Assembly (NCBI RefSeq): GCF_001905885.1
Contig: NZ_LIYH01000001.1
Coordinates: 1,304,169-1,368,168, forward strand
Direction: 5' to 3'
Origin: Streptomyces sp. CB03234
Lineage (GTDB): Bacteria; Actinomycetota; Actinomycetes; Streptomycetales; Streptomycetaceae
DNA length: 64,000 bases
The translations under genes were made by a program, and so were the position numbers. The number at the start of each line of letters is the position of its first letter. The stretch's first letter is position 1. The notes beneath the pieces were generated by a model. That model was not told where the DNA came from, did no database searches, and saw nothing but the letters and a program-made list of their open reading frames with translations. Positions 1-64,000 of this stretch are shown here, piece after piece.

Positions 1-593
1 ACCTCGCACGTCACCTGGTCCAGGGCCGCCGCGAGCATCGAACGCCACGGCGTGATCCGGGTCCAGGACAGGTCCGTGTCGCCCGGTGTATAGGCGGCGG
101 CGCGCGCGACCAGCTCCTGCACCGGGTGCTCGGAGGCGTACGAGTCAGTGACACGCCGCTGCGCGAGGGTGCCCAGCGGGTCGTTGGCCGGGTCGGTCGG
201 CGCGCCCACCGGCCACCAGACCACCACCGGGGCGTCCGGCAGCAGCAGCGGCAGGACCACCGACTGGGCGTGGTCGATGACATCGCCGTACAGCCGCAGC
301 ACCACCGTCTCACCGGTCCCGGCGGCGGTACCCACCCGCACCTCGGCGTCCAGGCGGGCCTGGGCGCGGTCCCGCGGCGACCGCGAGACCCGCTTGATGA
401 CGATGAGCTTGCGCGAGGGGTGCTCCCGGGACGCCTCGTTGGCGGCCTTGAGCGCGTCGTACGCGTTCTCCTCGTCCGTGACGATGACCAGGGTGAGCAC
501 CATGCCGATGGCAGGCGTGCCGATGGCCCGCCGCCCCTGCACCAGCGCCTTGTTGATCTTGCTGGATGTGGTGTCCGTAAGGTCGATCTTCAT
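1..593 (-). CDS. opcA: OpcA, glucose-6-phosphate dehydrogenase assembly protein (3' part cut by window edge)
   Basis: OpcA is a cytoplasmic factor needed for assembly and activity of glucose-6-phosphate dehydrogenase in actinomycetes and cyanobacteria. The N-terminal part reads MKIDLTDTTSSKINKAL and continues through a conserved stretch ending LLPDAPVVVWWP, as in the OpcA family. The ATG overlaps the zwf stop as ATGA, so the two are translationally coupled, and opcA is the last visible gene of tkt-tal-zwf-opcA. The reading frame is still open at base 1, so the C-terminus is outside the window. Family call is firm; activity is inferred from the partnership with zwf. Confidence 0.93.
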   Translation of the reverse strand, partial: MKIDLTDTTSSKINKALVQGRRAIGTPAIGMVLTLVIVTDEENAYDALKAANEASREHPSRKLIVIKRVSRSPRDRAQARLDAEVRVGTAAGTGETVVLRLYGDVIDHAQSVVLPLLLPDAPVVVWWPVGAPTDPANDPLGTLAQRRVTDSYASEHPVQELVARAAAYTPGDTDLSWTRITPWRSMLAAALDQVTCE

Positions 594-2122
594 GGCCGGC
601 GCCAGCTCCGTCCGTCTCGTGCGAGCATTTCGTCCGCCTCGACCGGACCCCAGGTTCCGGACTGGTACTGCGCGGGCTTGCCGTGCCGGTCCCAGTACTG
701 CTCGATCGGGTCCAGGATCTTCCAGGACAACTCGACCTCCTCCGTGCGCGGGAAGAGGTTGGCGTCACCGAGCAGGACGTCGAGGATCAGCCGCTCGTAC
801 GCCTCGGGGCTGGACTCCGTGAAGGACTCGCCGTACGCGAAGTCCATCGACACGTCCCGGACCTCCATCGACGTACCCGGTACCTTCGAGCCGAACCGCA
901 TGGTCACGCCCTCGTCCGGCTGGACGCGGATGACCAGGGCGTTCCGCCCCAGCTCCTCCGTCGCCGTGTGGTCGAACGGGGAGTGCGGCGCCCGCTGGAA
1001 GACGACCGCGATCTCGGTGACGCGGCGGCCGAGCCGCTTGCCGGTGCGCAGGTAGAAGGGGACGCCCGCCCAGCGGCGGTTGTCGATCCCCAGCTTGATC
1101 GCGGCGTAGGTGTCGGTCTTCGACTGCGGGTCGATGCCCTCCTCCTCCAGGTAGCCGACGGCCTTCGCGCCGCCCTGCCACCCGGCCGCGTACTGGGCGC
1201 GCACCGTCGACTTGCCGAGGTCCTTGGGCAGCCGAACCGCGCCCAGCACCTTGGTCTTCTCGGCCGCGAGCGCGTCCGCGTCGAAGGAGGCCGGCTCCTC
1301 CATCGCGGTCAGCGCCAGCAGCTGGAGGAGGTGGTTCTGGATGACGTCCCGGGCGGCGCCGATGCCGTCGTAGTACCCGGCGCGGCCGCCGATGCCGATG
1401 TCCTCGGCCATCGTGATCTGTACGTGGTCGACGTACGACCGGTTCCAGATCGGCTCGAAGAGCGTGTTGGCGAACCGCAGCGCCAGGATGTTCTGGACGG
1501 TCTCCTTGCCCAGGTAGTGGTCGATCCGGAACACCTGGTCGGGCGAGAAGACCTCGTGGACGATCTCGTTGAGCTCCTTGGCGGAGGCCAGGTCGTGCCC
1601 GAACGGCTTCTCGATGACCGCGCGCCGCCAGGAGTCGCCCTTCTCGTCGGCCAGCCCGTGCTTCTTCAGCTGCTGGACCACGACGGGGAAGAACTTGGGC
1701 GGTACGGAGAGGTAGAACGCGAAGTTGCCGCCGGTGCCCTGCGCCTGGTCGAGCTCCTCCATCGTCTTCTTCAGGGTCTCGAACGCCTCGTTGTCGTCGA
1801 AGTTGCCCTGGACGAACCGCATGCCCTGGCTGAGCTGCTGCCACACCTCCTCACGGAAGGGCGTACGGGCATGCTGCTTGACGGCCTGGTACACCTCGTC
1901 GGCGAAGTCCTCGTCCTCCCACTCGCGACGGGCGAACCCGATCAGCGAGAAACCCGGCGGGAGTAGTCCCCGGTTGGCCAGGTCATACACGGCAGGCATC
2001 AGCTTTTTACGGGACAAATCGCCCGTGACGCCAAAGATCACCAGGCCCGACGGCCCCGCGATGCGCGGGAGCCGTCGGTCTGCGGCGTCACGGAGCGGAT
2101 TCGCTCCATGAACTGCGTTCAA
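590..2122 (-). CDS. zwf: Glucose-6-phosphate 1-dehydrogenase
   Basis: Oxidises glucose 6-phosphate to 6-phosphogluconolactone with NADP+, the entry step of the oxidative pentose phosphate pathway. The 510-residue protein has the usual length. The nucleotide-binding motif GVTGDLS lies at residues 31-37, EKPFG at 171-175, and the active-site signature RIDHYLGKE at 199-207. I chose a TTG start at 2122 because GGAGG lies nine bases upstream and homologues begin with the same NPLRDAADRRLPRIAG stretch; no ATG or GTG lies in frame nearby. A longer open frame extends upstream into tal but is not conserved coding. It starts four bases after the tal stop and overlaps opcA by four bases. Confidence 0.96.
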   Translation of the reverse strand: MNAVHGANPLRDAADRRLPRIAGPSGLVIFGVTGDLSRKKLMPAVYDLANRGLLPPGFSLIGFARREWEDEDFADEVYQAVKQHARTPFREEVWQQLSQGMRFVQGNFDDNEAFETLKKTMEELDQAQGTGGNFAFYLSVPPKFFPVVVQQLKKHGLADEKGDSWRRAVIEKPFGHDLASAKELNEIVHEVFSPDQVFRIDHYLGKETVQNILALRFANTLFEPIWNRSYVDHVQITMAEDIGIGGRAGYYDGIGAARDVIQNHLLQLLALTAMEEPASFDADALAAEKTKVLGAVRLPKDLGKSTVRAQYAAGWQGGAKAVGYLEEEGIDPQSKTDTYAAIKLGIDNRRWAGVPFYLRTGKRLGRRVTEIAVVFQRAPHSPFDHTATEELGRNALVIRVQPDEGVTMRFGSKVPGTSMEVRDVSMDFAYGESFTESSPEAYERLILDVLLGDANLFPRTEEVELSWKILDPIEQYWDRHGKPAQYQSGTWGPVEADEMLARDGRSWRRP

Positions 2123-2126
2123 GGTT

Positions 2127-3245
2127 TTACGCCTCCGAAGGGGCGAGGCGCTTGAGTTCCGCCTCGGTCGACTTGAGCAGGTCGTTCCAGGACGCCTCGA
2201 ACTTGTCGACGCCCTCGTCCTCCAGCAGCTGCACGACGTCGTCGTAGCCGATGCCGAGCTTCTCGAGGGCCGCCAGGTCGGCGCGCGCCTGGTCGTACGT
2301 ACCCGCGATGGTGTTGCCGGTGATCTCACCGTGGTCGGCGGTGGCCTCCAGGGTGGCCTCCGGCATGGTGTTCACCGTGCCCGGGGCGACCAGCTCGTCG
2401 ACGTACAGCGTGTCCTTGTACGCCGGGTCCTTGACGCCCGTCGAGGCCCACAGCGGACGCTGCCGGTTGGCCTGCGCCTTGTCCAGCGCCGCCCAGCGCT
2501 CGCCGGAGAACACCTCTTCGTACGCCTCGTACGCCAGGCGGGCGTTGGCGAGGGCGGCCTTGCCGCGCAGCGCCTTGGCCTCGTCGGTGCCGAGGGAGTC
2601 CAGCCGCTTGTCGATCTCGGTGTCCACGCGGGACACGAAGAAGGACGCCACCGAGTGGATCTTCGACAGGTCCAGGCCGCGCTCCTTGGCCTTCTCCAGA
2701 CCGGCCAGGTAGGCGTCCATCACCGCGCGGTAGCGCTCCAGCGAGAAGATCAGCGTGACGTTGACGCTGATGCCGAGGCCGATGACCTCGGTGATCGCCG
2801 GCAGACCCGCCTTGGTGGCCGGGATCTTGATGAGCGTGTTCGGCCGGTCCACCAGCCACGCCAGCTGCTTCGCCTCGGCGACGGTCGCCTTGGTGTTGTG
2901 CGCCAGGCGCGGGTCGACCTCGATCGACACCCGGCCGTCCAGGCCCTGGGTCGCGTCGAAGACCGGGCGCAGGATGTCGGCGGCGTCCCGGACGTCCGCC
3001 GTCGTGATCATGCGGATGGCTTCCTCGACCGTGACCTCACGGGCGGCGAGGTCCGACAGCTGCTGGTCGTAGCCGTGGCCCTCGGAGATCGCCTTCTGGA
3101 AGATCGACGGGTTGGTGGTGACACCCACCACGTGCTGCTGGTCGATCAGCTCGGCCAGGTTGCCGGAGGTGATCCGCTTGCGGGACAGGTCGTCCAGCCA
3201 GATCGCGACGCCTTCGTCGGAGAGGCGCTTGAGTGCGTCTGTCAT
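2127..3245 (-). CDS. tal: Transaldolase
   Basis: Transfers a dihydroxyacetone unit from sedoheptulose 7-phosphate to glyceraldehyde 3-phosphate in the non-oxidative pentose phosphate pathway. The 372-residue length fits the long actinobacterial TalB-like class. The conserved GVTTNPSIF stretch is at 41-49 and the Schiff-base lysine is probably K140 in [15 protein letters not shown] ribosome site precedes the ATG. The gene sits 35 bases downstream of tkt and four bases upstream of zwf, so it is in one operon with them. Confidence 0.96.
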
Positions 3246-3280
3246 GAGAATTGCATCTCCTACTAGTTCGTATACCGGCG

Positions 3281-5368
3281 TCAGCGCGCGGCGGCTTCGA
3301 TCGATTCCTTGGCGGCGGCGGCGACCGCCTCGGCAGTGAAGCCGAACTCACGGAAGAGGACCTTGCCGTCGGCCGAAGCACCGAAGTGCTCCAGCGAGAC
3401 GATGCGACCCGCGTCACCGACGTACCGGTGCCAGGTCAGACCGATCCCGGCCTCGACCGCGACGCGCGCCTTCACCGACGGCGGCAGCACCGCATCCCGG
3501 TACCCCTGGTCCTGCTCCTCGAACCACTCCACGGACGGCATCGACACGACCCGCGTCGGAATGCCGGCGGCCTGGAGCTGCTCACGGGCCTGGACGGCCA
3601 GGTGCACCTCGGAACCCGTACCGATCAGCACGACCTGCGGCTCGCCGCCTTCGGCGTCGAACAGCACGTAGCCACCGCGGGCGGCGTCGTCGTTCCACTC
3701 GTACGTCGGAACGCCCTGGCGGGTGAGCGCCAGACCGTGCGGGGCGCCCTTGCCGAACTCCTTGGTCCAGCGGCGGAGGATCTCGCGCCAGGCGATCGCC
3801 GTCTCGTTGGCGTCGGCCGGGCGCACGATGTTCAGGCCCGGGATGGCGCGCAGCGAGGCCAGGTGCTCGACCGGCTGGTGCGTCGGGCCGTCCTCGCCGA
3901 GGCCGATGGAGTCGTGCGTCCACACGTACGTCACCGGCAGGTGCATCAGCGCGGAGAGGCGGACGGCGTTGCGCATGTAGTCGGAGAACACCAGGAAGGT
4001 GCCGCCGAAGATGCGGGTGTTGCCGTGCAGCGCGATGCCGTTCATCTCCGCGGCCATGGCGTGCTCACGGATACCGAAGTGGATGGTGCGGCCGTACGGG
4101 TTCGCCTCGGGCAGCGGGTTGCCCTCGGGGAGGAACGACGACGTCTTGTCGATCGTCGTGTTGTTCGAGCCGGCCAGGTCGGCGGAGCCGCCCCACAGCT
4201 CGGGGATGACCGCGCCCAGCGCCTGGAGCACCTTGCCGGAGGCGGCGCGGGTGGCGACGCCCTTGCCGGTCTCGAAGACCGGGAGCTTCTCCTCCCAGCC
4301 GGTGGGCAGCTCGCCCGCGGCGATGCGGTCGAACTCGGCGGCCCGCTCCGGGTTGGCGGCACGCCACTCCTGGAACTGCTTCTCCCACTTGGCACGGGCC
4401 TCACGGCCGCGGTCCAGGGCCTGCCGGGTGTGGCCGATGACCTCGTCCGACACCTCGAAGGACTTCTCGGGGTCGAAGCCCAGGACGCGCTTGGTGGCCG
4501 CGACCTCCTCGTCGCCGAGCGCCGAGCCGTGGGCGGCCTCGGTGTTCTGCGCGTTGGGCGCCGGCCAGGCGATGATCGAGCGCATCGCGATGAACGACGG
4601 GCGGGTGGTCTCGGCCTTGGCGGCCTGGAGGGCACGGAAGAGGGCCTCGGGGTCGAGGTCGCCGTTCTCCTTGGGCTCCACGCGCTGGACGTGCCAGCCG
4701 TAGGCCTCGTACCGCTGCATCGTGTCTTCCGAGACGGCGGTCTCGGTGTCGCCCTCGATCGAGATGTGGTTGTCGTCCCACAGCAGGATCAGGTTGCCCA
4801 GCTTCTGGTGCCCGGCCGTCGAGGACGCCTCCGCGGAGATGCCCTCCTGGAGGCAGCCGTCACCGGCGACGCAGTAGACGAAGTGGTCGAACGGCGAGGT
4901 GCCGGGCGCCGCCTCGGGGTCGAACAGGCCGCGCTCGTAGCGGGCGGCCATGGCCATGCCCACGGCGTTGGCGACACCCTGGCCCAGCGGGCCGGTGGTC
5001 GTCTCGACGCCGACCGTGTGGCCGTACTCCGGGTGGCCCGGGGTCTTGGAGCCCCAGGTCCGGAACGCCTTCAGGTCGTCCAGCTCCAGGCCGAACCCGG
5101 CCAGGTACAGCTGGATGTACAGCGTCAGGGACGAGTGTCCGGCGGACAGCACGAAACGGTCGCGCCCGGTCCAGTCGGCGTCCGCCGGGTCGTGCCGCAT
5201 CACCTTCTGGAAGAGGGTGTACGCGGCCGGGGCCAGGCTCATGGCCGTACCGGGATGGCCGTTGCCGACCTTCTGTACGGCATCGGCGGCCAGGATGCGG
5301 GCGGTGTCGACGGCCCGCTGGTCCAACTCGGTCCACTCGAGGTCTGTGGTGGTCGGCTTGGTGCTCAC
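3281..5368 (-). CDS. tkt: Transketolase
   Basis: Thiamin-diphosphate enzyme that moves two-carbon ketol units between pentose phosphate and glycolytic sugars. It is 695 residues long, normal for the family. The N-terminal GNGHPG loop (36-41) and the ThDP/metal motif beginning GDG at 169-171 are present, followed by the pyrimidine and C-terminal domains. The start is GTG at 5368, preceded by an AGGAG site about 12 bases upstream. It is the first gene of the operon; the 356-base gap before divergent ctaB should hold its promoter. Confidence 0.96.
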
Positions 5369-5724
5369 CCTGGGTCAGGGCTCCTCTCCACATGTCGAAT
5401 GCCGGTGACGTAGATCCCACCGGCCGTTGTCGAGCCTACCCCCGTGAGAACGTGCATTTTTTCGAGTCATTCCAGACTGCCGGGATCGGCCGGGATCCGC
5501 CTCCTGACTGGGCCCTACGGCTTTCGGCAAGTGAATACGGAGGCGCTCATCCGATCGCTCATCCGAGCGTGGAAACCACCCTTTGCGGTGCCCCTCTCAA
5601 CACGACCCACCCCCGCGAAGGGCGAGGTATGGGCAACGTCTAGAGTGGCGTGGTACGCGCGAGTCTTTACCGGGCCTTCACCTCCTTCCGTCCGGTGCTG
5701 CTCGCTGGGATGTCTCTGTCAGGG
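5369..5724. promoter_or_regulatory. Divergent intergenic region between tkt and ctaB
   Basis: No gene is visible. This region must carry the promoters for the pentose phosphate operon (minus strand) and ctaB (plus strand). A possible -10 hexamer TAGAGT lies at 5641-5646 for ctaB, but I see no convincing -35 partner. On the other strand a TAGGCT hexamer occurs about 70 bases upstream of tkt. Both are weak assignments. Confidence 0.35.
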
Positions 5725-6672
5725 GTGTGCGTGACGGCCGTCGAATCCCGTCCGGCGGGTGTGCTCGGGACGAGCACGGGAAAGCGGCCATTCGGGGCCC
5801 GCGTCAAGGCCTTCGTGGCGCTGACCAAGCCGCGCATCATCGAGCTGCTCCTCATCACCACGGTCCCCGTGATGTTCCTGGCCGAGCAGGGCGTGCCCGA
5901 CCTGTGGCTGGTGCTCAACACCTGCCTCGGCGGTTACCTCTCGGCCGGCGGCGCCAACGCGCTGAACATGTACATCGACCGTGACATCGACGCCCTGATG
6001 GACCGCACGTCACAGCGGCCGCTGGTCACCGGCATGGTCTCGCCGCGCGAGGGGCTGGTCTTCGGCCTCACCCTCGCCGTCGTCTCCACCCTCTGGTTCG
6101 GGCTGCTCGTCAACTGGCTGTCCGCCTGGCTCTCGCTCGGCGCGCTCCTCTTCTACGTGGTCGTCTACACGATGATCCTCAAGCGCCGCACCTCGCAGAA
6201 CATCGTGTGGGGCGGCATCGCCGGATGTATGCCGGTCCTCATCGGCTGGTCCGCCGTCACCGATTCGATGTCCTGGGCCGCCGTCATCCTCTTCCTCGTC
6301 ATCTTCTTCTGGACGCCGCCGCACTACTGGCCGCTGTCGATGAAGGTGAAGGAGGACTACGCGCGCGTGGGCGTGCCCATGCTGCCCGTCATCGCCTCCA
6401 ACAAGGTGGTGGCCCGCCAGATCGTCCTCTACAGCTGGGTGATGGTCGCCGTCTCCCTGCTGCTGACGCCGCTCGGCTACACCGGCTGGTTCTACACGGC
6501 GGTGGCGCTGGCGACCGGCGGCTGGTGGCTGTGGGAGGCGCATGCCCTGCAGAACCGCGCGAAGGCCGGGGAGACGGGCGGCAAGCTGAAGGAGATGCGG
6601 CTGTTCCACTGGTCGATCACCTATGTCTCGCTGCTGTTCGTGGCGGTGGCGGTGGACCCGTTCCTGCGGTAG
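5725..6672 (+). CDS. ctaB: Protoheme IX farnesyltransferase (heme O synthase)
   Basis: UbiA-family membrane prenyltransferase that adds a farnesyl group to heme B to make heme O, the precursor of heme A for cytochrome aa3 oxidase. The prenyl-diphosphate-binding motif NxxxDxxxD is visible at N81-D85-D89, and there are about nine hydrophobic segments. The best start is uncertain: GTG 5725 (used here, 315 aa), ATG 5710 and GTG 5731 are all in frame and none has a strong ribosome site. The gene that makes heme A from its product, ctaA, is 1.5 kb away on the other strand. Confidence 0.93.
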
Positions 6673-6729
6673 CCGGCCGGACCCGGCAGGCTCTGGCGGG
6701 TTTTACTACCGATGGGTAGCATCCTGTTC

Positions 6730-7077
6730 ATGGCAGACACCAAGCAGGGCGACACCCAGCAGGCGGAGGGCAAGGCCGAGCGCAAGGCCGCGAAGCTCGC
6801 CAAGCAGATCCAGGCGTTCTCCAAGGAGCACGGCGGCGCCGAGGGCCAGCTCGCCTACCTCGGCCAGATGGGCACCCGCATCGTCCTCGTCGGCGAGGAC
6901 GGCGGCTGGGGCGACCTGGTCGCGCCCACGCACGAGGTCGCGAAGAGCGCCGCCGAGAAGGCGGGCCTCACCCTCCACGACTCCTTCGACGGCGACCTCG
7001 CGGCCAAGGTCCGCACGGGCCCGTACGAGTGGACCCGCATGGCGGGCATCCAGGTCGGCGGCCCCTCGAACGACTGA
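6730..7077 (+). CDS. Small conserved soluble protein of unknown function
   Basis: A 115-residue protein, lysine/alanine-rich at the N-terminus (an apparent amphipathic helix, residues 8-30) and followed by a compact alpha/beta-looking region. No membrane segment, signal peptide or catalytic motif is seen. I placed the start at ATG 6730 rather than the in-frame ATG 6712 because TAGCAT lies at 6718-6723, at the distance expected of a -10 box for a leaderless mRNA, and neither start has a ribosome site. It lies between ctaB and the amidohydrolase gene. Function not recognised. Confidence 0.75.
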   Translation: MADTKQGDTQQAEGKAERKAAKLAKQIQAFSKEHGGAEGQLAYLGQMGTRIVLVGEDGGWGDLVAPTHEVAKSAAEKAGLTLHDSFDGDLAAKVRTGPYEWTRMAGIQVGGPSND

Positions 7078-7146
7078 GGCAACACCTTGGGCGGGGGTCA
7101 CCCGTTAGGACCTGTAAAGGTCCATCCGCCGCAGGGAGCCCCCGCA

Positions 7147-8226
7147 ATGATCGACACCCCGACGCTGGTGGACCAGTACTGCCACGGGGTGCTCCGTACG
7201 GAGCTGGGCCTGGGCACCTTCGAGACCCTGCTCGGCCGGGCCGAGGGGCCGCCCGCGGCCGGTACGACCTTCTTCGACACCCAGACCGGCTTCGCCGTAC
7301 GCCGCTGGTGCCCGCCGCTGCTCGGCCTCGAACCGCACTGCCCGCCCGCCCGCTACCTGGCCCGCCGCCGCGAGCTCGGCGTCCTGGAGTCCGGCCGCCG
7401 GCTGCTGCGCGCCACCGGGATCTCCACCTACCTGGTGGAGACCGGACTGCCCGGCGACCTCACCGGACCGGTCGAGATCGCCGCCGCGGGCGACGCCCGG
7501 GCCCACGAGATCGTCCGCCTGGAACTGCTCGCCGAGCAGGTCGCCGACACGTCCGGCACCGTCGACGCCCTGCTCGCCAACCTCGCCGAGGCCGTGCACG
7601 GAGCGGCCGTCTCCGCCGTGGCGTTCACCTCCGTCGCGGCGGTACGCCACGGGCTCGCCCTGGCGCCCGCGCCGCCGGGACCCGGTGAGGTACGGGGCGC
7701 GGCAGGACGCTGGCTGGCCCGCCGCCAGGTCGGCGGGGCGCTCACCGACCCCGTACTGCTGCGGCACCTGCTGTGGATCGCCGTGGCGTCCGGGCGGCCG
7801 CTCCAGCTGCACGTGGGCGTGGACGACCCCATGAGCCTCGGGGACTTCGCGGCGGCCACCGCCGGGCTCGGCACCGACCTGGTGCTGCTGCACGGCTACC
7901 CGTACCACCGGCAGGCCGCGCACCTGACGAGCGTGTTCCCGCACGTGTACGCCGACCTGGGCCCCGCGCTCGCGCGGACGGGCGCGCGGGCGGCGGCCGT
8001 GCTGGCCGAGACCCTGGAGCTCGCGCCGTTCGGCAAGCTGCTGTTCTCCAGCGGCGCCCGGGGGCTGCCCGAGCTGCACGTGGTGGGCGCGCGGGTGTTC
8101 CGCGAGGCGCTCACACGGGTGCTGGCCGACTGGGTCTGCGACGGCTCCTGGTCCCGTACCGACGCCCAGCGGGTCGCCGACATGATCGCGGCGGGGAACG
8201 CCCGGCGGGTGTACCGGCTCGGCTAG
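7147..8226 (+). CDS. Amidohydrolase-family protein with altered metal site
   Basis: A 359-residue protein resembling the amidohydrolase-2/FluG-like TIM barrels: the strands ending LQLHVG, LLHGYPYH and KLLFSSGARGLPE match the order of the metal-site strands. The usual N-terminal HxH is replaced by DQYCHG, and the usual Asp after the last strand (GSD) is replaced by SSGA. Catalysis may therefore be lost or changed. The ATG at 7147 has GGGAG just upstream. Its stop codon and that of convergent ctaA share the four bases CTAG at 8223-8226. Substrate unknown. Confidence 0.8.
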   Translation: MIDTPTLVDQYCHGVLRTELGLGTFETLLGRAEGPPAAGTTFFDTQTGFAVRRWCPPLLGLEPHCPPARYLARRRELGVLESGRRLLRATGISTYLVETGLPGDLTGPVEIAAAGDARAHEIVRLELLAEQVADTSGTVDALLANLAEAVHGAAVSAVAFTSVAAVRHGLALAPAPPGPGEVRGAAGRWLARRQVGGALTDPVLLRHLLWIAVASGRPLQLHVGVDDPMSLGDFAAATAGLGTDLVLLHGYPYHRQAAHLTSVFPHVYADLGPALARTGARAAAVLAETLELAPFGKLLFSSGARGLPELHVVGARVFREALTRVLADWVCDGSWSRTDAQRVADMIAAGNARRVYRLG

Positions 8227-9203
8227 GCGGTGGGGCTCAGCGCCGCGTCCGGCGCTTGCGCGGGAATCCCGGTGCCCGGCGCCGCGAGGGGCCGCTCGCG
8301 CAGGCTCAGCGCCAGGCGCAGCACCGCGATCCACATCAGGGACGAGCCCAGCATGTGCAGGCCGACCAGGATCTCGGGGACGCCGGTGAAGTACTGCACG
8401 TACCCGATGCCGCCCTGCGCCAGCAGCACCAGCAGCAGGTCACGGGCGCGCGCCCGGGTGTCGTCCGGGGCGTCCACCACGCGCAGCACGAAGAACACGG
8501 CGAGCGCCAGGGCGCACACCGCCCAGGCGAAGAGCGCGTGGACCTGCGCGACGGAGGCGTAGTCGAACGGCATGCGCGGTACGTCACTGCTGTCGCCCGC
8601 GTGCTCGCCCGAGCCCGTCACCGTGGTGCCCGCCGCCACCAGCAGCCCCGCGACGACCACCAGCGCCCAGCCGAGCTTGCGCACCGGCCCCGGCACACGG
8701 GGGCGGGCCGCGCCGTCGCCCTCGCGGGTGCGCAGCCAGCTGATCGTGGTGACCGTCAGCAGCGCGTTGGCGGCGAGGAAGTGGACGGCCACCGTCCAGG
8801 GGTTGAGCTCCAGGCGCACGGTGATGCCGCCGATGACCGCGTTGAGCGCCACGATCCAGAACTGCAGCCAGCCCAGGCGGCTCAGTTCCCGCCGCCACGG
8901 CTTGGCGCAGCGCGCCGCGACGATGAACCAGCCCACCGCCGCCGACACCACGTACGTCAGCATCCGGTTGCCGAACTCGATCGCGCCGTGGATGCCCTGC
9001 TCGGACGTGGTGAACAGGCTGTCGTCCGTGCACTTGGGCCAGGTGTCGCAGCCGAGGCCGGAACCGGTCAGCCGGACAGCACCGCCCGTCACGATGATGA
9101 CGACCGTCATGACGACGGCGGAGAGTGCGGCACGCCGGACCGTCTTGGGGGAGGGTGTCCAGCGCTGGGCGATAGAGGCGAGGGGGGTCAACACGGGCTC
9201 CAT
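8223..9203 (-). CDS. ctaA: Heme A synthase (CtaA/COX15)
   Basis: Integral membrane enzyme that oxidises the C8 methyl of heme O to the formyl group of heme A, required for aa3-type cytochrome oxidase. At 326 residues with about eight transmembrane segments it fits the CtaA family. The extracellular cysteine pair C52-C58 (GCDTWPKC) and conserved heme-ligand histidines are visible in GIHGAIEFGNR (H72), AVHF, VHALF and GLHML. I use ATG 9203; an in-frame ATG at 9224 would add seven residues. It shares its stop with the convergent amidohydrolase gene. Confidence 0.93.
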   Translation of the reverse strand: MEPVLTPLASIAQRWTPSPKTVRRAALSAVVMTVVIIVTGGAVRLTGSGLGCDTWPKCTDDSLFTTSEQGIHGAIEFGNRMLTYVVSAAVGWFIVAARCAKPWRRELSRLGWLQFWIVALNAVIGGITVRLELNPWTVAVHFLAANALLTVTTISWLRTREGDGAARPRVPGPVRKLGWALVVVAGLLVAAGTTVTGSGEHAGDSSDVPRMPFDYASVAQVHALFAWAVCALALAVFFVLRVVDAPDDTRARARDLLLVLLAQGGIGYVQYFTGVPEILVGLHMLGSSLMWIAVLRLALSLRERPLAAPGTGIPAQAPDAALSPTA

Positions 9204-9237
9204 CGTAGGTGCCCGCTTGTGCACGCGTTCACGAGGG

Positions 9238-10005
9238 TCACTCCCAGCGGAAGAAGCGCGCCGCCGCGCCCAGGCCGAGCACCGCCCACACGGTCAGGAT
9301 CCCCGCCGCGCCCCACGGCATCGGCGCGCCGCCCTGGAGCACGTCCCGCAGCCCGTCCGACAGCGCCGAGATCGGCAGCAGCTCCAGCACCGCCCGCACC
9401 GCGCCGGGGAACTTCTCCAGCGGCACGATCACCCCGCCGCCCACCAGGAGCAGCAGGAACACCAGGTTCGCGGCGGCCAGCGTCGCCTCCGCCCTCAGTG
9501 TGCCGGCCATCAGCAGACCGAGCCCGGAGAACGCCGCCGTACCGAGCAGGAGGAGCAGGAGTACGGAGAGGGCGCCGCCCTGCGGCGACCAGCCGAGCGC
9601 CAGCGCGATCACCGTCAGCAGCGCGATCTGGAGGACCTCGGTGACCAGGACCGAGGCGGTCTTGGCCGTCATCAGCGCCCAGCGGGGCAGCGGTGAGGCA
9701 CCCAGGCGCTTGAGCACCCCGTACCGCCGCTCGAAGCCGGTCGCGATGGCCTGGCCGGTGAAGGCCGTCGACATCACGGCGAGCGCGAGGACGCCGGGGG
9801 CCAGGAAGTCCACGGCCTTGTCGCTCTCGGTGTCGATGATGTCGACGGTCGAGAACAGGACGAGGAGGAGCGAGGGGATGATCACGGTGAGCAGCAGCTG
9901 CTCCCCGTTGCGCAGCAGCATCTTCGTCTCGAACGCGGCCTGCGCGGCGATCATCCGCCCGACCGGCGCCGCGCCGGGCTTGGGGGTGTAGGTCCCGGCA
10001 CTCAT
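9238..10005 (-). CDS. ABC-2 type transporter permease
   Basis: A 255-residue membrane protein with six hydrophobic segments and an ABC-2 permease pattern. The GFERRYGVLKRLGASPLPRW motif after the second segment is typical of drug and polyketide exporters of the DrrB class. The ATG overlaps the stop of the ATPase gene as ATGA, so they form one exporter. The substrate cannot be read from sequence; adjacency to ctaA is conserved in Streptomyces as I recall it, which hints at a cell-envelope or cytochrome-linked role, but this is inference. Confidence 0.9.
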   Translation of the reverse strand: MSAGTYTPKPGAAPVGRMIAAQAAFETKMLLRNGEQLLLTVIIPSLLLVLFSTVDIIDTESDKAVDFLAPGVLALAVMSTAFTGQAIATGFERRYGVLKRLGASPLPRWALMTAKTASVLVTEVLQIALLTVIALALGWSPQGGALSVLLLLLLGTAAFSGLGLLMAGTLRAEATLAAANLVFLLLLVGGGVIVPLEKFPGAVRAVLELLPISALSDGLRDVLQGGAPMPWGAAGILTVWAVLGLGAAARFFRWE

Positions 10006-10928
10006 GAACGCAGCTCCTTGCCGGTCAGTTCCAGGAAGACGTCTTCGAGGGTGTGCCGCTCGACCGCGATGCCGTCCGGCATCACCCCGTGCTGGGCGCA
10101 CCACGTGGTGACCGTGGCCAGCAGCTGCGGGTCGACCGTGCCGCTGATGCGGTACGCGCCCGGCGTCAGCTCGGCGGCCGCGGTGCCGTCCGGGAGGGCC
10201 TTCAGCAGGGAGCCGAGGTCCAGGCCCGGGCGGCCGGTGAAGCGGAGGGTGTTCTCGGCGCCGCCCCGGCACAGTTCCTCGGGGCTGCCCTGGGCCACGA
10301 CCCGGCCGGCGTCGATGATCGCGACGTCGTCGGCCAGCTCCTCCGCCTCGTCCATGAAGTGGGTGGTCAGGACGGTGGTGACACCGTCGGCGCGCAGCTC
10401 GCGGATCAGCTGCCAGGTGGAGCGGCGGGCCTGCGGGTCGAGGCCGGCGGTCGGCTCGTCCAGGAAGACCAGCTCGGGCCGGCCGACGACGGCCATGGCG
10501 AGGGCCAGGCGCTGCTGCTGGCCGCCGGAGAGCCGCCGGTACGTCGTCCGGCCGCAGGAGCCGAGCCCGAGGCGTTCGATCAGGGCGTCCACGTCGAGCG
10601 GGTGGGCGTGCAGGGTGGCCATGTGGCGGAGCATCTCGTCGGCGCGGGCGCCGGAGTAGACGCCGCCGGACTGGAGCATCACGCCGATGCGGGGACGGAG
10701 GCGGGCGGCGTCGGCGACCGGGTCGAGGCCGAGGACGCGGACGGTGCCGGCGTCGCCGCGGCGGTAGCCCTCGCAGGTCTCGACGGTGGTGGTCTTGCCG
10801 GCCCCGTTGGGGCCCAGGACGGCGGTGACCGTGCCCGCCCGGACGTCGAGGTCGAGGCCGTTCACCGCGGTCTTGGTCCCGTACCGCTTGACCAGGCCCC
10901 GGACCTGGACGACGGACTCGTATCGCAT
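10002..10928 (-). CDS. ABC transporter ATP-binding protein
   Basis: A 308-residue ATPase, partner of the ABC-2 permease. Walker A GPNGAGKTT, signature LSGGQQQR and Walker B LVFLDEPTAGLDP are all intact, and a C-terminal extension after about residue 220 matches the DrrA-like class. The ATG at 10928 has no ribosome site, but TAGACT lies at 10937-10942 (read on the minus strand), eight bases before it, which fits a leaderless transcript. An upstream in-frame extension to 11069 is less likely to be translated. Confidence 0.92.
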   Translation of the reverse strand: MRYESVVQVRGLVKRYGTKTAVNGLDLDVRAGTVTAVLGPNGAGKTTTVETCEGYRRGDAGTVRVLGLDPVADAARLRPRIGVMLQSGGVYSGARADEMLRHMATLHAHPLDVDALIERLGLGSCGRTTYRRLSGGQQQRLALAMAVVGRPELVFLDEPTAGLDPQARRSTWQLIRELRADGVTTVLTTHFMDEAEELADDVAIIDAGRVVAQGSPEELCRGGAENTLRFTGRPGLDLGSLLKALPDGTAAAELTPGAYRISGTVDPQLLATVTTWCAQHGVMPDGIAVERHTLEDVFLELTGKELRS

Positions 10929-11225
10929 GGCAAGGCAGTCTAGAGAGCCGGGCGGGGCACCCCGTTCGGCGGGTGGCGTCCGGTATCGGTGAAACGGCCG
11001 GAAAGGGGCGCGGCGGGACTCCTCGGCAGGTGCTCCGCGAGGGCGGCGCCCCAGCCGGCCACCGGGCAAAACGGGCAGGTCAGGCCCGGTGGGCGGCGGG
11101 CACGCAGCACGCCGACGCTGATCGTTTCCGCAGGTCAGGTTAGGTTTCCCTTAGTGATGCACAGCACCGTCCACCTGTCAGGACGTCGCTTGTCAGGCTC
11201 TGAGGAATTACGCAACAATGGCGTT
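10929..11225. promoter_or_regulatory. Divergent intergenic region upstream of the exporter and sufR
   Basis: About 300 bases without a supported gene. It holds the minus-strand TAGACT -10 for the ABC exporter near its left end and the sufR promoter at its right end. A short AT-richer patch, TTAGGTTTCCCTTAG at 11140-11154, faintly resembles a DtxR/DmdR iron box but its half-site spacing is wrong. Confidence 0.4.
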
Positions 11226-11226
11226 G
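11190..11226 (+). promoter_or_regulatory. SUF operon promoter with SufR-type operator
   Basis: TTGTCA at 11190-11195 and AACAAT at 11214-11219, 18 bases apart, form a plausible promoter. The next six bases lead directly to the sufR GTG, so the mRNA should be leaderless. The dyad CAAC-N6-GTTG at 11213-11226 covers the -10 box, the start site and the first base of the start codon. This matches the CAAC-N6-GTTG palindrome I recall being reported for Streptomyces SufR, so autorepression by holo-SufR is the simplest reading. Confidence 0.75.
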
Positions 11227-11948
11227 TGAAAAACGTCGGTGAGGCTCCCGCGGCTCCAGCGGAGGAACTCGCGACCGGGGAGCGCTCCACGCGCAACCGG
11301 GTCGCGCGGTCCATCCTGGATCACGGCCCGTCCACCGTGGCCGAGCTCGCCAAGCGGCTCGGCCTCACTCAGGCCGCCGTCCGCCGGCACCTCGACACGC
11401 TGGTCGCCGACGACGTCGTCGCCCCGCGCGAGCAGCGCGTCTACGGCGCCCGCACCCGTGGCCGCCCGGCCAAGGTGTTCGCCCTGACGGACTGCGGCCG
11501 GGACGCCTTCGACCAGTCGTACGACTCGCTCGCCGTCGACGCGCTGCGCTGGATCGAGCGGAACGCGGGCGGTGAGGCAGCCGTCGCCGCGTTCGCCCGG
11601 GACCGGATCGAGGCCCAGGCGGAGGCGTACCGCGAGGCGGTCGAGGCGGCGGCGCCGGAAGAGCGTGCCGAGGCGCTCGCCAAGGCCCTGAGCGCCGACG
11701 GGTACGCTGCGACGGCGCGCAACGCGCCGGTCGGACAGCAGCTGTGCCAGCACCACTGCCCGGTCGCGCACGTCGCGGAGCAGTATCCGCAGCTGTGCGA
11801 GGCCGAGACCGAGATCTTCAGCCGTCTGCTCGGAACGCACGTGCAGCGACTGGCGACCATCGCCCATGGCGACGGGGTCTGCACGACGTACATCCCGCAC
11901 ACCACATCATCAGCATCTGCAAGCACGGCCGGGAGGAACCCCGCATGA
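11226..11948 (+). CDS. sufR: SufR, iron-sulfur cluster-sensing repressor of the suf operon
   Basis: Winged-helix regulator of 240 residues. The DNA-binding domain spans about 20-90, with [20 protein letters not shown] as helix-turn-helix. The C-terminal half carries C174, C178, C191 and C219 (CQHHC...LC...VC), candidates for [4Fe-4S] ligands as in SufR proteins. I chose GTG 11226 because it lies six bases after a -10-like hexamer and an open frame further upstream has no conserved start. Its stop overlaps the sufB ATG as ATGA. By family, holo-SufR represses suf and releases it when clusters are damaged or scarce. Confidence 0.9.
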
Positions 11949-13360
11949 CCACCGAGATCAGCCACCCCGAGCTCGAGGGCCTGGGTCGGTACGAGTACGG
12001 CTGGGCCGACCCGGACGCCGCCGGAGCCGCTGCCAAGCGCGGTCTCTCCGAGGACGTCGTCCGCGACATCTCCGCGAAGAAGAACGAGCCCGAGTGGATG
12101 CTGAAGCTGCGGCTGAAGGGTCTGCGCCTCTTCGACAAGAAGCCCATGCCGAACTGGGGCTCCGACCTGTCGGGCATCGACTTCGACAACATCAAGTACT
12201 TCGTACGCTCCACCGAGAAGCAGGCGGCCTCCTGGGAGGACCTGCCCGAGGACATCAAGAACACGTACGACAAGCTCGGCATCCCCGAGGCGGAGAAGCA
12301 GCGCCTCGTCGCCGGTGTCGCGGCCCAGTACGAGTCGGAGGTCGTCTACCACCAGATCCGTGAGGACCTGGAGGAGCAGGGCGTCATCTTCCTCGACACC
12401 GACACCGCGCTCAAGGAGCACCCGGAGCTCTTCCAGGAGTACTTCGGCACGGTCATCCCGGTCGGCGACAACAAGTTCGCGTCGCTGAACACCGCGGTGT
12501 GGTCCGGCGGCTCGTTCATCTACGTCCCCAAGGGCGTGCACGTCGAGATCCCGCTCCAGGCCTACTTCCGTATCAACACGGAGAACATGGGCCAGTTCGA
12601 GCGAACGCTGATCATCGTCGACGAGGACGCCTACGTCCACTACGTCGAGGGCTGCACCGCCCCGATCTACTCCTCGGACTCGCTGCACAGCGCCGTCGTC
12701 GAGATCATCGTCAAGAAGGGCGGCCGCTGCCGCTACACGACGATCCAGAACTGGTCGAACAACGTCTACAACCTGGTCACCAAGCGCGCCGTGGCCTACG
12801 AGGGCGCGACCATGGAGTGGGTCGACGGCAACATCGGCTCCAAGGTGACGATGAAGTACCCGGCCGTCTACCTGATGGGCGAGCACGCCAAGGGCGAGAC
12901 GCTGTCCATCGCCTTCGCGGGCGAGGGCCAGCACCAGGACGCCGGCGCCAAGATGGTCCACATGGCCCCGAACACCTCCTCCAACATCGTCTCCAAGTCG
13001 GTGGCGCGAGGCGGCGGCCGCACCTCCTACCGCGGTCTCATCGAGATCGGCGAGGGTGCCCCGGGCTCCAAGTCGAACGTGCTGTGCGACGCGCTGCTCG
13101 TCGACACGATCTCCCGCTCGGACACGTACCCGTACGTGGACGTCCGCGAGGACGACGTGTCCATGGGCCACGAGGCGACCGTCTCCAAGGTCTCCGAGGA
13201 CCAGCTCTTCTACCTGATGAGCCGCGGCCTGTCGGAGGACGAGGCCATGGCGATGATCGTGCGAGGCTTCGTCGAGCCGATCGCCAAGGAGCTGCCCATG
13301 GAGTACGCGCTCGAGCTCAACCGGCTGATCGAGCTGCAGATGGAAGGCGCGGTGGGCTAG
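11945..13360 (+). CDS. sufB: Fe-S cluster assembly scaffold SufB
   Basis: Core scaffold of the SUF system, which with SufC and SufD builds [4Fe-4S] clusters from sulfide delivered by SufS-SufU. At 471 residues it is normal length for an intein-free SufB. The conserved beta-helix region with [20 protein letters not shown] and the C-terminal [17 protein letters not shown] segment are present. The ATG overlaps the sufR stop, giving translational coupling. A 139-base gap follows before sufD. Confidence 0.96.
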
Positions 13361-13499
13361 CAGCCCCCGGCCGTATCGATCACGTCCCCGGGCTCACCCG
13401 GTGAGTCCAGCGAGCCGCCCGCAGGGCGCCCGGCCACGGCCGGGGCCGCCCCGCGGGCAGCGAACGCACCGAACGCAGAAAGCGAGCAGACCGACAGCC

Positions 13500-14681
13500 A
13501 TGGCTGAGGCCCAGAATCTCCCGGCGGGCTCCACCACCGCCGGCTCCATCGCGGTGGCGGCCGAGTCCACCGTCGCGACCCGCATGAGCGCACCCCCGTC
13601 CTTCGACGTCGCGGACTTCCCCGTTCCGCACGGCCGCGAGGAGGAGTGGCGGTTCACGCCGCTGGAGCGGCTGCGCGGGCTCCACGACGGCACCGCGGTC
13701 GCCACCGGCGACGGCGTACGCGTCGAGGTGGAGGCGCCCGAGGGCGTCACGGTCGAGACCGTCGGCCGCGACGACGCGCGGCTCGGCAAGGCCGGCACCC
13801 CGGTGGACCGGGTCGCCGCCCAGGCGTACTCCGCCTTCGAGAAGGCCTCGGTCGTCACCGTGCCCAAGGAGACCGTGCTCACCGAGCCGGTCCGCATCTC
13901 CGTGCACGGCGAGGGCGGCACCGCCTTCGGCCACCAGGTCGTCGAGCTCGGCGCGTTCGCCGAGGCCGTCGTGGTCATCGACCACACTGGTGACGCGGTG
14001 CTCGCCGCCAACGTCGACTACCTGCTCGGCGACGGCGCCAAGCTCACCGTCGTCTCCATCCAGGACTGGGACGAGAAGGCCGTCCACGTCGGCCAGCACA
14101 ACGCGCTGATCGGCCGCGACGCGTCCTTCAAGTCGATCGTCGTCACCTTCGGCGGTGACCTCGTCCGCCTCCACCCGCGCGTGAAGTACGCGGCGACCGG
14201 CGGCGAGGCCGAGCTGTTCGGCCTGTACTTCACCGAGCAGGGCCAGCACCAGGAGCACCGTCTCCTCGTCGACCACAACACCCCGCACTGCAAGTCCAAC
14301 GTCGCCTACAAGGGCGCGCTGCAGGGCGACAACGCCCACGCCGTGTGGATCGGTGACGTCCTCATCCAGGCCGCCGCCGAGGGCACCGACACCTACGAGA
14401 TGAACCGCAACCTGGTCCTCACGGACGGCGCCCGCGTCGACTCCGTGCCGAACCTGGAGATCGAGACCGGCGAGATCGCCGGTGCCGGTCACGCCTCGGC
14501 CACCGGCCGCTTCGACGACGAGCAGCTCTTCTACCTGATGGCTCGCGGCATCCCGGAGATCGAGGCCCGCCGCCTCGTCGTCCGCGGCTTCTTCGCCGAG
14601 CTGGTCCAGCAGATCGGTCTGCCGGACGTCGAGGAGCGCCTCATCGCCAAGATCGAGGCCGAGCTGGAGGCGTCCCTCTGA
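13500..14681 (+). CDS. sufD: Fe-S cluster assembly protein SufD
   Basis: SufB paralogue (393 residues) that completes the SufBC2D complex and is linked to iron acquisition. The C-terminal FDDEQLFYLMARGIPEIEAR motif is shared with SufB and is the part that contacts SufC. ATG 13500 is used: the residues upstream in the same open frame are low-complexity and not SufD-like. The stop TGA overlaps the next ATG by one base. Confidence 0.95.
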   Translation: MAEAQNLPAGSTTAGSIAVAAESTVATRMSAPPSFDVADFPVPHGREEEWRFTPLERLRGLHDGTAVATGDGVRVEVEAPEGVTVETVGRDDARLGKAGTPVDRVAAQAYSAFEKASVVTVPKETVLTEPVRISVHGEGGTAFGHQVVELGAFAEAVVVIDHTGDAVLAANVDYLLGDGAKLTVVSIQDWDEKAVHVGQHNALIGRDASFKSIVVTFGGDLVRLHPRVKYAATGGEAELFGLYFTEQGQHQEHRLLVDHNTPHCKSNVAYKGALQGDNAHAVWIGDVLIQAAAEGTDTYEMNRNLVLTDGARVDSVPNLEIETGEIAGAGHASATGRFDDEQLFYLMARGIPEIEARRLVVRGFFAELVQQIGLPDVEERLIAKIEAELEASL

Positions 14682-14998
14682 TGCCCTTCGTCCGAGCCTG
14701 TGGGCTGAGCGAGCTGGAGGAGGACACCCCGAAGCGGGTGGAACTCGACGGCACGCCCATCTCCATCGTCCAGACCGAGGGCGAGGTGTTCGCGATCCAC
14801 GACATCTGCTCGCACGCGAACGTCTCGCTGTCGGAGGGCGAGGTCGAGGACTGCCAGATCGAGTGCTGGCTGCACGGTTCAGCCTTCGACCTTCGTACCG
14901 GCAAGCCGTCCGGCCTTCCCGCGACGCGCCCCGTCCCCGTATACCCCGTCAAGATCGAAGGGGACGATGTGCTCGTCTCCGTCACCCAGGAGTCCTGA
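14681..14998 (+). CDS. Rieske-type [2Fe-2S] ferredoxin of the suf operon
   Basis: A 105-residue soluble Rieske protein. The ligand pairs CSH (C43, H45) and CWLH (C62, H65) are 19 apart, as in dioxygenase-type Rieske ferredoxins. It sits between sufD and sufC, an arrangement common in actinobacteria, and may supply electrons for cluster assembly; that role is inferred from position. It starts on the last base of the sufD stop and is followed seven bases later by sufC. Confidence 0.93.
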   Translation: MPFVRACGLSELEEDTPKRVELDGTPISIVQTEGEVFAIHDICSHANVSLSEGEVEDCQIECWLHGSAFDLRTGKPSGLPATRPVPVYPVKIEGDDVLVSVTQES

Positions 14999-15005
14999 GT
15001 CACCC

Positions 15006-15770
15006 ATGGCTACGCTTGAAATCCGCGACCTGCACGTCTCCGTCGAGGCCGACAACGCCACGAAGGAGATCCTCAAGGGCGTCGACCTGACCGTGAAGCA
15101 GGGCGAGACCCACGCCATCATGGGCCCCAACGGCTCCGGCAAGTCGACGCTCGCGTACTCCCTCGCCGGTCACCCCAAGTACACGATCACCAGCGGCACC
15201 GTCACCCTCGACGGCGAGGACGTCCTCGCGATGTCCGTCGACGAGCGGGCCCGTGCCGGCCTCTTCCTGGCCATGCAGTACCCCGTCGAGGTCCCGGGCG
15301 TCTCGGTGAGCAACTTCCTGCGCACCTCCGCCACGGCCATCCGCGGCGAGGCCCCCAAGCTGCGCACCTGGGTGAAGGAGGTCAAGGAGGCCATGGAGCG
15401 CCTCAACATGGACCCCTCCTTCGCCGAGCGCAACGTCAACGAGGGCTTCTCCGGCGGTGAGAAGAAGCGCCACGAGATCCTCCAGCTGGAGCTCCTCAAG
15501 CCGAAGGTCGCGATCCTCGACGAGACCGACTCCGGCCTGGACGTCGACGCGCTGCGCATCGTCTCCGAGGGCGTCAACCGCGTCCGCGAGAGCGGCCAGG
15601 TCGGCACCATGCTGATCACGCACTACACGCGCATCCTCCGTTACATCAAGCCGGACCACGTCCACGTCTTCTCCGCCGGCCGGATCGTCGAGTCGGGTGG
15701 CCCCGAGCTCGCCGACAAGCTGGAGAACGAGGGCTACGAGTCCTACACGAAGGGTGGCGTATCCGCGTGA
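15006..15770 (+). CDS. sufC: Fe-S cluster assembly ATPase SufC
   Basis: ABC-type ATPase (254 residues) that drives conformational change in SufBD. Walker A GPNGSGKST is at 40-48, the signature FSGGEKKR and Walker B VAILDETDSGLDVDALR are intact; the D-E-T-D-S-G-L-D form is diagnostic of SufC rather than transport ATPases. The start is ATG 15006. The stop overlaps the sufS GTG as GTGA. Confidence 0.96.
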   Translation: MATLEIRDLHVSVEADNATKEILKGVDLTVKQGETHAIMGPNGSGKSTLAYSLAGHPKYTITSGTVTLDGEDVLAMSVDERARAGLFLAMQYPVEVPGVSVSNFLRTSATAIRGEAPKLRTWVKEVKEAMERLNMDPSFAERNVNEGFSGGEKKRHEILQLELLKPKVAILDETDSGLDVDALRIVSEGVNRVRESGQVGTMLITHYTRILRYIKPDHVHVFSAGRIVESGGPELADKLENEGYESYTKGGVSA

Positions 15771-17023
15771 CACAGCTGCCGGGCCTCCTCGACACCGAGG
15801 CGCTCCGCAAGGACTTCCCGATTCTCGACCGGGTGCTCCACGACGGCAAGAAGCTCGTCTACCTGGACAACGCGGCGACGTCGCAGACGCCGCGCCAGGT
15901 CATCGACGCCGTCAGCGAGTACTACGAGCGGCACAACGCCAATGTGCACCGCGGCGTGCATGTGCTGGCCGAGGAGGCCACGGCGCTGTACGAGGGAGCG
16001 CGCGACAAGGTCGCCGCCTTCATCAACGCGCCCAGCCGGGACGAGGTGATCTTCACCAAGAACGCCTCGGAGTCGCTCAACCTCGTCGCCAACATGCTGG
16101 GCTGGGCCGACGAGCCCTACCGGGTCGACCACGAGACCGAGGTCGTCATCACGGAGATGGAGCACCACTCCAACATCGTTCCGTGGCAGCTGCTCGCGCA
16201 GCGCACCGGCGCGAAGCTGAAGTGGTTCGGCCTCACCGACGACGGCCGCCTCGACCTGTCGAACATCGACGAGATCATCACGGAGAAGACGAAGATCGTC
16301 TCCTTCACGCTGGTCTCCAACATCCTGGGCACCGTCAACCCGGTCGAGGCGATAGTGCGCCGCGCCCAGGACGTCGGCGCCCTGGTGCTGATCGACGCCT
16401 CGCAGGCCGCCCCGCACATGCCACTGGACGTGCAGGCCCTCCAGGCCGACTTCGTCGCCTTCACCGGCCACAAGATGTGCGGCCCGACCGGCATCGGTGT
16501 GCTCTGGGGCCGTCAGGAGCTGCTGGAGGACCTCCCGCCGTTCCTCGGCGGCGGCGAGATGATCGAGACCGTGTCGATGAGCTCGTCGACGTACGCCCCG
16601 GCGCCGCACAAGTTCGAGGCGGGTACGCCCCCGATCGCGCAGGCCGTCGGTCTCGGCGCGGCGGTGGACTACCTCACCTCGATCGGCATGGAGAACATCG
16701 CGCGCCACGAGCACGCGATCACCGAGTACGCGGTCCGCCGCCTCCAGGAGGTCCCGGACCTGCGGATCATCGGCCCGGTGACGGCCGAGGACCGCGGCGC
16801 GGCGATCTCCTTCGTCCTCGGCGACATCCACCCGCACGACGTGGGCCAGGTCCTCGACGAGCAGGGCATCGCGGTCCGGGTCGGTCACCACTGCGCGCGG
16901 CCCGTCTGCCTCAGGTACGGAATTCCTGCGACCACGCGGGCGTCGTTCTATCTGTACTCCACGCCGGCCGAGGTCGACGCCTTGGTCGACGGCCTGGAGC
17001 ACGTCCGGAACTTCTTCGGCTAG
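15767..17023 (+). CDS. sufS: Cysteine desulfurase SufS
   Basis: PLP enzyme (418 residues) that removes sulfur from cysteine to form a protein persulfide. The PLP lysine is K236 in TGHKMCGPTGIG, and the persulfide cysteine is C376 in RVGHHCARP. It is a class II (SufS/CsdA) enzyme. The GTG start overlaps the sufC stop; sufU follows eight bases after its own stop, matching the SufS-SufU partnership. Confidence 0.96.
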   Translation: MTQLPGLLDTEALRKDFPILDRVLHDGKKLVYLDNAATSQTPRQVIDAVSEYYERHNANVHRGVHVLAEEATALYEGARDKVAAFINAPSRDEVIFTKNASESLNLVANMLGWADEPYRVDHETEVVITEMEHHSNIVPWQLLAQRTGAKLKWFGLTDDGRLDLSNIDEIITEKTKIVSFTLVSNILGTVNPVEAIVRRAQDVGALVLIDASQAAPHMPLDVQALQADFVAFTGHKMCGPTGIGVLWGRQELLEDLPPFLGGGEMIETVSMSSSTYAPAPHKFEAGTPPIAQAVGLGAAVDYLTSIGMENIARHEHAITEYAVRRLQEVPDLRIIGPVTAEDRGAAISFVLGDIHPHDVGQVLDEQGIAVRVGHHCARPVCLRYGIPATTRASFYLYSTPAEVDALVDGLEHVRNFFG

Positions 17024-17031
17024 GAGCGGGT

Positions 17032-17496
17032 GTGAAGCTGGATTCGATGTACCAGGACGTCATCCTGGACCACTACAAGCACCCGCACGGGCGGGGCTTG
17101 CGGGACGGCGACGCCGAGGTGCACCACGTCAACCCGACGTGCGGCGACGAGATCACGCTGCGCGTCAAGTACGACGGGTCGCGCATCGCGGACGTGTCGT
17201 ACGAGGGGCAGGGCTGCTCCATCAGCCAGGCATCCGCCTCGGTCCTGAATGAACTGCTCGTCGGCAAGGAACTCGCCGAGGCGCAGAAGATCCAGGCGAC
17301 CTTCCTGGAGCTGATGCAGTCCAAGGGCAGGATCGAGCCCGACGACGCGATGGAGGAGGTGCTGGAGGACGCGGTCGCGTTCGCCGGTGTCTCGAAGTAC
17401 CCGGCCCGGGTGAAGTGCGCCCTGCTGAGCTGGATGGCCTGGAAGGACGCGACGGCCCAGGCGATGGGTGACGGCGCGGAGAGGAAGACGGCATGA
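17032..17496 (+). CDS. sufU: Zinc-dependent sulfurtransferase SufU
   Basis: A 154-residue SufU/IscU-like protein. The zinc/sulfur site C37-x-D39, C62 and C129 is intact, and the region between C62 and C129 carries the insertion typical of SufU rather than IscU. By family it accepts sulfur from SufS and passes it to SufB. The GTG start has AGGAG just upstream. It overlaps the following DUF59 gene by four bases (ATGA). Confidence 0.94.
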   Translation: MKLDSMYQDVILDHYKHPHGRGLRDGDAEVHHVNPTCGDEITLRVKYDGSRIADVSYEGQGCSISQASASVLNELLVGKELAEAQKIQATFLELMQSKGRIEPDDAMEEVLEDAVAFAGVSKYPARVKCALLSWMAWKDATAQAMGDGAERKTA

Positions 17497-17831
17497 GCGA
17501 GAACGAGACGGTTGCCATGAAGCCGGCGTCCGAGGAGGAGGTCCGCGAGGCGCTGTACGACGTCGTCGACCCCGAGCTGGGCATCGACGTCGTCAACCTC
17601 GGCCTCATCTACGGCATCCACATCGACGATTCCAACGTCGCGACCCTGGACATGACGCTGACGTCCGCGGCCTGCCCGCTGACCGATGTGATCGAGGACC
17701 AGGCGAAGTCCGCGACGGAGGGCATCGTCAGCGAGCTGAAGATCAACTGGGTCTGGATGCCGCCGTGGGGCCCGGACAAGATCACCGACGACGGCCGGGA
17801 GCAGCTGCGCGCGCTCGGCTTCAACGTCTGA
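17493..17831 (+). CDS. DUF59/MIP18-family metal-sulfur cluster assembly factor (SufT-like)
   Basis: A 112-residue DUF59 protein. The conserved VVDPELGIDVVNLGLIYG stretch lies at residues 18-35, and TSAACPLTD, containing the family cysteine, is near residue 60. Such proteins help mature or deliver [4Fe-4S] clusters (SufT). It is the last gene of the operon, overlapping sufU, and is followed 24 bases later by a strong terminator hairpin. Confidence 0.92.
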   Translation: MSENETVAMKPASEEEVREALYDVVDPELGIDVVNLGLIYGIHIDDSNVATLDMTLTSAACPLTDVIEDQAKSATEGIVSELKINWVWMPPWGPDKITDDGREQLRALGFNV

Positions 17832-17854
17832 GGTTCCCTCCCGTACCGGGTGTG

Positions 17855-17901
17855 ACGGTCATGCCCTCCCCTGCTCGATGAGCAGGGGAGGGCATGACCG
17901 T
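17855..17901 (+). terminator. Terminator of the suf operon
   Basis: Perfect 22-bp stem (17855-17876 with 17880-17901), three-base loop GAT, followed by TTTT. It lies 24 bases after the last suf gene. This is an unusually long perfect stem. Confidence 0.92.
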
Positions 17902-17931
17902 TTTCCGTGCCCGCCCTCGGGCCGGCTGATG

Positions 17932-17945
17932 TGTACGCTCGTACA
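17932..17945. promoter_or_regulatory. Palindromic operator over the smr-tetR promoter
   Basis: Perfect palindrome TGTACG-CT-CGTACA ending two bases before the efflux gene ATG. TACGCT at 17934-17939 lies where a -10 box would be for a leaderless transcript starting at that ATG. A repressor bound here would block RNA polymerase; the TetR encoded in the same operon is the obvious candidate. Confidence 0.7.
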
Positions 17946-17946
17946 T

Positions 17947-18267
17947 ATGGGATACGGACTGCTGGCCGCGGCCATCGCGGCGGAGGTGGCCGGCACGACG
18001 GCCATGAAGTACAGCGAGGGCTTCACCCGGCTGTGGCCCTCGCTGATCACCGTCGCGGGCTACCTGCTCGCCTTCACCCTGCTCGCCCAGACGCTCAAGA
18101 CGCTGTCCGTGGGCACCGCGTACGCGATCTGGGCGGGCATCGGCACCGCCGCCGTCGCCGCGATCGGGATGCTGTTCCTGGGAGAGTCGACCAGCCTGGT
18201 CAAGGTCACGGGCATCGCCCTCGTCATCGCCGGCGTGGTCGTCCTCAACCTCGGCGGGGCCCACTGA
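17947..18267 (+). CDS. Small multidrug resistance (SMR) efflux protein
   Basis: A 106-residue protein with four transmembrane helices, the standard SMR size. The essential proton/drug-binding glutamate is E13 in IAAEVAGTTAMK, and YAIWAGIGTAAVAAIG and the last-helix GIALVIAGVVVLNL are typical of the EmrE/QacC (rather than SugE) branch. It would export cationic hydrophobic compounds by proton antiport. It is co-transcribed with a TetR repressor starting on its last base. Confidence 0.92.
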   Translation: MGYGLLAAAIAAEVAGTTAMKYSEGFTRLWPSLITVAGYLLAFTLLAQTLKTLSVGTAYAIWAGIGTAAVAAIGMLFLGESTSLVKVTGIALVIAGVVVLNLGGAH

Positions 18268-18824
18268 TGGCGCCCGGCGCGCCCCGCGCGCCCCGCCGGT
18301 ACGACCCCGACCGGCGCCGCCGCATCATCGACGCGGCCATCCGCGTCGTCGGGCGGGGCGGCATCGCGGGGCTCAGCCACCGCACGGTGGCGGCCGAGGC
18401 GGACGTGCCGCTCGGCTCGACGACGTACCACTTCGCCTCCCTCGACGAGCTGCTCGTCGCCGCGCTGCGCCAGGCGGGCGAGGGGTTCGCCGGGGCCCTC
18501 CGCGACAGCGGGGCGCTCACCGACCCCGAGGCGGACCTCGCGGCGGAGCTCGCCCGGCTGACCGGGCGGTGGCTCGGCGGCGAGCGCACGGGCGTGGAGC
18601 TGGAGTACGAGCTGTACCTCGCCGCCCTCCGGCGCCCGGCACTGCGCCCCGTGGCCGCCGAGTGGACCGACGGCGTGGTGGCCGCCCTGTCCGCGAGGAC
18701 GGACCCGGCCACCGCCCGCGCGCTGGTCGCCCTGATGGACGGGATCTGCCTCCAGGTGCTGCTGACGGACGCGGTGTACGACGAGGAGTACGCGCGCGAG
18801 ATGCTGGGCCGGCTGCTCGCGTGA
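18267..18824 (+). CDS. TetR-family repressor
   Basis: A 185-residue regulator with an N-terminal helix-turn-helix (about 35-60, GLSHRTVAAEADVPLGSTTYHF) and a ligand-binding C-terminus. The ATG overlaps the SMR stop, so the pump and regulator are one operon. It most likely binds the 14-bp palindrome at the operon promoter and is released by pump substrates; that is inference from context. Confidence 0.9.
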   Translation: MAPGAPRAPRRYDPDRRRRIIDAAIRVVGRGGIAGLSHRTVAAEADVPLGSTTYHFASLDELLVAALRQAGEGFAGALRDSGALTDPEADLAAELARLTGRWLGGERTGVELEYELYLAALRRPALRPVAAEWTDGVVAALSARTDPATARALVALMDGICLQVLLTDAVYDEEYAREMLGRLLA

Positions 18825-18855
18825 ACCCCCTCGGCCCCTGCGGGGAACAGAGGGT

Positions 18856-19494
18856 GTGACCACATCCGCCAGAGACGGAGACTCCGTGAACGGCCCGCCC
18901 GGCACCGACGGCGACGACGACTCCACCGTCATAGCCGACTCCCTGGACCGTCCGGAGGCCTTCGCCGAGCTGTACAACCGGTACGCCGCCGACATCCACC
19001 GGTACGCCACCCGGCGGCTCGGCGACGCGGCCGCCGACGACATCACGGCCGACACTTTCCTCGCCGCCTTCCGGGGCCGCGCGCGCTACGACCAGGGCCG
19101 CGCCAACGCCCGCCCCTGGCTGTACGGCATCGCCGCCAACCTGATCGGCAAGCAGCGCCGCACCGAGGTCCGCGCGCTCAACGCGCTGGCCCGCACCGGC
19201 CACGACCCGGTCGCCGAGTCGTGGGTCGACCACGCCGACGACCGGGTCACCGCCCAGGCCGCCCACGGCCCCCTCGCCGGGGCGCTGGCGTCCCTGCCGG
19301 GCGGCGACCGGCACGTGCTGCTGCTGGTCGCCTGGGCGGACCTGACGTACCAGGAGGTCGCCGAGGCGCTCTCCATCCCCGTCGGGACGGTCCGCTCACG
19401 GCTCAACCGGGCGCGCAAGAAGGTACGGGCCGCGCTCGGCGACTGTGACCCCACCCTCGAACACGACTTCGCTGCGGAGGTCACCCATGGATGA
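18856..19494 (+). CDS. ECF RNA polymerase sigma factor
   Basis: A 212-residue group 4 sigma factor: region 2 at about 35-100 (FAELYNRYAADIHRYATRRL, ADDITADTFLAAF) and region 4 at about 135-195 with helix-turn-helix TYQEVAEALSIPVGTVRSRL. Start is GTG 18856. It overlaps the next gene by eight bases, the arrangement of ECF sigma factors with CU044_5270-type membrane partners, which probably control it. Target promoters are unknown. Confidence 0.9.
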   Translation: MTTSARDGDSVNGPPGTDGDDDSTVIADSLDRPEAFAELYNRYAADIHRYATRRLGDAAADDITADTFLAAFRGRARYDQGRANARPWLYGIAANLIGKQRRTEVRALNALARTGHDPVAESWVDHADDRVTAQAAHGPLAGALASLPGGDRHVLLLVAWADLTYQEVAEALSIPVGTVRSRLNRARKKVRAALGDCDPTLEHDFAAEVTHG

Positions 19495-20491
19495 GATGCG
19501 GACGCTCCAGGACTTCCGCGCGGACGCCCCCGCTCCCGACCGCGCCCGCCTCGCCCCCGGCCGCCAGCGCCTCCTCGACGAGGCCGCCCGCCCCCGGCGG
19601 CGCCTCCGGGCCGGCCGGCTCCTCGCGGTGGCGGGCGCGGTGGCGGCGGTCACCGCGGTGGCGACGCTCGCCACGCTGCTGCCGGCCGGGCAGGAGCCGG
19701 AGGAACCGGCGGCCAAGCCGCGGGCGGACCAGTGGATCTACCGCAAGACCGAGTGGCGGATGGTGAACTGCGGCTTCGGAGCAAGCGGCCGCGACGGCAT
19801 GGAGATGCTCAGCGTGAACCTCCACTACAGGAAGGAGGGAGAGTCCTGTGACCTGCGTAGCCTGCTGTCCCGCACGGAGGAGGCATGGGGGCGGTACGAC
19901 GGCTGGACCGAGGACATGGGCTCGCACGTCCCTCCCGCGCAGACCCCGTCGGGCGCCGCCTACGGGTGGGGCGGGACCGACATCCTCACGCCCCGGCAGT
20001 CGGACGCGCTCGTGGAGGACCTGCCGGACGACACCGATGGCGCCCTCGTCCTGATCCGGAAGCGGTCCATCCCCGACCGGGTGACCAGCGCGTGGCGGCT
20101 GACCCAGGCGCAGCGCGACTTCGCGGAGATCGCGGAGGTCCTGGCGACGGCGACCTCGATGCCCGAGGACAAGGGGAGGCTGCTGATCCGCACCGCCCAA
20201 GAGCTGCCGGGGGCCAAGGTGACGTCCACCGTCGTGCCGGGCGGGAAGGAGGCCCTCATGGCGCTGGGAGTCGAGGGCAACTACCGCGACTACTCCTACG
20301 AGCGGAACACCTTCGAGGTGCTGTTCGACCCGGAGACCCAGGCGTTCCGGGGCTTCCGGCTCGTGGCCGGGATCGGCTACTACGTCGGCGGCAAGAAGTC
20401 CGGCGGTCCCTACGTGGCCAAGGGCACCGTTCTCGCCACTGCCATGCGCCTCGCGACCAAGGTCGTCGACGCGCACGGCGCGCGCCCCTGA
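19487..20491 (+). CDS. CU044_5270-family membrane protein, probable partner of the ECF sigma factor
   Basis: A 334-residue protein with a short arginine-rich cytoplasmic N-terminus, one transmembrane helix at about 43-66 and a large extracellular C-terminal domain (AAWRLTQAQRDFAEIAEVLATATSMP is typical of the CU044_5270 family, which can act as anti-sigma or sensing partners). It has no zinc-binding HxxxCxxC motif. Start ATG 19487 has GGAGG nine bases upstream and lies inside the sigma factor 3' end. Its role as regulator of the sigma factor is inferred from pairing. Confidence 0.8.
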   Translation: MDEMRTLQDFRADAPAPDRARLAPGRQRLLDEAARPRRRLRAGRLLAVAGAVAAVTAVATLATLLPAGQEPEEPAAKPRADQWIYRKTEWRMVNCGFGASGRDGMEMLSVNLHYRKEGESCDLRSLLSRTEEAWGRYDGWTEDMGSHVPPAQTPSGAAYGWGGTDILTPRQSDALVEDLPDDTDGALVLIRKRSIPDRVTSAWRLTQAQRDFAEIAEVLATATSMPEDKGRLLIRTAQELPGAKVTSTVVPGGKEALMALGVEGNYRDYSYERNTFEVLFDPETQAFRGFRLVAGIGYYVGGKKSGGPYVAKGTVLATAMRLATKVVDAHGARP

Positions 20492-20495
20492 TCCA

Positions 20496-20550
20496 CCCGG
20501 ATCGGTCGCCCGCCCCGGCACGGGGGTCCGGGGCGGGCGACCGATCCGGG
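20496..20550 (+). terminator. Terminator of the sigma factor operon
   Basis: Perfect 23-bp stem (20496-20518 with 20528-20550) with a nine-base loop, starting four bases after the stop codon. No strong U-tract follows, as is common in Streptomyces. Confidence 0.85.
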
Positions 20551-20634
20551 GCTTACGGCCGGGGCTCACGGCCGGGGCGACCGGGAGGTGAGACCGGTTC
20601 GCTCGGACGGTGGCGCGGCGGTTAGGTTTCTGGC

Positions 20635-21618
20635 ATGACTTCTGCACCTCGTACCACCGGCGCCGTCGCCGCCGGCCTTGCCACCATCGCCGGCGACGGC
20701 ACCGTTCTCGACACCTGGTTCCCCGCTCCCGAGCTCGTCGCCGAGCCCGGGCCCTCGGGGACCGAGCGGCTCACCTCCGACCAGGCCGTGAACCTCCTCG
20801 GCGAAGGCGCCGCCAAGGCCATCCGGGTCGACGCCCGCCGAGGCGTCGAGGTCGTCGCCGTACGCACGGTCATCGCCTCGCTCGACGACAAGCCGCTCGA
20901 CACCCACGACGTCTACCTGCGTCTGCACCTGCTCAGCCACCGGCTCGTCAAGCCGCACGGCCAGAGCCTGGACGGGATCTTCGGGCTGCTGGCGAATGTG
21001 GCGTGGACCAGCCTCGGGCCCGTCGCCGTCGACGACATCGAGAAGGTCCGGCTGAACGCCCGCGCCGAGGGCCTGCACCTCCAGGTCACCAGCATCGACA
21101 AGTTCCCGCGCATGACGGACTACGTCGCGCCCAAGGGCGTACGCATCGCCGACGCCGACCGCGTGCGGCTCGGCGCGCACCTCGCCTCCGGGACCACCGT
21201 CATGCACGAGGGCTTCGTGAACTTCAACGCCGGCACGCTCGGCAGCTCCATGGTCGAGGGCCGCATCTCCGCGGGCGTCGTCATCGGCGACGGCACCGAC
21301 ATCGGCGGCGGCGCCTCCACCATGGGCACCCTCTCCGGTGGCGGCAACGTCATCATCTCCATCGGCGAGCGCTGCCTGATCGGCGCCGAGGCGGGCGTCG
21401 GCATCGCGCTCGGCGACGAGTGCGTCGTCGAGGCCGGTCTGTACGTCACGGCGGGCACGCGGGTGACCATGCCGGACGGGCAGATCGTCAAGGCCCGTGA
21501 GCTGTCCGGCGCCTCCAACATCCTCTTCCGCCGCAACTCGGTCACCGGCACCGTCGAGGCCCGGCCGAACAACGCGGTGTGGGGCGGCCTCAACGACATC
21601 CTCCACAGCCACAACTGA
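20635..21618 (+). CDS. dapD: Tetrahydrodipicolinate N-succinyltransferase
   Basis: Lysine/diaminopimelate pathway enzyme that succinylates tetrahydrodipicolinate using succinyl-CoA. The 327-residue protein is the long actinobacterial type, with left-handed beta-helix hexapeptide repeats in about residues 190-290 ([42 protein letters not shown]). No ribosome site precedes ATG 20635, but TAGGTT at 20623-20628 lies six bases before it, fitting a leaderless mRNA. A dapA-like gene is convergent 0.3 kb downstream. Confidence 0.95.
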
Positions 21619-21685
21619 TTCGTGTGATTGTGCGTAACCTTTCCGCCAGTCGGGTGGATAAGCAGGTTGCGCACAGTCACACGAA
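21619..21685 (+). repeat. 21-bp inverted repeat between dapD and a small secreted protein gene
   Basis: Arms 21619-21639 and 21665-21685 match at 19 of 21 positions; in RNA both mismatches become G-U pairs, so the stem would be continuous. The loop is 25 bases. It starts directly after the dapD stop and has no U-tract. It may end dapD transcription or structure the leader of the next gene. Confidence 0.7.
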
Positions 21686-21730
21686 CGGGCAAACGGGCTA
21701 ACCGGCAACCCGGCAAGGCGAGGAACGTAT

Positions 21731-21955
21731 ATGAACACCAGCAGGCTGATCGCTCTGGGCGTGCTCGCGCTGGGCGCGGTCCTTCCGGCTGTGGTCGCGC
21801 TGCCGTCGGGCGTCGCGTACGCGGACGAGACGCACCACGGCTCCGACAACGGACACCGCATTTCCCTGCTGTCGATCGGTCAGGTCGACGACCCGATGGA
21901 GGACGTGCTGGAGCACGTCGCCATCCTCGGTCACAACAAGGTCGTCGGCTCCTGA
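21731..21955 (+). CDS. Small secreted protein of unknown function
   Basis: A 74-residue precursor with a clear Sec signal peptide (residues 1-31, hydrophobic core LIALGVLALGAVLPAVVAL, cleavage probably after AYA). The mature 43 residues start DETHHGSDNGHR and contain a hydrophobic-acidic alternating stretch ISLLSIGQVDDPMEDVLEHVAIL; no cysteine. A GAGG ribosome site precedes the ATG. Its last 25 bases overlap the convergent dapA-like gene. I do not recognise the family; chaplin and rodlin signatures are absent. Confidence 0.75.
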   Translation: MNTSRLIALGVLALGAVLPAVVALPSGVAYADETHHGSDNGHRISLLSIGQVDDPMEDVLEHVAILGHNKVVGS

Positions 21956-22833
21956 ACCAGTTCCTCGTACGCCGCCCGCAGCCCGTCGACCGCCTCCCGG
22001 TCGGCGGGCTGCAGCGGTTCCCGGACCGGGCCCGCGTCCAGCAGCGCCTTCACCGTCACCGTGCCCGGCAGGCCCGACGCCATCATCAGCTCCGCCAGTG
22101 GCATGGTGAGCTGGTTGAGCCGGGCGGCCCGCGCGGTGTCGCCCGCGTCGAACGCGTCCAGCACCGCGCGCATCCGACGGGGCGCCACATTGGCCACCGT
22201 ACTGATGAAGCCCGCGCCGCCGATCGCGTACAGCGGCAGGTTCATCTCCTCGCAGCCCGAGTAGTACGCCAGTGACGTGCGGGCCAGGACCTTCGTGGAG
22301 CCGAGCAGGTCGTACGCGCAGTCCTTGACGGCCACGACCCGCGGGTGCTCGGCCAGCCGCAGCACCGTCTCCGGCTCGATGCGCGTGCCGGTGCGGGCGG
22401 GGATGTCGTACAGCGCCAGGGGGAGGCCCGTCGCGTCCGCCACCCGCCGGAAGTGGGCCTCGACGGCCGCCTGGGGCGGGCGGCTGTAGTACGGGGGGAC
22501 CACCAGCAGGCCGTCCGCGCCCGCCCGCTCCGCCTGGCGGGCCAGCTCCACCGTGTGCGCCGTGTCCGCGGTACCCACGCCCGCGACGAGCGGGGTGCCC
22601 GGACCGAGCGCGTCCCGCACCGCCCGCAACAGTGCCGCCTTCTCGGCGTCCGTGGTGGTCGGGGACTCTCCTGTCGTCCCGTTCAGCACCAGGCCGTCGC
22701 AGCCCTGGGCCACCAGGCCGGCGGCCAGCTTCTGTGCCCGGTCCAGGTCGAGGGCGCCGGAGGCGGTGAAGGGCGTGACCATGGCGCACAGGGCGCGGCC
22801 GAAGGGGCGGGGAGGTGACGTGGTGAGGGTCAT
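21931..22833 (-). CDS. dapA: 4-hydroxy-tetrahydrodipicolinate synthase (DapA family)
   Basis: Class I aldolase-fold enzyme (300 residues) condensing pyruvate with aspartate semialdehyde in lysine biosynthesis. The DapA signature NGTTGESPTT is at 51-60, Y142 and R147 in LYDIPARTG, Schiff-base lysine K170 in VVAVKDC, and the PPYYSRPP loop tyrosine is present. The arginine that binds the semialdehyde carboxylate favours true DapA over the KdgD type. Start is ATG 22833; a GTG six codons upstream is possible. Streptomyces often have several dapA paralogues, so it may not be the only one. Confidence 0.8.
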   Translation of the reverse strand: MTLTTSPPRPFGRALCAMVTPFTASGALDLDRAQKLAAGLVAQGCDGLVLNGTTGESPTTTDAEKAALLRAVRDALGPGTPLVAGVGTADTAHTVELARQAERAGADGLLVVPPYYSRPPQAAVEAHFRRVADATGLPLALYDIPARTGTRIEPETVLRLAEHPRVVAVKDCAYDLLGSTKVLARTSLAYYSGCEEMNLPLYAIGGAGFISTVANVAPRRMRAVLDAFDAGDTARAARLNQLTMPLAELMMASGLPGTVTVKALLDAGPVREPLQPADREAVDGLRAAYEELVQEPTTLL

Positions 22834-22977
22834 GGCCGCAGTGTGCGGCACAGGAAGGTGTAGGACTACTTAGTTCTTCTTTGGGTGAATGGCAAGTCTT
22901 GCTGAAGTATCCCGCTGGTTCCGGCACCGCTCGGCGGGGTACCCGGAGCTTCCCGTACGAGATGGGAGGCGATCCGC

Positions 22978-23367
22978 GTGGCCGGAGAACCGTCGGTCGG
23001 CGAGCTGGTGAAGCAGGCGTCGGAACAGCTCTCCGACCTGGTGAAGACCGAGATGCGCACCGCGCAGGCCGAGATGATGCAGAAGGGGAAACGGGCGGGC
23101 AAGGGCGGCGGGATGCTGGGGGCCGCGGCGGCCGTCGGCTACGTCGGGCTGATCGGCGTGTGGGCCAGCGTGGCCGCCGCGCTGGCGATCCCGCTCGACG
23201 TCTGGCTCGCCGTGCTCATCGCGACCGTCCTGTTCCTGGCGGTCGCCGGGGTGCTCGCCCTGCTGGGCCGTACGCAGCTGAAACGCGCGGTGCCGCCCAA
23301 GCCGGAGCGGGCGATCGACGGTGTGCGTTCGGACGTCCACGAGATCAAGGAGAGGGTCCACCGATGA
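22978..23367 (+). CDS. Holin-X/DUF1469 membrane protein
   Basis: A 129-residue protein: N-terminal amphipathic helix (residues 5-40, LVKQASEQLSDLVKTEMRTA), then two transmembrane helices (about 48-70 and 76-98). This matches the actinobacterial holin superfamily III / phage-holin-family annotation, though no phage genes are near. GGGAGG lies upstream of the GTG. It is the first gene of a coupled trio with DUF3618 and DUF4235 proteins, seen together in many Streptomyces. Function is unknown; the name holin is by similarity only. Confidence 0.85.
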   Translation: MAGEPSVGELVKQASEQLSDLVKTEMRTAQAEMMQKGKRAGKGGGMLGAAAAVGYVGLIGVWASVAAALAIPLDVWLAVLIATVLFLAVAGVLALLGRTQLKRAVPPKPERAIDGVRSDVHEIKERVHR

Positions 23368-23621
23368 CACGGGACACGCCCCACAGCCCGGGACCTGACG
23401 AACTCCGCCTTCAGGCGGCACGCAAACGGCAGGAACTGGGCGAGACCATCGACCAGCTGATGGCCAAGACGGACGTGAAGGCGCGGGCCGCCCACCTGGT
23501 GCACGACAAGACCCCGGAACCGGTACGCGAACATCCGCGCCGGCTCCTCGCGGCGGTCGCCGCGGTCGTCGTCGCGGGCGTGGTGCTCTGGCAGCTGCGG
23601 CGCACCGGGAAGTGGGGGTGA
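23364..23621 (+). CDS. DUF3618 protein
   Basis: An 85-residue protein with the DUF3618 pattern: RLQAARKRQELGETIDQLMAKTDVKARA (residues 16-43), a basic linker and one C-terminal transmembrane helix (about 61-78). ATGA overlap with the holin-X gene. Probably a membrane-tethered coiled protein acting with its neighbours; the actual role is unknown. Confidence 0.85.
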   Translation: MTRDTPHSPGPDELRLQAARKRQELGETIDQLMAKTDVKARAAHLVHDKTPEPVREHPRRLLAAVAAVVVAGVVLWQLRRTGKWG

Positions 23622-23626
23622 CGCCG

Positions 23627-23932
23627 ATGACGCGCCAGAAGGACCAGAAGGACCAGAAGAAGAAAAAGAAGAAGAAGCAGAAGATCCTCTACCGGCCGGT
23701 CGGCATCCTGCTCGGCATGGCGAGCGGCGCCGCGGCCAGCGCCCTGTTCTCCCGCGCCTGGGCGATGATCGGCAGCGGTGACGCCCCGGACGCCATGGAC
23801 GAGGAACGGGAGTGGAAGGAGATCCTGCTGGCGGCGGCCGTGCAGGGCGCGATCTTCGCGGTGGTCAAGGCCGCGGTGGACCGCAGCGGCGCGGTCGGTG
23901 TCCGCCGGCTGACCGGCACCTGGCCGGCCTGA
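23627..23932 (+). CDS. DUF4235 membrane protein
   Basis: A 101-residue protein with a lysine-rich N-terminus (KKKKKKKQK, residues 11-19), then hydrophobic segments around 25-45 and 68-85, as in DUF4235. It starts five bases after the DUF3618 stop. Third member of the trio and followed by a long hairpin. Function unknown. Confidence 0.82.
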   Translation: MTRQKDQKDQKKKKKKKQKILYRPVGILLGMASGAAASALFSRAWAMIGSGDAPDAMDEEREWKEILLAAAVQGAIFAVVKAAVDRSGAVGVRRLTGTWPA

Positions 23933-23951
23933 CGGACCGGCCCCGGAGGCC

Positions 23952-24009
23952 GGTGCGCGGCTGTGCGCTCCCTGTTGCTCGTCAACAGGCCGGCGCGCAG
24001 CCGCGCACC
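23952..24009 (+). terminator. Terminator of the holin-X/DUF3618/DUF4235 operon
   Basis: Outer 17-bp stem 23952-23968 with 23993-24009 (one G-U pair in RNA) plus an inner 6-bp stem CTGTTG/CAACAG (23972-23977, 23983-23988). It lies 20 bases after the DUF4235 stop. Confidence 0.75.
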
Positions 24010-24105
24010 CGTGCCCGGCGCCTCTTGACCTCAACCGCGCTTGGGATTCGAGCATGGTCATGCGGCCGCGCCACACGGGGGTGCGGCATCCGAGGAGGGC
24101 ATGAC

Positions 24106-24768
24106 ATGACCGTGATCAAGGTCAGCACCTGGCGCGTCGGTACACCGGAGCGGCAGCGGGCCGCCGTCGACGCCATCGCCAAGACCTGGGCGGGACGGGA
24201 CTGGCCGGACGTGGGGCCGCTCTCGTACAGCGTGTACACCGGTGAGGACGGGGACACCCTGCTGCACTACTCGCGGTGGACGAGCGAGGAGGCGTACCAG
24301 GAGTTCTTCCGGTCCCACCGGGACGACCGGAACCGCGAGACCGACGCCGCCGTGCCCGGTATCGAGCGGGCAGGACTGCACTCGTACGAGCTCTACCGCA
24401 GCGGCCGGCTGAACCCCGGCGACACCCGCGTACCCGGCTGCGTGGTGATCGTCGACGTCGAGTTCGACGGACCGGACGCCGACCGGCAACGGGCGTGGGT
24501 GGACGCGGTGTTCGAGGCCCTGGAGACCGATCCGAGCCCGCACCCCGGCGGGATCTCCGCGCACTTCCACGTCAGCCTCGACGGCACCCGCGTCCTCAAC
24601 TACGCCGAGTGGGAGAGCGCCGAGGCCCACATCGAGGCGCTCGCCGCGCCCGGCGACGGGGTCGGGTCGGCGACACCGCAGTGGCGGAAGGTGCGGACGT
24701 ACCCCGGCGTCGTCGGTGGCGCCGTGAAGCGGTACGCGCCCGCGCTGAGCTTCAGCGCGGGCGCGTGA
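24106..24768 (+). CDS. Tandem antibiotic-biosynthesis-monooxygenase (ABM) domain protein
   Basis: A 220-residue protein made of two ferredoxin-like ABM-type repeats: residues 1-100 (DGDTLLHYSRWTSEEAYQEF) and 110-215 (DGTRVLNYAEWESAEAHIEA). The shared L-x-Y-x-x-W-x-S-x-E-A-Y/H pattern shows the internal duplication. Such proteins include cofactor-free monooxygenases and heme-degrading enzymes, but many have no known reaction. GAGGAGGG precedes the ATG. It stands alone. Specific substrate unknown. Confidence 0.8.
   Translation: MTVIKVSTWRVGTPERQRAAVDAIAKTWAGRDWPDVGPLSYSVYTGEDGDTLLHYSRWTSEEAYQEFFRSHRDDRNRETDAAVPGIERAGLHSYELYRSGRLNPGDTRVPGCVVIVDVEFDGPDADRQRAWVDAVFEALETDPSPHPGGISAHFHVSLDGTRVLNYAEWESAEAHIEALAAPGDGVGSATPQWRKVRTYPGVVGGAVKRYAPALSFSAGA
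24735..24765 (+). terminator. Hairpin overlapping the 3' end of the ABM gene
   Basis: Perfect 14-bp stem (24735-24748 with 24752-24765), three-base loop, lying entirely inside the last codons and ending just before the stop TGA. Likely terminator, folded from coding sequence. Confidence 0.6.
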
Positions 24769-24780
24769 CGAGGGGCCTTA

Positions 24781-24826
24781 CGGGCTCACGGCCTACGGGC
24801 TCACGGGCTCACGGGCTCACGGGCGG
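24781..24826. repeat. Short tandem CGGGCTCA repeats
   Basis: The octamer CGGGCTCA occurs at 24781, 24796, 24804 and 24812 in the gap between the convergent ABM and nuclease genes, three of them in direct tandem. Probably slippage-derived filler. Confidence 0.7.
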
Positions 24827-26673
24827 AAGCGCAGCACCTGCGGGTCGTGGTCGCTGTTCTGCTCGGCGAACTCGGCGTTGATGTGGACGCTGTCGTACTC
24901 GAAGCGGCGGATCGACGGGCTGGTCAGGATCTGGTCCAGCACCTGGCTGTTGCCCTGGTAGACGTAGGAGTAGCGCTCGCCGCGCGGCAGCGAGGTGACC
25001 GCCGCGTGGAGCGCGCCGCCGTCCGTCAGCGCCTTCGTCGTCTCGGAGAACTCGAAGTCGTTGATGTCGCCGAGGACGACGACATCGGCGGTGCGCTGGA
25101 CGTGCAGGATGTCCTTGACGAAGGCGTTGACGGCCTGTGCCTGCTGGAGGCGCTTGACCTCGGAGGAACGGTTCGGCGGCTGGCGGTGCGAGACCAGCGA
25201 CTCGTCGCCGCCCTTGGAGCCGAAGTGGTTCGCGATGACGAAGACCGTACGGCCCCGGAAGGTGAACTCGCCGGCCAGCGGCTTACGGCTGTTGTCCCAC
25301 GCCGGGTTCGCCGGGTCGATCCGGCCGGGGGAGTGGGTCAGCGCCGCCCGCCCCTTCTCCTGTACGACACCGGTCGCCGTCGTCGCGTCACCGGCCGCGC
25401 GGTCCGTGAACGACACGCGCTCGGGGTTGAAGAGGAAGACCTGGCGGATGTTGCCGCCAGGCTCGCCGCCGTCCTTGTTGTTGACCGGGTCGATGGTGCG
25501 CCACTCGTACGCAGGGCCGCCGGCCGCGACGATCGCGTCCGTGAACTTCTTCAGCGTCTGGTCGGCGGCGACCGTACCGTCGTTCTTCGCGCCGTTGTTG
25601 TCCTGGATCTCCTCCAGGGCGACGATGTCGGGCGAGGCCAGGTTGTCCACGACCGCCTTCGCGAGCGCGTCGAACTTCCCCTGCGGGTCGGACGGATCGA
25701 GGTTCTCGACGTTGTACGTCGCCACCGCCAGCTCGCCGCGCTGCTGCTTCTCGGTCGTCTCGCGCTCCAGGCCCCGGTCGGCGACCGTGCCGAGGGTACG
25801 GGCCGTGAGGGTGTAGCCGCCGAACTGGTTGAAGTCCAGCGGGCCCTCGGTCGTCCCGGTCAGCCAGTCGCCCACGTTCGCCTTCGGGAACGGCTGCTGG
25901 GCGATCGGCGTGAGCGACTGGATCTGGAGGCGGCCGGTGTTCTGGGAGGTGTACGAGCCGTAGACCGTGCCGCCGCGCCGGTTGTCGTTCTCGTGCGGCT
26001 TCACCGTCACCCACAGCTCGTGGTGCCTGCTGGTCGCGCCGACGACCCGGGAGGAGCCGATGCGGACGTTGGTGCCCTCCAGGGACTCGTAGTGGTCCAG
26101 GGCGTACGAACCCGGCTGGAGGGTGAGGCCGTTGATGGAACCGCCGGCCGCCGGGTCGCCCTCGGGGGCGTACGCGGAGGGGACCGAGCGGGCGGTGATG
26201 GTGGTGGGCGCGGGGAGCGGGTTGCCGGAGGAGGTGACGGTGACGGTGGGCCTGGTGATCTGTGTGAGCGACTGGTTGCCGGAGGACGTGCCGCCAGGGA
26301 CGTACTCGGTGACCGTGCCGGAGACGGTGACCGCGTCACCGACGGCGACGGTCGGGACGGAGCCGGTGTAGACGAAGACGCCCTCGCTGGTGGCAGGGTT
26401 GTCGTCGCCCTGCGGGTCCTGGAACCAGAAGCCGCGCGAGCCGTACGTCCGTACGCCGGTGACGATGCCGGACACTCCGCTGACCTGCTGCCCGGCCAGG
26501 GGGGATATGCGGGTGGTGCCCTGGATGTCGTGGATGCGTATCGCGGTGGCGGTGGCCTCGTCGGCCGTGGCGGTTGCCGTTCCGGCGGCGAGCAGCCCGG
26601 CGGCGAGGGCGGTGGCGACGACGGCCGAGACGGCGGCGGTTCTCGGCGCGGTTCTCGGCAGGGAGGAAGGCAT
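24817..26673 (-). CDS. Secreted endonuclease/exonuclease/phosphatase-family protein (ExeM-like)
   Basis: A 618-residue exported protein. Signal peptide about 1-36 (VVATALAAGLLAAGTATATA). The N-terminal part (about 45-310) resembles the OB-fold/LTD-like region of ExeM-type extracellular nucleases (GIVTGVRTYGSRGFWFQDPQGDDNP). The C-terminal EEP domain (about 335-618) has NVENLDPSD, ALEEIQDN, GDINDFEFS and the catalytic NSDHDPQVLRF. Expected to degrade extracellular DNA or phosphoesters. The start chosen is ATG 26673, preceded by GAGG-rich sequence. No sorting motif is seen. Confidence 0.88.
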   Translation of the reverse strand: MPSSLPRTAPRTAAVSAVVATALAAGLLAAGTATATADEATATAIRIHDIQGTTRISPLAGQQVSGVSGIVTGVRTYGSRGFWFQDPQGDDNPATSEGVFVYTGSVPTVAVGDAVTVSGTVTEYVPGGTSSGNQSLTQITRPTVTVTSSGNPLPAPTTITARSVPSAYAPEGDPAAGGSINGLTLQPGSYALDHYESLEGTNVRIGSSRVVGATSRHHELWVTVKPHENDNRRGGTVYGSYTSQNTGRLQIQSLTPIAQQPFPKANVGDWLTGTTEGPLDFNQFGGYTLTARTLGTVADRGLERETTEKQQRGELAVATYNVENLDPSDPQGKFDALAKAVVDNLASPDIVALEEIQDNNGAKNDGTVAADQTLKKFTDAIVAAGGPAYEWRTIDPVNNKDGGEPGGNIRQVFLFNPERVSFTDRAAGDATTATGVVQEKGRAALTHSPGRIDPANPAWDNSRKPLAGEFTFRGRTVFVIANHFGSKGGDESLVSHRQPPNRSSEVKRLQQAQAVNAFVKDILHVQRTADVVVLGDINDFEFSETTKALTDGGALHAAVTSLPRGERYSYVYQGNSQVLDQILTSPSIRRFEYDSVHINAEFAEQNSDHDPQVLRFRP

Positions 26674-26870
26674 CACTGGGCTCCGATGAGGTCGTGGGAG
26701 GTACTGAGCGGTAGCTCTACGCGCGTCAATCTCTTGGCTGAGCACCGCACTTGTCAAGGGTTCACGGATGTACGGGCTTTGACCGGTACATGAACTGCCA
26801 GGCATGCGCCCGAATGCGTCTACGCTGGGGGCCGCCCGACCCCCACGTACGCGCCGAGGAGAGACCCCAG

Positions 26871-28346
26871 ATGTCGGACCGCCCCACCCTGCCGCCGGTG
26901 CGGCTGCCCTCGGACGCGGAGCTGGCGCGGGACGCGCTCGTCACCCCCTTGCTGGCCAGGGCCGTCCGGCTCGCCCGCTGGGCCGGGCCGCAGACCCGGG
27001 TCGGCGCCGGCGGCGAGCTCGTCGAGGAGCAGCTGCCGGCCGCCGCCGAGGCGCTCGGGCTCACGCCGGACGACGACGGCGCGGCGTACGCGAGCGAGGC
27101 GTGGCGGGTCGCCGTCGACACCGGGCTCGTCGTGGTCGACGACCCGCAGGACGGCGAGGGCGACGAGGACGGCGGCGACGGCGACGGTGGCCTTGTCGAG
27201 GCGGGCGGGCAGCTCGCGCTGGTCACCGGCGGGGCGCCGCAGGACGTCCTGGCGCTGTGGCTGGACGCCCTGGAGACGGCGCTCGCCGACGCGACCGCGC
27301 CGCTGCTCGACGACCTCGCGGACGTACTCGACGAGGACGGCGACCTCGACTTCGAGTCGCTGGACTGGGACCCGCAGCGGGAGGCCGAGTTCCTCGACGG
27401 CGTCCTCGGCAACCTGTACCTCCTGACCGTCACGGAGGGCGGCGCCGGTGACGCGCCGGTGCCGCTGCCCGCGCTCGCCGCGTCGATGATCGTGCCCGAC
27501 GACATGGGCGAGCCGACCGACGACATCCTGGAGCAGGTGTCCGAGGCGATGATGCGGCTGGACGACCAGTTCCGGGTGCTGGAGCCGATCGGGCTGGTCG
27601 AGTACCAGCCGGTCGACGAGGCGCTGATGGCGGAGGAGGGCGACTCGGAGCCGGTCGCGATGGGCGACGACGAGGACGTGTCGCGGTACGGGATGGTGAA
27701 GTTGACCCCTCTCGGGCTGTACGGCGTCCGCGCCCGGATGCTGGAGGCCGGCCTGGACGCGCCGGCCGTCGGTGACCTCACCGACAAGGGTGCGGACGCG
27801 CTGCTGGACGGGGTGGCCCACTACCCGGAGGCGTCGGCGCGCGCCGAGACGCAACGGTGGCTGGCCCGCCGCGAGCCGCTGCCCGCGGCGCGCGAGCTGC
27901 TCGCAGCGGCGAAGGGCACGGACGCCGGCTCGCCGCTGCGCCGGCTCCACTGCCAGCAGGCGCTGTCGCTGGTGGGCGCGGACGCGGAACCCGCCGTACG
28001 GGAGGTCCTGGACGACCCGGAGCTGGGCGGCCTCGCGCGGGTCTGGCTCGCGGAGCGGGGCGCGGCGGACGTGCCGGCGCCGCCGGAGCCCATGATCTTC
28101 TGGCTGGCCGTCGACACGATCGCGGCGCAGCTGGACGCGGCGGGCGGCGGCGACCTGGACGAACTCCAGGAACTGGTGGAGGGCCTGACGAGCCAGCACA
28201 GCGGCTTCTTCGACGCGGCGTGGCGGGTGCAGCACCCGGCGACGCCGGAGGTGCTGGAGGCGATGGGGCGGCTGCACCGGGACAAGCGGGTGGCGAAGGA
28301 GGCCCGCAAAGCCGCGTTCAAGGCCCGCTCGCGGACGGGCGACTGA
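26871..28346 (+). CDS. Large acidic cytoplasmic protein of unknown function
   Basis: A 491-residue protein without signal peptide or membrane segments. It has an alpha-helical look, a Gly/Asp-rich insert near residues 97-107, very acidic surface segments, and a C-terminal 150 residues with HEAT-like alternation (ETQRWLARREPLPAARELLAAAKG). A GAGGAGAG ribosome site precedes ATG 26871, and TACGCT at 26821-26826 may be its -10. I do not recognise it beyond a conserved Streptomyces hypothetical; no catalytic motif is visible. Confidence 0.75.
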   Translation: MSDRPTLPPVRLPSDAELARDALVTPLLARAVRLARWAGPQTRVGAGGELVEEQLPAAAEALGLTPDDDGAAYASEAWRVAVDTGLVVVDDPQDGEGDEDGGDGDGGLVEAGGQLALVTGGAPQDVLALWLDALETALADATAPLLDDLADVLDEDGDLDFESLDWDPQREAEFLDGVLGNLYLLTVTEGGAGDAPVPLPALAASMIVPDDMGEPTDDILEQVSEAMMRLDDQFRVLEPIGLVEYQPVDEALMAEEGDSEPVAMGDDEDVSRYGMVKLTPLGLYGVRARMLEAGLDAPAVGDLTDKGADALLDGVAHYPEASARAETQRWLARREPLPAARELLAAAKGTDAGSPLRRLHCQQALSLVGADAEPAVREVLDDPELGGLARVWLAERGAADVPAPPEPMIFWLAVDTIAAQLDAAGGGDLDELQELVEGLTSQHSGFFDAAWRVQHPATPEVLEAMGRLHRDKRVAKEARKAAFKARSRTGD

Positions 28347-28660
28347 CGGCGGCTCGCGCCCCCGTGGCCCCGGTCTGTCACCCGGGGGGTGCGCGGGTCC
28401 GGCCTGGATGTCCCGGCTCGGACTCCTCTCCCCGTCGACTGGGTGCCCCGGGCCGGTCGGATACGTACGCCGCCGGCCTTCCAGCACCGGCCCGCCGGCC
28501 TCCGCCGCAGCCGGGAGGGAAGAGACGCCGGCCGCGAAGGACGATCCCCGCCCACCCGTCCTGTGCTCATCGGCGCCCGGGCGCAGCCCTCCTGATCACT
28601 GCCGCCGGAGTGGTCGTGGCCGCGCGCAGAGGTTGCGCCATCTGACCCGTGCCCGGTGGG
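28347..28660. other. Intergenic region without a supported gene
   Basis: Gap between the convergent 491-residue protein gene and the SDR gene. Open frames here have poor codon usage and no ribosome sites. Nothing else is recognised. Confidence 0.5.
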
Positions 28661-29428
28661 TCAGGTGCGGAGGTGGGACGCGCCGTTGAGGTCGAGGATG
28701 GTGCCGGAGGACCATTCAGCGGCCGGGGAGGCGAGCCAGAGGACCGCCGCGGCTATCTCCTCCGCGGTGCCCACCCGGCCGAAGGGGCTCTGGGCGCGGA
28801 TCGTGTCGCCTTCCGGGCCGGTCAGGCGGGGCGTGACGCGTTCGGTGGCGAAGAAGCCGGGAGCGACCGAGGCCACGGCGATGCCGTGCGGTGCGAGGGA
28901 CACCGCGAGGGACTGGCCCAGGGCGTGGACGGCCGCTTTGGTGGCGCCGTAGGCGGGGTGGTCCGGTTCGCCGCGGAAGGCGCCCCGGGAACCGACGTTG
29001 ACGATGCGTCCGCCGGTGCCCTGGTCGATCATGCGGCGCGCGGCCAGGTGGCTGAGGTTGGCGGTGGCGAGCAGGTTGACGGCGACGTGCTGTTGCCAGA
29101 TCCGTACCCACTCCTCGTACGGGGTCTCGGGAAGCGGGTGCGGGGTGTTCACGGCCGCGTTGTTGACGAGGACGTCCAGGCCGCCGAGCGCGGAGGCGGC
29201 GGTGTCCGCGACGCGGACGGCCTCCGACGGGTCGGTGAGGTCACCGCCCACGAGGGCGTGGCCCGTGCCCGGGAGGGCGTCGAGGGTCGCGCGTGCTTCG
29301 TCGGCGCGGGAGCCGTAGTGCACCGCGACCCGGTCGCCGTTCGCGGCGAAGGCCTGCGCGACGGCGCGGCCGAGGCCCCGGGAGGCGCCGCTGACGAGGA
29401 CGCGACGGCCGGTGGCGGGGAGGTTCAT
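28661..29428 (-). CDS. Short-chain dehydrogenase/reductase
   Basis: A 255-residue NAD(P)-dependent Rossmann enzyme. The cofactor motif SGASRGLG is at 13-20, the NNAA strand at 89-92, and the catalytic Ser147-Tyr160-Lys164 triad is intact (VGSRGAF, YGATK). The C-terminal SSGTILDLNGASHLRT differs a little from the usual DGG. It resembles FabG-like sugar or alcohol dehydrogenases; substrate is unknown. It lies downstream of the TerD gene on the same strand but 165 bases away, so is probably separately expressed. Confidence 0.88.
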   Translation of the reverse strand: MNLPATGRRVLVSGASRGLGRAVAQAFAANGDRVAVHYGSRADEARATLDALPGTGHALVGGDLTDPSEAVRVADTAASALGGLDVLVNNAAVNTPHPLPETPYEEWVRIWQQHVAVNLLATANLSHLAARRMIDQGTGGRIVNVGSRGAFRGEPDHPAYGATKAAVHALGQSLAVSLAPHGIAVASVAPGFFATERVTPRLTGPEGDTIRAQSPFGRVGTAEEIAAAVLWLASPAAEWSSGTILDLNGASHLRT

Positions 29429-29593
29429 GGGGCGACGACTCTCTGTTCGGGAAAGGTGCGTGAGGCCATACGTCGCGCCCGGGACGGGCCGGTGGTGCGG
29501 CCCGCGCCGGGCGCCGACGACGAGGCGGCCCGGGCCCGGCTGGACGGCCTCGTCGCGGACGGGCGCTAGGTGGAGGACGTCTACGGAGCGGTC

Positions 29594-30790
29594 CTACAGG
29601 GCCTGGGCGGCCGGCTTGACCATGCCCCGCACGGTCCGCGACTTCACGAACTGGCCCATCGCGGTCATCTCCCACTCACCCGAGAACTGCTTGACGAGCT
29701 TGGCCATCATGACGCCCGTCTGCGGCTCGGCGGAGGTCAGGTCGAAGCGGACCAGTTCCTCGCCGGTCGCCGCGTCCATCAGGCGGCAGTACGCCTTGGC
29801 GACCTCGGTGAACTTCTGTCCGGAGAAGGAGTTCACGGTGAAGACCAGTCCGGTGGCGTCGGCCGGGAGCCGGCCCAGGTCGACCACGATCACCTCGTCG
29901 TCGCCCGCGCCCTCACCCGTCAGGTTGTCGCCGGAGTGCTTGATCGCTCCGCTCAGGATGGACAGCTTGCCGAAGTAGCAGCTGTCCAGGTGGTTGCGCT
30001 GGGGGCCGTACGCGATGACGGAGGCGTCCAGGTCGATGTCCTTGCCGCGGAACGCGGGCTCCCAGCCGAGGCCCATCTTGACCTGGGAGAGCAGGGGGCG
30101 GCCGCCCTTGACGAGGGAGACGGTCTGGTTCTTCTGGAGATTGACCCGGCCCTTGTCGAGGTTGATCTTCCCGGGGGCGGCGGCCGGGGCCATGGTGGGA
30201 GGGGCCGGGGGCGCGGGCGGCGCGGCCTGAGCGGCGGGCGTCACCGGAGCGGGAGTGGGAGTGGGCGCCGGGGCGGCCTGCGCCGGTTCCTCGTCGACCG
30301 AGACGCCGAAGTCGGTGGCGATGCCGGCCAGCCCGTTGGCGTACCCCTGCCCGACGGCGCGGGCCTTCCAGGCGCCGCCCCTGAGGTAGACCTCGACCAC
30401 GACCAGTGCGGTCTCCGTGCCGAGCCGCGGCGGGGTGAACGTGGCGAGCGCGCTGCCGTCGTCAGCGTTGCGGATGGTCGCGGTGGGTTCGATGCCCTGG
30501 AACGTCTGCCCCGCGGCGTCCGGGCTCGCGGTGACGACGATCTTCTCGATGCCGGGCGGCACCGCGGCCGTGTCCACGATGATCGCGTCGGGTGCCGTGC
30601 CGCCGCCCGACCGGTACGTCACGCCGGGGCCGGACGGCTGGTTGTAGAAGATGAAGTCGTCGTCGGAGCGCACCTTGCCGTCGGCGGTGAGCAGCAGGCC
30701 CGATACGTCGAGCCGCACGGGCGCGGCGACGTCCACCGCCACACGGGTGACGGGAAGCGGGATGTTCGAGCCGGGGGTCATAGCTGTCAT
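29594..30790 (-). CDS. Tandem TerD-domain protein
   Basis: A 398-residue protein with two TerD-like calcium-binding beta-sandwich domains (about 10-170 and 205-390) joined by a Pro/Ala-rich linker (175-200). The second domain has the typical GDNLTGEGAGDDE calcium loop and LGWEPAF; the first has a diverged SDDDFIFYNQPSGPG. TerD proteins are linked to tellurite and other stress responses and in Streptomyces to differentiation. Two ATGs three codons apart (30790 and 30781) are possible starts. It is downstream of the uronate dehydrogenase gene on the same strand with a 78-base gap. Confidence 0.9.
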   Translation of the reverse strand: MTAMTPGSNIPLPVTRVAVDVAAPVRLDVSGLLLTADGKVRSDDDFIFYNQPSGPGVTYRSGGGTAPDAIIVDTAAVPPGIEKIVVTASPDAAGQTFQGIEPTATIRNADDGSALATFTPPRLGTETALVVVEVYLRGGAWKARAVGQGYANGLAGIATDFGVSVDEEPAQAAPAPTPTPAPVTPAAQAAPPAPPAPPTMAPAAAPGKINLDKGRVNLQKNQTVSLVKGGRPLLSQVKMGLGWEPAFRGKDIDLDASVIAYGPQRNHLDSCYFGKLSILSGAIKHSGDNLTGEGAGDDEVIVVDLGRLPADATGLVFTVNSFSGQKFTEVAKAYCRLMDAATGEELVRFDLTSAEPQTGVMMAKLVKQFSGEWEMTAMGQFVKSRTVRGMVKPAAQAL

Positions 30791-30868
30791 GCCTGAGGTA
30801 ACGACCGAGGCCGCTTTGCCGTTCCCTTACCTTGGGCCACTCCGGTTACGTGGTGATCGCGGGCGGGC

Positions 30869-31678
30869 CTAGTACGGCCACTGCGGCGGGTTGGTGCAGA
30901 AGTGGCCGCCCAGGTGGGCGTGGTCCGGGTTGGCGTCGTCCAGTTCGCCCTGTTCGGCGATGAGCTTCTCGGCGTACTGCTCGGAGTCGTCCCGCGGCTC
31001 GTAGCCGAGCGCCCGGGCGGTGGAGAGGTCCCACCACAGGCGGGTGTTGGCGGACGAGCCGTACACCACGGTGTGCTTCACGTCCTCGGCGGTGAGGGCG
31101 GCGTGGAAGAGGCGGGCGCAGTCGCCGGGGCTCATCCAGACCGACAGCATCCGCACGGAGGTGGGCTCCATGAAGCAGGAGCCGATGCGTACGGAGACGG
31201 TCTCGATGCCGTGCAGGTCCCAGTAGAGCTGGGCCAGGTCCTCGCCGAAGCACTTGGACAGCCCGTAGTACGTGTCGGGGCGGCGCGGGGTGTCGACCGG
31301 GATGAGCGGGTCGCCCTCGTGGGGGCGCGGCGTGAAGCCGACCGCGTGGTTGCTGGACGCGAACAGCATCCGGCGCACGCCTTGCTCGCGGGCCGCCTCG
31401 TACAGGTTGTACGTGCCTTCGATGTTGGCGCGCAGGATCTTCTCGAAGGGGGCTTCCAGGGAGATGCCCGCCAGGTGGATGATCGCGTCGACGCCCCGTA
31501 CGGCCTCGCGCAGCGCCTCCTTGTCGGCGAGGTCGGCGGTGATCGCGTCCGGTTCGCCCTCGATGGGGGTGGCGTCGAAGAGGCGCAGCTCGTATCCGTA
31601 CGCGGGCAGCAGCCCCCGCATCAGGGTGCCGAGGCCGCCGGCGGCTCCGGTGAGCAGGACCGTACGGGGAGCGGGCAT
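30869..31678 (-). CDS. udh: Uronate dehydrogenase
   Basis: NAD-dependent extended-SDR enzyme (269 residues) that oxidises galacturonate or glucuronate to the aldarolactone. It matches Agrobacterium-type Udh in length and landmarks: TGAAGGLG (10-17), HLAGIS (68-73), NLYEAAREQGVRRMLFASSNH (split across 91-111), catalytic Y138-x3-K142 in YYGLSK, RIGSCFMEP, and SANTRLWWDLS. AGGAG precedes ATG 31678; an upstream in-frame ATG exists. It is divergent from kdgD, whose enzyme acts two steps later in the same oxidative route, so the pair points to galacturonate use from pectin. Confidence 0.9.
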   Translation of the reverse strand: MPAPRTVLLTGAAGGLGTLMRGLLPAYGYELRLFDATPIEGEPDAITADLADKEALREAVRGVDAIIHLAGISLEAPFEKILRANIEGTYNLYEAAREQGVRRMLFASSNHAVGFTPRPHEGDPLIPVDTPRRPDTYYGLSKCFGEDLAQLYWDLHGIETVSVRIGSCFMEPTSVRMLSVWMSPGDCARLFHAALTAEDVKHTVVYGSSANTRLWWDLSTARALGYEPRDDSEQYAEKLIAEQGELDDANPDHAHLGGHFCTNPPQWPY

Positions 31679-31833
31679 GGGCGGATCTCCTTGCTGGGGC
31701 TCATGTACATAGGTCGCATTCACATGCGTGGACACGCTAGAGAGGGACTCCGAACACCGTCAAGTGTGGTGGCGGGCGGTCGACTCTGCCTGTGAATTGC
31801 GGTTTTCTGCCAACTTTTCGGCAGGCCTCCGCC

Positions 31834-31863
31834 TTGACCGGCCCAAGGGGGCCGGTCTAGCGT
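31834..31863 (+). promoter_or_regulatory. kdgD promoter with operator between -35 and -10
   Basis: TTGACC (31834-31839) and TAGCGT (31858-31863), 18 bases apart, make a good promoter. A perfect inverted repeat with 9-bp arms (31836-31844 and 31849-31857, core GGCCC/GGGCC) occupies the space between the two boxes, an ideal repressor site. The same dyad could also serve the divergent udh promoter. Confidence 0.6.
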
Positions 31864-31927
31864 GGTCGTGTTCATGGATGTGGATACCGATCATAGTTGT
31901 GTACGACGTCTTGCCCAGGGAGCGCCC

Positions 31928-32857
31928 GTGACCCCAGCCCCGCTCGCCGGCCGACTCGACGGCCTGCTCTTCTTCCCCGTCACCGCCTACGGACCCGACG
32001 GCGCGCTCGCCCTGGACGCGTTCCGCGCGCACGTGCGCGCCGGGGTCGAGGCCGGTGCCGGCGCGGTGTTCGCCTGCTGCGGCACGGGGGAGTTCCACGC
32101 CCTCACGCCCGAGGAGTTCCACGCCTGCGTGGCGGCCGCCGTCGAGGAGACCGCCGGGCGGGTGCCGGTCGTGGCCGGCGCCGGGTACGGCACGGCGCTC
32201 GCGATCCAGTACGCGAAGCTCGCCGAGGAGGCGGGCGCCGACGGGCTGCTCGCCATGCCGCCCTACCTCGTCGTCGCCGACCAGGAGGGGCTGCTGCGCC
32301 ACTACACCGCCCTGGCCGGGGCCACCGGGCTCGACGTCATCGTCTACCAGCGGGACAACGCGATCCTCACACCGGAGACGGTCGTCGAACTCGCCCGTGT
32401 CGACGGCGTCATCGGCCTCAAGGACGGCCACGGCGACCTGGACCTGATGCAGCGCGTCGTCAGCGCCGTACGCTCCGAAGGGCTGGACCTGCTGTACTTC
32501 AACGGCCTGCCCACCGCCGAACTCACCGGCCTCGCCTACCGGGGCATCGGCGTCTCGCTCTACTCCTCCGCCGTCTTCTGCTTCGCGCCCGACATCGCCC
32601 TCGCCTTCCACCGCGCGCTGAACAGCGGCGACGACGCGACCGCGAACCGGCTCATCGACGGCTTCTACCGGCCGCTGGTCGAACTGCGCGCCCAGGGCCG
32701 GGGATACGCCGTCTCGCTGGTCAAGGCGGCCGTCCGGATGGGCGGCCTGGACGTCGGCGAGGTCCGCCCGCCGCTCAGCGAACCGGCGCCCGCCCACATC
32801 AAGGAACTCGCCGGGATCGTCGAGCGAGGCCGCGCCCTGCTGGGGGACCAGCGGTGA
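31928..32857 (+). CDS. kdgD: 5-dehydro-4-deoxyglucarate dehydratase
   Basis: DapA-superfamily enzyme (309 residues) converting 5-dehydro-4-deoxyglucarate to 2,5-dioxopentanoate, with loss of CO2 and water, on the way to 2-oxoglutarate. KdgD hallmarks are LFFPVTAYGPDG, the CGTGEFHALT loop (51-60), Y140 in VIVYQRDNA, and Schiff-base K165 in IGLKDGHGD. The start is GTG 31928 with AGGGAG upstream. It is coupled by a GTGA overlap to the next gene. Family assignment is strong. Confidence 0.92.
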   Translation: MTPAPLAGRLDGLLFFPVTAYGPDGALALDAFRAHVRAGVEAGAGAVFACCGTGEFHALTPEEFHACVAAAVEETAGRVPVVAGAGYGTALAIQYAKLAEEAGADGLLAMPPYLVVADQEGLLRHYTALAGATGLDVIVYQRDNAILTPETVVELARVDGVIGLKDGHGDLDLMQRVVSAVRSEGLDLLYFNGLPTAELTGLAYRGIGVSLYSSAVFCFAPDIALAFHRALNSGDDATANRLIDGFYRPLVELRAQGRGYAVSLVKAAVRMGGLDVGEVRPPLSEPAPAHIKELAGIVERGRALLGDQR

Positions 32858-34032
32858 GGACCTCCGCCTTCGTCTACCCCTGGGACGTCATCGGCGACCC
32901 GGACGCCGCCGCGCGGATCGCGGACCTCGGCGTCGAGCAGGTCACCCTCGCCTCCGCGTACCACTCCACCCGCGCCCTGACCCCGCGTCACCCGGCCCAC
33001 CGCCTCGTCACCGCCGAGTACGCCGCCGTCCTCTACCCGCCGGACCGCTCCCGCTGGGCCGGGCGGGACCTGGCGCCGTACGAGGCGGGGGACTGGGCAC
33101 CCGGCGACGCGTACGGGGCGGCCGCCCTGGCGCTGGAGGCCGCCGGGCTGGACGTCCACAGCTGGGTCGTCCTCGCGCACAGCTCCCGCCTCGGCGCCGA
33201 GCACCCCGGCACCTCGGTGGTCAACGCCTACGGCGACCGCTACCCGTGGGCGCCCTGCGTCGCCCGCCCCGAGGTGCGGGCCTATCTGGTGGACCTGGCC
33301 GCCGAGGCGGCGGTACGCCCCGGGGCGCGCGGCACCGAACTGGAGTCGTGCGGCTGGTACGGGATGGCCCACCTGCACGCCCACGACAAGATCGCGGGCG
33401 TCGTCCTCGGGGACGCCGCGCAGTACCTGATGTCCCTGTGCTTCTGCGCCGCGTGCCGCGAAGGGTACGCGGGGCAGGGCGCCGACCCGGACGAGCTGGC
33501 CGCGTGCGTGCGCCGCGCCCTGGAGCCGGTGTGGAGCGCGGGCGGCTCGGCCGACGCGGGGTGGCCCGCCGTGGAGAAGCTGCTGGGTGCCGGCCTCGCC
33601 GCGGCCACCCTCGCGTGGCGCGCCCACGCCGCCCGGGCCCTCCAGGAGGCCGCCGTCGCGGCGGTACGGGCGGCCGCCCACCCGGCGTTCCGGATCCTGC
33701 TGCACGCCGACCCCGCCCCGTACCGCACGGGCGCCAACCCCGGGGTGGACCCGGCGCACATCCTGTCCGTCGCGGACGGCGTCGTCCTGCCCTGCACGGG
33801 CGGCGGCGCGGACACGGTGCTGCCCCCGTTCGCCGCCCACGCGCGCGTGGACACCGTCCTGGCGGCCAACCTCACGGTGGTGACCGGCATGGGAGGGTCC
33901 CCGTCCACCCTCGCCGCCGACGCCGCCCACGCCCGGGAACTGGGCGCCACCGAACTGCGCCTGTACCACGCGGGCCTCGCCTCCGACCAGGACCTGGCGA
34001 CGGTCAGGGAGGCGCTGCTCGCCCTGCGGTGA
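32854..34032 (+). CDS. Uncharacterised protein coupled to kdgD, possible TIM-barrel hydrolase
   Basis: A 392-residue cytoplasmic protein that I cannot assign to a named family. It begins FVYPWDVIGDPDAAARIADLGVEQVTL, looking like the first beta-alpha unit of a TIM barrel. Conserved-looking motifs are ESCGWYGM (164-171), HLHAHDK (173-179) and a cysteine cluster LCFCAAC (195-201). The C-terminus has repeated beta-alpha units (VLAANLTVVTGMG, ATELRLYHAGLA). CFCxxC after a barrel strand recalls predicted glycoside-hydrolase-like proteins, but this is a weak resemblance. Its GTG overlaps the kdgD stop, so it should work with uronate catabolism. Confidence 0.75.
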   Translation: MRTSAFVYPWDVIGDPDAAARIADLGVEQVTLASAYHSTRALTPRHPAHRLVTAEYAAVLYPPDRSRWAGRDLAPYEAGDWAPGDAYGAAALALEAAGLDVHSWVVLAHSSRLGAEHPGTSVVNAYGDRYPWAPCVARPEVRAYLVDLAAEAAVRPGARGTELESCGWYGMAHLHAHDKIAGVVLGDAAQYLMSLCFCAACREGYAGQGADPDELAACVRRALEPVWSAGGSADAGWPAVEKLLGAGLAAATLAWRAHAARALQEAAVAAVRAAAHPAFRILLHADPAPYRTGANPGVDPAHILSVADGVVLPCTGGGADTVLPPFAAHARVDTVLAANLTVVTGMGGSPSTLAADAAHARELGATELRLYHAGLASDQDLATVREALLALR

Positions 34033-34071
34033 CACGCGGGTCCATGCGTGCCCTGGCCCGGCACCGTCGGC

Positions 34072-34557
34072 TCAGACGGCGACGACGTGCACATCCGCCG
34101 GGTTCAGCACCGCCAGGTAGGCGGCCATGTCGTCCGGGTCGCTGGTGAAGACCACCGCGCTGCCGTGCTTGGCGGCGGCCAGCGCCACCCAGGCGTCCAC
34201 GGCGTCCGGCCGCTTCTTGGGCGGCAGGGCCGCTTCACCCAGTGCGGTGCCCACCCGCCGCCAGTCCATGAGGTCGGGGCCGGAACTGCAGGCGATGCAC
34301 TCCGGCAGCCCCGCTCTCGTTTCCCGCATCGCTGGTTCCGAGTTCCTCGCCTGCGGTACCGAGCAGTCCTTGAGGATGCCGGCCAGCGCGTGCACCAGGG
34401 CCGGCTGGGGGCGCCACACCTGCGCCAGGACCGGCCCCAGCACCAAGGCGCGATGCGGTGTCGCCTTCAGGCCCTCGTGCAGCCGGACCGCCTTGGTCTT
34501 CCGATCGGCGAGCGCGATCAGCATCCCCGTGTCGTACACCGGGACTCTCGCGCTCAC
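34072..34557 (-). CDS. PIN-domain protein, probable VapC-like toxin
   Basis: A 161-residue PIN-fold protein. Acidic residues fit D9 (VYDTGMLIALAD), D118/D121 (PDAVDAW) and D140 (FTSDPDDM). The position usually held by a conserved Glu in helix 2-3 reads GPVLAQVWR, with Gln. A 30-residue insert lengthens it beyond the common 130. By family it would be an RNase, held inactive by the upstream antitoxin, with which it overlaps by four bases (GTGA). It is convergent with the uncharacterised kdgD-coupled gene. Confidence 0.82.
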   Translation of the reverse strand: MSARVPVYDTGMLIALADRKTKAVRLHEGLKATPHRALVLGPVLAQVWRPQPALVHALAGILKDCSVPQARNSEPAMRETRAGLPECIACSSGPDLMDWRRVGTALGEAALPPKKRPDAVDAWVALAAAKHGSAVVFTSDPDDMAAYLAVLNPADVHVVAV

Positions 34558-34883
34558 GCGGCGTGCCCAGGGCGGGCCCCGTCCTGATGGGCTCCGTAGA
34601 CCAGGTCGAGCGCGGTTTCCACTTCCCGCTGCTCACTGTCAGTGAGCTCCCCGGCCGCGACCTCCCGCCCTCCCGGAAGCGCCGCCGCCTCCGCCTCCGC
34701 CGCCGCGATGAGCGAGTCCACCCCGGCGAACTGTTCCTCTATGGCTTCGCTTTCCGCCATCTGCCGCGTCGCGGCATGCACCAGGTACGCCGAGACGTCC
34801 ATGCCCGCGCGCTCGGCGTGCCGCTTGATGCGTACCGCCTGCTCCTGCTCGAGGCTGATGCTGATCCTGGTCTTTGCCACCAC
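34554..34883 (-). CDS. Antitoxin-like protein with ribbon-helix-helix N-terminus
   Basis: A 109-residue protein: residues 4-40 (KTRISISLEQEQAVRIKRHA) fit a ribbon-helix-helix DNA-binding fold, and the acidic C-terminus (about 45-109) would wrap the toxin. Two adjacent GTG codons (34883, 34880) can start it. TACGCT directly upstream suggests a leaderless mRNA from the second. A GCGTAT-N8-ATACGC dyad just upstream is a likely autoregulatory operator. An open frame extends 27 codons further upstream but runs through that operator. Confidence 0.8.
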   Translation of the reverse strand: MVAKTRISISLEQEQAVRIKRHAERAGMDVSAYLVHAATRQMAESEAIEEQFAGVDSLIAAAEAEAAALPGGREVAAGELTDSEQREVETALDLVYGAHQDGARPGHAA

Positions 34884-34887
34884 CCCA

Positions 34888-34907
34888 GCGTATGACGCGT
34901 AATACGC
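34888..34907. promoter_or_regulatory. Probable operator of the toxin-antitoxin pair
   Basis: Inverted repeat GCGTAT (34888-34893) and ATACGC (34902-34907) with an eight-base spacer, over the -10 region of the antitoxin promoter. This spacing suits two ribbon-helix-helix dimers. Confidence 0.6.
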
Positions 34908-34969
34908 CTGGTCAAACGAGCCTTCGCTGGTCGGGGCCGTCGGAGTCCCCACGAGTTTTGTCATAAGCG

Positions 34970-35037
34970 TTGACGAACGCGCGCCACCGCCCTAGCTTCA
35001 TCGCGTCGTACTTCGTACGTCATATATGAGACGCGAT
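34970..35037 (+). promoter_or_regulatory. Promoter and operator of the gntR-dapA-like-ilvD genes
   Basis: TTGACG (34970-34975) and TAGCTT (34993-34998), 17 bases apart, predict a start near 35005. An 8-bp inverted repeat ATCGCGTC/GACGCGAT (35000-35007, 35030-35037) brackets an inner palindrome TCATATATGA (35020-35029). Position over the transcription start fits autorepression by the GntR protein. Confidence 0.6.
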
Positions 35038-35062
35038 ACGCGAGATATGAGAGCCCGCCCTT

Positions 35063-35716
35063 ATGGCCTTCGCCGCCGCCCCCAGTCCCATCCCCTCCCG
35101 CACCCAGTACGTCCTGGAGGCGATCAAGCACGCGATCCTCACCGGGCAACTGCCCCCGGGCAAAGCCCTGGTGGAGACCGAACTGGCCGCGCAGTACGGG
35201 GTGTCCAAGACCCCCGTACGGGAAGCCCTGAAGACCCTCGCCGGGACCGGCCTCGTCGTCATGAGCCAGTACAAGGGCGCCACCGTCCGCACCGTCGACG
35301 CCGCCATGGCGCGCGAGGTCTACGACGTACGCCTGCTCCTCGAGCCCGAGGCGCTGCGCCGCACCATCGGCCGCGGCGCGTCGCTCGACGCCGCCGGCCA
35401 GGCGCTCGCCGACGCCGACGGGGCGGCCGACCAGGCCGAACGCTCCCTCGCCAACCGGGAGTTCCACCGCGCCCTCTACCTGCCCTGCGGCAACCCGCTG
35501 CTCGCCAGGATGCTCGACGAGGTGCGCGACCAGGCCGCGCTCGTGTCCACCGTCGCCTGGAGCGCCCAGCCCTCCTGGCGGCACGAGGCCGAGGAGCACC
35601 GGCAGATCCTGAGCCTGGCGCTGGCCGGGGACGCCGAGGGCGCCGCGCGCGCCCTGCACGACCACATCGCCTCGTTCGTCGCACGCGCCTTCCCCGGCGA
35701 CGACGACGCCCAGTGA
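35063..35716 (+). CDS. GntR-family regulator (FCD/FadR subfamily)
   Basis: A 217-residue regulator: winged helix about 12-76 (HAILTGQLPPGKALVETELA, YGVSKTPVREALKTL) and an all-helical FCD ligand-binding domain about 85-205 with metal-ligand candidates in FHRALY, and EHRQIL and HDHIASF. FCD regulators usually sense sugar acids or other carboxylates. It is followed by a DapA-superfamily enzyme and an IlvD/Edd dehydratase, so it probably responds to an aldonate or its 2-keto-3-deoxy product. A 14-bp tandem duplication spans its stop codon. Confidence 0.88.
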   Translation: MAFAAAPSPIPSRTQYVLEAIKHAILTGQLPPGKALVETELAAQYGVSKTPVREALKTLAGTGLVVMSQYKGATVRTVDAAMAREVYDVRLLLEPEALRRTIGRGASLDAAGQALADADGAADQAERSLANREFHRALYLPCGNPLLARMLDEVRDQAALVSTVAWSAQPSWRHEAEEHRQILSLALAGDAEGAARALHDHIASFVARAFPGDDDAQ

Positions 35717-35733
35717 CCAACGCCCAGTGACCA
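35706..35733. repeat. 14-bp tandem duplication at the end of the gntR gene
   Basis: ACGCCCAGTGACCA occurs twice in direct tandem (35706-35719, 35720-35733). The first copy contains the gntR stop. It looks like a recent slippage duplication. Confidence 0.85.
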
Positions 35734-35750
35734 CGGAAAAGGACAGCCGT

Positions 35751-36653
35751 ATGGACCACGCATCGCTGAGGGCGGCTCTCGCGGACGTCGTCGCGATCCC
35801 CGTGACACCCTTCGGCGCCGACGGCGGCGTCGAACGCGACACCTACCGCGCCGTGCTGCGCCGGATGCTCGACGGCGGCGTACGGGCTGTCACCCCCAAT
35901 GGCAACACCGGCGAGTTCTACGCCCTCACCCCCCAGGAGCGGGTCCTGATGACCGAGTTGACCGTCGAGGAGACCGGCGACCGCGCCGCCGTCCTCGTCG
36001 GCGTCGGACACGACCTGCCGACCGCGACCGCCGCCGCCCGGCACGCCCGCGACCTCGGCGCCGGCATGGTCATGGTCCACCAGCCCGTGCACCCGTACGT
36101 CTCGCGCGACGGCTGGATCGCGTACCACCGCGAGATCGCCGACGCCGTCCCCGAGCTGGGCGTCGTGCCGTACATCCGCAACCCGCTCCTCGACGGCGCC
36201 ACCATCGCCCGGCTCGGCGAGCTGTGCCCCAACGTCATCGGCGTCAAGTACGCCGTGCCCGACGCCGCCCGCTTCGGCGCCGTCGCCCGCGACGCCGGGC
36301 TCGACCGGTTCGTGTGGATCGCCGGCCTCGCCGAGCTGTACGCGCCCGCCTACTGGGCCATGGGCGCCACCGGCTTCACCTCCGGGCTGGTCAACGTCGC
36401 CCCGGCCGTCTCGCTCGCCATGCTGGAGGCGCTGCGCGCCGGGGACCAGCAGGCCGCCGCGAAGGTGTGGGAGCAGATCCGCCCCTTCGAGGACCTGCGC
36501 GCCGCCGACCAGTCCGCCGACAACGTCACGGTCGTCAAGGAGGCGCTGGACGCCCTCGGCCTGTGCCGCCGCGACGTGCGCCCGCCGAGCCGCCTGCTCC
36601 CCGAGGCGCGCCGCGCCGAGATCGCCGCGATGGTCGGGAGCTGGTCCATATGA
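35751..36653 (+). CDS. DapA-superfamily aldolase/dehydratase (KdgD-like)
   Basis: A 300-residue pyruvate-type class I enzyme: TPNGNTGEFYALT (48-60), Y141 in VVPYIRN and Schiff-base K166 in IGVKYAVPD. It resembles KdgD more than DapA (GNTGEFYALT against CGTGEFHALT of the kdgD product here) but is clearly diverged. Coupling (ATGA) to an IlvD/Edd dehydratase suggests that it processes the 2-keto-3-deoxy sugar acid made by that enzyme, as an aldolase or dehydratase. AAAGGA precedes the ATG. Confidence 0.85.
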   Translation: MDHASLRAALADVVAIPVTPFGADGGVERDTYRAVLRRMLDGGVRAVTPNGNTGEFYALTPQERVLMTELTVEETGDRAAVLVGVGHDLPTATAAARHARDLGAGMVMVHQPVHPYVSRDGWIAYHREIADAVPELGVVPYIRNPLLDGATIARLGELCPNVIGVKYAVPDAARFGAVARDAGLDRFVWIAGLAELYAPAYWAMGATGFTSGLVNVAPAVSLAMLEALRAGDQQAAAKVWEQIRPFEDLRAADQSADNVTVVKEALDALGLCRRDVRPPSRLLPEARRAEIAAMVGSWSI

Positions 36654-38365
36654 AGCCGGAAGAGCTCCGCAGCCACCAGTGGTACGGGACCGACGGCCTG
36701 CGCTCGTTCAGCCACCGCGCCCGCACCCGCCAGCTCGGCTACCTCCCCGAGGAGCACCTGGGCAAGCCGGTCATCGCGATCCTCAACACCTGGTCCGACA
36801 TCAACCCCTGTCACGTCCACCTGCGTGACCGGGCGCAGGCCGTGAAGCGGGGGGTGTGGCAGGCCGGGGGCTTCCCGCTGGAGTTCCCGGTCGCCACGCT
36901 CTCGGAGACGTTCCAGAAGCCGACGCCGATGCTCTACCGCAATCTCCTGGCGATGGAGACGGAGGAGTTGCTGCGCTCGTACCCGGTCGACGGGGCGGTG
37001 CTGATGGGCGGCTGCGACAAGTCGACACCGGCGCTGCTGATGGGCGCGGCCTCCGCCGACCTGCCCGCCGTCTTCGTACCGGCCGGGCCGATGTTGCCGG
37101 GCCACTGGCGCGGTGAGGTCCTCGGCTCCGGCACGGACATGTGGAAGTACTGGGACGACAAGCGCGCCGGGCTCATCGGCGACTGCGAGATGGCCGAGCT
37201 GGAGAACGGACTCGCCCGCTCGCCCGGCCACTGCATGACCATGGGCACCGCCTCCACGCTGACGGCCGCCGCCGAGGCGCTGGGCGTCACCATGCCGGGC
37301 GCCTCCTCGGTCCCGGCCGTCGACTCCGGGCACGACCGGATGGCCGCCGCCTCCGGGATGCGGATCGTCGAGCTCGTACGCCAGGACCTGAGACTGTCCC
37401 GGATCCTGACGAGGGAGGCGTACGAGGACGCCGTGACGACCGTCCTCGGGCTGGGCGGGTCGACCAACGCCGTGATCCACCTGATCGCCATGGCGGGCCG
37501 CTCCGGAGTCGCGCTCACGCTCGACGACTTCGACCGGATCGCCCGGACCGTGCCGGTCCTCGCGAACCTCCGCCCGGGCGGGCGGTACCTGATGGAGGAC
37601 TTCCACTTCGCCGGCGGACTGCCCGGGTTCCTCTCCCGCATCACCGACCTGCTGCACCTGGACCGGCCGACCGTCGCCCACGCCACCCTGCGCGAACAGC
37701 TCGACGGCGCGCTGGTGCACAACGACGACGTGATCCGGCCGCGCGACCGGGCGCTCGCCGACGAGGGCGGTGTCGCGGTCCTGCGCGGCAACCTCTGCCC
37801 CGACGGCGCCGTCATCAAGCACATCGCCGCCGAGCCGCACCTGCTCAAGCACACCGGGCCCGCCGTCGTCTTCGACGACTACCGGACCATGCAGCGCACC
37901 ATCAACGACCCGGCCCTCGGCATCACCGCCGACCATGTGCTGGTGCTGCGCAACGCCGGGCCCAAGGGCGGCCCCGGGATGCCGGAGTACGGGATGCTCC
38001 CGATCCCCGACCACCTGCTCAAGCAGGGCGTCCGGGACATGGTGCGGATCTCCGACGCCCGGATGAGCGGCACCAGTTACGGCACGTGCGTGCTGCACGT
38101 CGCGCCCGAGTCGTACGTCGGCGGGCCCCTGGCCCTCGTCCGCACCGGCGACCTCATCACCCTCGACGTCGAGGCGCGCACGCTCCACCTGGACGTGGGC
38201 GACGAGGAGCTTCAGCGGCGCAGGGCGGAGTGGACCCCGCCGCCCGCCCGGTACGGGCGCGGCTACGGCGCCCTCTACAGCGAGCACATCACCCAGGCCG
38301 ACACCGGCTGCGACTTCGCGTTCCTCGCCAGGGCCGGCGAGGTCCCGGACCCCTACGCGGGCTGA
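36650..38365 (+). CDS. IlvD/Edd-family sugar-acid dehydratase
   Basis: A 571-residue Fe-S dehydratase. The three cluster cysteines are C54 (INPCHVH), C122 (GGCDKSTPA) and C195 (SPGHCMTMG). The overall pattern, including HQWYGTDGLRSFSHRARTRQLG at the N-terminus (residues 9-30), is that of aldonate dehydratases (arabinonate, xylonate, galactonate type), not of the amino-acid enzyme IlvD. It forms 2-keto-3-deoxy acids, presumably used by the DapA-superfamily enzyme with which it overlaps. The exact substrate cannot be read; arabinonate is plausible because GH43 is nearby. Confidence 0.88.
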   Translation: MKPEELRSHQWYGTDGLRSFSHRARTRQLGYLPEEHLGKPVIAILNTWSDINPCHVHLRDRAQAVKRGVWQAGGFPLEFPVATLSETFQKPTPMLYRNLLAMETEELLRSYPVDGAVLMGGCDKSTPALLMGAASADLPAVFVPAGPMLPGHWRGEVLGSGTDMWKYWDDKRAGLIGDCEMAELENGLARSPGHCMTMGTASTLTAAAEALGVTMPGASSVPAVDSGHDRMAAASGMRIVELVRQDLRLSRILTREAYEDAVTTVLGLGGSTNAVIHLIAMAGRSGVALTLDDFDRIARTVPVLANLRPGGRYLMEDFHFAGGLPGFLSRITDLLHLDRPTVAHATLREQLDGALVHNDDVIRPRDRALADEGGVAVLRGNLCPDGAVIKHIAAEPHLLKHTGPAVVFDDYRTMQRTINDPALGITADHVLVLRNAGPKGGPGMPEYGMLPIPDHLLKQGVRDMVRISDARMSGTSYGTCVLHVAPESYVGGPLALVRTGDLITLDVEARTLHLDVGDEELQRRRAEWTPPPARYGRGYGALYSEHITQADTGCDFAFLARAGEVPDPYAG

Positions 38366-38392
38366 ACCGCTTCCTCTCCTGACCGGAGTCGC

Positions 38393-38414
38393 CGTGTTCG
38401 GCATACCGAACACG
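38393..38414. promoter_or_regulatory. Strong palindromic operator upstream of the pectin transport/degradation operon
   Basis: Perfect inverted repeat with 9-bp arms CGTGTTCGG and CCGAACACG around CATA, 46 bases before the first permease gene. The TTCGG-N4-CCGAA core resembles sites of IclR- or GntR-type regulators of sugar-acid genes. Just downstream lies AAGCGCTT (38422-38429), a LacI-type core. Confidence 0.7.
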
Positions 38415-38460
38415 ATCCGGTAAGCGCTTCACCCCACGCAATGACGAACGGAGACATGTC

Positions 38461-39399
38461 ATGGCCCAAGCCGCAGCCGTGGCGAAACACCCCCGGGCCG
38501 GCCGGCGCCGCACGGGGACCGGAGCCGAACCACGCCGCCTGCCGTACCTGCTGATCGCGCCCGCCGGGCTGCTGATGCTGGGCTTCATCGCCTACCCGGT
38601 ACTGAGCGTCTTCTACTACAGCCTGCAGCACTACAACGTCACCAAGCCGTGGAAGAACGGCTACGCGGGCCTGGACAACTTCACCCGCGTCTTCACCGAG
38701 GACCCCCTCTTCTGGTCCACGCTCGGCTTCAGCGCCAAGTGGGTCATCGTCCAGGTCAGCCTCCAACTCGCCCTCGGGCTCGTACTGGCGCTGCTGGTCA
38801 ACCAGACGTTCGTCGGCCGGGCCGTCGCCCGCGCCCTGGTCTTCTCGCCGTGGGCCGTCTCCGGCGTCCTGACCACCACCATCTGGATGCTGCTCTACAA
38901 CCCCTCCACGGGCGTGAGCCGCTACCTCGCCGACATCGGCATCGGCTCGTACGGCACCTCCGTGCTGTCCGACACGGGCACCGTCTTCTGGGCGGCGGTC
39001 GTCGCCGAACTGTGGCGAGGAGTCCCCTTCTTCGCCATCCTCATCCTCGCCGACCTCCAGTCCATCCCCAGGGACCTGTACGAGGCGGCGTCGGTGGACG
39101 GGGCGGGCCGGCTGCGGCAGTTCTTCCACATCACGCTGCCCCACCTCAAGGACGCGATCATCCTCTCCACGCTGCTGCGCGGCGTCTGGGAGTTCAACAA
39201 CGTCGACCTGCTCTACACCCTCACGGGCGGTGGCCCCGCCGGAGTCACCACGACGCTGCCCCTGATGATCGCGAACACCGGTATCGAGGGCCACGACTTC
39301 GGTTACGCCTCCGCGCTGACCACCGTCGCGTTCGTGATCCTCCTCTTCTGCTCGATCCTCTATCTGCGCCTGAGCAAGTTCGGAGGCGACCGCACATGA
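38461..39399 (+). CDS. Sugar ABC transporter permease 1 (CUT1)
   Basis: A 312-residue inner-membrane permease with six predicted helices. The EAA loop EAASVDGAGRLRQFFHITLP contacts the ATPase. It is the MalF/UgpA-like partner of the next gene, overlapping it by four bases. The substrate-binding protein of the system is probably the one at 47560, and no ATPase gene is present in the window. Context points to oligogalacturonides or pectin side-chain oligosaccharides. Confidence 0.93.
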   Translation: MAQAAAVAKHPRAGRRRTGTGAEPRRLPYLLIAPAGLLMLGFIAYPVLSVFYYSLQHYNVTKPWKNGYAGLDNFTRVFTEDPLFWSTLGFSAKWVIVQVSLQLALGLVLALLVNQTFVGRAVARALVFSPWAVSGVLTTTIWMLLYNPSTGVSRYLADIGIGSYGTSVLSDTGTVFWAAVVAELWRGVPFFAILILADLQSIPRDLYEAASVDGAGRLRQFFHITLPHLKDAIILSTLLRGVWEFNNVDLLYTLTGGGPAGVTTTLPLMIANTGIEGHDFGYASALTTVAFVILLFCSILYLRLSKFGGDRT

Positions 39400-40307
39400 C
39401 CGCCGCACTCGCGGAAAAGGGCACCCACGCGCGCGTGCCCACGCCCCAGCCGCCGCTGCCCCCGTCCGGGTCGCGCACACCGAAGCGGGAGCGCGCCTTC
39501 GACGACGTACCGCGCTGGCAGATCTACGTCCCCCTCGGGCTGTACTTGCTGTTCACGCTCGTCCCGTTCTACTGGATGCTGCTGTTCGCGCTGCGGCCCG
39601 CCGGGTCCACCTCGCTGGTGCCGTGGCCGCTGACCTTCGAGCACTTCGACAAGGTCTGGAACGAGCGCAGCTTCGGCGTCTTCTTCCAGAACAGCATGCT
39701 CGTCGGCGTCGCCACGCTGGTGACGACCACCCTCATCGCCCTGACCGGCGGGTACGCCCTGGCCCGGTTCAACTTCCGGATCAAGAACGGCTTCATGCTG
39801 GCGCTGCTGTGCTCCCAGTTCATCCCGGGCGCGCTGATGCTGGTCCCGCTGTTCGAGATCTTCCGCGAGCTTCGGATGATCAACTCGCTGGGCAGCGTCA
39901 TCATCGCCGAGACGGTCTTCCAGCTGCCCCTGTCGATCATCCTGATCAGCGGGTTCATCAAGAACGTGCCGGTCTCCCTGGAGGAGGCCGCCTGGGTGGA
40001 CGGCTGCTCCCGCTTCCGCGCCTTCTGCGCGGTCGTCCTGCCGCTGCTGCGGCCCGGGCTGATCGCGGTCGGCTCCTTCGCCTTCGTCCACAGCTGGAAC
40101 CACTTCCTGTTCGCCCTGATGTTCCTCAGCCGGCAGGACAGGCAGACCATCCCCGTCGGCCTCAACACCCTCATCGGCTCGGACAGCGTCGACCTGGGCG
40201 CGCTGGCGGCGGGCGGGGTCGTCGCGGCCGTCCCCGTGGTGATCGTCTTCGCGTTCATCCAGAAGTGGCTCATCACCGGCTTCAGCGCCGGGGCGGTGAA
40301 GGGCTGA
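39396..40307 (+). CDS. Sugar ABC transporter permease 2 (CUT1)
   Basis: A 303-residue MalG/UgpE-like permease; six helices, EAA loop EEAAWVDGCSRFRAFCAVVLP. It has a long Pro-rich cytoplasmic N-terminus (about residues 1-45). ATGA overlap with permease 1. A 107-base gap separates it from the pectate lyase gene that follows. Confidence 0.93.
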   Translation: MTAALAEKGTHARVPTPQPPLPPSGSRTPKRERAFDDVPRWQIYVPLGLYLLFTLVPFYWMLLFALRPAGSTSLVPWPLTFEHFDKVWNERSFGVFFQNSMLVGVATLVTTTLIALTGGYALARFNFRIKNGFMLALLCSQFIPGALMLVPLFEIFRELRMINSLGSVIIAETVFQLPLSIILISGFIKNVPVSLEEAAWVDGCSRFRAFCAVVLPLLRPGLIAVGSFAFVHSWNHFLFALMFLSRQDRQTIPVGLNTLIGSDSVDLGALAAGGVVAAVPVVIVFAFIQKWLITGFSAGAVKG

Positions 40308-40414
40308 CGCCCCGCGCCTCGGGCGACCCGGGCCGCCGCCCGGCCCCGGGGTGCCGCGCCCGGTCCTGGGCCCTGGCCGTACCGGCCGAAACCGAACGTC
40401 GAGGAGGACGACAC

Positions 40415-41977
40415 ATGAGAGCCGAGCCCGACAGCCGGCACCCGCATCCCGCGAGGCCCGGCCTCCGGCCCCGCCGGGCCGCGCGGACCGTCGGCACGGT
40501 CGCGCTGCTGACGGCCCTGGCGGCGCTGACGGCCCCTGCCGCCGTGCGGACGGACCCGGCCGCGTACGCCGGGCCCGTGGGCCCGCAGGGCGCCCCTGCC
40601 GCCGGGCGGGCGGACTCGGCCGCGTACGCGGGAACCGGCGCCCCGCACGACGCCCGCACCGCGCAGGCGGACCCGGCCGCGTACGCGGGAACCGGCGTCC
40701 GTACCGGTGCGCGTCCCGGGGGCGACCGCGCGGGGTCGGGCGAACGCCCGTCCGCCGGGCGGGACATCGGGCGCGAGGTGCTGGCGCCCCGGGACGGGTG
40801 GGCGGCCGAGGGCGCGGGCACCACCGGCGGGGCCGCCGCCGACACCGCGCACGACGTGACCGTACGCACCCGCGCCGAGCTGGTCCGGGCGCTGGACGGC
40901 GGCAGCGCCACGCCCAAGATCATCCGGATCGCCGGAACCATCGACGCCAACACCGACGACCACGGCCGCCGCCTCACCTGCGCGGACTACGCCACCGGCG
41001 GCTACGACCTGGCCGCCTACCTCGCCGCGTACGACCCGCGCACCTGGGGCGGGGCCAAGCCGGCGGGTCCGCAGGAGGACGCCCGCAAGGCGTCCGCCGC
41101 CCGGCAGGCCGCCCGCGTCGAGCTCGCGGTCGGGTCGAATACCACGATCGTCGGGGTGGGCGCCGACGCCGTACTCAAAGGCGCGAGCCTCCAGGTGAAG
41201 GACGCGGACAACGTCATCATCCGCAACCTCGAACTGCGCGACGCCTACGACTGCTTCCCGGCCTGGCAGCCCAACACCGGCGGACTCGGCGACTGGAAGA
41301 GCGCGTACGACACCCTATGGCTGCGTGGCGCCACCCACGTGTGGATCGACCACGTCACGGCGAGCGACAAGGGCCACCCCGACGACCGGGAGCCCACCCA
41401 CTTCGGCCGCAACCACCTCCGCCACGACGGCCTGCTGGACATCACCAATGGCTCCGACCTGATAACCGTCTCCTGGAGCCGGTTCGCCGACCACGACAAG
41501 GCGATGCTCATCGGCAACGGCGACAACGTCACCACCGACCGGGGCAAGCTGCGCGTCACCCTCCACCACAACCGGTTCGAGTCGATCGTCCAGCGCGCCC
41601 CGCGTGTCCGCTTCGGACAGGTCCACCTCTACAACAACCGTTACGACATTCCCGAGGGCGGCCGGTACCGCTACTCCCTCGGCGTCTCCACCGAGTCGCG
41701 CATCGTCGCCGAGAACAACTCCTTCACCACCCCCGGCCACATCGAGGCCGCCGACCTGGTCAAGAGCTGGAACGGCACCGCCCTGCAGCAGACCGGCACC
41801 GAGTTCAACGGCTTCCCGGTCGACCTGCTCGCCATCCACAACGCCTACAACTCCGGCAGCGAACGCGACCTCACCCCCGACGCCGGCTGGACCCCCACCC
41901 TCCACGGACGGGTCGACACCGCGCGCCAGGCGGCACAGGACGTGGCGCGCGGCGCCGGCGCCGGGAGGCTCCCATGA
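40415..41977 (+). CDS. Secreted pectate lyase (PL1) with repeat-expanded N-terminus
   Basis: A 520-residue exported lyase cleaving polygalacturonate by beta-elimination. Signal peptide is about 1-45. Residues 40-95 hold three copies of a D-P/S-AAYAG repeat, encoded by a 57-60-bp tandem DNA repeat. The PL1 beta-helix follows from about 125: TTIVGVGAD, NVIIRNLELRD, HVWIDHVTASD, and the calcium/catalytic region RAPRVRFGQVHLYNNRYD. The ATG has GAGGAGG upstream. ATGA overlap to the Gfo/Idh gene, so a secreted enzyme is coupled to a cytoplasmic one. Confidence 0.92.
   Translation: MRAEPDSRHPHPARPGLRPRRAARTVGTVALLTALAALTAPAAVRTDPAAYAGPVGPQGAPAAGRADSAAYAGTGAPHDARTAQADPAAYAGTGVRTGARPGGDRAGSGERPSAGRDIGREVLAPRDGWAAEGAGTTGGAAADTAHDVTVRTRAELVRALDGGSATPKIIRIAGTIDANTDDHGRRLTCADYATGGYDLAAYLAAYDPRTWGGAKPAGPQEDARKASAARQAARVELAVGSNTTIVGVGADAVLKGASLQVKDADNVIIRNLELRDAYDCFPAWQPNTGGLGDWKSAYDTLWLRGATHVWIDHVTASDKGHPDDREPTHFGRNHLRHDGLLDITNGSDLITVSWSRFADHDKAMLIGNGDNVTTDRGKLRVTLHHNRFESIVQRAPRVRFGQVHLYNNRYDIPEGGRYRYSLGVSTESRIVAENNSFTTPGHIEAADLVKSWNGTALQQTGTEFNGFPVDLLAIHNAYNSGSERDLTPDAGWTPTLHGRVDTARQAAQDVARGAGAGRLP
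40531..40697. repeat. Tandem ~60-bp repeat in the pectate lyase gene
   Basis: Three units, two with an exact 60-base period and the third at about 57 bases, share CGGACCCGGCCGCGTACGC-like cores. They keep the reading frame and encode Ala/Pro-rich linker ending D-x-AAYAG. Confidence 0.8.
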
Positions 41978-43095
41978 CCGCCGGCCCGATCCCGGTCGTC
42001 CTCGCCGGCGCCCGCGGCCACGGCCGCTGGCACCTGGACAACATCCGGCGCCTCCAACAGCAGGGCCTGGTCCGGCTCGCGGGCGTCTGCGAGCTGCGGC
42101 CGCTCGACCCCCACGAACTCGACGGTTTCGACAGTCCGGCCCAGTCCGCCGACTTCGCGGCCCTCCTGGACGCCACCGGCGCCCGTATCGCCGTCATCTG
42201 CACGCCCATCGACACCCACACCCCGCTGGCGCTCACCGCCGCCCGGCGCGGGGCGCACATCCTGCTGGAGAAGCCGCCCGCGCCCTCCTACGCGGAGTTC
42301 CGGCGCATGGCCGACGGGGTACGGGAGGCCGGCGCCGCCTGCCAGATCGGCTTCCAGTCGCTCGGCTCGCACGCCCTGCCCGCCATCGCCGACCTCATCG
42401 CGGGCGGCGCCATCGGCGAGGTCACGGGCATCGGGGCGGCCGGTGCATGGGCCAGGGACGAGGCGTACTTCCGGCGCTCCCCATGGGCCGGGAAACGCCG
42501 CCTCGACGACGGCACCGACGTGGTCGACGGCGTCCTCACCAATCCGCTCGCACACGCCGTGGCCACCGCCCTCGCCCTCGACGGCAGCGCCCGCGCCGAC
42601 GACGTGACGGGCATCGAACTCGAACTCGCGCGGGCCAACGACATCGAGGCCGACGACACCTCCTGCGTACGGATCACCACGGCACGCGGCACGCCCGTCA
42701 CCGTCGCCGTGACGCTCTGCGCCGAACAGCCGGGAGAGCCGTACGTCGTCGTCCACGGCAGCCACGGCCGCATCACGCTCTGGTACAAGCAGGACCGGGT
42801 CCTGGTGCAGCGGGCCGGACACGGCCCCATGGAGACCGTCCACGGCCGGACGGACCTGCTGGAGAACCTGATCGCGCACGTACGCGACGGCGAGAACCTG
42901 CTCGTACCGCCGGACCGCACCGACGCCTTCATGCGGCTCGTCGAAGCCGTACGCACCGCCCCCGAACCGCGCCGGCTGCCCGAGGGGAGCTGGTACGCGG
43001 ACGGCGACCGCCGTGTGGTCAAGGGCATCGACGGGCTCGTCCACGCCAGCGCCGACACCCTCTCCCTCTTCTCCGAACTGGAGAGCTCCCCATGA
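41974..43095 (+). CDS. Gfo/Idh/MocA-family oxidoreductase
   Basis: A 373-residue NAD(P)-dependent enzyme. The Rossmann start is VVLAGARGHGRWH (8-20), a slightly altered GxGxxG, and the catalytic EKP is at 99-101 (LLEKPPAPSY). The C-terminal alpha/beta domain follows from about 125. It is coupled on both sides (pectate lyase and DUF6807), a grouping often seen with carbohydrate-use genes. Members oxidise sugars, inositols or glycosides, and some cleave glycosides by oxidation; the substrate here is unknown. Confidence 0.87.
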   Translation: MTAGPIPVVLAGARGHGRWHLDNIRRLQQQGLVRLAGVCELRPLDPHELDGFDSPAQSADFAALLDATGARIAVICTPIDTHTPLALTAARRGAHILLEKPPAPSYAEFRRMADGVREAGAACQIGFQSLGSHALPAIADLIAGGAIGEVTGIGAAGAWARDEAYFRRSPWAGKRRLDDGTDVVDGVLTNPLAHAVATALALDGSARADDVTGIELELARANDIEADDTSCVRITTARGTPVTVAVTLCAEQPGEPYVVVHGSHGRITLWYKQDRVLVQRAGHGPMETVHGRTDLLENLIAHVRDGENLLVPPDRTDAFMRLVEAVRTAPEPRRLPEGSWYADGDRRVVKGIDGLVHASADTLSLFSELESSP

Positions 43096-43922
43096 ACCTC
43101 CTCCTGCGCTGCGCGGGACGCCCCGTCGGCCGCTATCTCACCCGGCCCGACCTCGCGGCCCGCCTCTCCCCGCGCCCGTACCTCCACCCCGTCACCACCC
43201 TCAAGGGCACCCCCGTCACCGAGGAGCGGCCCGAGGACCACCTCCACCACCTCGGCGTCTCGGTCGCCGTCCCGGACGTGGCGGGCCACAACTTCTGGGG
43301 CGGGCGCACCTTCGTACGCGACCAGGGACCGACCGAGCTGGACAACCACGGCGTCCAGCTCCACGACGGCTGGAAGCTGCGCGACCCGGACGGGTTCGTC
43401 GAGGACCTGTCCTGGCGCGCCGGCGGCCGGGAGCTGCTGCGCGAACGCCGCACCGTCGCCGCCACCGAACTGGCCTCCACCGCCTGGGCGCTGGACTTCA
43501 CCTTCTCGCTCACCAACCCCGGCCCCGAAACCCTCTCCATAGGGTCCCCCGCCACGAACGGCCGCCATGGCGCCGGTTACGGAGGCTTCTTCTGGCGCGC
43601 CCCCAAGGAGGCCGCCCCGCCCGCCGCCTTCACCGAGGACGCGGACGGGGAAGCAACCGTGCACGGGCGGACCGCCGACTGGCTGGCCCTTATGGGCACG
43701 GACTGGACGCTCGTCTTCGCCGGCGCCACCGACGAAACACGGCGCGACCCCTGGTTCGTCCGCACCGGGGAGTACCCCGGCGTCGGCTCCGCCCTCGCCT
43801 GGGAGGAGCGCCTGGACATCGCGGCGGGCGACACCGTCGTGCGCCGCGTGGTGACCGTCGTCGCCGACGGCGCCCTGGACCGGGGCGAAGCCGCCGCCCT
43901 CGTACGAAAGGCCCTGTCATGA
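43092..43922 (+). CDS. DUF6807 (PmoA-like) protein
   Basis: A 276-residue protein with the DUF6807 pattern: RPYLHPVTTLKGTPVTEERPEDHLHHLGV near residues 28-56 and a beta-rich body (GFFWRAP, EYPGVGSALAWEERLDIAAGD). No signal peptide is present. These proteins commonly sit beside Gfo/Idh oxidoreductases and glycoside hydrolases, as here, with ATGA overlaps to both neighbours. A role in sugar or glycoside binding or processing is inferred only from this company. Confidence 0.85.
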   Translation: MNLLLRCAGRPVGRYLTRPDLAARLSPRPYLHPVTTLKGTPVTEERPEDHLHHLGVSVAVPDVAGHNFWGGRTFVRDQGPTELDNHGVQLHDGWKLRDPDGFVEDLSWRAGGRELLRERRTVAATELASTAWALDFTFSLTNPGPETLSIGSPATNGRHGAGYGGFFWRAPKEAAPPAAFTEDADGEATVHGRTADWLALMGTDWTLVFAGATDETRRDPWFVRTGEYPGVGSALAWEERLDIAAGDTVVRRVVTVVADGALDRGEAAALVRKALS

Positions 43923-45466
43923 CACCACCGGTATGGGCGGCCGACCTCGGCGACGGGACCTACCGCAACCCGATCCTGAACGCCGACTGGTCCGACCCGG
44001 ACGTCGTCGCCGTCGGCGAGGACTTCTACCTCACCGCCTCCAGCTTCGGCCGCGCCCCCGGGCTGCCCCTGCTGCACTCCCGCGACCTGGTCAACTGGTC
44101 GCTCATCGGGCACGCCCTGGAGCGGCTGGAGTCGGCCGCCGACTTCGCCGTGCCCCGCCACGACTGCGGCGTGTGGGCGCCGTCCCTGCGCCACGCCGAC
44201 GGCCGCTTCTGGATCTTCTGGGGCGACCCGGACCACGGCATCTATCAGGTGCACGCCGAGCACATCCGGGGCCCGTGGAGCGAGCCGCACCTGCTGAAGG
44301 CCGGCAAGGGGCTCATCGACGCCTGCCCCCTGTGGGACGAGGAGACCGGCGAGGCCTACCTGGTGCACGCCTGGGCCAAGTCCCGGTCAGGGGTGAAGAA
44401 CCGGCTCACCGGCCACCGGATGAGCCGCGACGGCCGCACCCTCCTCGACGAGGGCAAGGTCATCGTCGACGGGGACCGCATCCCCGGCTGGTTCACCCTG
44501 GAGGGGCCCAAGCTGTACCGGCACGGCGGCTGGTTCTGGATCCTCGCCCCGGCCGGGGGAGTGGAGACCGGCTGGCAGGGCGCCTTCCGGGCGCGGGACT
44601 TCTTCGGCCCGTACGAGGAGAAGGTCGTCCTCGCGCAGGGCTCCACCGACGTCAACGGCCCCCACCAGGGCGGCTGGGTGCGCACGGCGGCGGGCGAGGA
44701 CTGGTTCCTGCACTTCCAGGCGCGCGGGGCGTACGGGCGCGTCGTCCACCTCCAGCCGATGGCGTGGGACGCCGACGGCTGGCCCGTGCTCGGTGACGGC
44801 GGCGAGCCCGTGCGCGTCCACCGCAAACCGGCCGCCCCGCCGCAGCCCGTGGAGGCGCCCGCGACGGACGACGCGTTCCCGGGCGGGCGGTACGGGCGGC
44901 AGTGGCAGTGGACCGCCAACCCGGGTGCGGGCTGGACGGTGGAACACGGCGGTGACGGGCTGCGGCTGGCCTGCGTACGGACCGCCGACGCCCACGCCCA
45001 CGACCTGCGCCTCCTGCCGAACGTCCTCACCCAGCGGCTGCCCGCCGAGACGTTCACCGTGGAGGTGGCCCTGGTACTGGACTCCACCGAGGCCGGTGCC
45101 CGTGCGGGGCTCGCCGTCCTGGGCGACGCCTTCTCGTGGATCGGGCTGGAGCGGGGCGCGGACGGCCGCGTCCGGCTGGTCCACCGGTTCGCCGAGGCGG
45201 TCGCCGAGCGGGAGCGGGACGCGGCCCACGCGCGCGTGGTGCCGGATTCCCGGGCGGGCGCACGGGTGCGGTTGCGCGTCGAGGTGTCGGCGGGCGCCCG
45301 CTGCCGGTTCTCGTACGACGCGGGGGAGGGGTGGCAGGCCTCGGGGCCGGTCTTCGCCGCCACGCCCTGGCGCTGGGTCGGCGCCCTGCTCGGCCTGTTC
45401 GCGGTGGCCCCCGAGGGACAGGGGAGCGCCGGGACGGCCACGTTCACCGAGTTCCACGTCAACTGA
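43919..45466 (+). CDS. GH43-family glycoside hydrolase (cytoplasmic)
   Basis: A 515-residue enzyme: five-bladed propeller domain (about 12-320) and a C-terminal beta-sandwich (about 335-515). Catalytic residues fit the GH43 plan: base D26 (DWSDPDVV), pKa modulator D134 (GLIDACPLWD) and acid E195 (FTLEGPKLY). The layout is that of beta-xylosidase/alpha-L-arabinofuranosidase subfamilies with a GH43_C2 domain. There is no signal peptide, so it trims imported oligosaccharides, perhaps arabinose or galactose units from pectin side chains. Confidence 0.9.
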   Translation: MTPPVWAADLGDGTYRNPILNADWSDPDVVAVGEDFYLTASSFGRAPGLPLLHSRDLVNWSLIGHALERLESAADFAVPRHDCGVWAPSLRHADGRFWIFWGDPDHGIYQVHAEHIRGPWSEPHLLKAGKGLIDACPLWDEETGEAYLVHAWAKSRSGVKNRLTGHRMSRDGRTLLDEGKVIVDGDRIPGWFTLEGPKLYRHGGWFWILAPAGGVETGWQGAFRARDFFGPYEEKVVLAQGSTDVNGPHQGGWVRTAAGEDWFLHFQARGAYGRVVHLQPMAWDADGWPVLGDGGEPVRVHRKPAAPPQPVEAPATDDAFPGGRYGRQWQWTANPGAGWTVEHGGDGLRLACVRTADAHAHDLRLLPNVLTQRLPAETFTVEVALVLDSTEAGARAGLAVLGDAFSWIGLERGADGRVRLVHRFAEAVAERERDAAHARVVPDSRAGARVRLRVEVSAGARCRFSYDAGEGWQASGPVFAATPWRWVGALLGLFAVAPEGQGSAGTATFTEFHVN

Positions 45467-45494
45467 CCGATTACGTACACCGATGGGAGCCGCC

Positions 45495-47543
45495 ATGCCG
45501 TACCGCCATAGCAAGCGCTTGCCAGGCAGGGTCCTGGCAGCGGTCACCGCCCTCGTGGCCACGCTCGGCCTGGGCGTCGTCGCCCCGGCCGCCGGGGCCG
45601 CGCCTGTGACCCGGGAGAGCCTGGAGACCCAGGAGACCCAGGAGGCCCAGGACATCCAGGAGGCCCAGGAGGTCACCACTGCCGCCGCACGCGGCAAGTG
45701 GACCGACCAGCCGCATGGATTCGCCTCCCTCGCCGGCGGGACCACCGGTGGCAAGGGCGGCAAGGTCGTCACCGTCCGTACCCAGGCCGACCTGGCGAAG
45801 TACGCGGGCGCCGCCGAGCCCTACATCATCCGCGTCGCCGGCGCGATCGACGTGGAGCCCTTCGGGTCCTCGATCACCGTCGCCTCCGACAAGACCATCG
45901 TCGGCGTGGGCACGAGCGGCGAGATCGTCCACGGCGAGCTCCAGCTCAAGCCCGGCACCCACAACGTCATCATCCGCAACCTCACCATCCGCGACTCGTA
46001 CGTCGAGGGCGACTGGGACGGCAAGACCACCGACTTCGACGCCATCCAGATGGACTCCGTCCACCACGTCTGGATCGACCACAACCGCTTCACGCGCATG
46101 GGCGACGGGCTGCTCGACGTCCGCAAGGACAGCCAGTACGTCACCGTCTCGTACAACCGCTTCGACACCCACAACAAGGCGTTCGGCATCGGGTGGACGG
46201 AGAACGTCACCACCCAGATCACCATCGACCACAACTGGTTCAGCGGCACCAAGCAGCGCAACCCGTCCGCCGACAACTGCGCCTACGCCCACCTCTACAA
46301 CAACTACCTGTCCGCCCAGGTCGCGGACGGCGACCCGGTCTGGTCGTACGGCAACTGGGCGCGCGGCAGGACCCGGATGGTCATCGAGAACAGCTACTAC
46401 GAGGACGTCCAGCACCCCTACCAGGCGGACCCCACCGCGGAGTTGGTGGAGCGCGGGTCCATCCTGCGGGGGACGACGGGCCGCCACGACGAGTGGGGTA
46501 CCGCCTTCGAACCGCGTGACTTCTACGCGTACCGGCTCGACCCGGCCGCCGCCGTACCCGCCCTGGTGAAGCGTTTCTCCGGGCCGCAGAGGACGATCGG
46601 CACGGACGTGGTGCTGGATGTTCCCGCCGCGTACCCCTCCGTCCAGGCCGCCGTCGACGCCGTCCCGGCGGGCAACGACGGGCTCGTCACGGTGCGGATC
46701 GCGCCCGGGACGTACCGCGAGAAGGTCCGTATCCCCGCCGACAAGCCCAGGATCGCCTTGCAGGGCACGGGCGCCGGCCGGGACGACACCGTGATCGTGT
46801 ACGACACGCCGAACGCGTACGGAGGGTCCAACGCCAGCGCCACCGTCCTGATCGCCGCCTCCGACGTCACCGCCCGCAACCTCACCTTCGTCAACGACTT
46901 CGACGAGGCGGCGGTCGAGCTGAACGCCGAGCAGGCGCTGGCGATGAAGACGACGGGCGACCGGATCGTCTTCGAGAACACCGCCTTCAAGGGCAACCAG
47001 GACACCCTGATGACCGACAGCCCCCGACTGGACGCCATCAGCCGGGTCTACATCCGCGACTCGTACATCGAGGGCGATGTCGACTTCGTCTACGGGCGGG
47101 CCACGACCGTCATCGAGCGTTCGCTGATCCGGGCGCTCAGCCGCGGCTCCGCCACCAACAACGGGTACGTCACCGCCGCCAGCACCTGGAAGGACAACCC
47201 GTACGGCTTCCTGATCACCGGGTCCCGGATCGTCAGCGACGCCCCGGCCGGTTCCTTCCACCTCGGCCGGCCCTGGCACCCGGGCGGCAACCCGGACGCC
47301 ATCGGCCAGGTGCTCATCCGCGAGACCGAGCTGCCCGCCGCCATCAAGGCGTCGCCCTGGACCGACATGGGCGGCTTCTCGTGGAAGGACGCCCGCTTCA
47401 GCGAGTACCGCACCTACGGCCCGGGCGCCGTCGTCACCGCCGACCGCCCCCAGATGTCCGACGCCGACGCCACCCGCCACGAGGTCGCCGACTACCTCGC
47501 GGGCCGGGACGGCTGGGCCCCGCACCACTCCCGCACCAACTGA
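45495..47543 (+). CDS. Bifunctional secreted pectate lyase - pectin methylesterase (PL1-CE8)
   Basis: A 682-residue fusion. Signal peptide about 1-36; a Gln/Glu-rich spacer 43-60 (ETQETQEAQDIQEAQE); PL1 domain about 70-355 (NVIIRNLTIRDSY, HHVWIDHNRFTRM); CE8 methylesterase about 370-682 with GNQDTLM, the nucleophile region EGDVDFVYGRA and LGRPWHPGG. Removing methyl esters next to the lyase site would let one enzyme work on native pectin. I use ATG 45495, with GGGAG just before it. A palindrome GCAAGCGCTTGC lies at 45511-45522, inside its signal-peptide codons. Confidence 0.93.
   Translation: MPYRHSKRLPGRVLAAVTALVATLGLGVVAPAAGAAPVTRESLETQETQEAQDIQEAQEVTTAAARGKWTDQPHGFASLAGGTTGGKGGKVVTVRTQADLAKYAGAAEPYIIRVAGAIDVEPFGSSITVASDKTIVGVGTSGEIVHGELQLKPGTHNVIIRNLTIRDSYVEGDWDGKTTDFDAIQMDSVHHVWIDHNRFTRMGDGLLDVRKDSQYVTVSYNRFDTHNKAFGIGWTENVTTQITIDHNWFSGTKQRNPSADNCAYAHLYNNYLSAQVADGDPVWSYGNWARGRTRMVIENSYYEDVQHPYQADPTAELVERGSILRGTTGRHDEWGTAFEPRDFYAYRLDPAAAVPALVKRFSGPQRTIGTDVVLDVPAAYPSVQAAVDAVPAGNDGLVTVRIAPGTYREKVRIPADKPRIALQGTGAGRDDTVIVYDTPNAYGGSNASATVLIAASDVTARNLTFVNDFDEAAVELNAEQALAMKTTGDRIVFENTAFKGNQDTLMTDSPRLDAISRVYIRDSYIEGDVDFVYGRATTVIERSLIRALSRGSATNNGYVTAASTWKDNPYGFLITGSRIVSDAPAGSFHLGRPWHPGGNPDAIGQVLIRETELPAAIKASPWTDMGGFSWKDARFSEYRTYGPGAVVTADRPQMSDADATRHEVADYLAGRDGWAPHHSRTN
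45511..45522. promoter_or_regulatory. LacI-type palindrome inside the 5' end of the lyase-esterase gene
   Basis: GCAAGCGCTTGC is a perfect 12-bp palindrome with the AGCGCT core of LacI-family operators, 16 bases after the start codon. The same AAGCGCTT core occurs at 38422-38429 before the first gene of this operon. Confidence 0.45.
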
Positions 47544-47559
47544 GAGAGAAGAGCCGATC

Positions 47560-48897
47560 ATGAACAACGACCACAACAGACGGCGTCGTACGACGGTCGC
47601 CGTGTCCCTGGCCGCCGTGCTCGCCCTGACCGCCACCGCGTGCGGTGACGACGGCACCGCCGCAGCGGGCGAGGAGGGCTCCGGCAAGGGCACCATCACC
47701 TTCTGGGACAACAACGGCGGTGTGCGCACCGCCATCTGGCAGGAGATCATCAAGGACTTCGAGGCCAAGAACCCCGACATCAAGGTCACGTACGTCCCGA
47801 TCCCCAGCGAGGACGTCCAGTCGAAGTACGACACCGCCATCGCGGGCGGCGGCCTGCCGGACGTCGGCGGCGTCGGCGCAGCGTACCTCGCCAACATCGT
47901 CGCGCAGGACGCGCTGGAGCCGGTCGGCGACCGGATCGAGGACTCCGCCCTCAAGGGCAAGCTGGTCCCGAGCATGGTCGCGTCGGTCAAGTCGGCCGGG
48001 GGGCGGGGCGACGAGATGTACTCGGTGCCCACCTCAGCCAGCAACGGCACCCTGTACTACCGCACCGACCTGTTCAAGGCGGCGGGCCTGGACGCGCCGA
48101 CGACCTGGGCGAAGTTCTACGAGGCGGCCACCAAGCTGACGGACGCCAAGAACAACAAGTTCGGCTACACCATCCGGGGTGGCGCGGGCTCCATCGCCCA
48201 GGCGCTGGACGCCATGTACGGGCAGTCCGGCATCACGTCCTTCTGGAACGGCGACAAGACCACCGTCAACGATTCGAAGAACGTGGCGGCGCTGGAGAAG
48301 TACGTCGGGCTGTTCAAGAGGACCACGCCCGAGGCGGACGTCAACAACGACTTCAAGAAGATGGTCGCCCAGTTCGACACCGGCACCATCGGCATGCTGA
48401 GCCACAACCTCGGCTCGTACACCGACCATGTGAAGGCCCTCGGCAAGGACAAGTTCGCCGGCATCCCGAACCCGGTGGGCGACAGCGGTACGCGTGTCCA
48501 GGTGTCCAACCCGGTCGACGGGCTCGGCCTCTTCAAGAGCAGCAAGAACAAGGCCGCGGCGTGGAAGTTCATCGAGTTCGCCGTCTCGCACGAGTCCAAC
48601 AGCAAGTGGAACGAGTCGGCGGGCGCCATACCGGCGAACACGGATGCGGCGGCCGACCCGTGGATGAACGAGGCCGAGGCCACCAAGCTGGGCGCGAAGG
48701 CGCTCACGGACGGCTCCACCAAGATCGTGGAGCTGCCGTACTACCTGCCCGACTGGAACAAGATCAGCAAGGCCGAGAACGAGCCGAACTTCCAGAAGGT
48801 GCTGCTGGGCGCGATGACGGCGAAGGAGTTCCTCGACACGCTCGCCGAGCAGCTCAACGAGGCCCAGGCCGAGTGGAACGAGCAGAACAAGTCCTGA
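47560..48897 (+). CDS. Sugar ABC transporter substrate-binding lipoprotein
   Basis: A 445-residue extracytoplasmic binding protein of the CUT1 (family 1) type. The signal peptide ends in a lipobox LTATAC with lipidation at C28; four arginines precede the hydrophobic core, so Tat export is possible. The mature domain starts GTITFWDNNGGVRTAIWQEI. It is 16 bases after the lyase-esterase gene and is most likely the binding protein for the permeases at 38461-40307, placed last in the operon rather than first. Confidence 0.92.
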   Translation: MNNDHNRRRRTTVAVSLAAVLALTATACGDDGTAAAGEEGSGKGTITFWDNNGGVRTAIWQEIIKDFEAKNPDIKVTYVPIPSEDVQSKYDTAIAGGGLPDVGGVGAAYLANIVAQDALEPVGDRIEDSALKGKLVPSMVASVKSAGGRGDEMYSVPTSASNGTLYYRTDLFKAAGLDAPTTWAKFYEAATKLTDAKNNKFGYTIRGGAGSIAQALDAMYGQSGITSFWNGDKTTVNDSKNVAALEKYVGLFKRTTPEADVNNDFKKMVAQFDTGTIGMLSHNLGSYTDHVKALGKDKFAGIPNPVGDSGTRVQVSNPVDGLGLFKSSKNKAAAWKFIEFAVSHESNSKWNESAGAIPANTDAAADPWMNEAEATKLGAKALTDGSTKIVELPYYLPDWNKISKAENEPNFQKVLLGAMTAKEFLDTLAEQLNEAQAEWNEQNKS

Positions 48898-49329
48898 CCC
48901 GTTCCCCTCTGGGGCCCGCCCCCCGTTGTGGGCAGTCGTCCCGGACGGGCCCGCCCCTCCGTTGTGGGCAATCGTTCCGCAGGGCGATGGGGGTTCCCCC
49001 TGCTCGAGCGAAGCCGAGAGCTTGGGGGAGGGTGGGCACAACGGAACCGGGGCGGCGCCCGTTCCCGGTTCGCCCCGGGGCGGCGCCCGTCCTCGGTTCG
49101 CCCCGGGGCGGTGCCCTTACCCGGCGCCCGGCCGGGCGGGCGGCTTCCCCCGGTGGGTGGGGGCGTGGCCCCTCCGGGCTCACCTCCTCGAGGCCGGCGG
49201 CCTTGGGCGCCGGCCAAGGGAGCCCACGTCTCGCCGCCAGCCTCTGCGGGGGCGACCCGGCACGGCCCCGCCCCGCTCGTCGCCCGGTTGCGGGTCGGCA
49301 CTCCTTTTCCTTCGTACGAGAGGTCCCGC
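48898..49329. repeat. Repeat-rich intergenic region
   Basis: No gene is supported in these 432 bases. A palindromic element spans 48959-49044, ended by CCGTTGTG and CACAACGG, with an inner CCCCC...GGGGG stem around CTCGAGCGAAGCCGAG. Part of a second copy precedes it at 48920-48960. A 28-bp direct repeat follows (49049-49076, 49077-49104, and a partial third). I recall this CTGCTCGAGCGAAGCCGAGAG element as a dispersed Streptomyces intergenic repeat. Confidence 0.75.
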
Positions 49330-50139
49330 ATGTCCCTGAGCCGTAGACGGACCGTGGCGGCACTCGCCGCCGCCCTGCCGCTCGTCCCCTCGGGTACCGC
49401 CACCGCGCGGCCGCGCACACGCACGGTCTGGATCGCCGGTGACTCCACCGCCGCCCAGAAGTACGCCGACGCGGCGCCCGAGACGGGGTGGGGGATGGCC
49501 CTGCCCTTCTTCCTCGCCTCGCGTCTGGCCGTGGCCAACCACGCGATGAACGGGCGCAGTTCGAAGAGCTTCGTCGACGAGGGCCGCCTCGACGCCCTGC
49601 TCGGCGGCGTACGCCCCGGTGACCTGCTGCTCGTGCAGTTCGGGCACAACGACCAGAAGGCGTCCGACCCCGCCCGGTACACCGAGCCGTGGACGACCTA
49701 CCAGGAGCACCTGCTCCGGTACGTGGCGGGGGCGCGGGAGCGGGGGGCGCTGCCCGTGCTGCTCACGTCGGTCGAGCGGCGCAGGTTCGACGCCGGGGGC
49801 AGCGCCGTGCCGACGCACGGGGAGTACCCGGCGGCGATGCGGGCGCTGGCCGAGGAGGAGGGCGTACCGCTCGTCGACGTACAGGCCGCGTCGCTCGCCG
49901 AGTGGCAGCGGCTCGGGCCCGAGCCGTCGAAGGCGTACTTCAACTGGCTGGCGCCGGGCGAGTCGCCCAACTACCCGGACGGCGAGCAGGACAACACCCA
50001 CTTCCGGCCGCGTGGCGCCATCGAGGTGGCGCGGCTGGTGGCGGGCGGCCTGCGGGAGCGCGGGGTGCTGGCCGCCCGCGATGTACGGCGGCTGGAGGAG
50101 CCCGTCCCGGCCGCATGGATCAGCTGGCCACCACGATAG
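49330..50139 (+). CDS. Secreted rhamnogalacturonan acetylesterase (CE12/SGNH)
   Basis: A 269-residue exported esterase removing acetyl groups from rhamnogalacturonan. The signal peptide begins SRRRTVAAL, a plausible Tat motif. SGNH residues are S39 (GDSTAA), G75 (NGRSSKSF), N107 (FGHND) and D221/H224 (DNTHF), the last two completing the triad. GAGAGG lies upstream of ATG 49330. Eight bases separate it from the next pectate lyase gene, so they are one transcript. Confidence 0.92.
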   Translation: MSLSRRRTVAALAAALPLVPSGTATARPRTRTVWIAGDSTAAQKYADAAPETGWGMALPFFLASRLAVANHAMNGRSSKSFVDEGRLDALLGGVRPGDLLLVQFGHNDQKASDPARYTEPWTTYQEHLLRYVAGARERGALPVLLTSVERRRFDAGGSAVPTHGEYPAAMRALAEEEGVPLVDVQAASLAEWQRLGPEPSKAYFNWLAPGESPNYPDGEQDNTHFRPRGAIEVARLVAGGLRERGVLAARDVRRLEEPVPAAWISWPPR

Positions 50140-50147
50140 GAGTCGCC

Positions 50148-51431
50148 ATGCGTACCCGAGTCATAGGTACCTCGCTCGTCGGATGCACCGTTCTGGTGTT
50201 GTCCCTTACCGCCCCTGCTCACGCGACGTCGCCCGACCTCGGGCGCCAGACCCTCGCCGCTGGCGACGGCTGGGCGTCCGAGGGCGCGGGCACCACGGGT
50301 GGTGCCGCGGCGGATGCCGCGCACACCCACACGGTCAGAACCTGGGCCGAGTTCAAGGCCGCGCTCGCGGCCGGCGGAACCGCCCCGAAGATCATTCGGG
50401 TGGTGGGTACCCTCAACGCCACCGAAGGCGGCTGTGAGGCGTTCGAGGCCGACGGCTACGACTTCACGCGGTACCTCGCCGACTACGACCCCGCCGTGTG
50501 GGGGTACGACACCCCGGTGAGCGGGCCGCAGGAGGACCTGCGTGCGGCCTCCGCGAAGAAGCAGGCCGCCTCCATCAAGGCGTACGTCCCCGCCAACACG
50601 ACCATCGTCGGCGTGGGCAAGCACGCCGGGATCACGGGGGGCAGCCTCCAGATCCAGGGCGTGGACAACGTCATCGTCCGCAACCTGACCGTGGAGAGCC
50701 CGCTCGACTGCTTCCCGCAGTGGGATCCGACGGACGGTTCGACCGGCGCCTGGAACTCCGAGTACGACGCGATGGTCGTGTACGGCTCCACGCATGTGTG
50801 GATCGACCACAACACCTTCACGGACGGGCGGTATCCCGACAGTTCGCTGCCCCGGTACTACGGCGAGATCTATCAGCAGCACGACGGCGAGCTGGACATC
50901 GTGCGTGGTGCCAACCACGTCACCGCGTCCTGGAACGTGTTCGCCGACCACGACAAGACGCTGATGATCGGCAACAGTGACAGCGCGGCCGCCACGGACG
51001 CGGGCAAGCTCAAGGTGACGCTGCATCACAACCTCTTCACCGGTGTCGTGGAGCGCGCCCCGCGCGTGCGGTTCGGCCAGGTCGACGCGTACAACAACCA
51101 CTTCGTGGTGAAGGAGGGGCAGAGCTACGGGTACTCCTTCGGCATCGGTCTCGAGTCGCGCCTGTACGCCGAGAAGAACGCCTTCACCCTGCCCGACGGG
51201 GTCGGCGCCGGGAAGATCCTGAAGAAGTGGAAGGAGGCGCCGCTGACCGCCGTGGGCAACCGGGTCAATGGCCGTACGGTCGACCTCATCGCCGAACACA
51301 ACGCCCTGAACCCGGGCAACCCGTTGCAGTCCGGGGCGGGCTGGACCCCCGCTCTGCGGGCCAGGGTCGACGATCCGCGTGCGGTGCCGGGACTCGTCGG
51401 GCAGCGGGCCGGCGCCGGAAAGGTCTGCTGA
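50148..51431 (+). CDS. Secreted pectate lyase (PL1)
   Basis: A 427-residue exported lyase; signal peptide about 1-27 (LVGCTVLVLSLTAPAHA). The beta-helix follows with GAGTTGGAAAD, TTIVGVGKHAG, NVIVRNLTVES, HVWIDHNTF and RAPRVRFGQVDAYNNHF. It is a close paralogue of the lyase at 40415, sharing nearly all motifs but without the N-terminal repeat. AGGAG precedes the ATG. It follows the acetylesterase gene and is followed by a long palindromic terminator. Confidence 0.94.
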   Translation: MRTRVIGTSLVGCTVLVLSLTAPAHATSPDLGRQTLAAGDGWASEGAGTTGGAAADAAHTHTVRTWAEFKAALAAGGTAPKIIRVVGTLNATEGGCEAFEADGYDFTRYLADYDPAVWGYDTPVSGPQEDLRAASAKKQAASIKAYVPANTTIVGVGKHAGITGGSLQIQGVDNVIVRNLTVESPLDCFPQWDPTDGSTGAWNSEYDAMVVYGSTHVWIDHNTFTDGRYPDSSLPRYYGEIYQQHDGELDIVRGANHVTASWNVFADHDKTLMIGNSDSAAATDAGKLKVTLHHNLFTGVVERAPRVRFGQVDAYNNHFVVKEGQSYGYSFGIGLESRLYAEKNAFTLPDGVGAGKILKKWKEAPLTAVGNRVNGRTVDLIAEHNALNPGNPLQSGAGWTPALRARVDDPRAVPGLVGQRAGAGKVC

Positions 51432-51444
51432 GCCGGGCGCCCTC

Positions 51445-51478
51445 CCTCTGCTCCGGCCGGCCGGCCGGAGCAGAGGGC
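51445..51478. terminator. Palindromic terminator after the pectate lyase gene
   Basis: A perfect 34-base palindrome (arms CCCTCTGCTCCGG / CCGGAGCAGAGGG around alternating GGCC) starts 13 bases after the stop. It marks the boundary between the pectin and cellulose regions. Confidence 0.75.
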
Positions 51479-51551
51479 CGGCCGGACTCATCCGATCCTG
51501 TCGGGGAGGTTGACAGCTCCGGTGACGCCTGGCTTCATGAACATCGCGAAT

Positions 51552-51565
51552 TGGGAGCGCTCCCA
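51552..51565. promoter_or_regulatory. CebR-type operator upstream of the GH5 cellulase
   Basis: TGGGAGCGCTCCCA, identical to the known CebR consensus of Streptomyces, 46 bases before the GTG start. CebR is released by cellobiose or cellotriose. Confidence 0.85.
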
Positions 51566-51611
51566 CAACTGAACGTGCTTCTCGTTTCCCGAAACGACAG
51601 AAGGGCACACA

Positions 51612-53765
51612 GTGGGACAGTCACGAACACCTGAGCACCGGCCCCGTGGGCCGCTCCGGCGCCTGCGGGCGCTGGTGGCCGGGGCGATCACCGCCGGGCT
51701 CCTGGCCACCGCCGGCCCGTTGACCCAGGCCGCCGCACAGCAGGCCGCCGCCCCGGAGGTGGCCGCCGTCGCCGCCCCCGGCGACGACTGGCTGCACACC
51801 AGAGGCAACAAGATCGTCGACGCGAACGGCGACGAGGTGTGGCTCACCGGCGCCAACTGGTTCGGCTTCAACGCCTCCGAGCGGGTCTTCCACGGCCTGT
51901 GGTCCGGCAACATCACCGGCATCACCAAATCCATGGCCGACCGGGGCATCAACATGGTCCGCGTACCGATCTCCACCCAGCTGCTGCTGGAATGGAAGAA
52001 CGGACAGGCCACCGTCCCGAACGTCAACACCCACGCCAACCCCGAGATCGCCGGCAAGACGTCCCTGGAGATCTTCGACTTCTGGCTGGCCCTGTGCAAG
52101 CAGTACGGCATCAAGGTCATGCTCGACGTGCACAGCGCGGAGGCCGACAACTCCGGCCATGTGTACCCGGTGTGGTGGAAGGGCTCGATCACGCCCGAGC
52201 AGTTCTACAGCGCCTGGGAGTGGGTGACCGCGCGGTACAGGAACGACGACACCCTCGTCGCCATGGACGTCAAGAACGAGCCGCACGGCAAGGCCAACGA
52301 GACCCCGCGCGCCAAGTGGGACGGCTCGACCGACCAGGACAACTTCAAGTACGCCTGCGAGACGGCGGGCAAGCGCATCCTCGCCATCAACCCGAACCTG
52401 CTGGTGCTGTGCGAGGGCATCGAGGTGTACCCCAAGGCGGGCGTGAGCTGGACGTCCACCACCCCGACCGACTACTACTCCACCTGGTGGGGCGGCAACC
52501 TGCGCGGCGTCCGCGACCACCCCGTGGATCTGGGGGCCAACAACGATCAGCTGGTGTACTCCCCGCACGACTACGGGCCGCTGGTGTACGCCCAGCCCTG
52601 GTTCACGGGCGACTGGAACCGCACGACCCTCGAACGGGACGTCTGGGACCCCAACTGGCTCTACCTCCACAAGGAGAACAAGTCCCCGCTCCTCATCGGT
52701 GAGTGGGGCGGCTTCCTCGACGGCGGCCCGAACCAGAAGTGGATGACCGCGCTGCGCGACCTCATCGTCGAGCACCGCATCCACCAGACCTTCTGGTGCA
52801 TCAACCCCAACTCCGGCGACACCGGCGGCCTGCTGCTCGGCGACTGGAAGTCGTGGGACGAGCAGAAGTACGCGCTGCTCAAGCCCGCCCTGTGGCAGCA
52901 CGGCGGCAAGTTCGTCAGCCTGGACCACGAGGTGCCGCTGGGCGGCGCCGGGAGCACCACGGGCATCAGTCTGCGTGACGTGTACGGAGACGGCGGCGGC
53001 GACCCCGACCCGGTGGACACCACCGCGCCCACCGCCCCGGCCGGCCTGACCAGCACGGCGAAGACGTCGACCAGCGTGTCCCTGTCGTGGACGGCGGCGA
53101 CCGACAACGTACGGGTGACCGGGTACGACGTGTACCGGGGCACGGTGAAGGTGAACGCGGCGCCGGTGACCGGCACCACGTACACCGACACCGGGCTCAC
53201 GCCCTCCACCGCGTACAGCTACTCGGTACGCGCCCGGGACGCGGCGGGCAATGTGTCGGCGCCGTCCGCGGTGCTGAGCGTCACGACCGACGCGGGCAGC
53301 AGCCCGTCGGGCGGGGTGAAGGTCCGGTACAAGAACAACGACGCCTCGGCGACCGACAACGCCATCCGGCCGGGGCTCCAGGTGGTCAACACCGGCTCGT
53401 CCGCGCTGGACCTGCGCACCGTGTCCGCGCGGTACTACTTCACCCGGGACGGTGGTTCCCCCTCCGTCAGCGCCTGGTGCGACTACGCGGCGGTGGGCTG
53501 CGCCCAGGTGAAGCTCCGGGTCGTGCCCCTGACCACGCCGGTCACGGGCGCGGACGCCTACCTGGAGGTCACCTTCTCCGGCGGGTCGCTCGCGGCCGGC
53601 AGGGACACCGGTGACATCCAGCTGCGGATGAGCAAGTCCGACTGGTCCAACTTCAACGAGGCCAACGACTACAGCCGTACGGCGTGGACCGCGTACGCCG
53701 ACGCCCCGGCGATCCCGGCGTACAGCGGCACCACCCTGGCCTGGGGCGCGCCGCCGGCCGCCTGA
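51612..53765 (+). CDS. Secreted GH5 endoglucanase with FN3 and CBM3
   Basis: A 717-residue modular cellulase. Signal peptide about 1-43; GH5 domain about 57-445 with acid/base E223 (VKNEPHG) and nucleophile E364 (LIGEWGG); Gly/Asp/Pro linker; fibronectin-III about 472-560; C-terminal CBM3 about 568-717 starting VKVRYKNNDASATDN. CBM3 binds crystalline cellulose. GTG start with AAGG upstream. A perfect CebR box lies 46 bases upstream, so it is probably induced by cello-oligosaccharides. It is the largest cellulase of the region. Confidence 0.94.
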   Translation: MGQSRTPEHRPRGPLRRLRALVAGAITAGLLATAGPLTQAAAQQAAAPEVAAVAAPGDDWLHTRGNKIVDANGDEVWLTGANWFGFNASERVFHGLWSGNITGITKSMADRGINMVRVPISTQLLLEWKNGQATVPNVNTHANPEIAGKTSLEIFDFWLALCKQYGIKVMLDVHSAEADNSGHVYPVWWKGSITPEQFYSAWEWVTARYRNDDTLVAMDVKNEPHGKANETPRAKWDGSTDQDNFKYACETAGKRILAINPNLLVLCEGIEVYPKAGVSWTSTTPTDYYSTWWGGNLRGVRDHPVDLGANNDQLVYSPHDYGPLVYAQPWFTGDWNRTTLERDVWDPNWLYLHKENKSPLLIGEWGGFLDGGPNQKWMTALRDLIVEHRIHQTFWCINPNSGDTGGLLLGDWKSWDEQKYALLKPALWQHGGKFVSLDHEVPLGGAGSTTGISLRDVYGDGGGDPDPVDTTAPTAPAGLTSTAKTSTSVSLSWTAATDNVRVTGYDVYRGTVKVNAAPVTGTTYTDTGLTPSTAYSYSVRARDAAGNVSAPSAVLSVTTDAGSSPSGGVKVRYKNNDASATDNAIRPGLQVVNTGSSALDLRTVSARYYFTRDGGSPSVSAWCDYAAVGCAQVKLRVVPLTTPVTGADAYLEVTFSGGSLAAGRDTGDIQLRMSKSDWSNFNEANDYSRTAWTAYADAPAIPAYSGTTLAWGAPPAA

Positions 53766-53804
53766 GCCTTGCCCGGAGATCCCCACCGGGAGCGCGCCCT
53801 TGAA

Positions 53805-53818
53805 CGGGAGCGCTCCCG
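53805..53818. promoter_or_regulatory. CebR-type operator upstream of the GH6 cellulase
   Basis: CGGGAGCGCTCCCG, a perfect 14-bp palindrome differing from the CebR consensus only in the outermost pair, 39 bases before the GTG. Confidence 0.75.
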
Positions 53819-53857
53819 GAACCCCTCCCGACCCCCTCCCCGAACAAGGAGCCGTAC

Positions 53858-55255
53858 GTGACCACCCCGTACCGCCGCGGAAGCAGGTGGCGAGGGTTCG
53901 CCGCCGCCCTGGCCGCAGCCGCCACCGCCGCCGCACTGCTCGGCGCGGCACCGGCCGCCACCGACAGGGCCCCCACCCACGTGGACAACCCCTTCGCGGG
54001 CGCGTCGTTCTACGTCAACCCCGACTACGCCCGCCTCGTCGAGGGGTCCATCGCCAAGGCCGCCGACCCGGCCGTCCGGGCGAAGATGAGGACGGTCAAG
54101 CGCTACCCGACGGCCGTCTGGCTGGACCGTATCGCCGCGATCCACGGCGGCGCCGCCAACGGGGGCCGCAAGAGCCTCGCCCAGCACCTCGACCTGGCGC
54201 TCGCCCAGAAGAAGCCCGGCAGGCCGGTCGTCGCCACCTTCGTGGTGTACGACCTCCCCGGCCGCGACTGCGCCGCCCAGGCCTCCAACGGCGAACTGCC
54301 GCTCACCCAGGCCGGCCTGGAGCGCTACCGCACCGAGTACATCGACGCCATCGCCAAGGTCCTCGCCCGCCCCAAGTACCGCGACGTCCGCATCACCACG
54401 GTCATCGAGCCCGACGGCCTGCCGAACCTGGTCACCAACCTCGCCGACCCGGAATGCGCCCAGGCGCAGAGCAGCGGCATCCAGGTCGAGGCCATCCGGT
54501 ACGCGCTCGACAGGCTGCACGCCATCCCGAACGTGTACACGTACATGGACTTCGCGCACGCCGGCTGGCTCGGCTGGGACAGCAACCTGGCGCAGACCGC
54601 GCAGCTGTACACGGACGTCGTCAAGGGGACGGCCGCGGGCCTCGCGAGCGTGGACGGGCTGGTCACCAACGTCTCCAACTACACGCCGCTCGCCGAGCCG
54701 TTCCTCACCGACCCGGACCGGGTGGTGGGCGGAGCCCCGGTCAAGTCGAGCGCGTTCTACGGGTGGAACCCGCAGTTCGACGAGGCGGACTTCACCCGGG
54801 CCATCCACCGCGAACTGGTCGCCCAGGGCTGGCCCGAGAGCACCGGAATGGTCATCGACACCTCCCGCAACGGCTGGGGCGGCCCCGGCCGGCCCACCGC
54901 GGAGAGCACCAGCACCACCCTCGACACATACGTCACCGAATCCAAGGCGGACCGCCGGCCGCAGCGCGGGCTGTGGTGCAACGTGAGCGGCGCCGGCCTG
55001 GGCGAGCCGCCGCAGGCCGCACCCGCCGGGTACCCGGACTCGCACCTGGACGCCTTCCTGTGGGTCAAGCCGCCGGGCGAGTCGGACGGGGCGGGGAAGG
55101 ACATCCCGAACGACGAGGGCAAGCGCCCGGACCCGATGTGCGACGCGGAGACGACGCCCGGCGCGCTGCCGGACGCGCCGCTGGCCGGCCACTGGTTCCA
55201 CGACCAGTTCCGGATGCTCGTCACCAACGCCCACCCGGCGATCCCGCTGAAGTGA
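53858..55255 (+). CDS. Secreted GH6 cellulase, probably cellobiohydrolase
   Basis: A 465-residue exported enzyme; signal peptide about 1-35. Both GH6 signatures are present: VVYDLPGRDC (with the probable base/acid Asp) and TTVIEPDGLP. The long C-terminal loops (NGWGGPGRP, LWCNVSGAG, HLDAFLWVKPPGESDG) are those of exo-acting bacterial GH6 enzymes. It lacks a carbohydrate-binding module, unlike many homologues. GTG start, CebR-type box 39 bases upstream. The remains of a lytic monooxygenase gene follow within 20 bases. Confidence 0.92.
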   Translation: MTTPYRRGSRWRGFAAALAAAATAAALLGAAPAATDRAPTHVDNPFAGASFYVNPDYARLVEGSIAKAADPAVRAKMRTVKRYPTAVWLDRIAAIHGGAANGGRKSLAQHLDLALAQKKPGRPVVATFVVYDLPGRDCAAQASNGELPLTQAGLERYRTEYIDAIAKVLARPKYRDVRITTVIEPDGLPNLVTNLADPECAQAQSSGIQVEAIRYALDRLHAIPNVYTYMDFAHAGWLGWDSNLAQTAQLYTDVVKGTAAGLASVDGLVTNVSNYTPLAEPFLTDPDRVVGGAPVKSSAFYGWNPQFDEADFTRAIHRELVAQGWPESTGMVIDTSRNGWGGPGRPTAESTSTTLDTYVTESKADRRPQRGLWCNVSGAGLGEPPQAAPAGYPDSHLDAFLWVKPPGESDGAGKDIPNDEGKRPDPMCDAETTPGALPDAPLAGHWFHDQFRMLVTNAHPAIPLK

Positions 55256-55274
55256 TCCCTGGAAGGAGAAGGTC

Positions 55275-55584
55275 ATGAGGAGAGGTCACGCGTCGGACGG
55301 CGCCTACGCACCCCCCTGTCCCTGCTGAGCCTGCTCGCCGTACTGCCCGCGCTGCTCATGGTGGTGATGTCGGGGAGCCCGGCCGCCGCGCACGGCGCGA
55401 TGATGCCCAGCCGGGCAGCCGTACCCCGACCGGCGTCTGCGCGGCCACCCAGCGCACGGTCAACGCCTGGAGCGGCGGCACGGCTCGCTCGCCCCCGGCG
55501 CCACGACCACCTACGGCTTCACCGCCACGGGCGGCGCCCCCGCCCACCACGCCACAACTGAGCTGCATGGTCCACCACCACTGA
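55275..55584 (+). pseudogene. Decayed AA10 lytic polysaccharide monooxygenase with CBM2
   Basis: The remains can be read only by changing frame. After AAGGAG and ATG 55275, one frame gives RTPLSLLSLLAVLPALLMVV and then AAAHGAMM, the signal peptide and the N-terminal copper histidine of AA10 enzymes. A second frame gives PGSRT, then TGVCAATQRTVNAWSGG, the start of a CBM2. A third gives GSLAPGATTTYGFTATGGAPA, the end of a CBM2, and LSCMV is again frame-shifted. The catalytic domain and the CBM2 centre are deleted. Position directly after GH6 suggests it was once co-expressed with it. Confidence 0.8.
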
Positions 55585-55690
55585 GCCACACGAAGCGGCC
55601 GGCCGTGCCCACGGGGGGACGGCCGGACCCGCTTCGACTGCACAGGGCCTACAGTCGTCCGGTACTTCGCGCGTTGGTGATAATGCGCGG

Positions 55691-57598
55691 GTGACCAGAC
55701 CTCCTCTGCCGGTGCCCGCCGAACACATACCGCCCGGCACCGCCGCCTGGCGGACTCCCGACGCCCAGCGCTGGCTCGCCGCCGTGCCCGGCCGATGGGC
55801 ACACCCTCTGTGGGCGCTGCTGGCGTTGGTCGCCTCGCTGGTGTGGGACGTGGTGGCGGCTCCCGTCGCCCCCTGCACGTCCGCCGACCCGTGCGGCACC
55901 GACTGGCTGGGCCTCGGGACAGCCATCGTGCTGGTGCTGACCCTGTACTGGGTGTGGCGGCAGCCGCGGCTCGCGCTCGCGGGGCTCGCGGCCACGCTGG
56001 CGGGGTTCGCCGTGGAGGGCGGCTTCACGGCGGCGCTGGGGGAACCATCCGCGCTCGCGTTCCTCATGGCCGCCGCGTTCACCACCGCCGGGCTCATCCA
56101 CCGGCTGGCCGTCGTGGGGCGGCAGCGGGCGCGGGCCCTGGAGGCGGCCGGGCCGGTCGCACAGCCGCTGCCCGCCGCCGCGCGGACGTTCCGCCGTGGC
56201 CGGCTCTCCTTCGTCCTGGCCGCGCTGCTGCTGGCCGTCGCCGGGTTCGGCTGCTGGCAGGTCCAGCAGGTCGTCGACGCGTACGAGGAGCGGGCCGCGG
56301 GAGCCGCACACCTGTCCGGGCGGGTCACGGCCCTGGAGCGGGACGGCGACGTCGACATCCTCAAGGTGGAGGCCGACGGGCGTACCCATCGCTTCGAGAC
56401 GGCCTACCCGGAGGACTTCCCCGTGGACAGCCGGGTCGACGTCGTCGTGGACGGCGACTGGGCGGCGCTGGTCGCGGAGCCGTTTGACTCCTTCGGCTGG
56501 GAGCTGCTGGTGCTGGTCGGCTCCGTCGCGGGGCTGGCGTTCCTCGCGAACGGCGTGGACGGGCGGACACGTTCGAAGCGGCTGCGGCTCGAGCCGCAGC
56601 CGGTGCTGCGCGTACTGGTGCGCGAGGGTCACGACGACGGCCGCACCTGGGTGTTCGCAGCCGACGACCCGGAGGGCCTTCGGCCGATCCTGCACTTTCA
56701 CTCGCTGTACGCCTTCGAGGACGAGGACGAGGACGAGGACGCGGACGAGGACGCGGACGAGGATGAGGACGGCGGCGACGCGGGCGACGGCCCCGCAGCC
56801 GTCGTCGAACTCGGTAAGGTCATGGAGATTGTCAACGGCGAGGACCCTCCCCCGCCGCTGCGGGAGGCCGTCTTGTACGGCGTCCCCTTCGTCGGGGCCG
56901 AAGTCGCCTTCGTCGCGCGCGACGGCGCGGACGACGCCGAGGTGTCGGTGGAGTGCAGCGTCACCGCGGTGAAGCCGGCCGTTCCGGGGTTGGTGGAGCG
57001 CGGGCCGCGGCGCCGTGAGCGGGCAAGCTCGCGGCGTCCCTGCGACGAGATCGCCGTCGGCATGACACCCACGGCGGCCCCGCGGGTGTGGACGGCGCAC
57101 GGCTTCTCTCGCGCGGTGGGCTTCAGCCTGCTGCTGGTCCAGGGCGGCGGCATGTGGGCCGCTCTCGACGACGGGCTGTCGTGGAGCTGGCTGTGGCTGG
57201 CCGTGGGTCTGCCGTGGCTGGTGACGGCCGTGGCGACGGCGCTCACCTGGCGTATCGCCGCCGACCGTGACGGGCTGTGGGTGACGGGGGCGTGGCGCGT
57301 ACGGCGGGTCCCGTGGAACGTGATCACGTCCGTGCGGCACTCCGACGACGGCATCCGCGTCGACCGGGCCAAGGACTCCCCCGTCGAACTGACCCCCACC
57401 GGCTGGGCGTGGCTGGAGCGCCGCCTGGGCCGCGAGCCGCGTGCGGTGCGCGCCGCCGAGGAGTTGCGGGCGCTGCTGCTCCACCCGGAACTGCGGCCGT
57501 TGGAGGAGGCGCCGACGGGTCGGCAGGGCATGCCGGTCGGGCCGCCGCTGGTGGCCCTGTCCGTGCTGTGGGGCGTGGCGGTGCTGCTTCTGCTGTGA
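55691..57598 (+). CDS. Large multi-pass membrane protein of unknown function
   Basis: A 635-residue protein with about eight hydrophobic segments: near 40-58, 74-91, 96-115, 118-137, 170-190, 280-297, 474-512 and 618-635. Residues 190-280 resemble DUF3592-type extracytoplasmic domains. A purely acidic stretch near 343-360 (EDEDEDEDADEDADEDED) comes from a short DNA repeat. A possible PH-like segment is at 520-560 (WRVRRVPWNVITSVRHSDDGIRV). Start GTG 55691. It does not look related to cellulose use and lacks a CebR box. Function unknown. Confidence 0.75.
   Translation: MTRPPLPVPAEHIPPGTAAWRTPDAQRWLAAVPGRWAHPLWALLALVASLVWDVVAAPVAPCTSADPCGTDWLGLGTAIVLVLTLYWVWRQPRLALAGLAATLAGFAVEGGFTAALGEPSALAFLMAAAFTTAGLIHRLAVVGRQRARALEAAGPVAQPLPAAARTFRRGRLSFVLAALLLAVAGFGCWQVQQVVDAYEERAAGAAHLSGRVTALERDGDVDILKVEADGRTHRFETAYPEDFPVDSRVDVVVDGDWAALVAEPFDSFGWELLVLVGSVAGLAFLANGVDGRTRSKRLRLEPQPVLRVLVREGHDDGRTWVFAADDPEGLRPILHFHSLYAFEDEDEDEDADEDADEDEDGGDAGDGPAAVVELGKVMEIVNGEDPPPPLREAVLYGVPFVGAEVAFVARDGADDAEVSVECSVTAVKPAVPGLVERGPRRRERASSRRPCDEIAVGMTPTAAPRVWTAHGFSRAVGFSLLLVQGGGMWAALDDGLSWSWLWLAVGLPWLVTAVATALTWRIAADRDGLWVTGAWRVRRVPWNVITSVRHSDDGIRVDRAKDSPVELTPTGWAWLERRLGREPRAVRAAEELRALLLHPELRPLEEAPTGRQGMPVGPPLVALSVLWGVAVLLLL
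56717..56770. repeat. GAGGAC/GCGGAC microsatellite inside the membrane protein gene
   Basis: Fifty-four bases built from GAGGAC and GCGGAC hexamers encode an unbroken Glu/Asp/Ala run. The hexamer unit keeps the frame if copies are gained or lost. Confidence 0.85.
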
Positions 57599-57746
57599 CC
57601 GGACCGCAGGTGGCGACCGGCCTCAGGTCTCGCTCAGGGCGTACCTGCGGCGGGGGGGGCGTCCGCCGGGGTGGAGAGCGGTGAGACTCCTCGCGGCCGA
57701 CCGCCTCGTCGACGAGGCCGCCGCGGGGCGCCGGGTGGGGACGTGA

Positions 57747-57779
57747 GCCCTCGCCGGTGGGGCGTTCACCGACGAGGGC
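57747..57779. terminator. Hairpin between convergent membrane protein and GH12 genes
   Basis: Arms GCCCTCGCCGGTG (57747-57759) and CACCGACGAGGGC (57767-57779) pair except for one C-A mismatch; seven-base loop. It lies 12 bases beyond the GH12 stop and could end transcription from both sides. Confidence 0.6.
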
Positions 57780-57791
57780 GGCCGACGCCGG

Positions 57792-58940
57792 CTACGCCAC
57801 CGCGCACGCCGTTCCGTTGAGGCTGAACTGCGCGGGCCTGGCGAACGTGCCCGTGTAGGTGCCCTGGAAGCCGAACGACTGGGTGCCGTTCGCCGGGATC
57901 TGGGCGTTGGAGGGGGTGTTCGTGGCGGTCACCGCGCCGGAGGAGGGGGTGAGGGTGGCGTTCCAGGCGTTGGTGACGCTCTGGCCGGCGGGGAGGGTGA
58001 AGGCGACCCGCCAGCCGTTGACGGGGGCGGAGCCGGTGTTGGCCACGGTCACGTTGGCGGTGAAGCCGCCCGGCCAGACGTTCGTGGCGTAGGTGACCCG
58101 GCATGCGGAGGGGGTGCCGGGGCCGCCCGGGTCGCCGGGGCCGGTGCCGCCGGCGTTGACGGTGGAGGAGAAGGAGGCCACGCGCAGCCCGGCGCCGTTC
58201 TGCCAGGGCTCGAAGCCCGCCTGGACGCTGGTGACGTACCAGGACGGCTGTGCGAGGCCCCGGGCGACGGCCTGGTCGACGAAGTCCATCACGTCGAAGT
58301 TCCAGCTGCTGATGGCGGAGGGCGCCACGAAGGAGATGACGTCGTTGGCGCCGTTGCTGCCGGTCCACACCTCCCAGGACCGGCCGCCCACCGTGGCGGT
58401 ACCGGTGGGTGAGCCGATGGGCTGGATCGGGCCGACCCGGTTGAACCAGATCATGATCTCGGTGCGGTTCACGCCGTCGGTGCGGGGCGTCGGGTCCAGC
58501 CAGATGTCGTACGAGGCGTTGTAGACGGCGTTGCTGACGTACCCGTACGAGATGCTGGACGGCGCGCTGCTGATGGCGTCGACCCGCATCGGCAGGTTGG
58601 TGCCGGGGGAGCAGTTCGTGTAGTGACAGCCGTTGTAGATCGAGGGGTACGACTTGGGCGCCCCGTTCGTCGGGACGGAGCCGTCGGCGCGGGTGAGCTC
58701 GAAGCCGGTGGCGGTCGCGTTGACGCACTGCGTCGCGCTGGTGCCCCAGCGGTTGTTCTGGACGACGTAACGGCCCTGGATGGTCGTGGAGCCGAACTGG
58801 TCGCAGATCAGCGTGTCGGCCCGCGCCGGGGCGGTCGCCGTGACGAGGGCGGTCAGTGAGCCCAGCGTCAGCAGGGCCGCGGTCGCGGCGGTGCGCAGGG
58901 AGCGGGCGCGGTGGCGGGCGCGGCGGATGAGGCTCTTCAT
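57792..58940 (-). CDS. Secreted GH12 endoglucanase with CBM2
   Basis: A 382-residue exported cellulase. Signal peptide about 1-42; GH12 beta-jelly-roll about 43-262 with nucleophile Glu in RTEIMIWFNRVG and acid/base Glu in AGFEPWQNG; a Gly/Pro linker (GGTGPGDPGGPGTPS); C-terminal CBM2 about 280-382 (ACRVTYATNVWPGGFTANVT to NGTACAVA, with the terminal cysteine pair). ATG 58940 is chosen; an in-frame upstream start would run through the CebR box. The box lies 46 bases upstream. Confidence 0.93.
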   Translation of the reverse strand: MKSLIRRARHRARSLRTAATAALLTLGSLTALVTATAPARADTLICDQFGSTTIQGRYVVQNNRWGTSATQCVNATATGFELTRADGSVPTNGAPKSYPSIYNGCHYTNCSPGTNLPMRVDAISSAPSSISYGYVSNAVYNASYDIWLDPTPRTDGVNRTEIMIWFNRVGPIQPIGSPTGTATVGGRSWEVWTGSNGANDVISFVAPSAISSWNFDVMDFVDQAVARGLAQPSWYVTSVQAGFEPWQNGAGLRVASFSSTVNAGGTGPGDPGGPGTPSACRVTYATNVWPGGFTANVTVANTGSAPVNGWRVAFTLPAGQSVTNAWNATLTPSSGAVTATNTPSNAQIPANGTQSFGFQGTYTGTFARPAQFSLNGTACAVA

Positions 58941-58986
58941 ACGGGTGCGGGTCCCTTCCGGATGAGCGGTATGAGGGGGTCCGATT

Positions 58987-59000
58987 TGGGAGCGCTCCCA
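58987..59000. promoter_or_regulatory. CebR-type operator upstream of the GH12 cellulase
   Basis: TGGGAGCGCTCCCA, a perfect match to the CebR consensus, 46 bases before the minus-strand ATG. A second box for the divergent gene lies 106 bases away in the same intergenic region. Confidence 0.85.
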
Positions 59001-59106
59001 TTCCTGCGTCCGTAATGGGACTGTAGGAGCCACAGGAGTGGGTGACAAGAGATCGGACGCGTGCATTGACGTGAGCCCATCACGTCAGCACAGTGGTGGA
59101 CGAGGG

Positions 59107-59120
59107 CGGGAGCGCTCCCA
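59107..59120. promoter_or_regulatory. CebR-type operator upstream of a secreted unknown protein
   Basis: CGGGAGCGCTCCCA matches the CebR consensus at 13 of 14 positions, 90 bases before ATG 59211. It ties the unknown secreted protein to the cellulose response. Confidence 0.75.
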
Positions 59121-59210
59121 AAACCTGCCGCCCTCACTCCGGTGGCGCGGCGGCGGAGAACGCCGATCTCCTCCGCCGTGCCGCCTTCCATCCCCAGGAG
59201 GGAACCCCCG

Positions 59211-59927
59211 ATGCGCCGACCCACCGCACGCTTAGCCCTGGCCGCCTTCGCCGCGCTCGCACTCGTCGTCACCGCGATCGCCGTCCAGCTGGGCGTCTCC
59301 CGCCCGGCCACCGCCGCCGCCGGCCAGACCACGGCCGTCAACGGCGGCCCCGAGACCTTCACGCAAGCGCTCCCAACCGGCGGGGCCTCGCAGTACACCA
59401 CCCCGCTGGAGCGCTGCCACACCAGCCCCAGCTACCCGCTCTCCGGCCGCAACCCCATCCTCGACGAGCCGCTGACCAGGTCCTTCACCTCCAACGTCCC
59501 GCTGTCCGTCAGCGTCCGCGCCGACAGCACCACCGGCTACGGGCTGCGCGAACTGGTCTTCACCAACCGCTCCAGCAAGCCCGTCCACCTGGACTGCGGC
59601 GTCCTGATCTTCCTCGCCCCGTCCGGCTCCGACCAGCACCACTACGGCGCCTCGCAGCCGTTCGGCCACCCGCAGCAGGACTTCGTCGAGGTGAAGCGCG
59701 GCGACGGCACGTCGTACTACATCGCCCGCCTCGGCTTCCACGACGTGGCGCTGCCCCAGCGCGGCATCGACCCCGGCCACACCTGGGTCTACAAGCTCGG
59801 CGGCCCGAACCAGGGCGCCGTGAGCCTGGAGACCACCCGTGACTCGATCCGCTTCACCGCGGACCTGACCGTCTCCTCCAACACCGACCTGGTGAAGAAG
59901 TACGGCACCACCCGTTACGCCAACTGA
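59211..59927 (+). CDS. Secreted protein of unknown function, predicted CebR regulon member
   Basis: A 238-residue precursor; signal peptide about 1-37 (core LALAAFAALALVVTAIAVQL, cleavage near ATAAA-GQ). The mature 200 residues look beta-rich, with two cysteines (C69, C129) that could form a disulfide, and phrases such as VSVRADSTTGYGLRELVFTN and LDCGVLIFLAPSG suggesting a beta-sandwich. No glycoside hydrolase or CBM motif is recognised, and the mature N-terminus is not His, so it is not an LPMO. AGGAGGGA precedes the ATG. A CebR-type box upstream and the divergent GH12 gene suggest a role in cellulose attack or binding. Confidence 0.8.
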   Translation: MRRPTARLALAAFAALALVVTAIAVQLGVSRPATAAAGQTTAVNGGPETFTQALPTGGASQYTTPLERCHTSPSYPLSGRNPILDEPLTRSFTSNVPLSVSVRADSTTGYGLRELVFTNRSSKPVHLDCGVLIFLAPSGSDQHHYGASQPFGHPQQDFVEVKRGDGTSYYIARLGFHDVALPQRGIDPGHTWVYKLGGPNQGAVSLETTRDSIRFTADLTVSSNTDLVKKYGTTRYAN

Positions 59928-59964
59928 CGGTCGCCAACCGACGGTCTCCCGACCATCTCCCACA

Positions 59965-60005
59965 GGGCCGCGTGGCCGGGTGCCTGCCCCCCGGCCACGC
60001 GGCCC
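59965..60005 (+). terminator. Terminator of the secreted unknown protein gene
   Basis: Perfect 16-bp stem (59965-59980 with 59990-60005) with a nine-base loop, 37 bases after the stop. Confidence 0.8.
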
Positions 60006-60011
60006 GCACCC

Positions 60012-60077
60012 CGCAAACCCGTACGCCCGCGGGCCCGCAAGCCGTACGCCCGTACGCCCGCAAGCCCGTACGCCCGG
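60012..60077. repeat. Short direct repeats of the CGTACGCCCG type
   Basis: Four copies of GTACGCCCG with CGCAA or CGCAAGC spacers occupy the 5' region of the next gene, directly before its start. They replace any recognisable promoter and look slippage-derived. Confidence 0.7.
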
Positions 60078-60085
60078 AAGGCCCC

Positions 60086-60562
60086 ATGCGCCGAAACTCC
60101 CGCCTGCCGCTGCTCGTCACGGTGCTCGTCGCCCTCCTCGCCATGGCGTTCGTCAGCCGAGCCCAGGACGGCACCCCCGAGGCCTCCGGCGCCACCGGAA
60201 GGGGAGGCGCCACCGCCTCCGAGGCCGCCAGGTCCGCCGCCCAAAACCACCTCGGCCTGCTCTCCGGCGGCGACTGGTCCGGCGCCTGGGACGGCTGGAG
60301 CAGTGACGCCAAGCAGCGGGTGCCGCGCGCCACCTACGTACGCGCCGGCCAGGCCTGCCACCCGCTGCTCGCCGTGCCCCTCCAGACGGCCCGCGCCGTC
60401 CCCGTGAACGACCGCACGGTCGACGTCGACTGGCAGGGCGGCGGAGCCTCCGGCACCCTGCGCATGGTGTACGAGGACGGGCGGTGGCGCGTCGCGACGC
60501 CCCCGGCTCAGCGGTGCGGCCTCACGTCGACGCCCGCTCCACCAGCTCCGTCCGCAGGATGA
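60086..60562 (+). CDS. Small membrane-anchored or secreted protein of unknown function
   Basis: A 158-residue protein with an N-terminal hydrophobic segment (7-24, LPLLVTVLVALLAMAFVS) acting as signal or anchor. The rest (about 48-140) looks like a small NTF2-like domain: NHLGLLSGGDWSGAWDGWSSDAKQRV, followed by VDVDWQGGGASGTLRMVYEDGRWRV. Two cysteines (AGQACHPL and RCG). GGAAGG lies upstream. Its 3' end overlaps the convergent LacI gene by 41 bases. The fold is an inference; function unknown. Confidence 0.65.
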   Translation: MRRNSRLPLLVTVLVALLAMAFVSRAQDGTPEASGATGRGGATASEAARSAAQNHLGLLSGGDWSGAWDGWSSDAKQRVPRATYVRAGQACHPLLAVPLQTARAVPVNDRTVDVDWQGGGASGTLRMVYEDGRWRVATPPAQRCGLTSTPAPPAPSAG

Positions 60563-61550
60563 CGTGCCGCCAGGAGGCCGCGCCGCCCTCCTGGACGGCC
60601 TCCAGCAGCACCTGGGCCATCGCCCGGCCCATCTCCTCCACCGGCTGGCGCACGGTCGTCAGCTGAGGGTTCGTGTGCTGGGCGATCGGCGAGTCGTCGA
60701 ACCCCACCACGGCCACGTCCTCCGGCACCCGCCGCCCCGCCGCCCGCAGCACGTGCAGCGCGCCCGCCGCCATCACGTCCGACGCCGCGAAGATCGCGTC
60801 CAGCCGCGGGCGCCGCGCCAGCAGCTCCCGCGTCGCCCGGCGCCCGCTCTCCTCCGTGAAGTCGCCCTGCGCGGTCAGCTCCGGGTCCACCACCCCGAAC
60901 GCCTCCCGCATCTCCTCCCGGTACCCGCGCAGCCGGCACTGCGCCCCGTACATGTCGAGCGGGCCCGCGATCGTCGCGATGGCGCGCCGCCCCGTCCCCA
61001 CCAGGTGCCGCACGGCCGCCCGCGCCCCGCCGACGTTGTCCGAGTCGACGTACGACACCGGCTCGTCGCTGCGGCGCCGCCCGCTGAGCACCGTCGGCAC
61101 CTCCAGCTCCGCCAGCAGGTCCGGCAGCGGTTCGCTGTCGTGCACCGACACCAGCAGCACCCCGTCCACCCGGCCCGCCCGCGCGTACTGCACGAACCGC
61201 TGCCGCTCCTTGTCGGTGCGCACCAGCGTCAGCAGCAACTGCATCTCGGTGTCGGCGAGGCCCGCGCCGACCCCGTGGACGATGTCGGAGAAGAACGGCT
61301 CGGCGAAGAACCGCCGCGCGCTCTCCGGTATCACCAGCGCCACCGCGTCGGCCCGGCTGCCCGCCAGGGCGCGGGCGGCACGGTTCGGTACGTAGCCGAG
61401 CTCGGCGATCGCCCGCTGGACCAGCAGCCGGGTCGCCTCCTTCACCCCCGGCGCGTTGTTGACGACCCGCGACACCGTGCCCCGCCCCACGCCCGCGAGC
61501 GCGGCGACCTCCTCCAGCGTGGGCGGGCCCACCCGTCCTCGTCCGACCAT
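60522..61550 (-). CDS. LacI-family regulator, CebR-like
   Basis: A 342-residue regulator: helix-turn-helix about 11-31 (TLEEVAALAGVGRGTVSRVV), hinge with RAARALAG, and a periplasmic-binding-protein-like sensor domain (VALVIPESARRFFAEPFFSD, GFDDSPIAQHTNPQLTTVRQP). The DNA-reading and sensor regions resemble Streptomyces CebR-group repressors. The start is ATG 61550 with GGAGG eight bases upstream. It sits beside four CebR-type boxes, but the canonical cebEFG-bglC genes are not here, so whether it is CebR itself or a paralogue is open. Confidence 0.85.
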   Translation of the reverse strand: MVGRGRVGPPTLEEVAALAGVGRGTVSRVVNNAPGVKEATRLLVQRAIAELGYVPNRAARALAGSRADAVALVIPESARRFFAEPFFSDIVHGVGAGLADTEMQLLLTLVRTDKERQRFVQYARAGRVDGVLLVSVHDSEPLPDLLAELEVPTVLSGRRRSDEPVSYVDSDNVGGARAAVRHLVGTGRRAIATIAGPLDMYGAQCRLRGYREEMREAFGVVDPELTAQGDFTEESGRRATRELLARRPRLDAIFAASDVMAAGALHVLRAAGRRVPEDVAVVGFDDSPIAQHTNPQLTTVRQPVEEMGRAMAQVLLEAVQEGGAASWRHVILRTELVERAST

Positions 61551-61707
61551 CCCGTGACCTCCAAGGCTCCATCGAATCACCGGACACGGCCACGCCCCAC
61601 CCGTTGATCACATGTGTTACACGCCGTAAACCTGGAACCGCCCGCTCCCCGGCCACAATCGGTCCACCCACCCGCCGATCCCCCCACCCCGTCCGACGAG
61701 GAGTCCC

Positions 61708-63141
61708 ATGCCGGCAGCACAGGCCGCGGCACAGACGGCGGCACACGCCGTCGACCGCTACTTCCGCATCAGCGAACGCGGATCGAGCTTCGCACGCGAG
61801 GTCCGCGGCGGGTTCGCCACCTTCTTCACCATGGCGTACATCCTCGTCCTCAACCCGATCATCCTGGGCGGCGTCGAGGACAAGTTCGGTACGCAGTTGT
61901 CGGGGCCCCAGCTCGTCACCGTCACCGCCCTGGTGGCGGCGGTGATGACCGCGGTCATGGGGCTGGGCGGCAACCTCCCGCTCGCCCTCGCCGCCGGACT
62001 CGGCCTCAACGCCGTCGTCGCCTTCCAGCTCGCGCCGCTGATGAGCTGGGCCGACGCGATGGGCCTGGTCGTCCTCGAAGGCATCCTCATCTGCGTCCTG
62101 GTCGTCACCGGGCTGCGCGAGGCGGTCATGAACGCCATCCCGCAAGCGCTCAAGCAGGCCATCAGCGTCGGCATCGGCCTGTTCATCGCGTTCATCGGCT
62201 TCATCGACGCCGGTTTCGTCACCCGCGTCCCCGGCGACACCGGCACCGTCCCCGTCCAGCTCGGCGCCACCGGACGGCTCGCCGGCTGGCCGGTCCTGGT
62301 CTTCTGCCTCGGCGTGCTGCTCACCATCGCGCTCATGGCGCGCAAGATGCGCGGCGCGATCCTGATCTCCATCGTCACGATGACGGGCGTCGCGATCGTC
62401 ATCAACGAACTCGCCGACATCGACCCGCTCTCCTGGGGCCTGACCGTCCCCGTCATCCCCGACGACGTCGTCGCCGCCCCGGACTTCGGCCTCGTCGGCT
62501 CCTTCAGCCTCTTCGGCGCGTTCGAGCAGGTGGGGGCCGTCACCCTGGTGCTGCTGGTGTTCACTCTCCTGCTGAGTGACTTCTTCGACACCATGGGCAC
62601 GGTCGTCGGCGTCTCCAGCGAGGCCGGGCTCCTCGACGAGAAGGGCAGGGTCCCGAACATCGGCCGGATCCTGCTCATCGACGGCGCGGCGGCGGTCGCG
62701 GGCGGCGCGGCCTCCTCGTCCTCCAACACCTCGTACATCGAATCGGCGGCCGGTGTCGGCGAAGGCGCCCGCACCGGCTTCGCCTCGCTCGTCACCGGCG
62801 GCCTGTTCGCCGTGGCGCTCTTCCTCACCCCGCTCGCCACCGTCGTCCCCGCCCAGGCCGCCGCGCCCGCGCTGGTCGCGGTGGGCTTCCTGCTGATGGC
62901 CCAGGTGCGCCACATCGACTGGGAGCGGTACGAGATCGCCATCCCCGCGTTCCTGACGGTGGCGGTCATGCCGTTCACGTACTCCATCACCAACGGCATC
63001 GGCGCCGGGTTCCTCGCGTACGTCGTCATCAAGACCGTCCTGGGCAAGGCCCGCGAAGTGCACCCGCTGCTGTGGGGCGCGGCGGCGCTGTTCGCGGTGT
63101 ACTTCGCGATCGACCCGGTCGAGCGGCTGCTCGGCGCGTAG
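61708..63141 (+). CDS. NCS2-family purine permease
   Basis: A 477-residue membrane protein with about 12 helices, of the AzgA/PbuG-like branch of the nucleobase:cation symporter-2 family (hypoxanthine, guanine or adenine uptake). Typical stretches are GGFATFFTMAYILVLNP near the N-terminus, GLGLNAVVAF, and SDFFDTMGTVVGVSSEAGLL. It stands alone, divergent from the LacI gene, and ends three bases before a convergent gene. Substrate within purines cannot be fixed by eye. Confidence 0.92.
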   Translation: MPAAQAAAQTAAHAVDRYFRISERGSSFAREVRGGFATFFTMAYILVLNPIILGGVEDKFGTQLSGPQLVTVTALVAAVMTAVMGLGGNLPLALAAGLGLNAVVAFQLAPLMSWADAMGLVVLEGILICVLVVTGLREAVMNAIPQALKQAISVGIGLFIAFIGFIDAGFVTRVPGDTGTVPVQLGATGRLAGWPVLVFCLGVLLTIALMARKMRGAILISIVTMTGVAIVINELADIDPLSWGLTVPVIPDDVVAAPDFGLVGSFSLFGAFEQVGAVTLVLLVFTLLLSDFFDTMGTVVGVSSEAGLLDEKGRVPNIGRILLIDGAAAVAGGAASSSSNTSYIESAAGVGEGARTGFASLVTGGLFAVALFLTPLATVVPAQAAAPALVAVGFLLMAQVRHIDWERYEIAIPAFLTVAVMPFTYSITNGIGAGFLAYVVIKTVLGKAREVHPLLWGAAALFAVYFAIDPVERLLGA

Positions 63142-63144
63142 GCG

Positions 63145-63585
63145 TCAGGCGTGCCGGCGCCCGGCGCGCGGGGACGCGTTCCGCTCGTACCGCAGCGCCG
63201 CCCCCGTCACCACCGCGCCCAGGCCCTCCCACAGGCCCACGCCCAGGAACCCGGCCGGGGCGCGCCCGGTGACGACGGCGAGGGTGAACACCGCGCAGGT
63301 GAGGAGGCGGAAGGGGACCGTCCAGCGGAAGAAGGCCTTCCAGTCGGCCAGCGCCGCCAGCAGGTAGTAGACGCCCATATTGACCGCCGCCATGGACGAG
63401 GCGGTCAGGAACGCCAGGGTGTGGTCCCCCTCCGCGCGCCGGGCGTCCGGTATGGGTGCGAAGCCCATGACCGCCAGCAGCGCGTCGGGGGAGGCCAGGC
63501 CCACCGCGCCGAGCGCCGTGGCGAGCAGCCCGAAGACCGCCATGGTCCAGCCGGACAGGGAACGCGGACGGGGCAGCGGTCGCAC
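63145..63585 (-). CDS. Small four-helix membrane protein of unknown function
   Basis: A 146-residue protein with four hydrophobic segments (about 16-40, 58-76, 85-102 and 107-125). I chose GTG 63585 because AGGAGG lies seven bases upstream; an ATG at 63621 in the same frame would read through that site. It resembles DUF4345-type membrane proteins loosely. It is convergent with the purine permease and lies downstream of the penicillin-binding protein gene, 69 bases away. Confidence 0.7.
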   Translation of the reverse strand: MRPLPRPRSLSGWTMAVFGLLATALGAVGLASPDALLAVMGFAPIPDARRAEGDHTLAFLTASSMAAVNMGVYYLLAALADWKAFFRWTVPFRLLTCAVFTLAVVTGRAPAGFLGVGLWEGLGAVVTGAALRYERNASPRAGRRHA

Positions 63586-63654
63586 GGCGGGTCCTCCTAC
63601 GCACAGGGTCGGGACCTGCATACCGTGCGGCCACCAACCACCGCCCACCGGGGG

Positions 63655-64000
63655 CTACTTCAGCGCCGCCGCCATCATCTTCTGTGCCACCGGCGCCGCC
63701 AGCCCGTTGCCGCTGACCTCCGCGCGCTCGGCGTTGGAGTCCTCGATCAGCACCGCGACCGCGACCTCCTTGCCGGTCCCGGCGTCCTTGGCGTACGAGG
63801 TGAACCAGGCGTACGGCTTCTCGCTGTTCTCCACACCGCGCTGCGCCGTGCCCGTCTTGCCGCCCACCTCCGCGCCGTCGACCTTGGCGTTGGAGCCCGT
63901 GCCGTCCTCGACGACCGTGACCATCGCGCTGCGCAGCTGCTCGGCGGTGGACGACGACACGATCCGCCGCGCTTCCCCGTCCTCGTACGACTCCAGGGTC
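63655..64000 (-). CDS. Class B penicillin-binding protein, C-terminal part (cut by window edge)
   Basis: The visible 114 C-terminal residues carry the third transpeptidase motif GGKTGTAQ, with YAWFTSYAKD and a C-terminal AAPVAQKMMAAAL. These are typical of PbpA/FtsI-like D,D-transpeptidases that cross-link peptidoglycan. The open frame continues beyond base 64000 (residues TLESYEDGEARRIVSSST), so a GTG at 63960 is an internal Val, not a start. The serine nucleophile and SxN motif are outside the window. Confidence 0.9.
   Translation of the reverse strand, partial: TLESYEDGEARRIVSSSTAEQLRSAMVTVVEDGTGSNAKVDGAEVGGKTGTAQRGVENSEKPYAWFTSYAKDAGTGKEVAVAVLIEDSNAERAEVSGNGLAAPVAQKMMAAALK

Follow-up and report, generated by a model that had tools for sequence, protein, structure and literature searches.

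What does a conserved protein of no evident family contribute when its gene is joined to those of a uronic acid pathway? The question arose in a 64,000-nucleotide stretch of the genome of Streptomyces sp. CB03234 (the window), where genes for uronate dehydrogenase (udh) and 5-dehydro-4-deoxyglucarate dehydratase (kdgD) are accompanied by a third gene, here called X (Table 1). The original prediction, made from the sequence of the window, offered two answers: X could fill a step missing from the local pathway, or it could be an intracellular glycosidase.

Table 1. Features of the X locus, in positions of the window
Feature	Positions	Strand	Basis and remarks
udh, uronate dehydrogenase	30869..31735	-	divergent from kdgD-X; most constant neighbour of X
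kdgD, 5-dehydro-4-deoxyglucarate dehydratase	31862..32857	+	family and PDB match; last 4 bases shared with X
X, protein of 392 residues, predicted GH-like TIM barrel	32854..34032	+	ORF and predicted model
D11 codon	32884..32886	+	after strand 1; kept in 31/32
Y36-H37 codons	32959..32964	+	end of strand 2; kept in 32/32
H109 codon	33178..33180	+	three residues past strand 3; kept in 32/32
C135 codon	33256..33258	+	first of four invariant Cys; aligned with GH42 zinc Cys
E164 codon	33343..33345	+	last residue of strand 4; invariant in 32/32; candidate acid/base (inferred)
HLHAHDK	33370..33390	+	after strand 4; H173 in 31/32, H177 in 32/32; candidate active-site histidines (inferred)
CFCAAC (C196, C198, C201)	33439..33456	+	aligned with GH42 C-x-C-x-x-C zinc cluster
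Y371 codon	33964..33966	+	end of strand 8; kept in 32/32

Gene X and its occurrence

The reading frame of X opens with a GTG codon and comprises 392 codons, followed by a stop that ends at 34032; its first four bases, GTGA (32854-32857), are shared with the end of kdgD. The four-base overlap and the 392-residue product had both been part of the original prediction, as had the motifs HLHAHDK and CFCAAC, which are indeed present (residues 173-179 and 196-201, respectively). No signal peptide was apparent by eye. When compared with Pfam and NCBIfam, X matched no family, and a sequence search of the PDB returned nothing significant (one chain at E 0.5). A profile of X gave nine PDB matches (E 0.0095 to 6.7), of which the one consistent with the fold described below was Cwp19 (E 0.059). 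Matches to X were found in 114 of 150 sampled Streptomyces genomes: 111 have an ortholog (some fragmentary) and 3 have a distant copy alone. The full-length orthologs show about 66-100% identity.

X is linked to udh at least as tightly as to kdgD

The starts of udh and X are at most 3.5 kb apart in 108 of the 111 orthologs, and an ortholog of kdgD is found at the same distance in 103; the link of X with udh is thus no weaker than that with kdgD. Six orthologs adjoin udh with no adjacent kdgD ortholog (G003, G046, G075, G085, G104 and the fragment in G089), and so do two distant copies (G045 and G073); G046 and G104 do have a less closely related kdgD homolog after udh. The converse arrangement, a kdgD ortholog in a genome that lacks X, was encountered in just one of the 150 genomes (G063). 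Among 110 loci (L007-L116, where L007 is the window's own and L008-L036 span at most about 4 kb), udh was present in 108 and kdgD in 108; at L008 and L108 the contig end is too near for neighbours to be judged, and L114 has no kdgD beside X. The spacing between kdgD and X was analysed in the 80 named loci (L037-L116): 54 have exactly -4, 4 overlap by a different length, 16 have a gap of 0-59 bases and 5 one of 63-78 bases, and in the remaining one (L114) no kdgD stands between udh and X. The proposed coupling to kdgD is thus borne out for the majority of Streptomyces copies, although udh accompanies X no less constantly.

The same association is seen at the level of whole genomes. X and udh occur together in 112 of the 150 genomes, X without udh in 2, udh without X in 12, and neither gene in 24; udh is accordingly found in 112 of 114 genomes with X and in 12 of 36 without it (Fisher P = 8.6e-17, a value not corrected for the relatedness of the genomes). 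The 12 udh-bearing genomes (of 124) that lack X count against a role for X in feeding Udh. Within the stretches covered by 70 long loci, a carbohydrate substrate-binding protein (SBP) is encoded in 53 and a DeoR regulator in 54. In the window itself udh has no sugar importer next to it, a point against the reading of X as a glycosidase. Other genes of the window were labelled by eye as GntR, ABC permease, pectate lyase, TerD, PIN and RHH; its IlvD-type and Gfo/Idh-type genes were compared with family models.

Aldarate steps may be supplied from elsewhere in the genome

The window's Udh matches solved uronate dehydrogenases (250 bits), and its KdgD scores 427.8 bits with NCBIfam NF002958 (cut-off 278) and 313.5 with the equivalog TIGR03249, which is below that model's cut-off of 373.95; the best PDB match of KdgD is 4ur7, a keto-deoxy-D-galactarate dehydratase. 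A Streptomyces Udh, that of S. viridochromogenes, has been characterised and acts on both glucuronate and galacturonate, according to the excerpted text of PMC4476818.

The original prediction had noted that genes for lactone opening and galactarate dehydration could not be recognised in the window, and no member of PF13378 (enolase type), PF08450 (SGL) or PF20629 (GarD) was found there. When these three families were sought in the whole genome, PF13378 and PF08450 members were found solely on contigs other than that of the window, and PF20629 had no member at all. One of the enolase-type proteins (L152) resembles glucarate dehydratase (GlucD), scoring 250.6 bits with TIGR03247, below the cut-off of 828.7. 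Of the 114 X genomes, 90 have an ortholog of L152 (at least 52% identity), as do 7 of the 36 others. The 24 X genomes without such an ortholog comprise 14 with a match of 41-44% and 10 with no match at 1e-60; nine of these ten carry other enolase-superfamily proteins of putative activity, and the tenth (G075) also has no kdgD match. In none of the 80 named loci was a relative of the genome's own GlucD-like protein found. Since glucarate-dehydratase-like and SGL-family genes are present elsewhere in the genome, the aldarate steps absent from the window may be supplied by them, and the proposal that X fills a missing step is not supported.

X itself has no match to PF08450 and is a predicted TIM barrel, while SGL/SMP-30 lactonases are beta-propellers; nor does it match the galactarate/glucarate dehydratase families PF20629 or PF13378. 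X as galactarate dehydratase of the whole group was considered and rejected on the distribution of GlucD orthologs and of the other enolase-superfamily members given above, though it may apply in single genomes. The window also contains an IlvD-type gene (36650-38365) that scores 936.3 against an L-arabinonate dehydratase cut-off of 882 and probably belongs to another sugar pathway.

The predicted fold is that of glycoside hydrolases

An AlphaFold model of the window's X, computed from a 27-row alignment (pLDDT 92.8, pTM 0.92), is a (beta/alpha)8 TIM barrel with strands, assigned by eye, at residues 2-7, 29-36, 100-106, 158-164, 280-284, 309-313, 335-341 and 367-371. A barrel had been suspected from sequence repeats, and one is predicted here; all 50 matches listed for the model among solved structures are glycoside hydrolases or their relatives. 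The best is the functional region of Cwp19 (5oq2; Z 24.9, rmsd 3.1, 289 aligned residues, 14% identity), followed by the alpha-L-fucosidase 6tvk (Z 24.7), the C-terminal glycoside hydrolase domain of PgaB (Z 21.3-24.1), the GH42 enzymes 5xb7 (Z 22.6) and 1kwg (Z 21.5), and beta-amylases (Z about 20); matches less than 1 Z apart are to be read as tied, and the fold by itself does not show function. The model of a homolog 23-24% identical to X (L150; pLDDT 90.2) also had Cwp19 as its best match (Z 27.6, rmsd 3.2, 297 aligned residues) and then PgaB, 6tvk and GH42, although the alignments behind the two models share rows and are not independent.

Cwp19 (5oq2/5oq3) is thus the closest structural relative of both models, but its profile match to X is weak, and it is a cell-wall protein whereas X has no apparent export signal. 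Searches of open-licence literature returned no paper on Cwp19 or on haloarchaeal NamZ. PgaB and 6tvk, which we take to be GH153 and GH151, respectively, share the TIM barrel (Z 21.3 to 25.2) at just 12 to 16% identity. Weak Pfam matches among 16 family members point in a similar direction: GHL10 was matched by four (best 6.4e-5), GHL6 by two (0.28), DUF4015 by one (0.0024) and DUF4838 by one (0.31), alongside unrelated weak matches to TetR_C_30 (0.046) and Sigma54_DBD (0.33). GHL10, GHL6 and DUF4015 are putative glycosyl hydrolases, and the window's X matches none of them; a homolog from L146 reached 14.3 bits with GHL10 (PF02638), under the gathering cut-off of 27.9. X is most likely a member of an undescribed family near GHL10 and GH42.

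Four cysteines align with the zinc site of GH42

The original prediction had pointed to CFCAAC as a possible metal site. A profile of the X family was aligned by hhalign with 14 Streptomyces GH42 ORFs (from 16 loci, of which L162 gave no ORF and L160 was left out of the profile), and a match was obtained over X residues 87-206 (probability 87.7, score 54.7); with 32 rows for X the values rose to 91.6 and 59.2. In this alignment the first zinc cysteine of GH42 is matched by C135, and its CxCxxC cluster by C196/C198/C201. Controls run against the first X profile, namely eight other neighbourhood families (including the TIM barrels KdgD and DHDPS2), the GH42 profile reversed once and the same profile column-shuffled 20 times, reached at most probability 1.2 and score 24.8. 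All 32 rows of the X alignment have the four cysteines, and CxCxxC is present in 10 of the 15 Streptomyces GH42 ORFs examined. The text of PMC8573354, of which excerpts were used, gives the GH42 zinc ligands and the positions of the catalytic glutamates and states that the cysteine cluster is not general in GH42; the same paper, on Gal42, cites work in which the zinc of a GH42 enzyme stays out of the catalytic cycle, yet finds that zinc raises activity. Because CFCAAC falls on these zinc cysteines, the cluster in X probably holds a structural zinc, as in GH42, and a catalytic metal at CFCAAC was rejected.

X is nevertheless not a GH42 enzyme by family tests. GH42 beta-galactosidases and alpha-L-arabinopyranosidases share the barrel (Z 19.2 to 22.6 among the matches listed) and the order of the four cysteines, but X has no PF02449 match, no strand-7 nucleophile Glu and no NEY motif, comprises 392 residues as against about 640-690, and carries a long stretch with HxxxH after strand 4. 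In GH42 the acid/base Glu (NEY) is on strand 4 and the nucleophile Glu on strand 7. E164 likewise ends strand 4 of X, but hhalign does not pair it with the acid/base Glu, so that the suggested correspondence is one of strand order only.

A candidate active site

Seven residues never vary in 32 relatives of X (Y36, H37, W104, H109, E164, H177 and Y371), and D11 and H173 each vary once. The conserved residues lie on or close to the C-terminal ends of strands 1, 2, 3, 4 and 8 and in the segment after strand 4. Residues 335-355 of the window's X (strand 7 and what follows) contain no Asp or Glu; acids occur in this segment in some distant relatives but are not conserved, and the retaining mechanism of GH42 is therefore unlikely for X. 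A different precedent may be offered by the inverting sialidase GH156, in which Asp14 is the base and His134 the acid (PMC6811678, from excerpts). Its structure is a fold match to X (Foldseek E 2.7e-6), and D11 and H109 of X recall these two residues, a likeness that serves as a lead only.

Homologs occur in diverse sugar-utilization loci

When 396 genomes of the phylum were searched with a profile, 15 had matches, six of them outside the genus; in the family of one of these (G246) a copy was found in only 5 of 39 genomes, a point against the glycosidase reading. With X as query, plasmid records yielded 150 matches, each covering less than 80% of X and mostly from Rhizobium (112) and haloarchaea, and with L150 as query 152 matches, 146 of them over at least 80%.

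The neighbourhoods of these homologs are varied. At L118 the copy directly follows an SBP and two permease genes (the permeases by similarity to window genes labelled by eye), and L119 shows the same order, by eye, together with a 2-hydroxyacid dehydrogenase. In G009 (L122) the homolog X' lies in the order KdgD, glucarate-dehydratase-like, X', aldehyde-dehydrogenase-like (the last by eye; the stretch is partly N), and the sole udh homolog (49%) is far away, an arrangement that would suit an aldarate-level step. More distant copies (X'') are found near ROK, NagA, SIS and sugar transporter genes (L144), beside an SDR gene (L146), and among SBP, creatininase-like, metallo-lactonase-like and Gfo/Idh genes, between the second and third of these (L149). 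In Halorussus limi X'' is flanked by a serine hydrolase gene on one side and DUF1343-NagZ on the other, and AnmK and GH18 genes are close by; its annotation there is 'putative glycoside hydrolase', and that in the remaining listed haloarchaeal records with annotation is 'hypothetical protein'. The Haloarcula locus reads creatininase-SBP-permease-permease-X''-enolase-SDR, with RidA. Copies from Rhizobium and Aureimonas have a sugar importer, an amidohydrolase, and an alanine racemase or amino-acid deaminase nearby, and both Rhizobium records also have RidA. The rhizobial setting is the least clear and is not obviously a glycosidase neighbourhood.

The co-occurrence with udh or kdgD that had been anticipated therefore holds beside most Streptomyces copies, but several distant homologs have neither gene adjoining. 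The common thread of the homolog loci is the uptake and breakdown of varied small sugars and conjugates. As these loci serve differing sugars, a glycosidase of changing specificity is favoured over an enzyme specific for aldarates.

Proposed function and alternatives

Taking together the predicted fold, the conservation, the cysteine alignment with GH42 and the tight linkage to udh, we consider it somewhat probable that X belongs to an undescribed family of glycosidase-like hydrolases and works inside the cell, freeing uronic acid for Udh, the uronide substrate being suggested by gene context. This was one of the two initial ideas, and it is now the better supported, by the fold, the GH42-type cysteines and the sugar-import and amino-sugar loci of some homologs. 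X would be a cytosolic (beta/alpha)8 barrel held firm by four cysteines that bind zinc as in GH42. Its role in Streptomyces would be to cleave an imported uronide, that is, an oligo- or hetero-glycoside containing galacturonic or glucuronic acid; E164, together with D11, H109 and H177, may catalyse the cleavage of the glycosidic bond by a mechanism other than the retaining one of GH42. The free uronic acid would be handed to Udh and oxidised there, and a dehydratase, followed by KdgD, would carry the aldarate towards 2-oxoglutarate semialdehyde.

That X acts instead at the aldarate level, opening the galactaro- or glucaro-lactone made by Udh or dehydrating galactarate to complete a short pathway of Udh, X and KdgD, is unlikely in our view. 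The adjacency of X to kdgD and udh in 103 and 108 of 111 orthologs is what it would predict, and the want of PF13378, GarD and SGL genes in the window, of a GlucD relative in the 80 named loci, and of a GlucD ortholog of at least 52% in 24 of 114 X genomes (10 of them with no match at 1e-60) would all be explained. Yet the own genome has L152 and an SGL-family gene elsewhere, and nine of the ten GlucD-less genomes have other enolase-superfamily members of putative activity. The glucarate-type operon of G009 cuts both ways: it places X' among aldarate genes, but a GlucD homolog (56%) is already present beside it, so that X' would not be the dehydratase there. No aldarate enzyme was recognised among the named genes beside the L144 and Halorussus copies, and no lactonase or dehydratase appears among the 50 fold matches listed for each model.

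Two further readings keep the descent from glycosidases and change the activity. A barrel with other carbohydrate chemistry (an epimerase, mutarotase or deacylase, or one that cleaves oxidised glycosides with neighbouring oxidoreductases) seems distinctly improbable, given that the nearest folds are, by their structure titles, enzymes of glycosidic bonds. It would nonetheless make sense of the SDR or Gfo/Idh dehydrogenases, RidA and creatininase-like genes that recur beside distant homologs (some identified by eye), and of an active site in which H109, H173 and H177 are conserved and the strand-7 acid is absent. To our knowledge, clan-A enzymes do not usually combine three conserved histidines with a missing strand-7 acid. 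That X is a non-catalytic protein for sugar binding or regulation is very unlikely: Y36, H37, H109, E164, H177 and Y371 are the same in all 32 relatives, bacterial and archaeal, which is what an active site would lead one to expect, although X does lack the canonical nucleophile and one listed fold match (7upv) is a beta-amylase-like domain described as noncatalytic.

Returning to a glycosidase, a broader proposal can be made tentatively, and with rather less than even confidence: X may found a new GH family, spread over actinobacteria, rhizobia and haloarchaea, in which a zinc-steadied clan-A-like barrel has lost the retaining nucleophile and uses an unusual Glu/His/Asp centre (E164, H177, H109 and D11), its substrates being uronides in Streptomyces and, outside that genus, amino-sugar or other glycosides.

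An enzyme that hands free uronic acid to Streptomyces Udh was not found in the open-licence literature searched, and no title on X was seen among the matches listed for KdgD/Udh clusters and S. coelicolor galacturonic acid. The excerpts of PMC4476818 use none of the terms gene cluster, operon, neighbo-, lactonase or hypothetical protein.

Streptomyces are major degraders of plant litter. With members in about three quarters of the sampled Streptomyces genomes and homologs in archaea, the X family would be a further, so far uncharacterised class of enzymes that process sugars, and the present analysis gives exact residues and substrates with which this can be tested.

Gene neighbourhood of X in Streptomyces

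Downstream of X, the gene for the 392-residue protein with a predicted barrel fold, lie a small gene pair and a larger unit (see table). Genes of this unit were found again in many of the 110 X loci: the GntR gene in 70, the DHDPS gene in 65 and the IlvD gene in 61. The IlvD-type protein of the window scores above the L-arabinonate dehydratase cut-off, and the unit is followed by a pectate-lyase-like gene (named by eye) and a Gfo/Idh gene.

The small pair matched only the window's own locus, L007, when the 110 X loci were compared, 29 of the other 109 spanning 4 kb or less; because of this confinement, it is perhaps a recent insertion.

In the search of 150 Streptomyces genomes, the X match was in several pieces in G035, G068, G081 and G118, and the match contained a stop in G056 and in G104, as did the first of the G068 pieces. 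These split or stop-bearing copies are pseudogenes or assembly errors.

Features of the window and of two homolog loci
Feature	Location	Strand	Basis
GntR, second DHDPS-family enzyme, IlvD-type protein, two ABC permeases	window 35063-40307	+	GntR and permeases by eye
PIN/antitoxin-like pair, two small genes between X and GntR gene	window 34072-34964	-	by eye
GH48 cellulase with CBM2	L120 4901-7894		domain scan
AnmK, peptidoglycan recognition protein, DUF1343, NagZ, two GH18	L175 4477-16563		

Neighbourhoods of more distant homologs

At L120 the cellulase gene adjoins a homolog copy that itself neighbours udh; an ORF resembling this cellulase was seen by eye at L121. In three loci from Rhizobium and Aureimonas (L174, L178 and L179) the neighbours of the homolog include genes for an amidohydrolase and for either an amino-acid deaminase or an alanine racemase; both Rhizobium records also contain RidA. 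The gene set of L144-L148 is partly similar by eye, and the domain scan found a D-ser_dehydrat domain in L146. The set at L175, on a haloarchaeal plasmid, resembles one for muropeptide recycling, which is unexpected since this archaeon lacks peptidoglycan.
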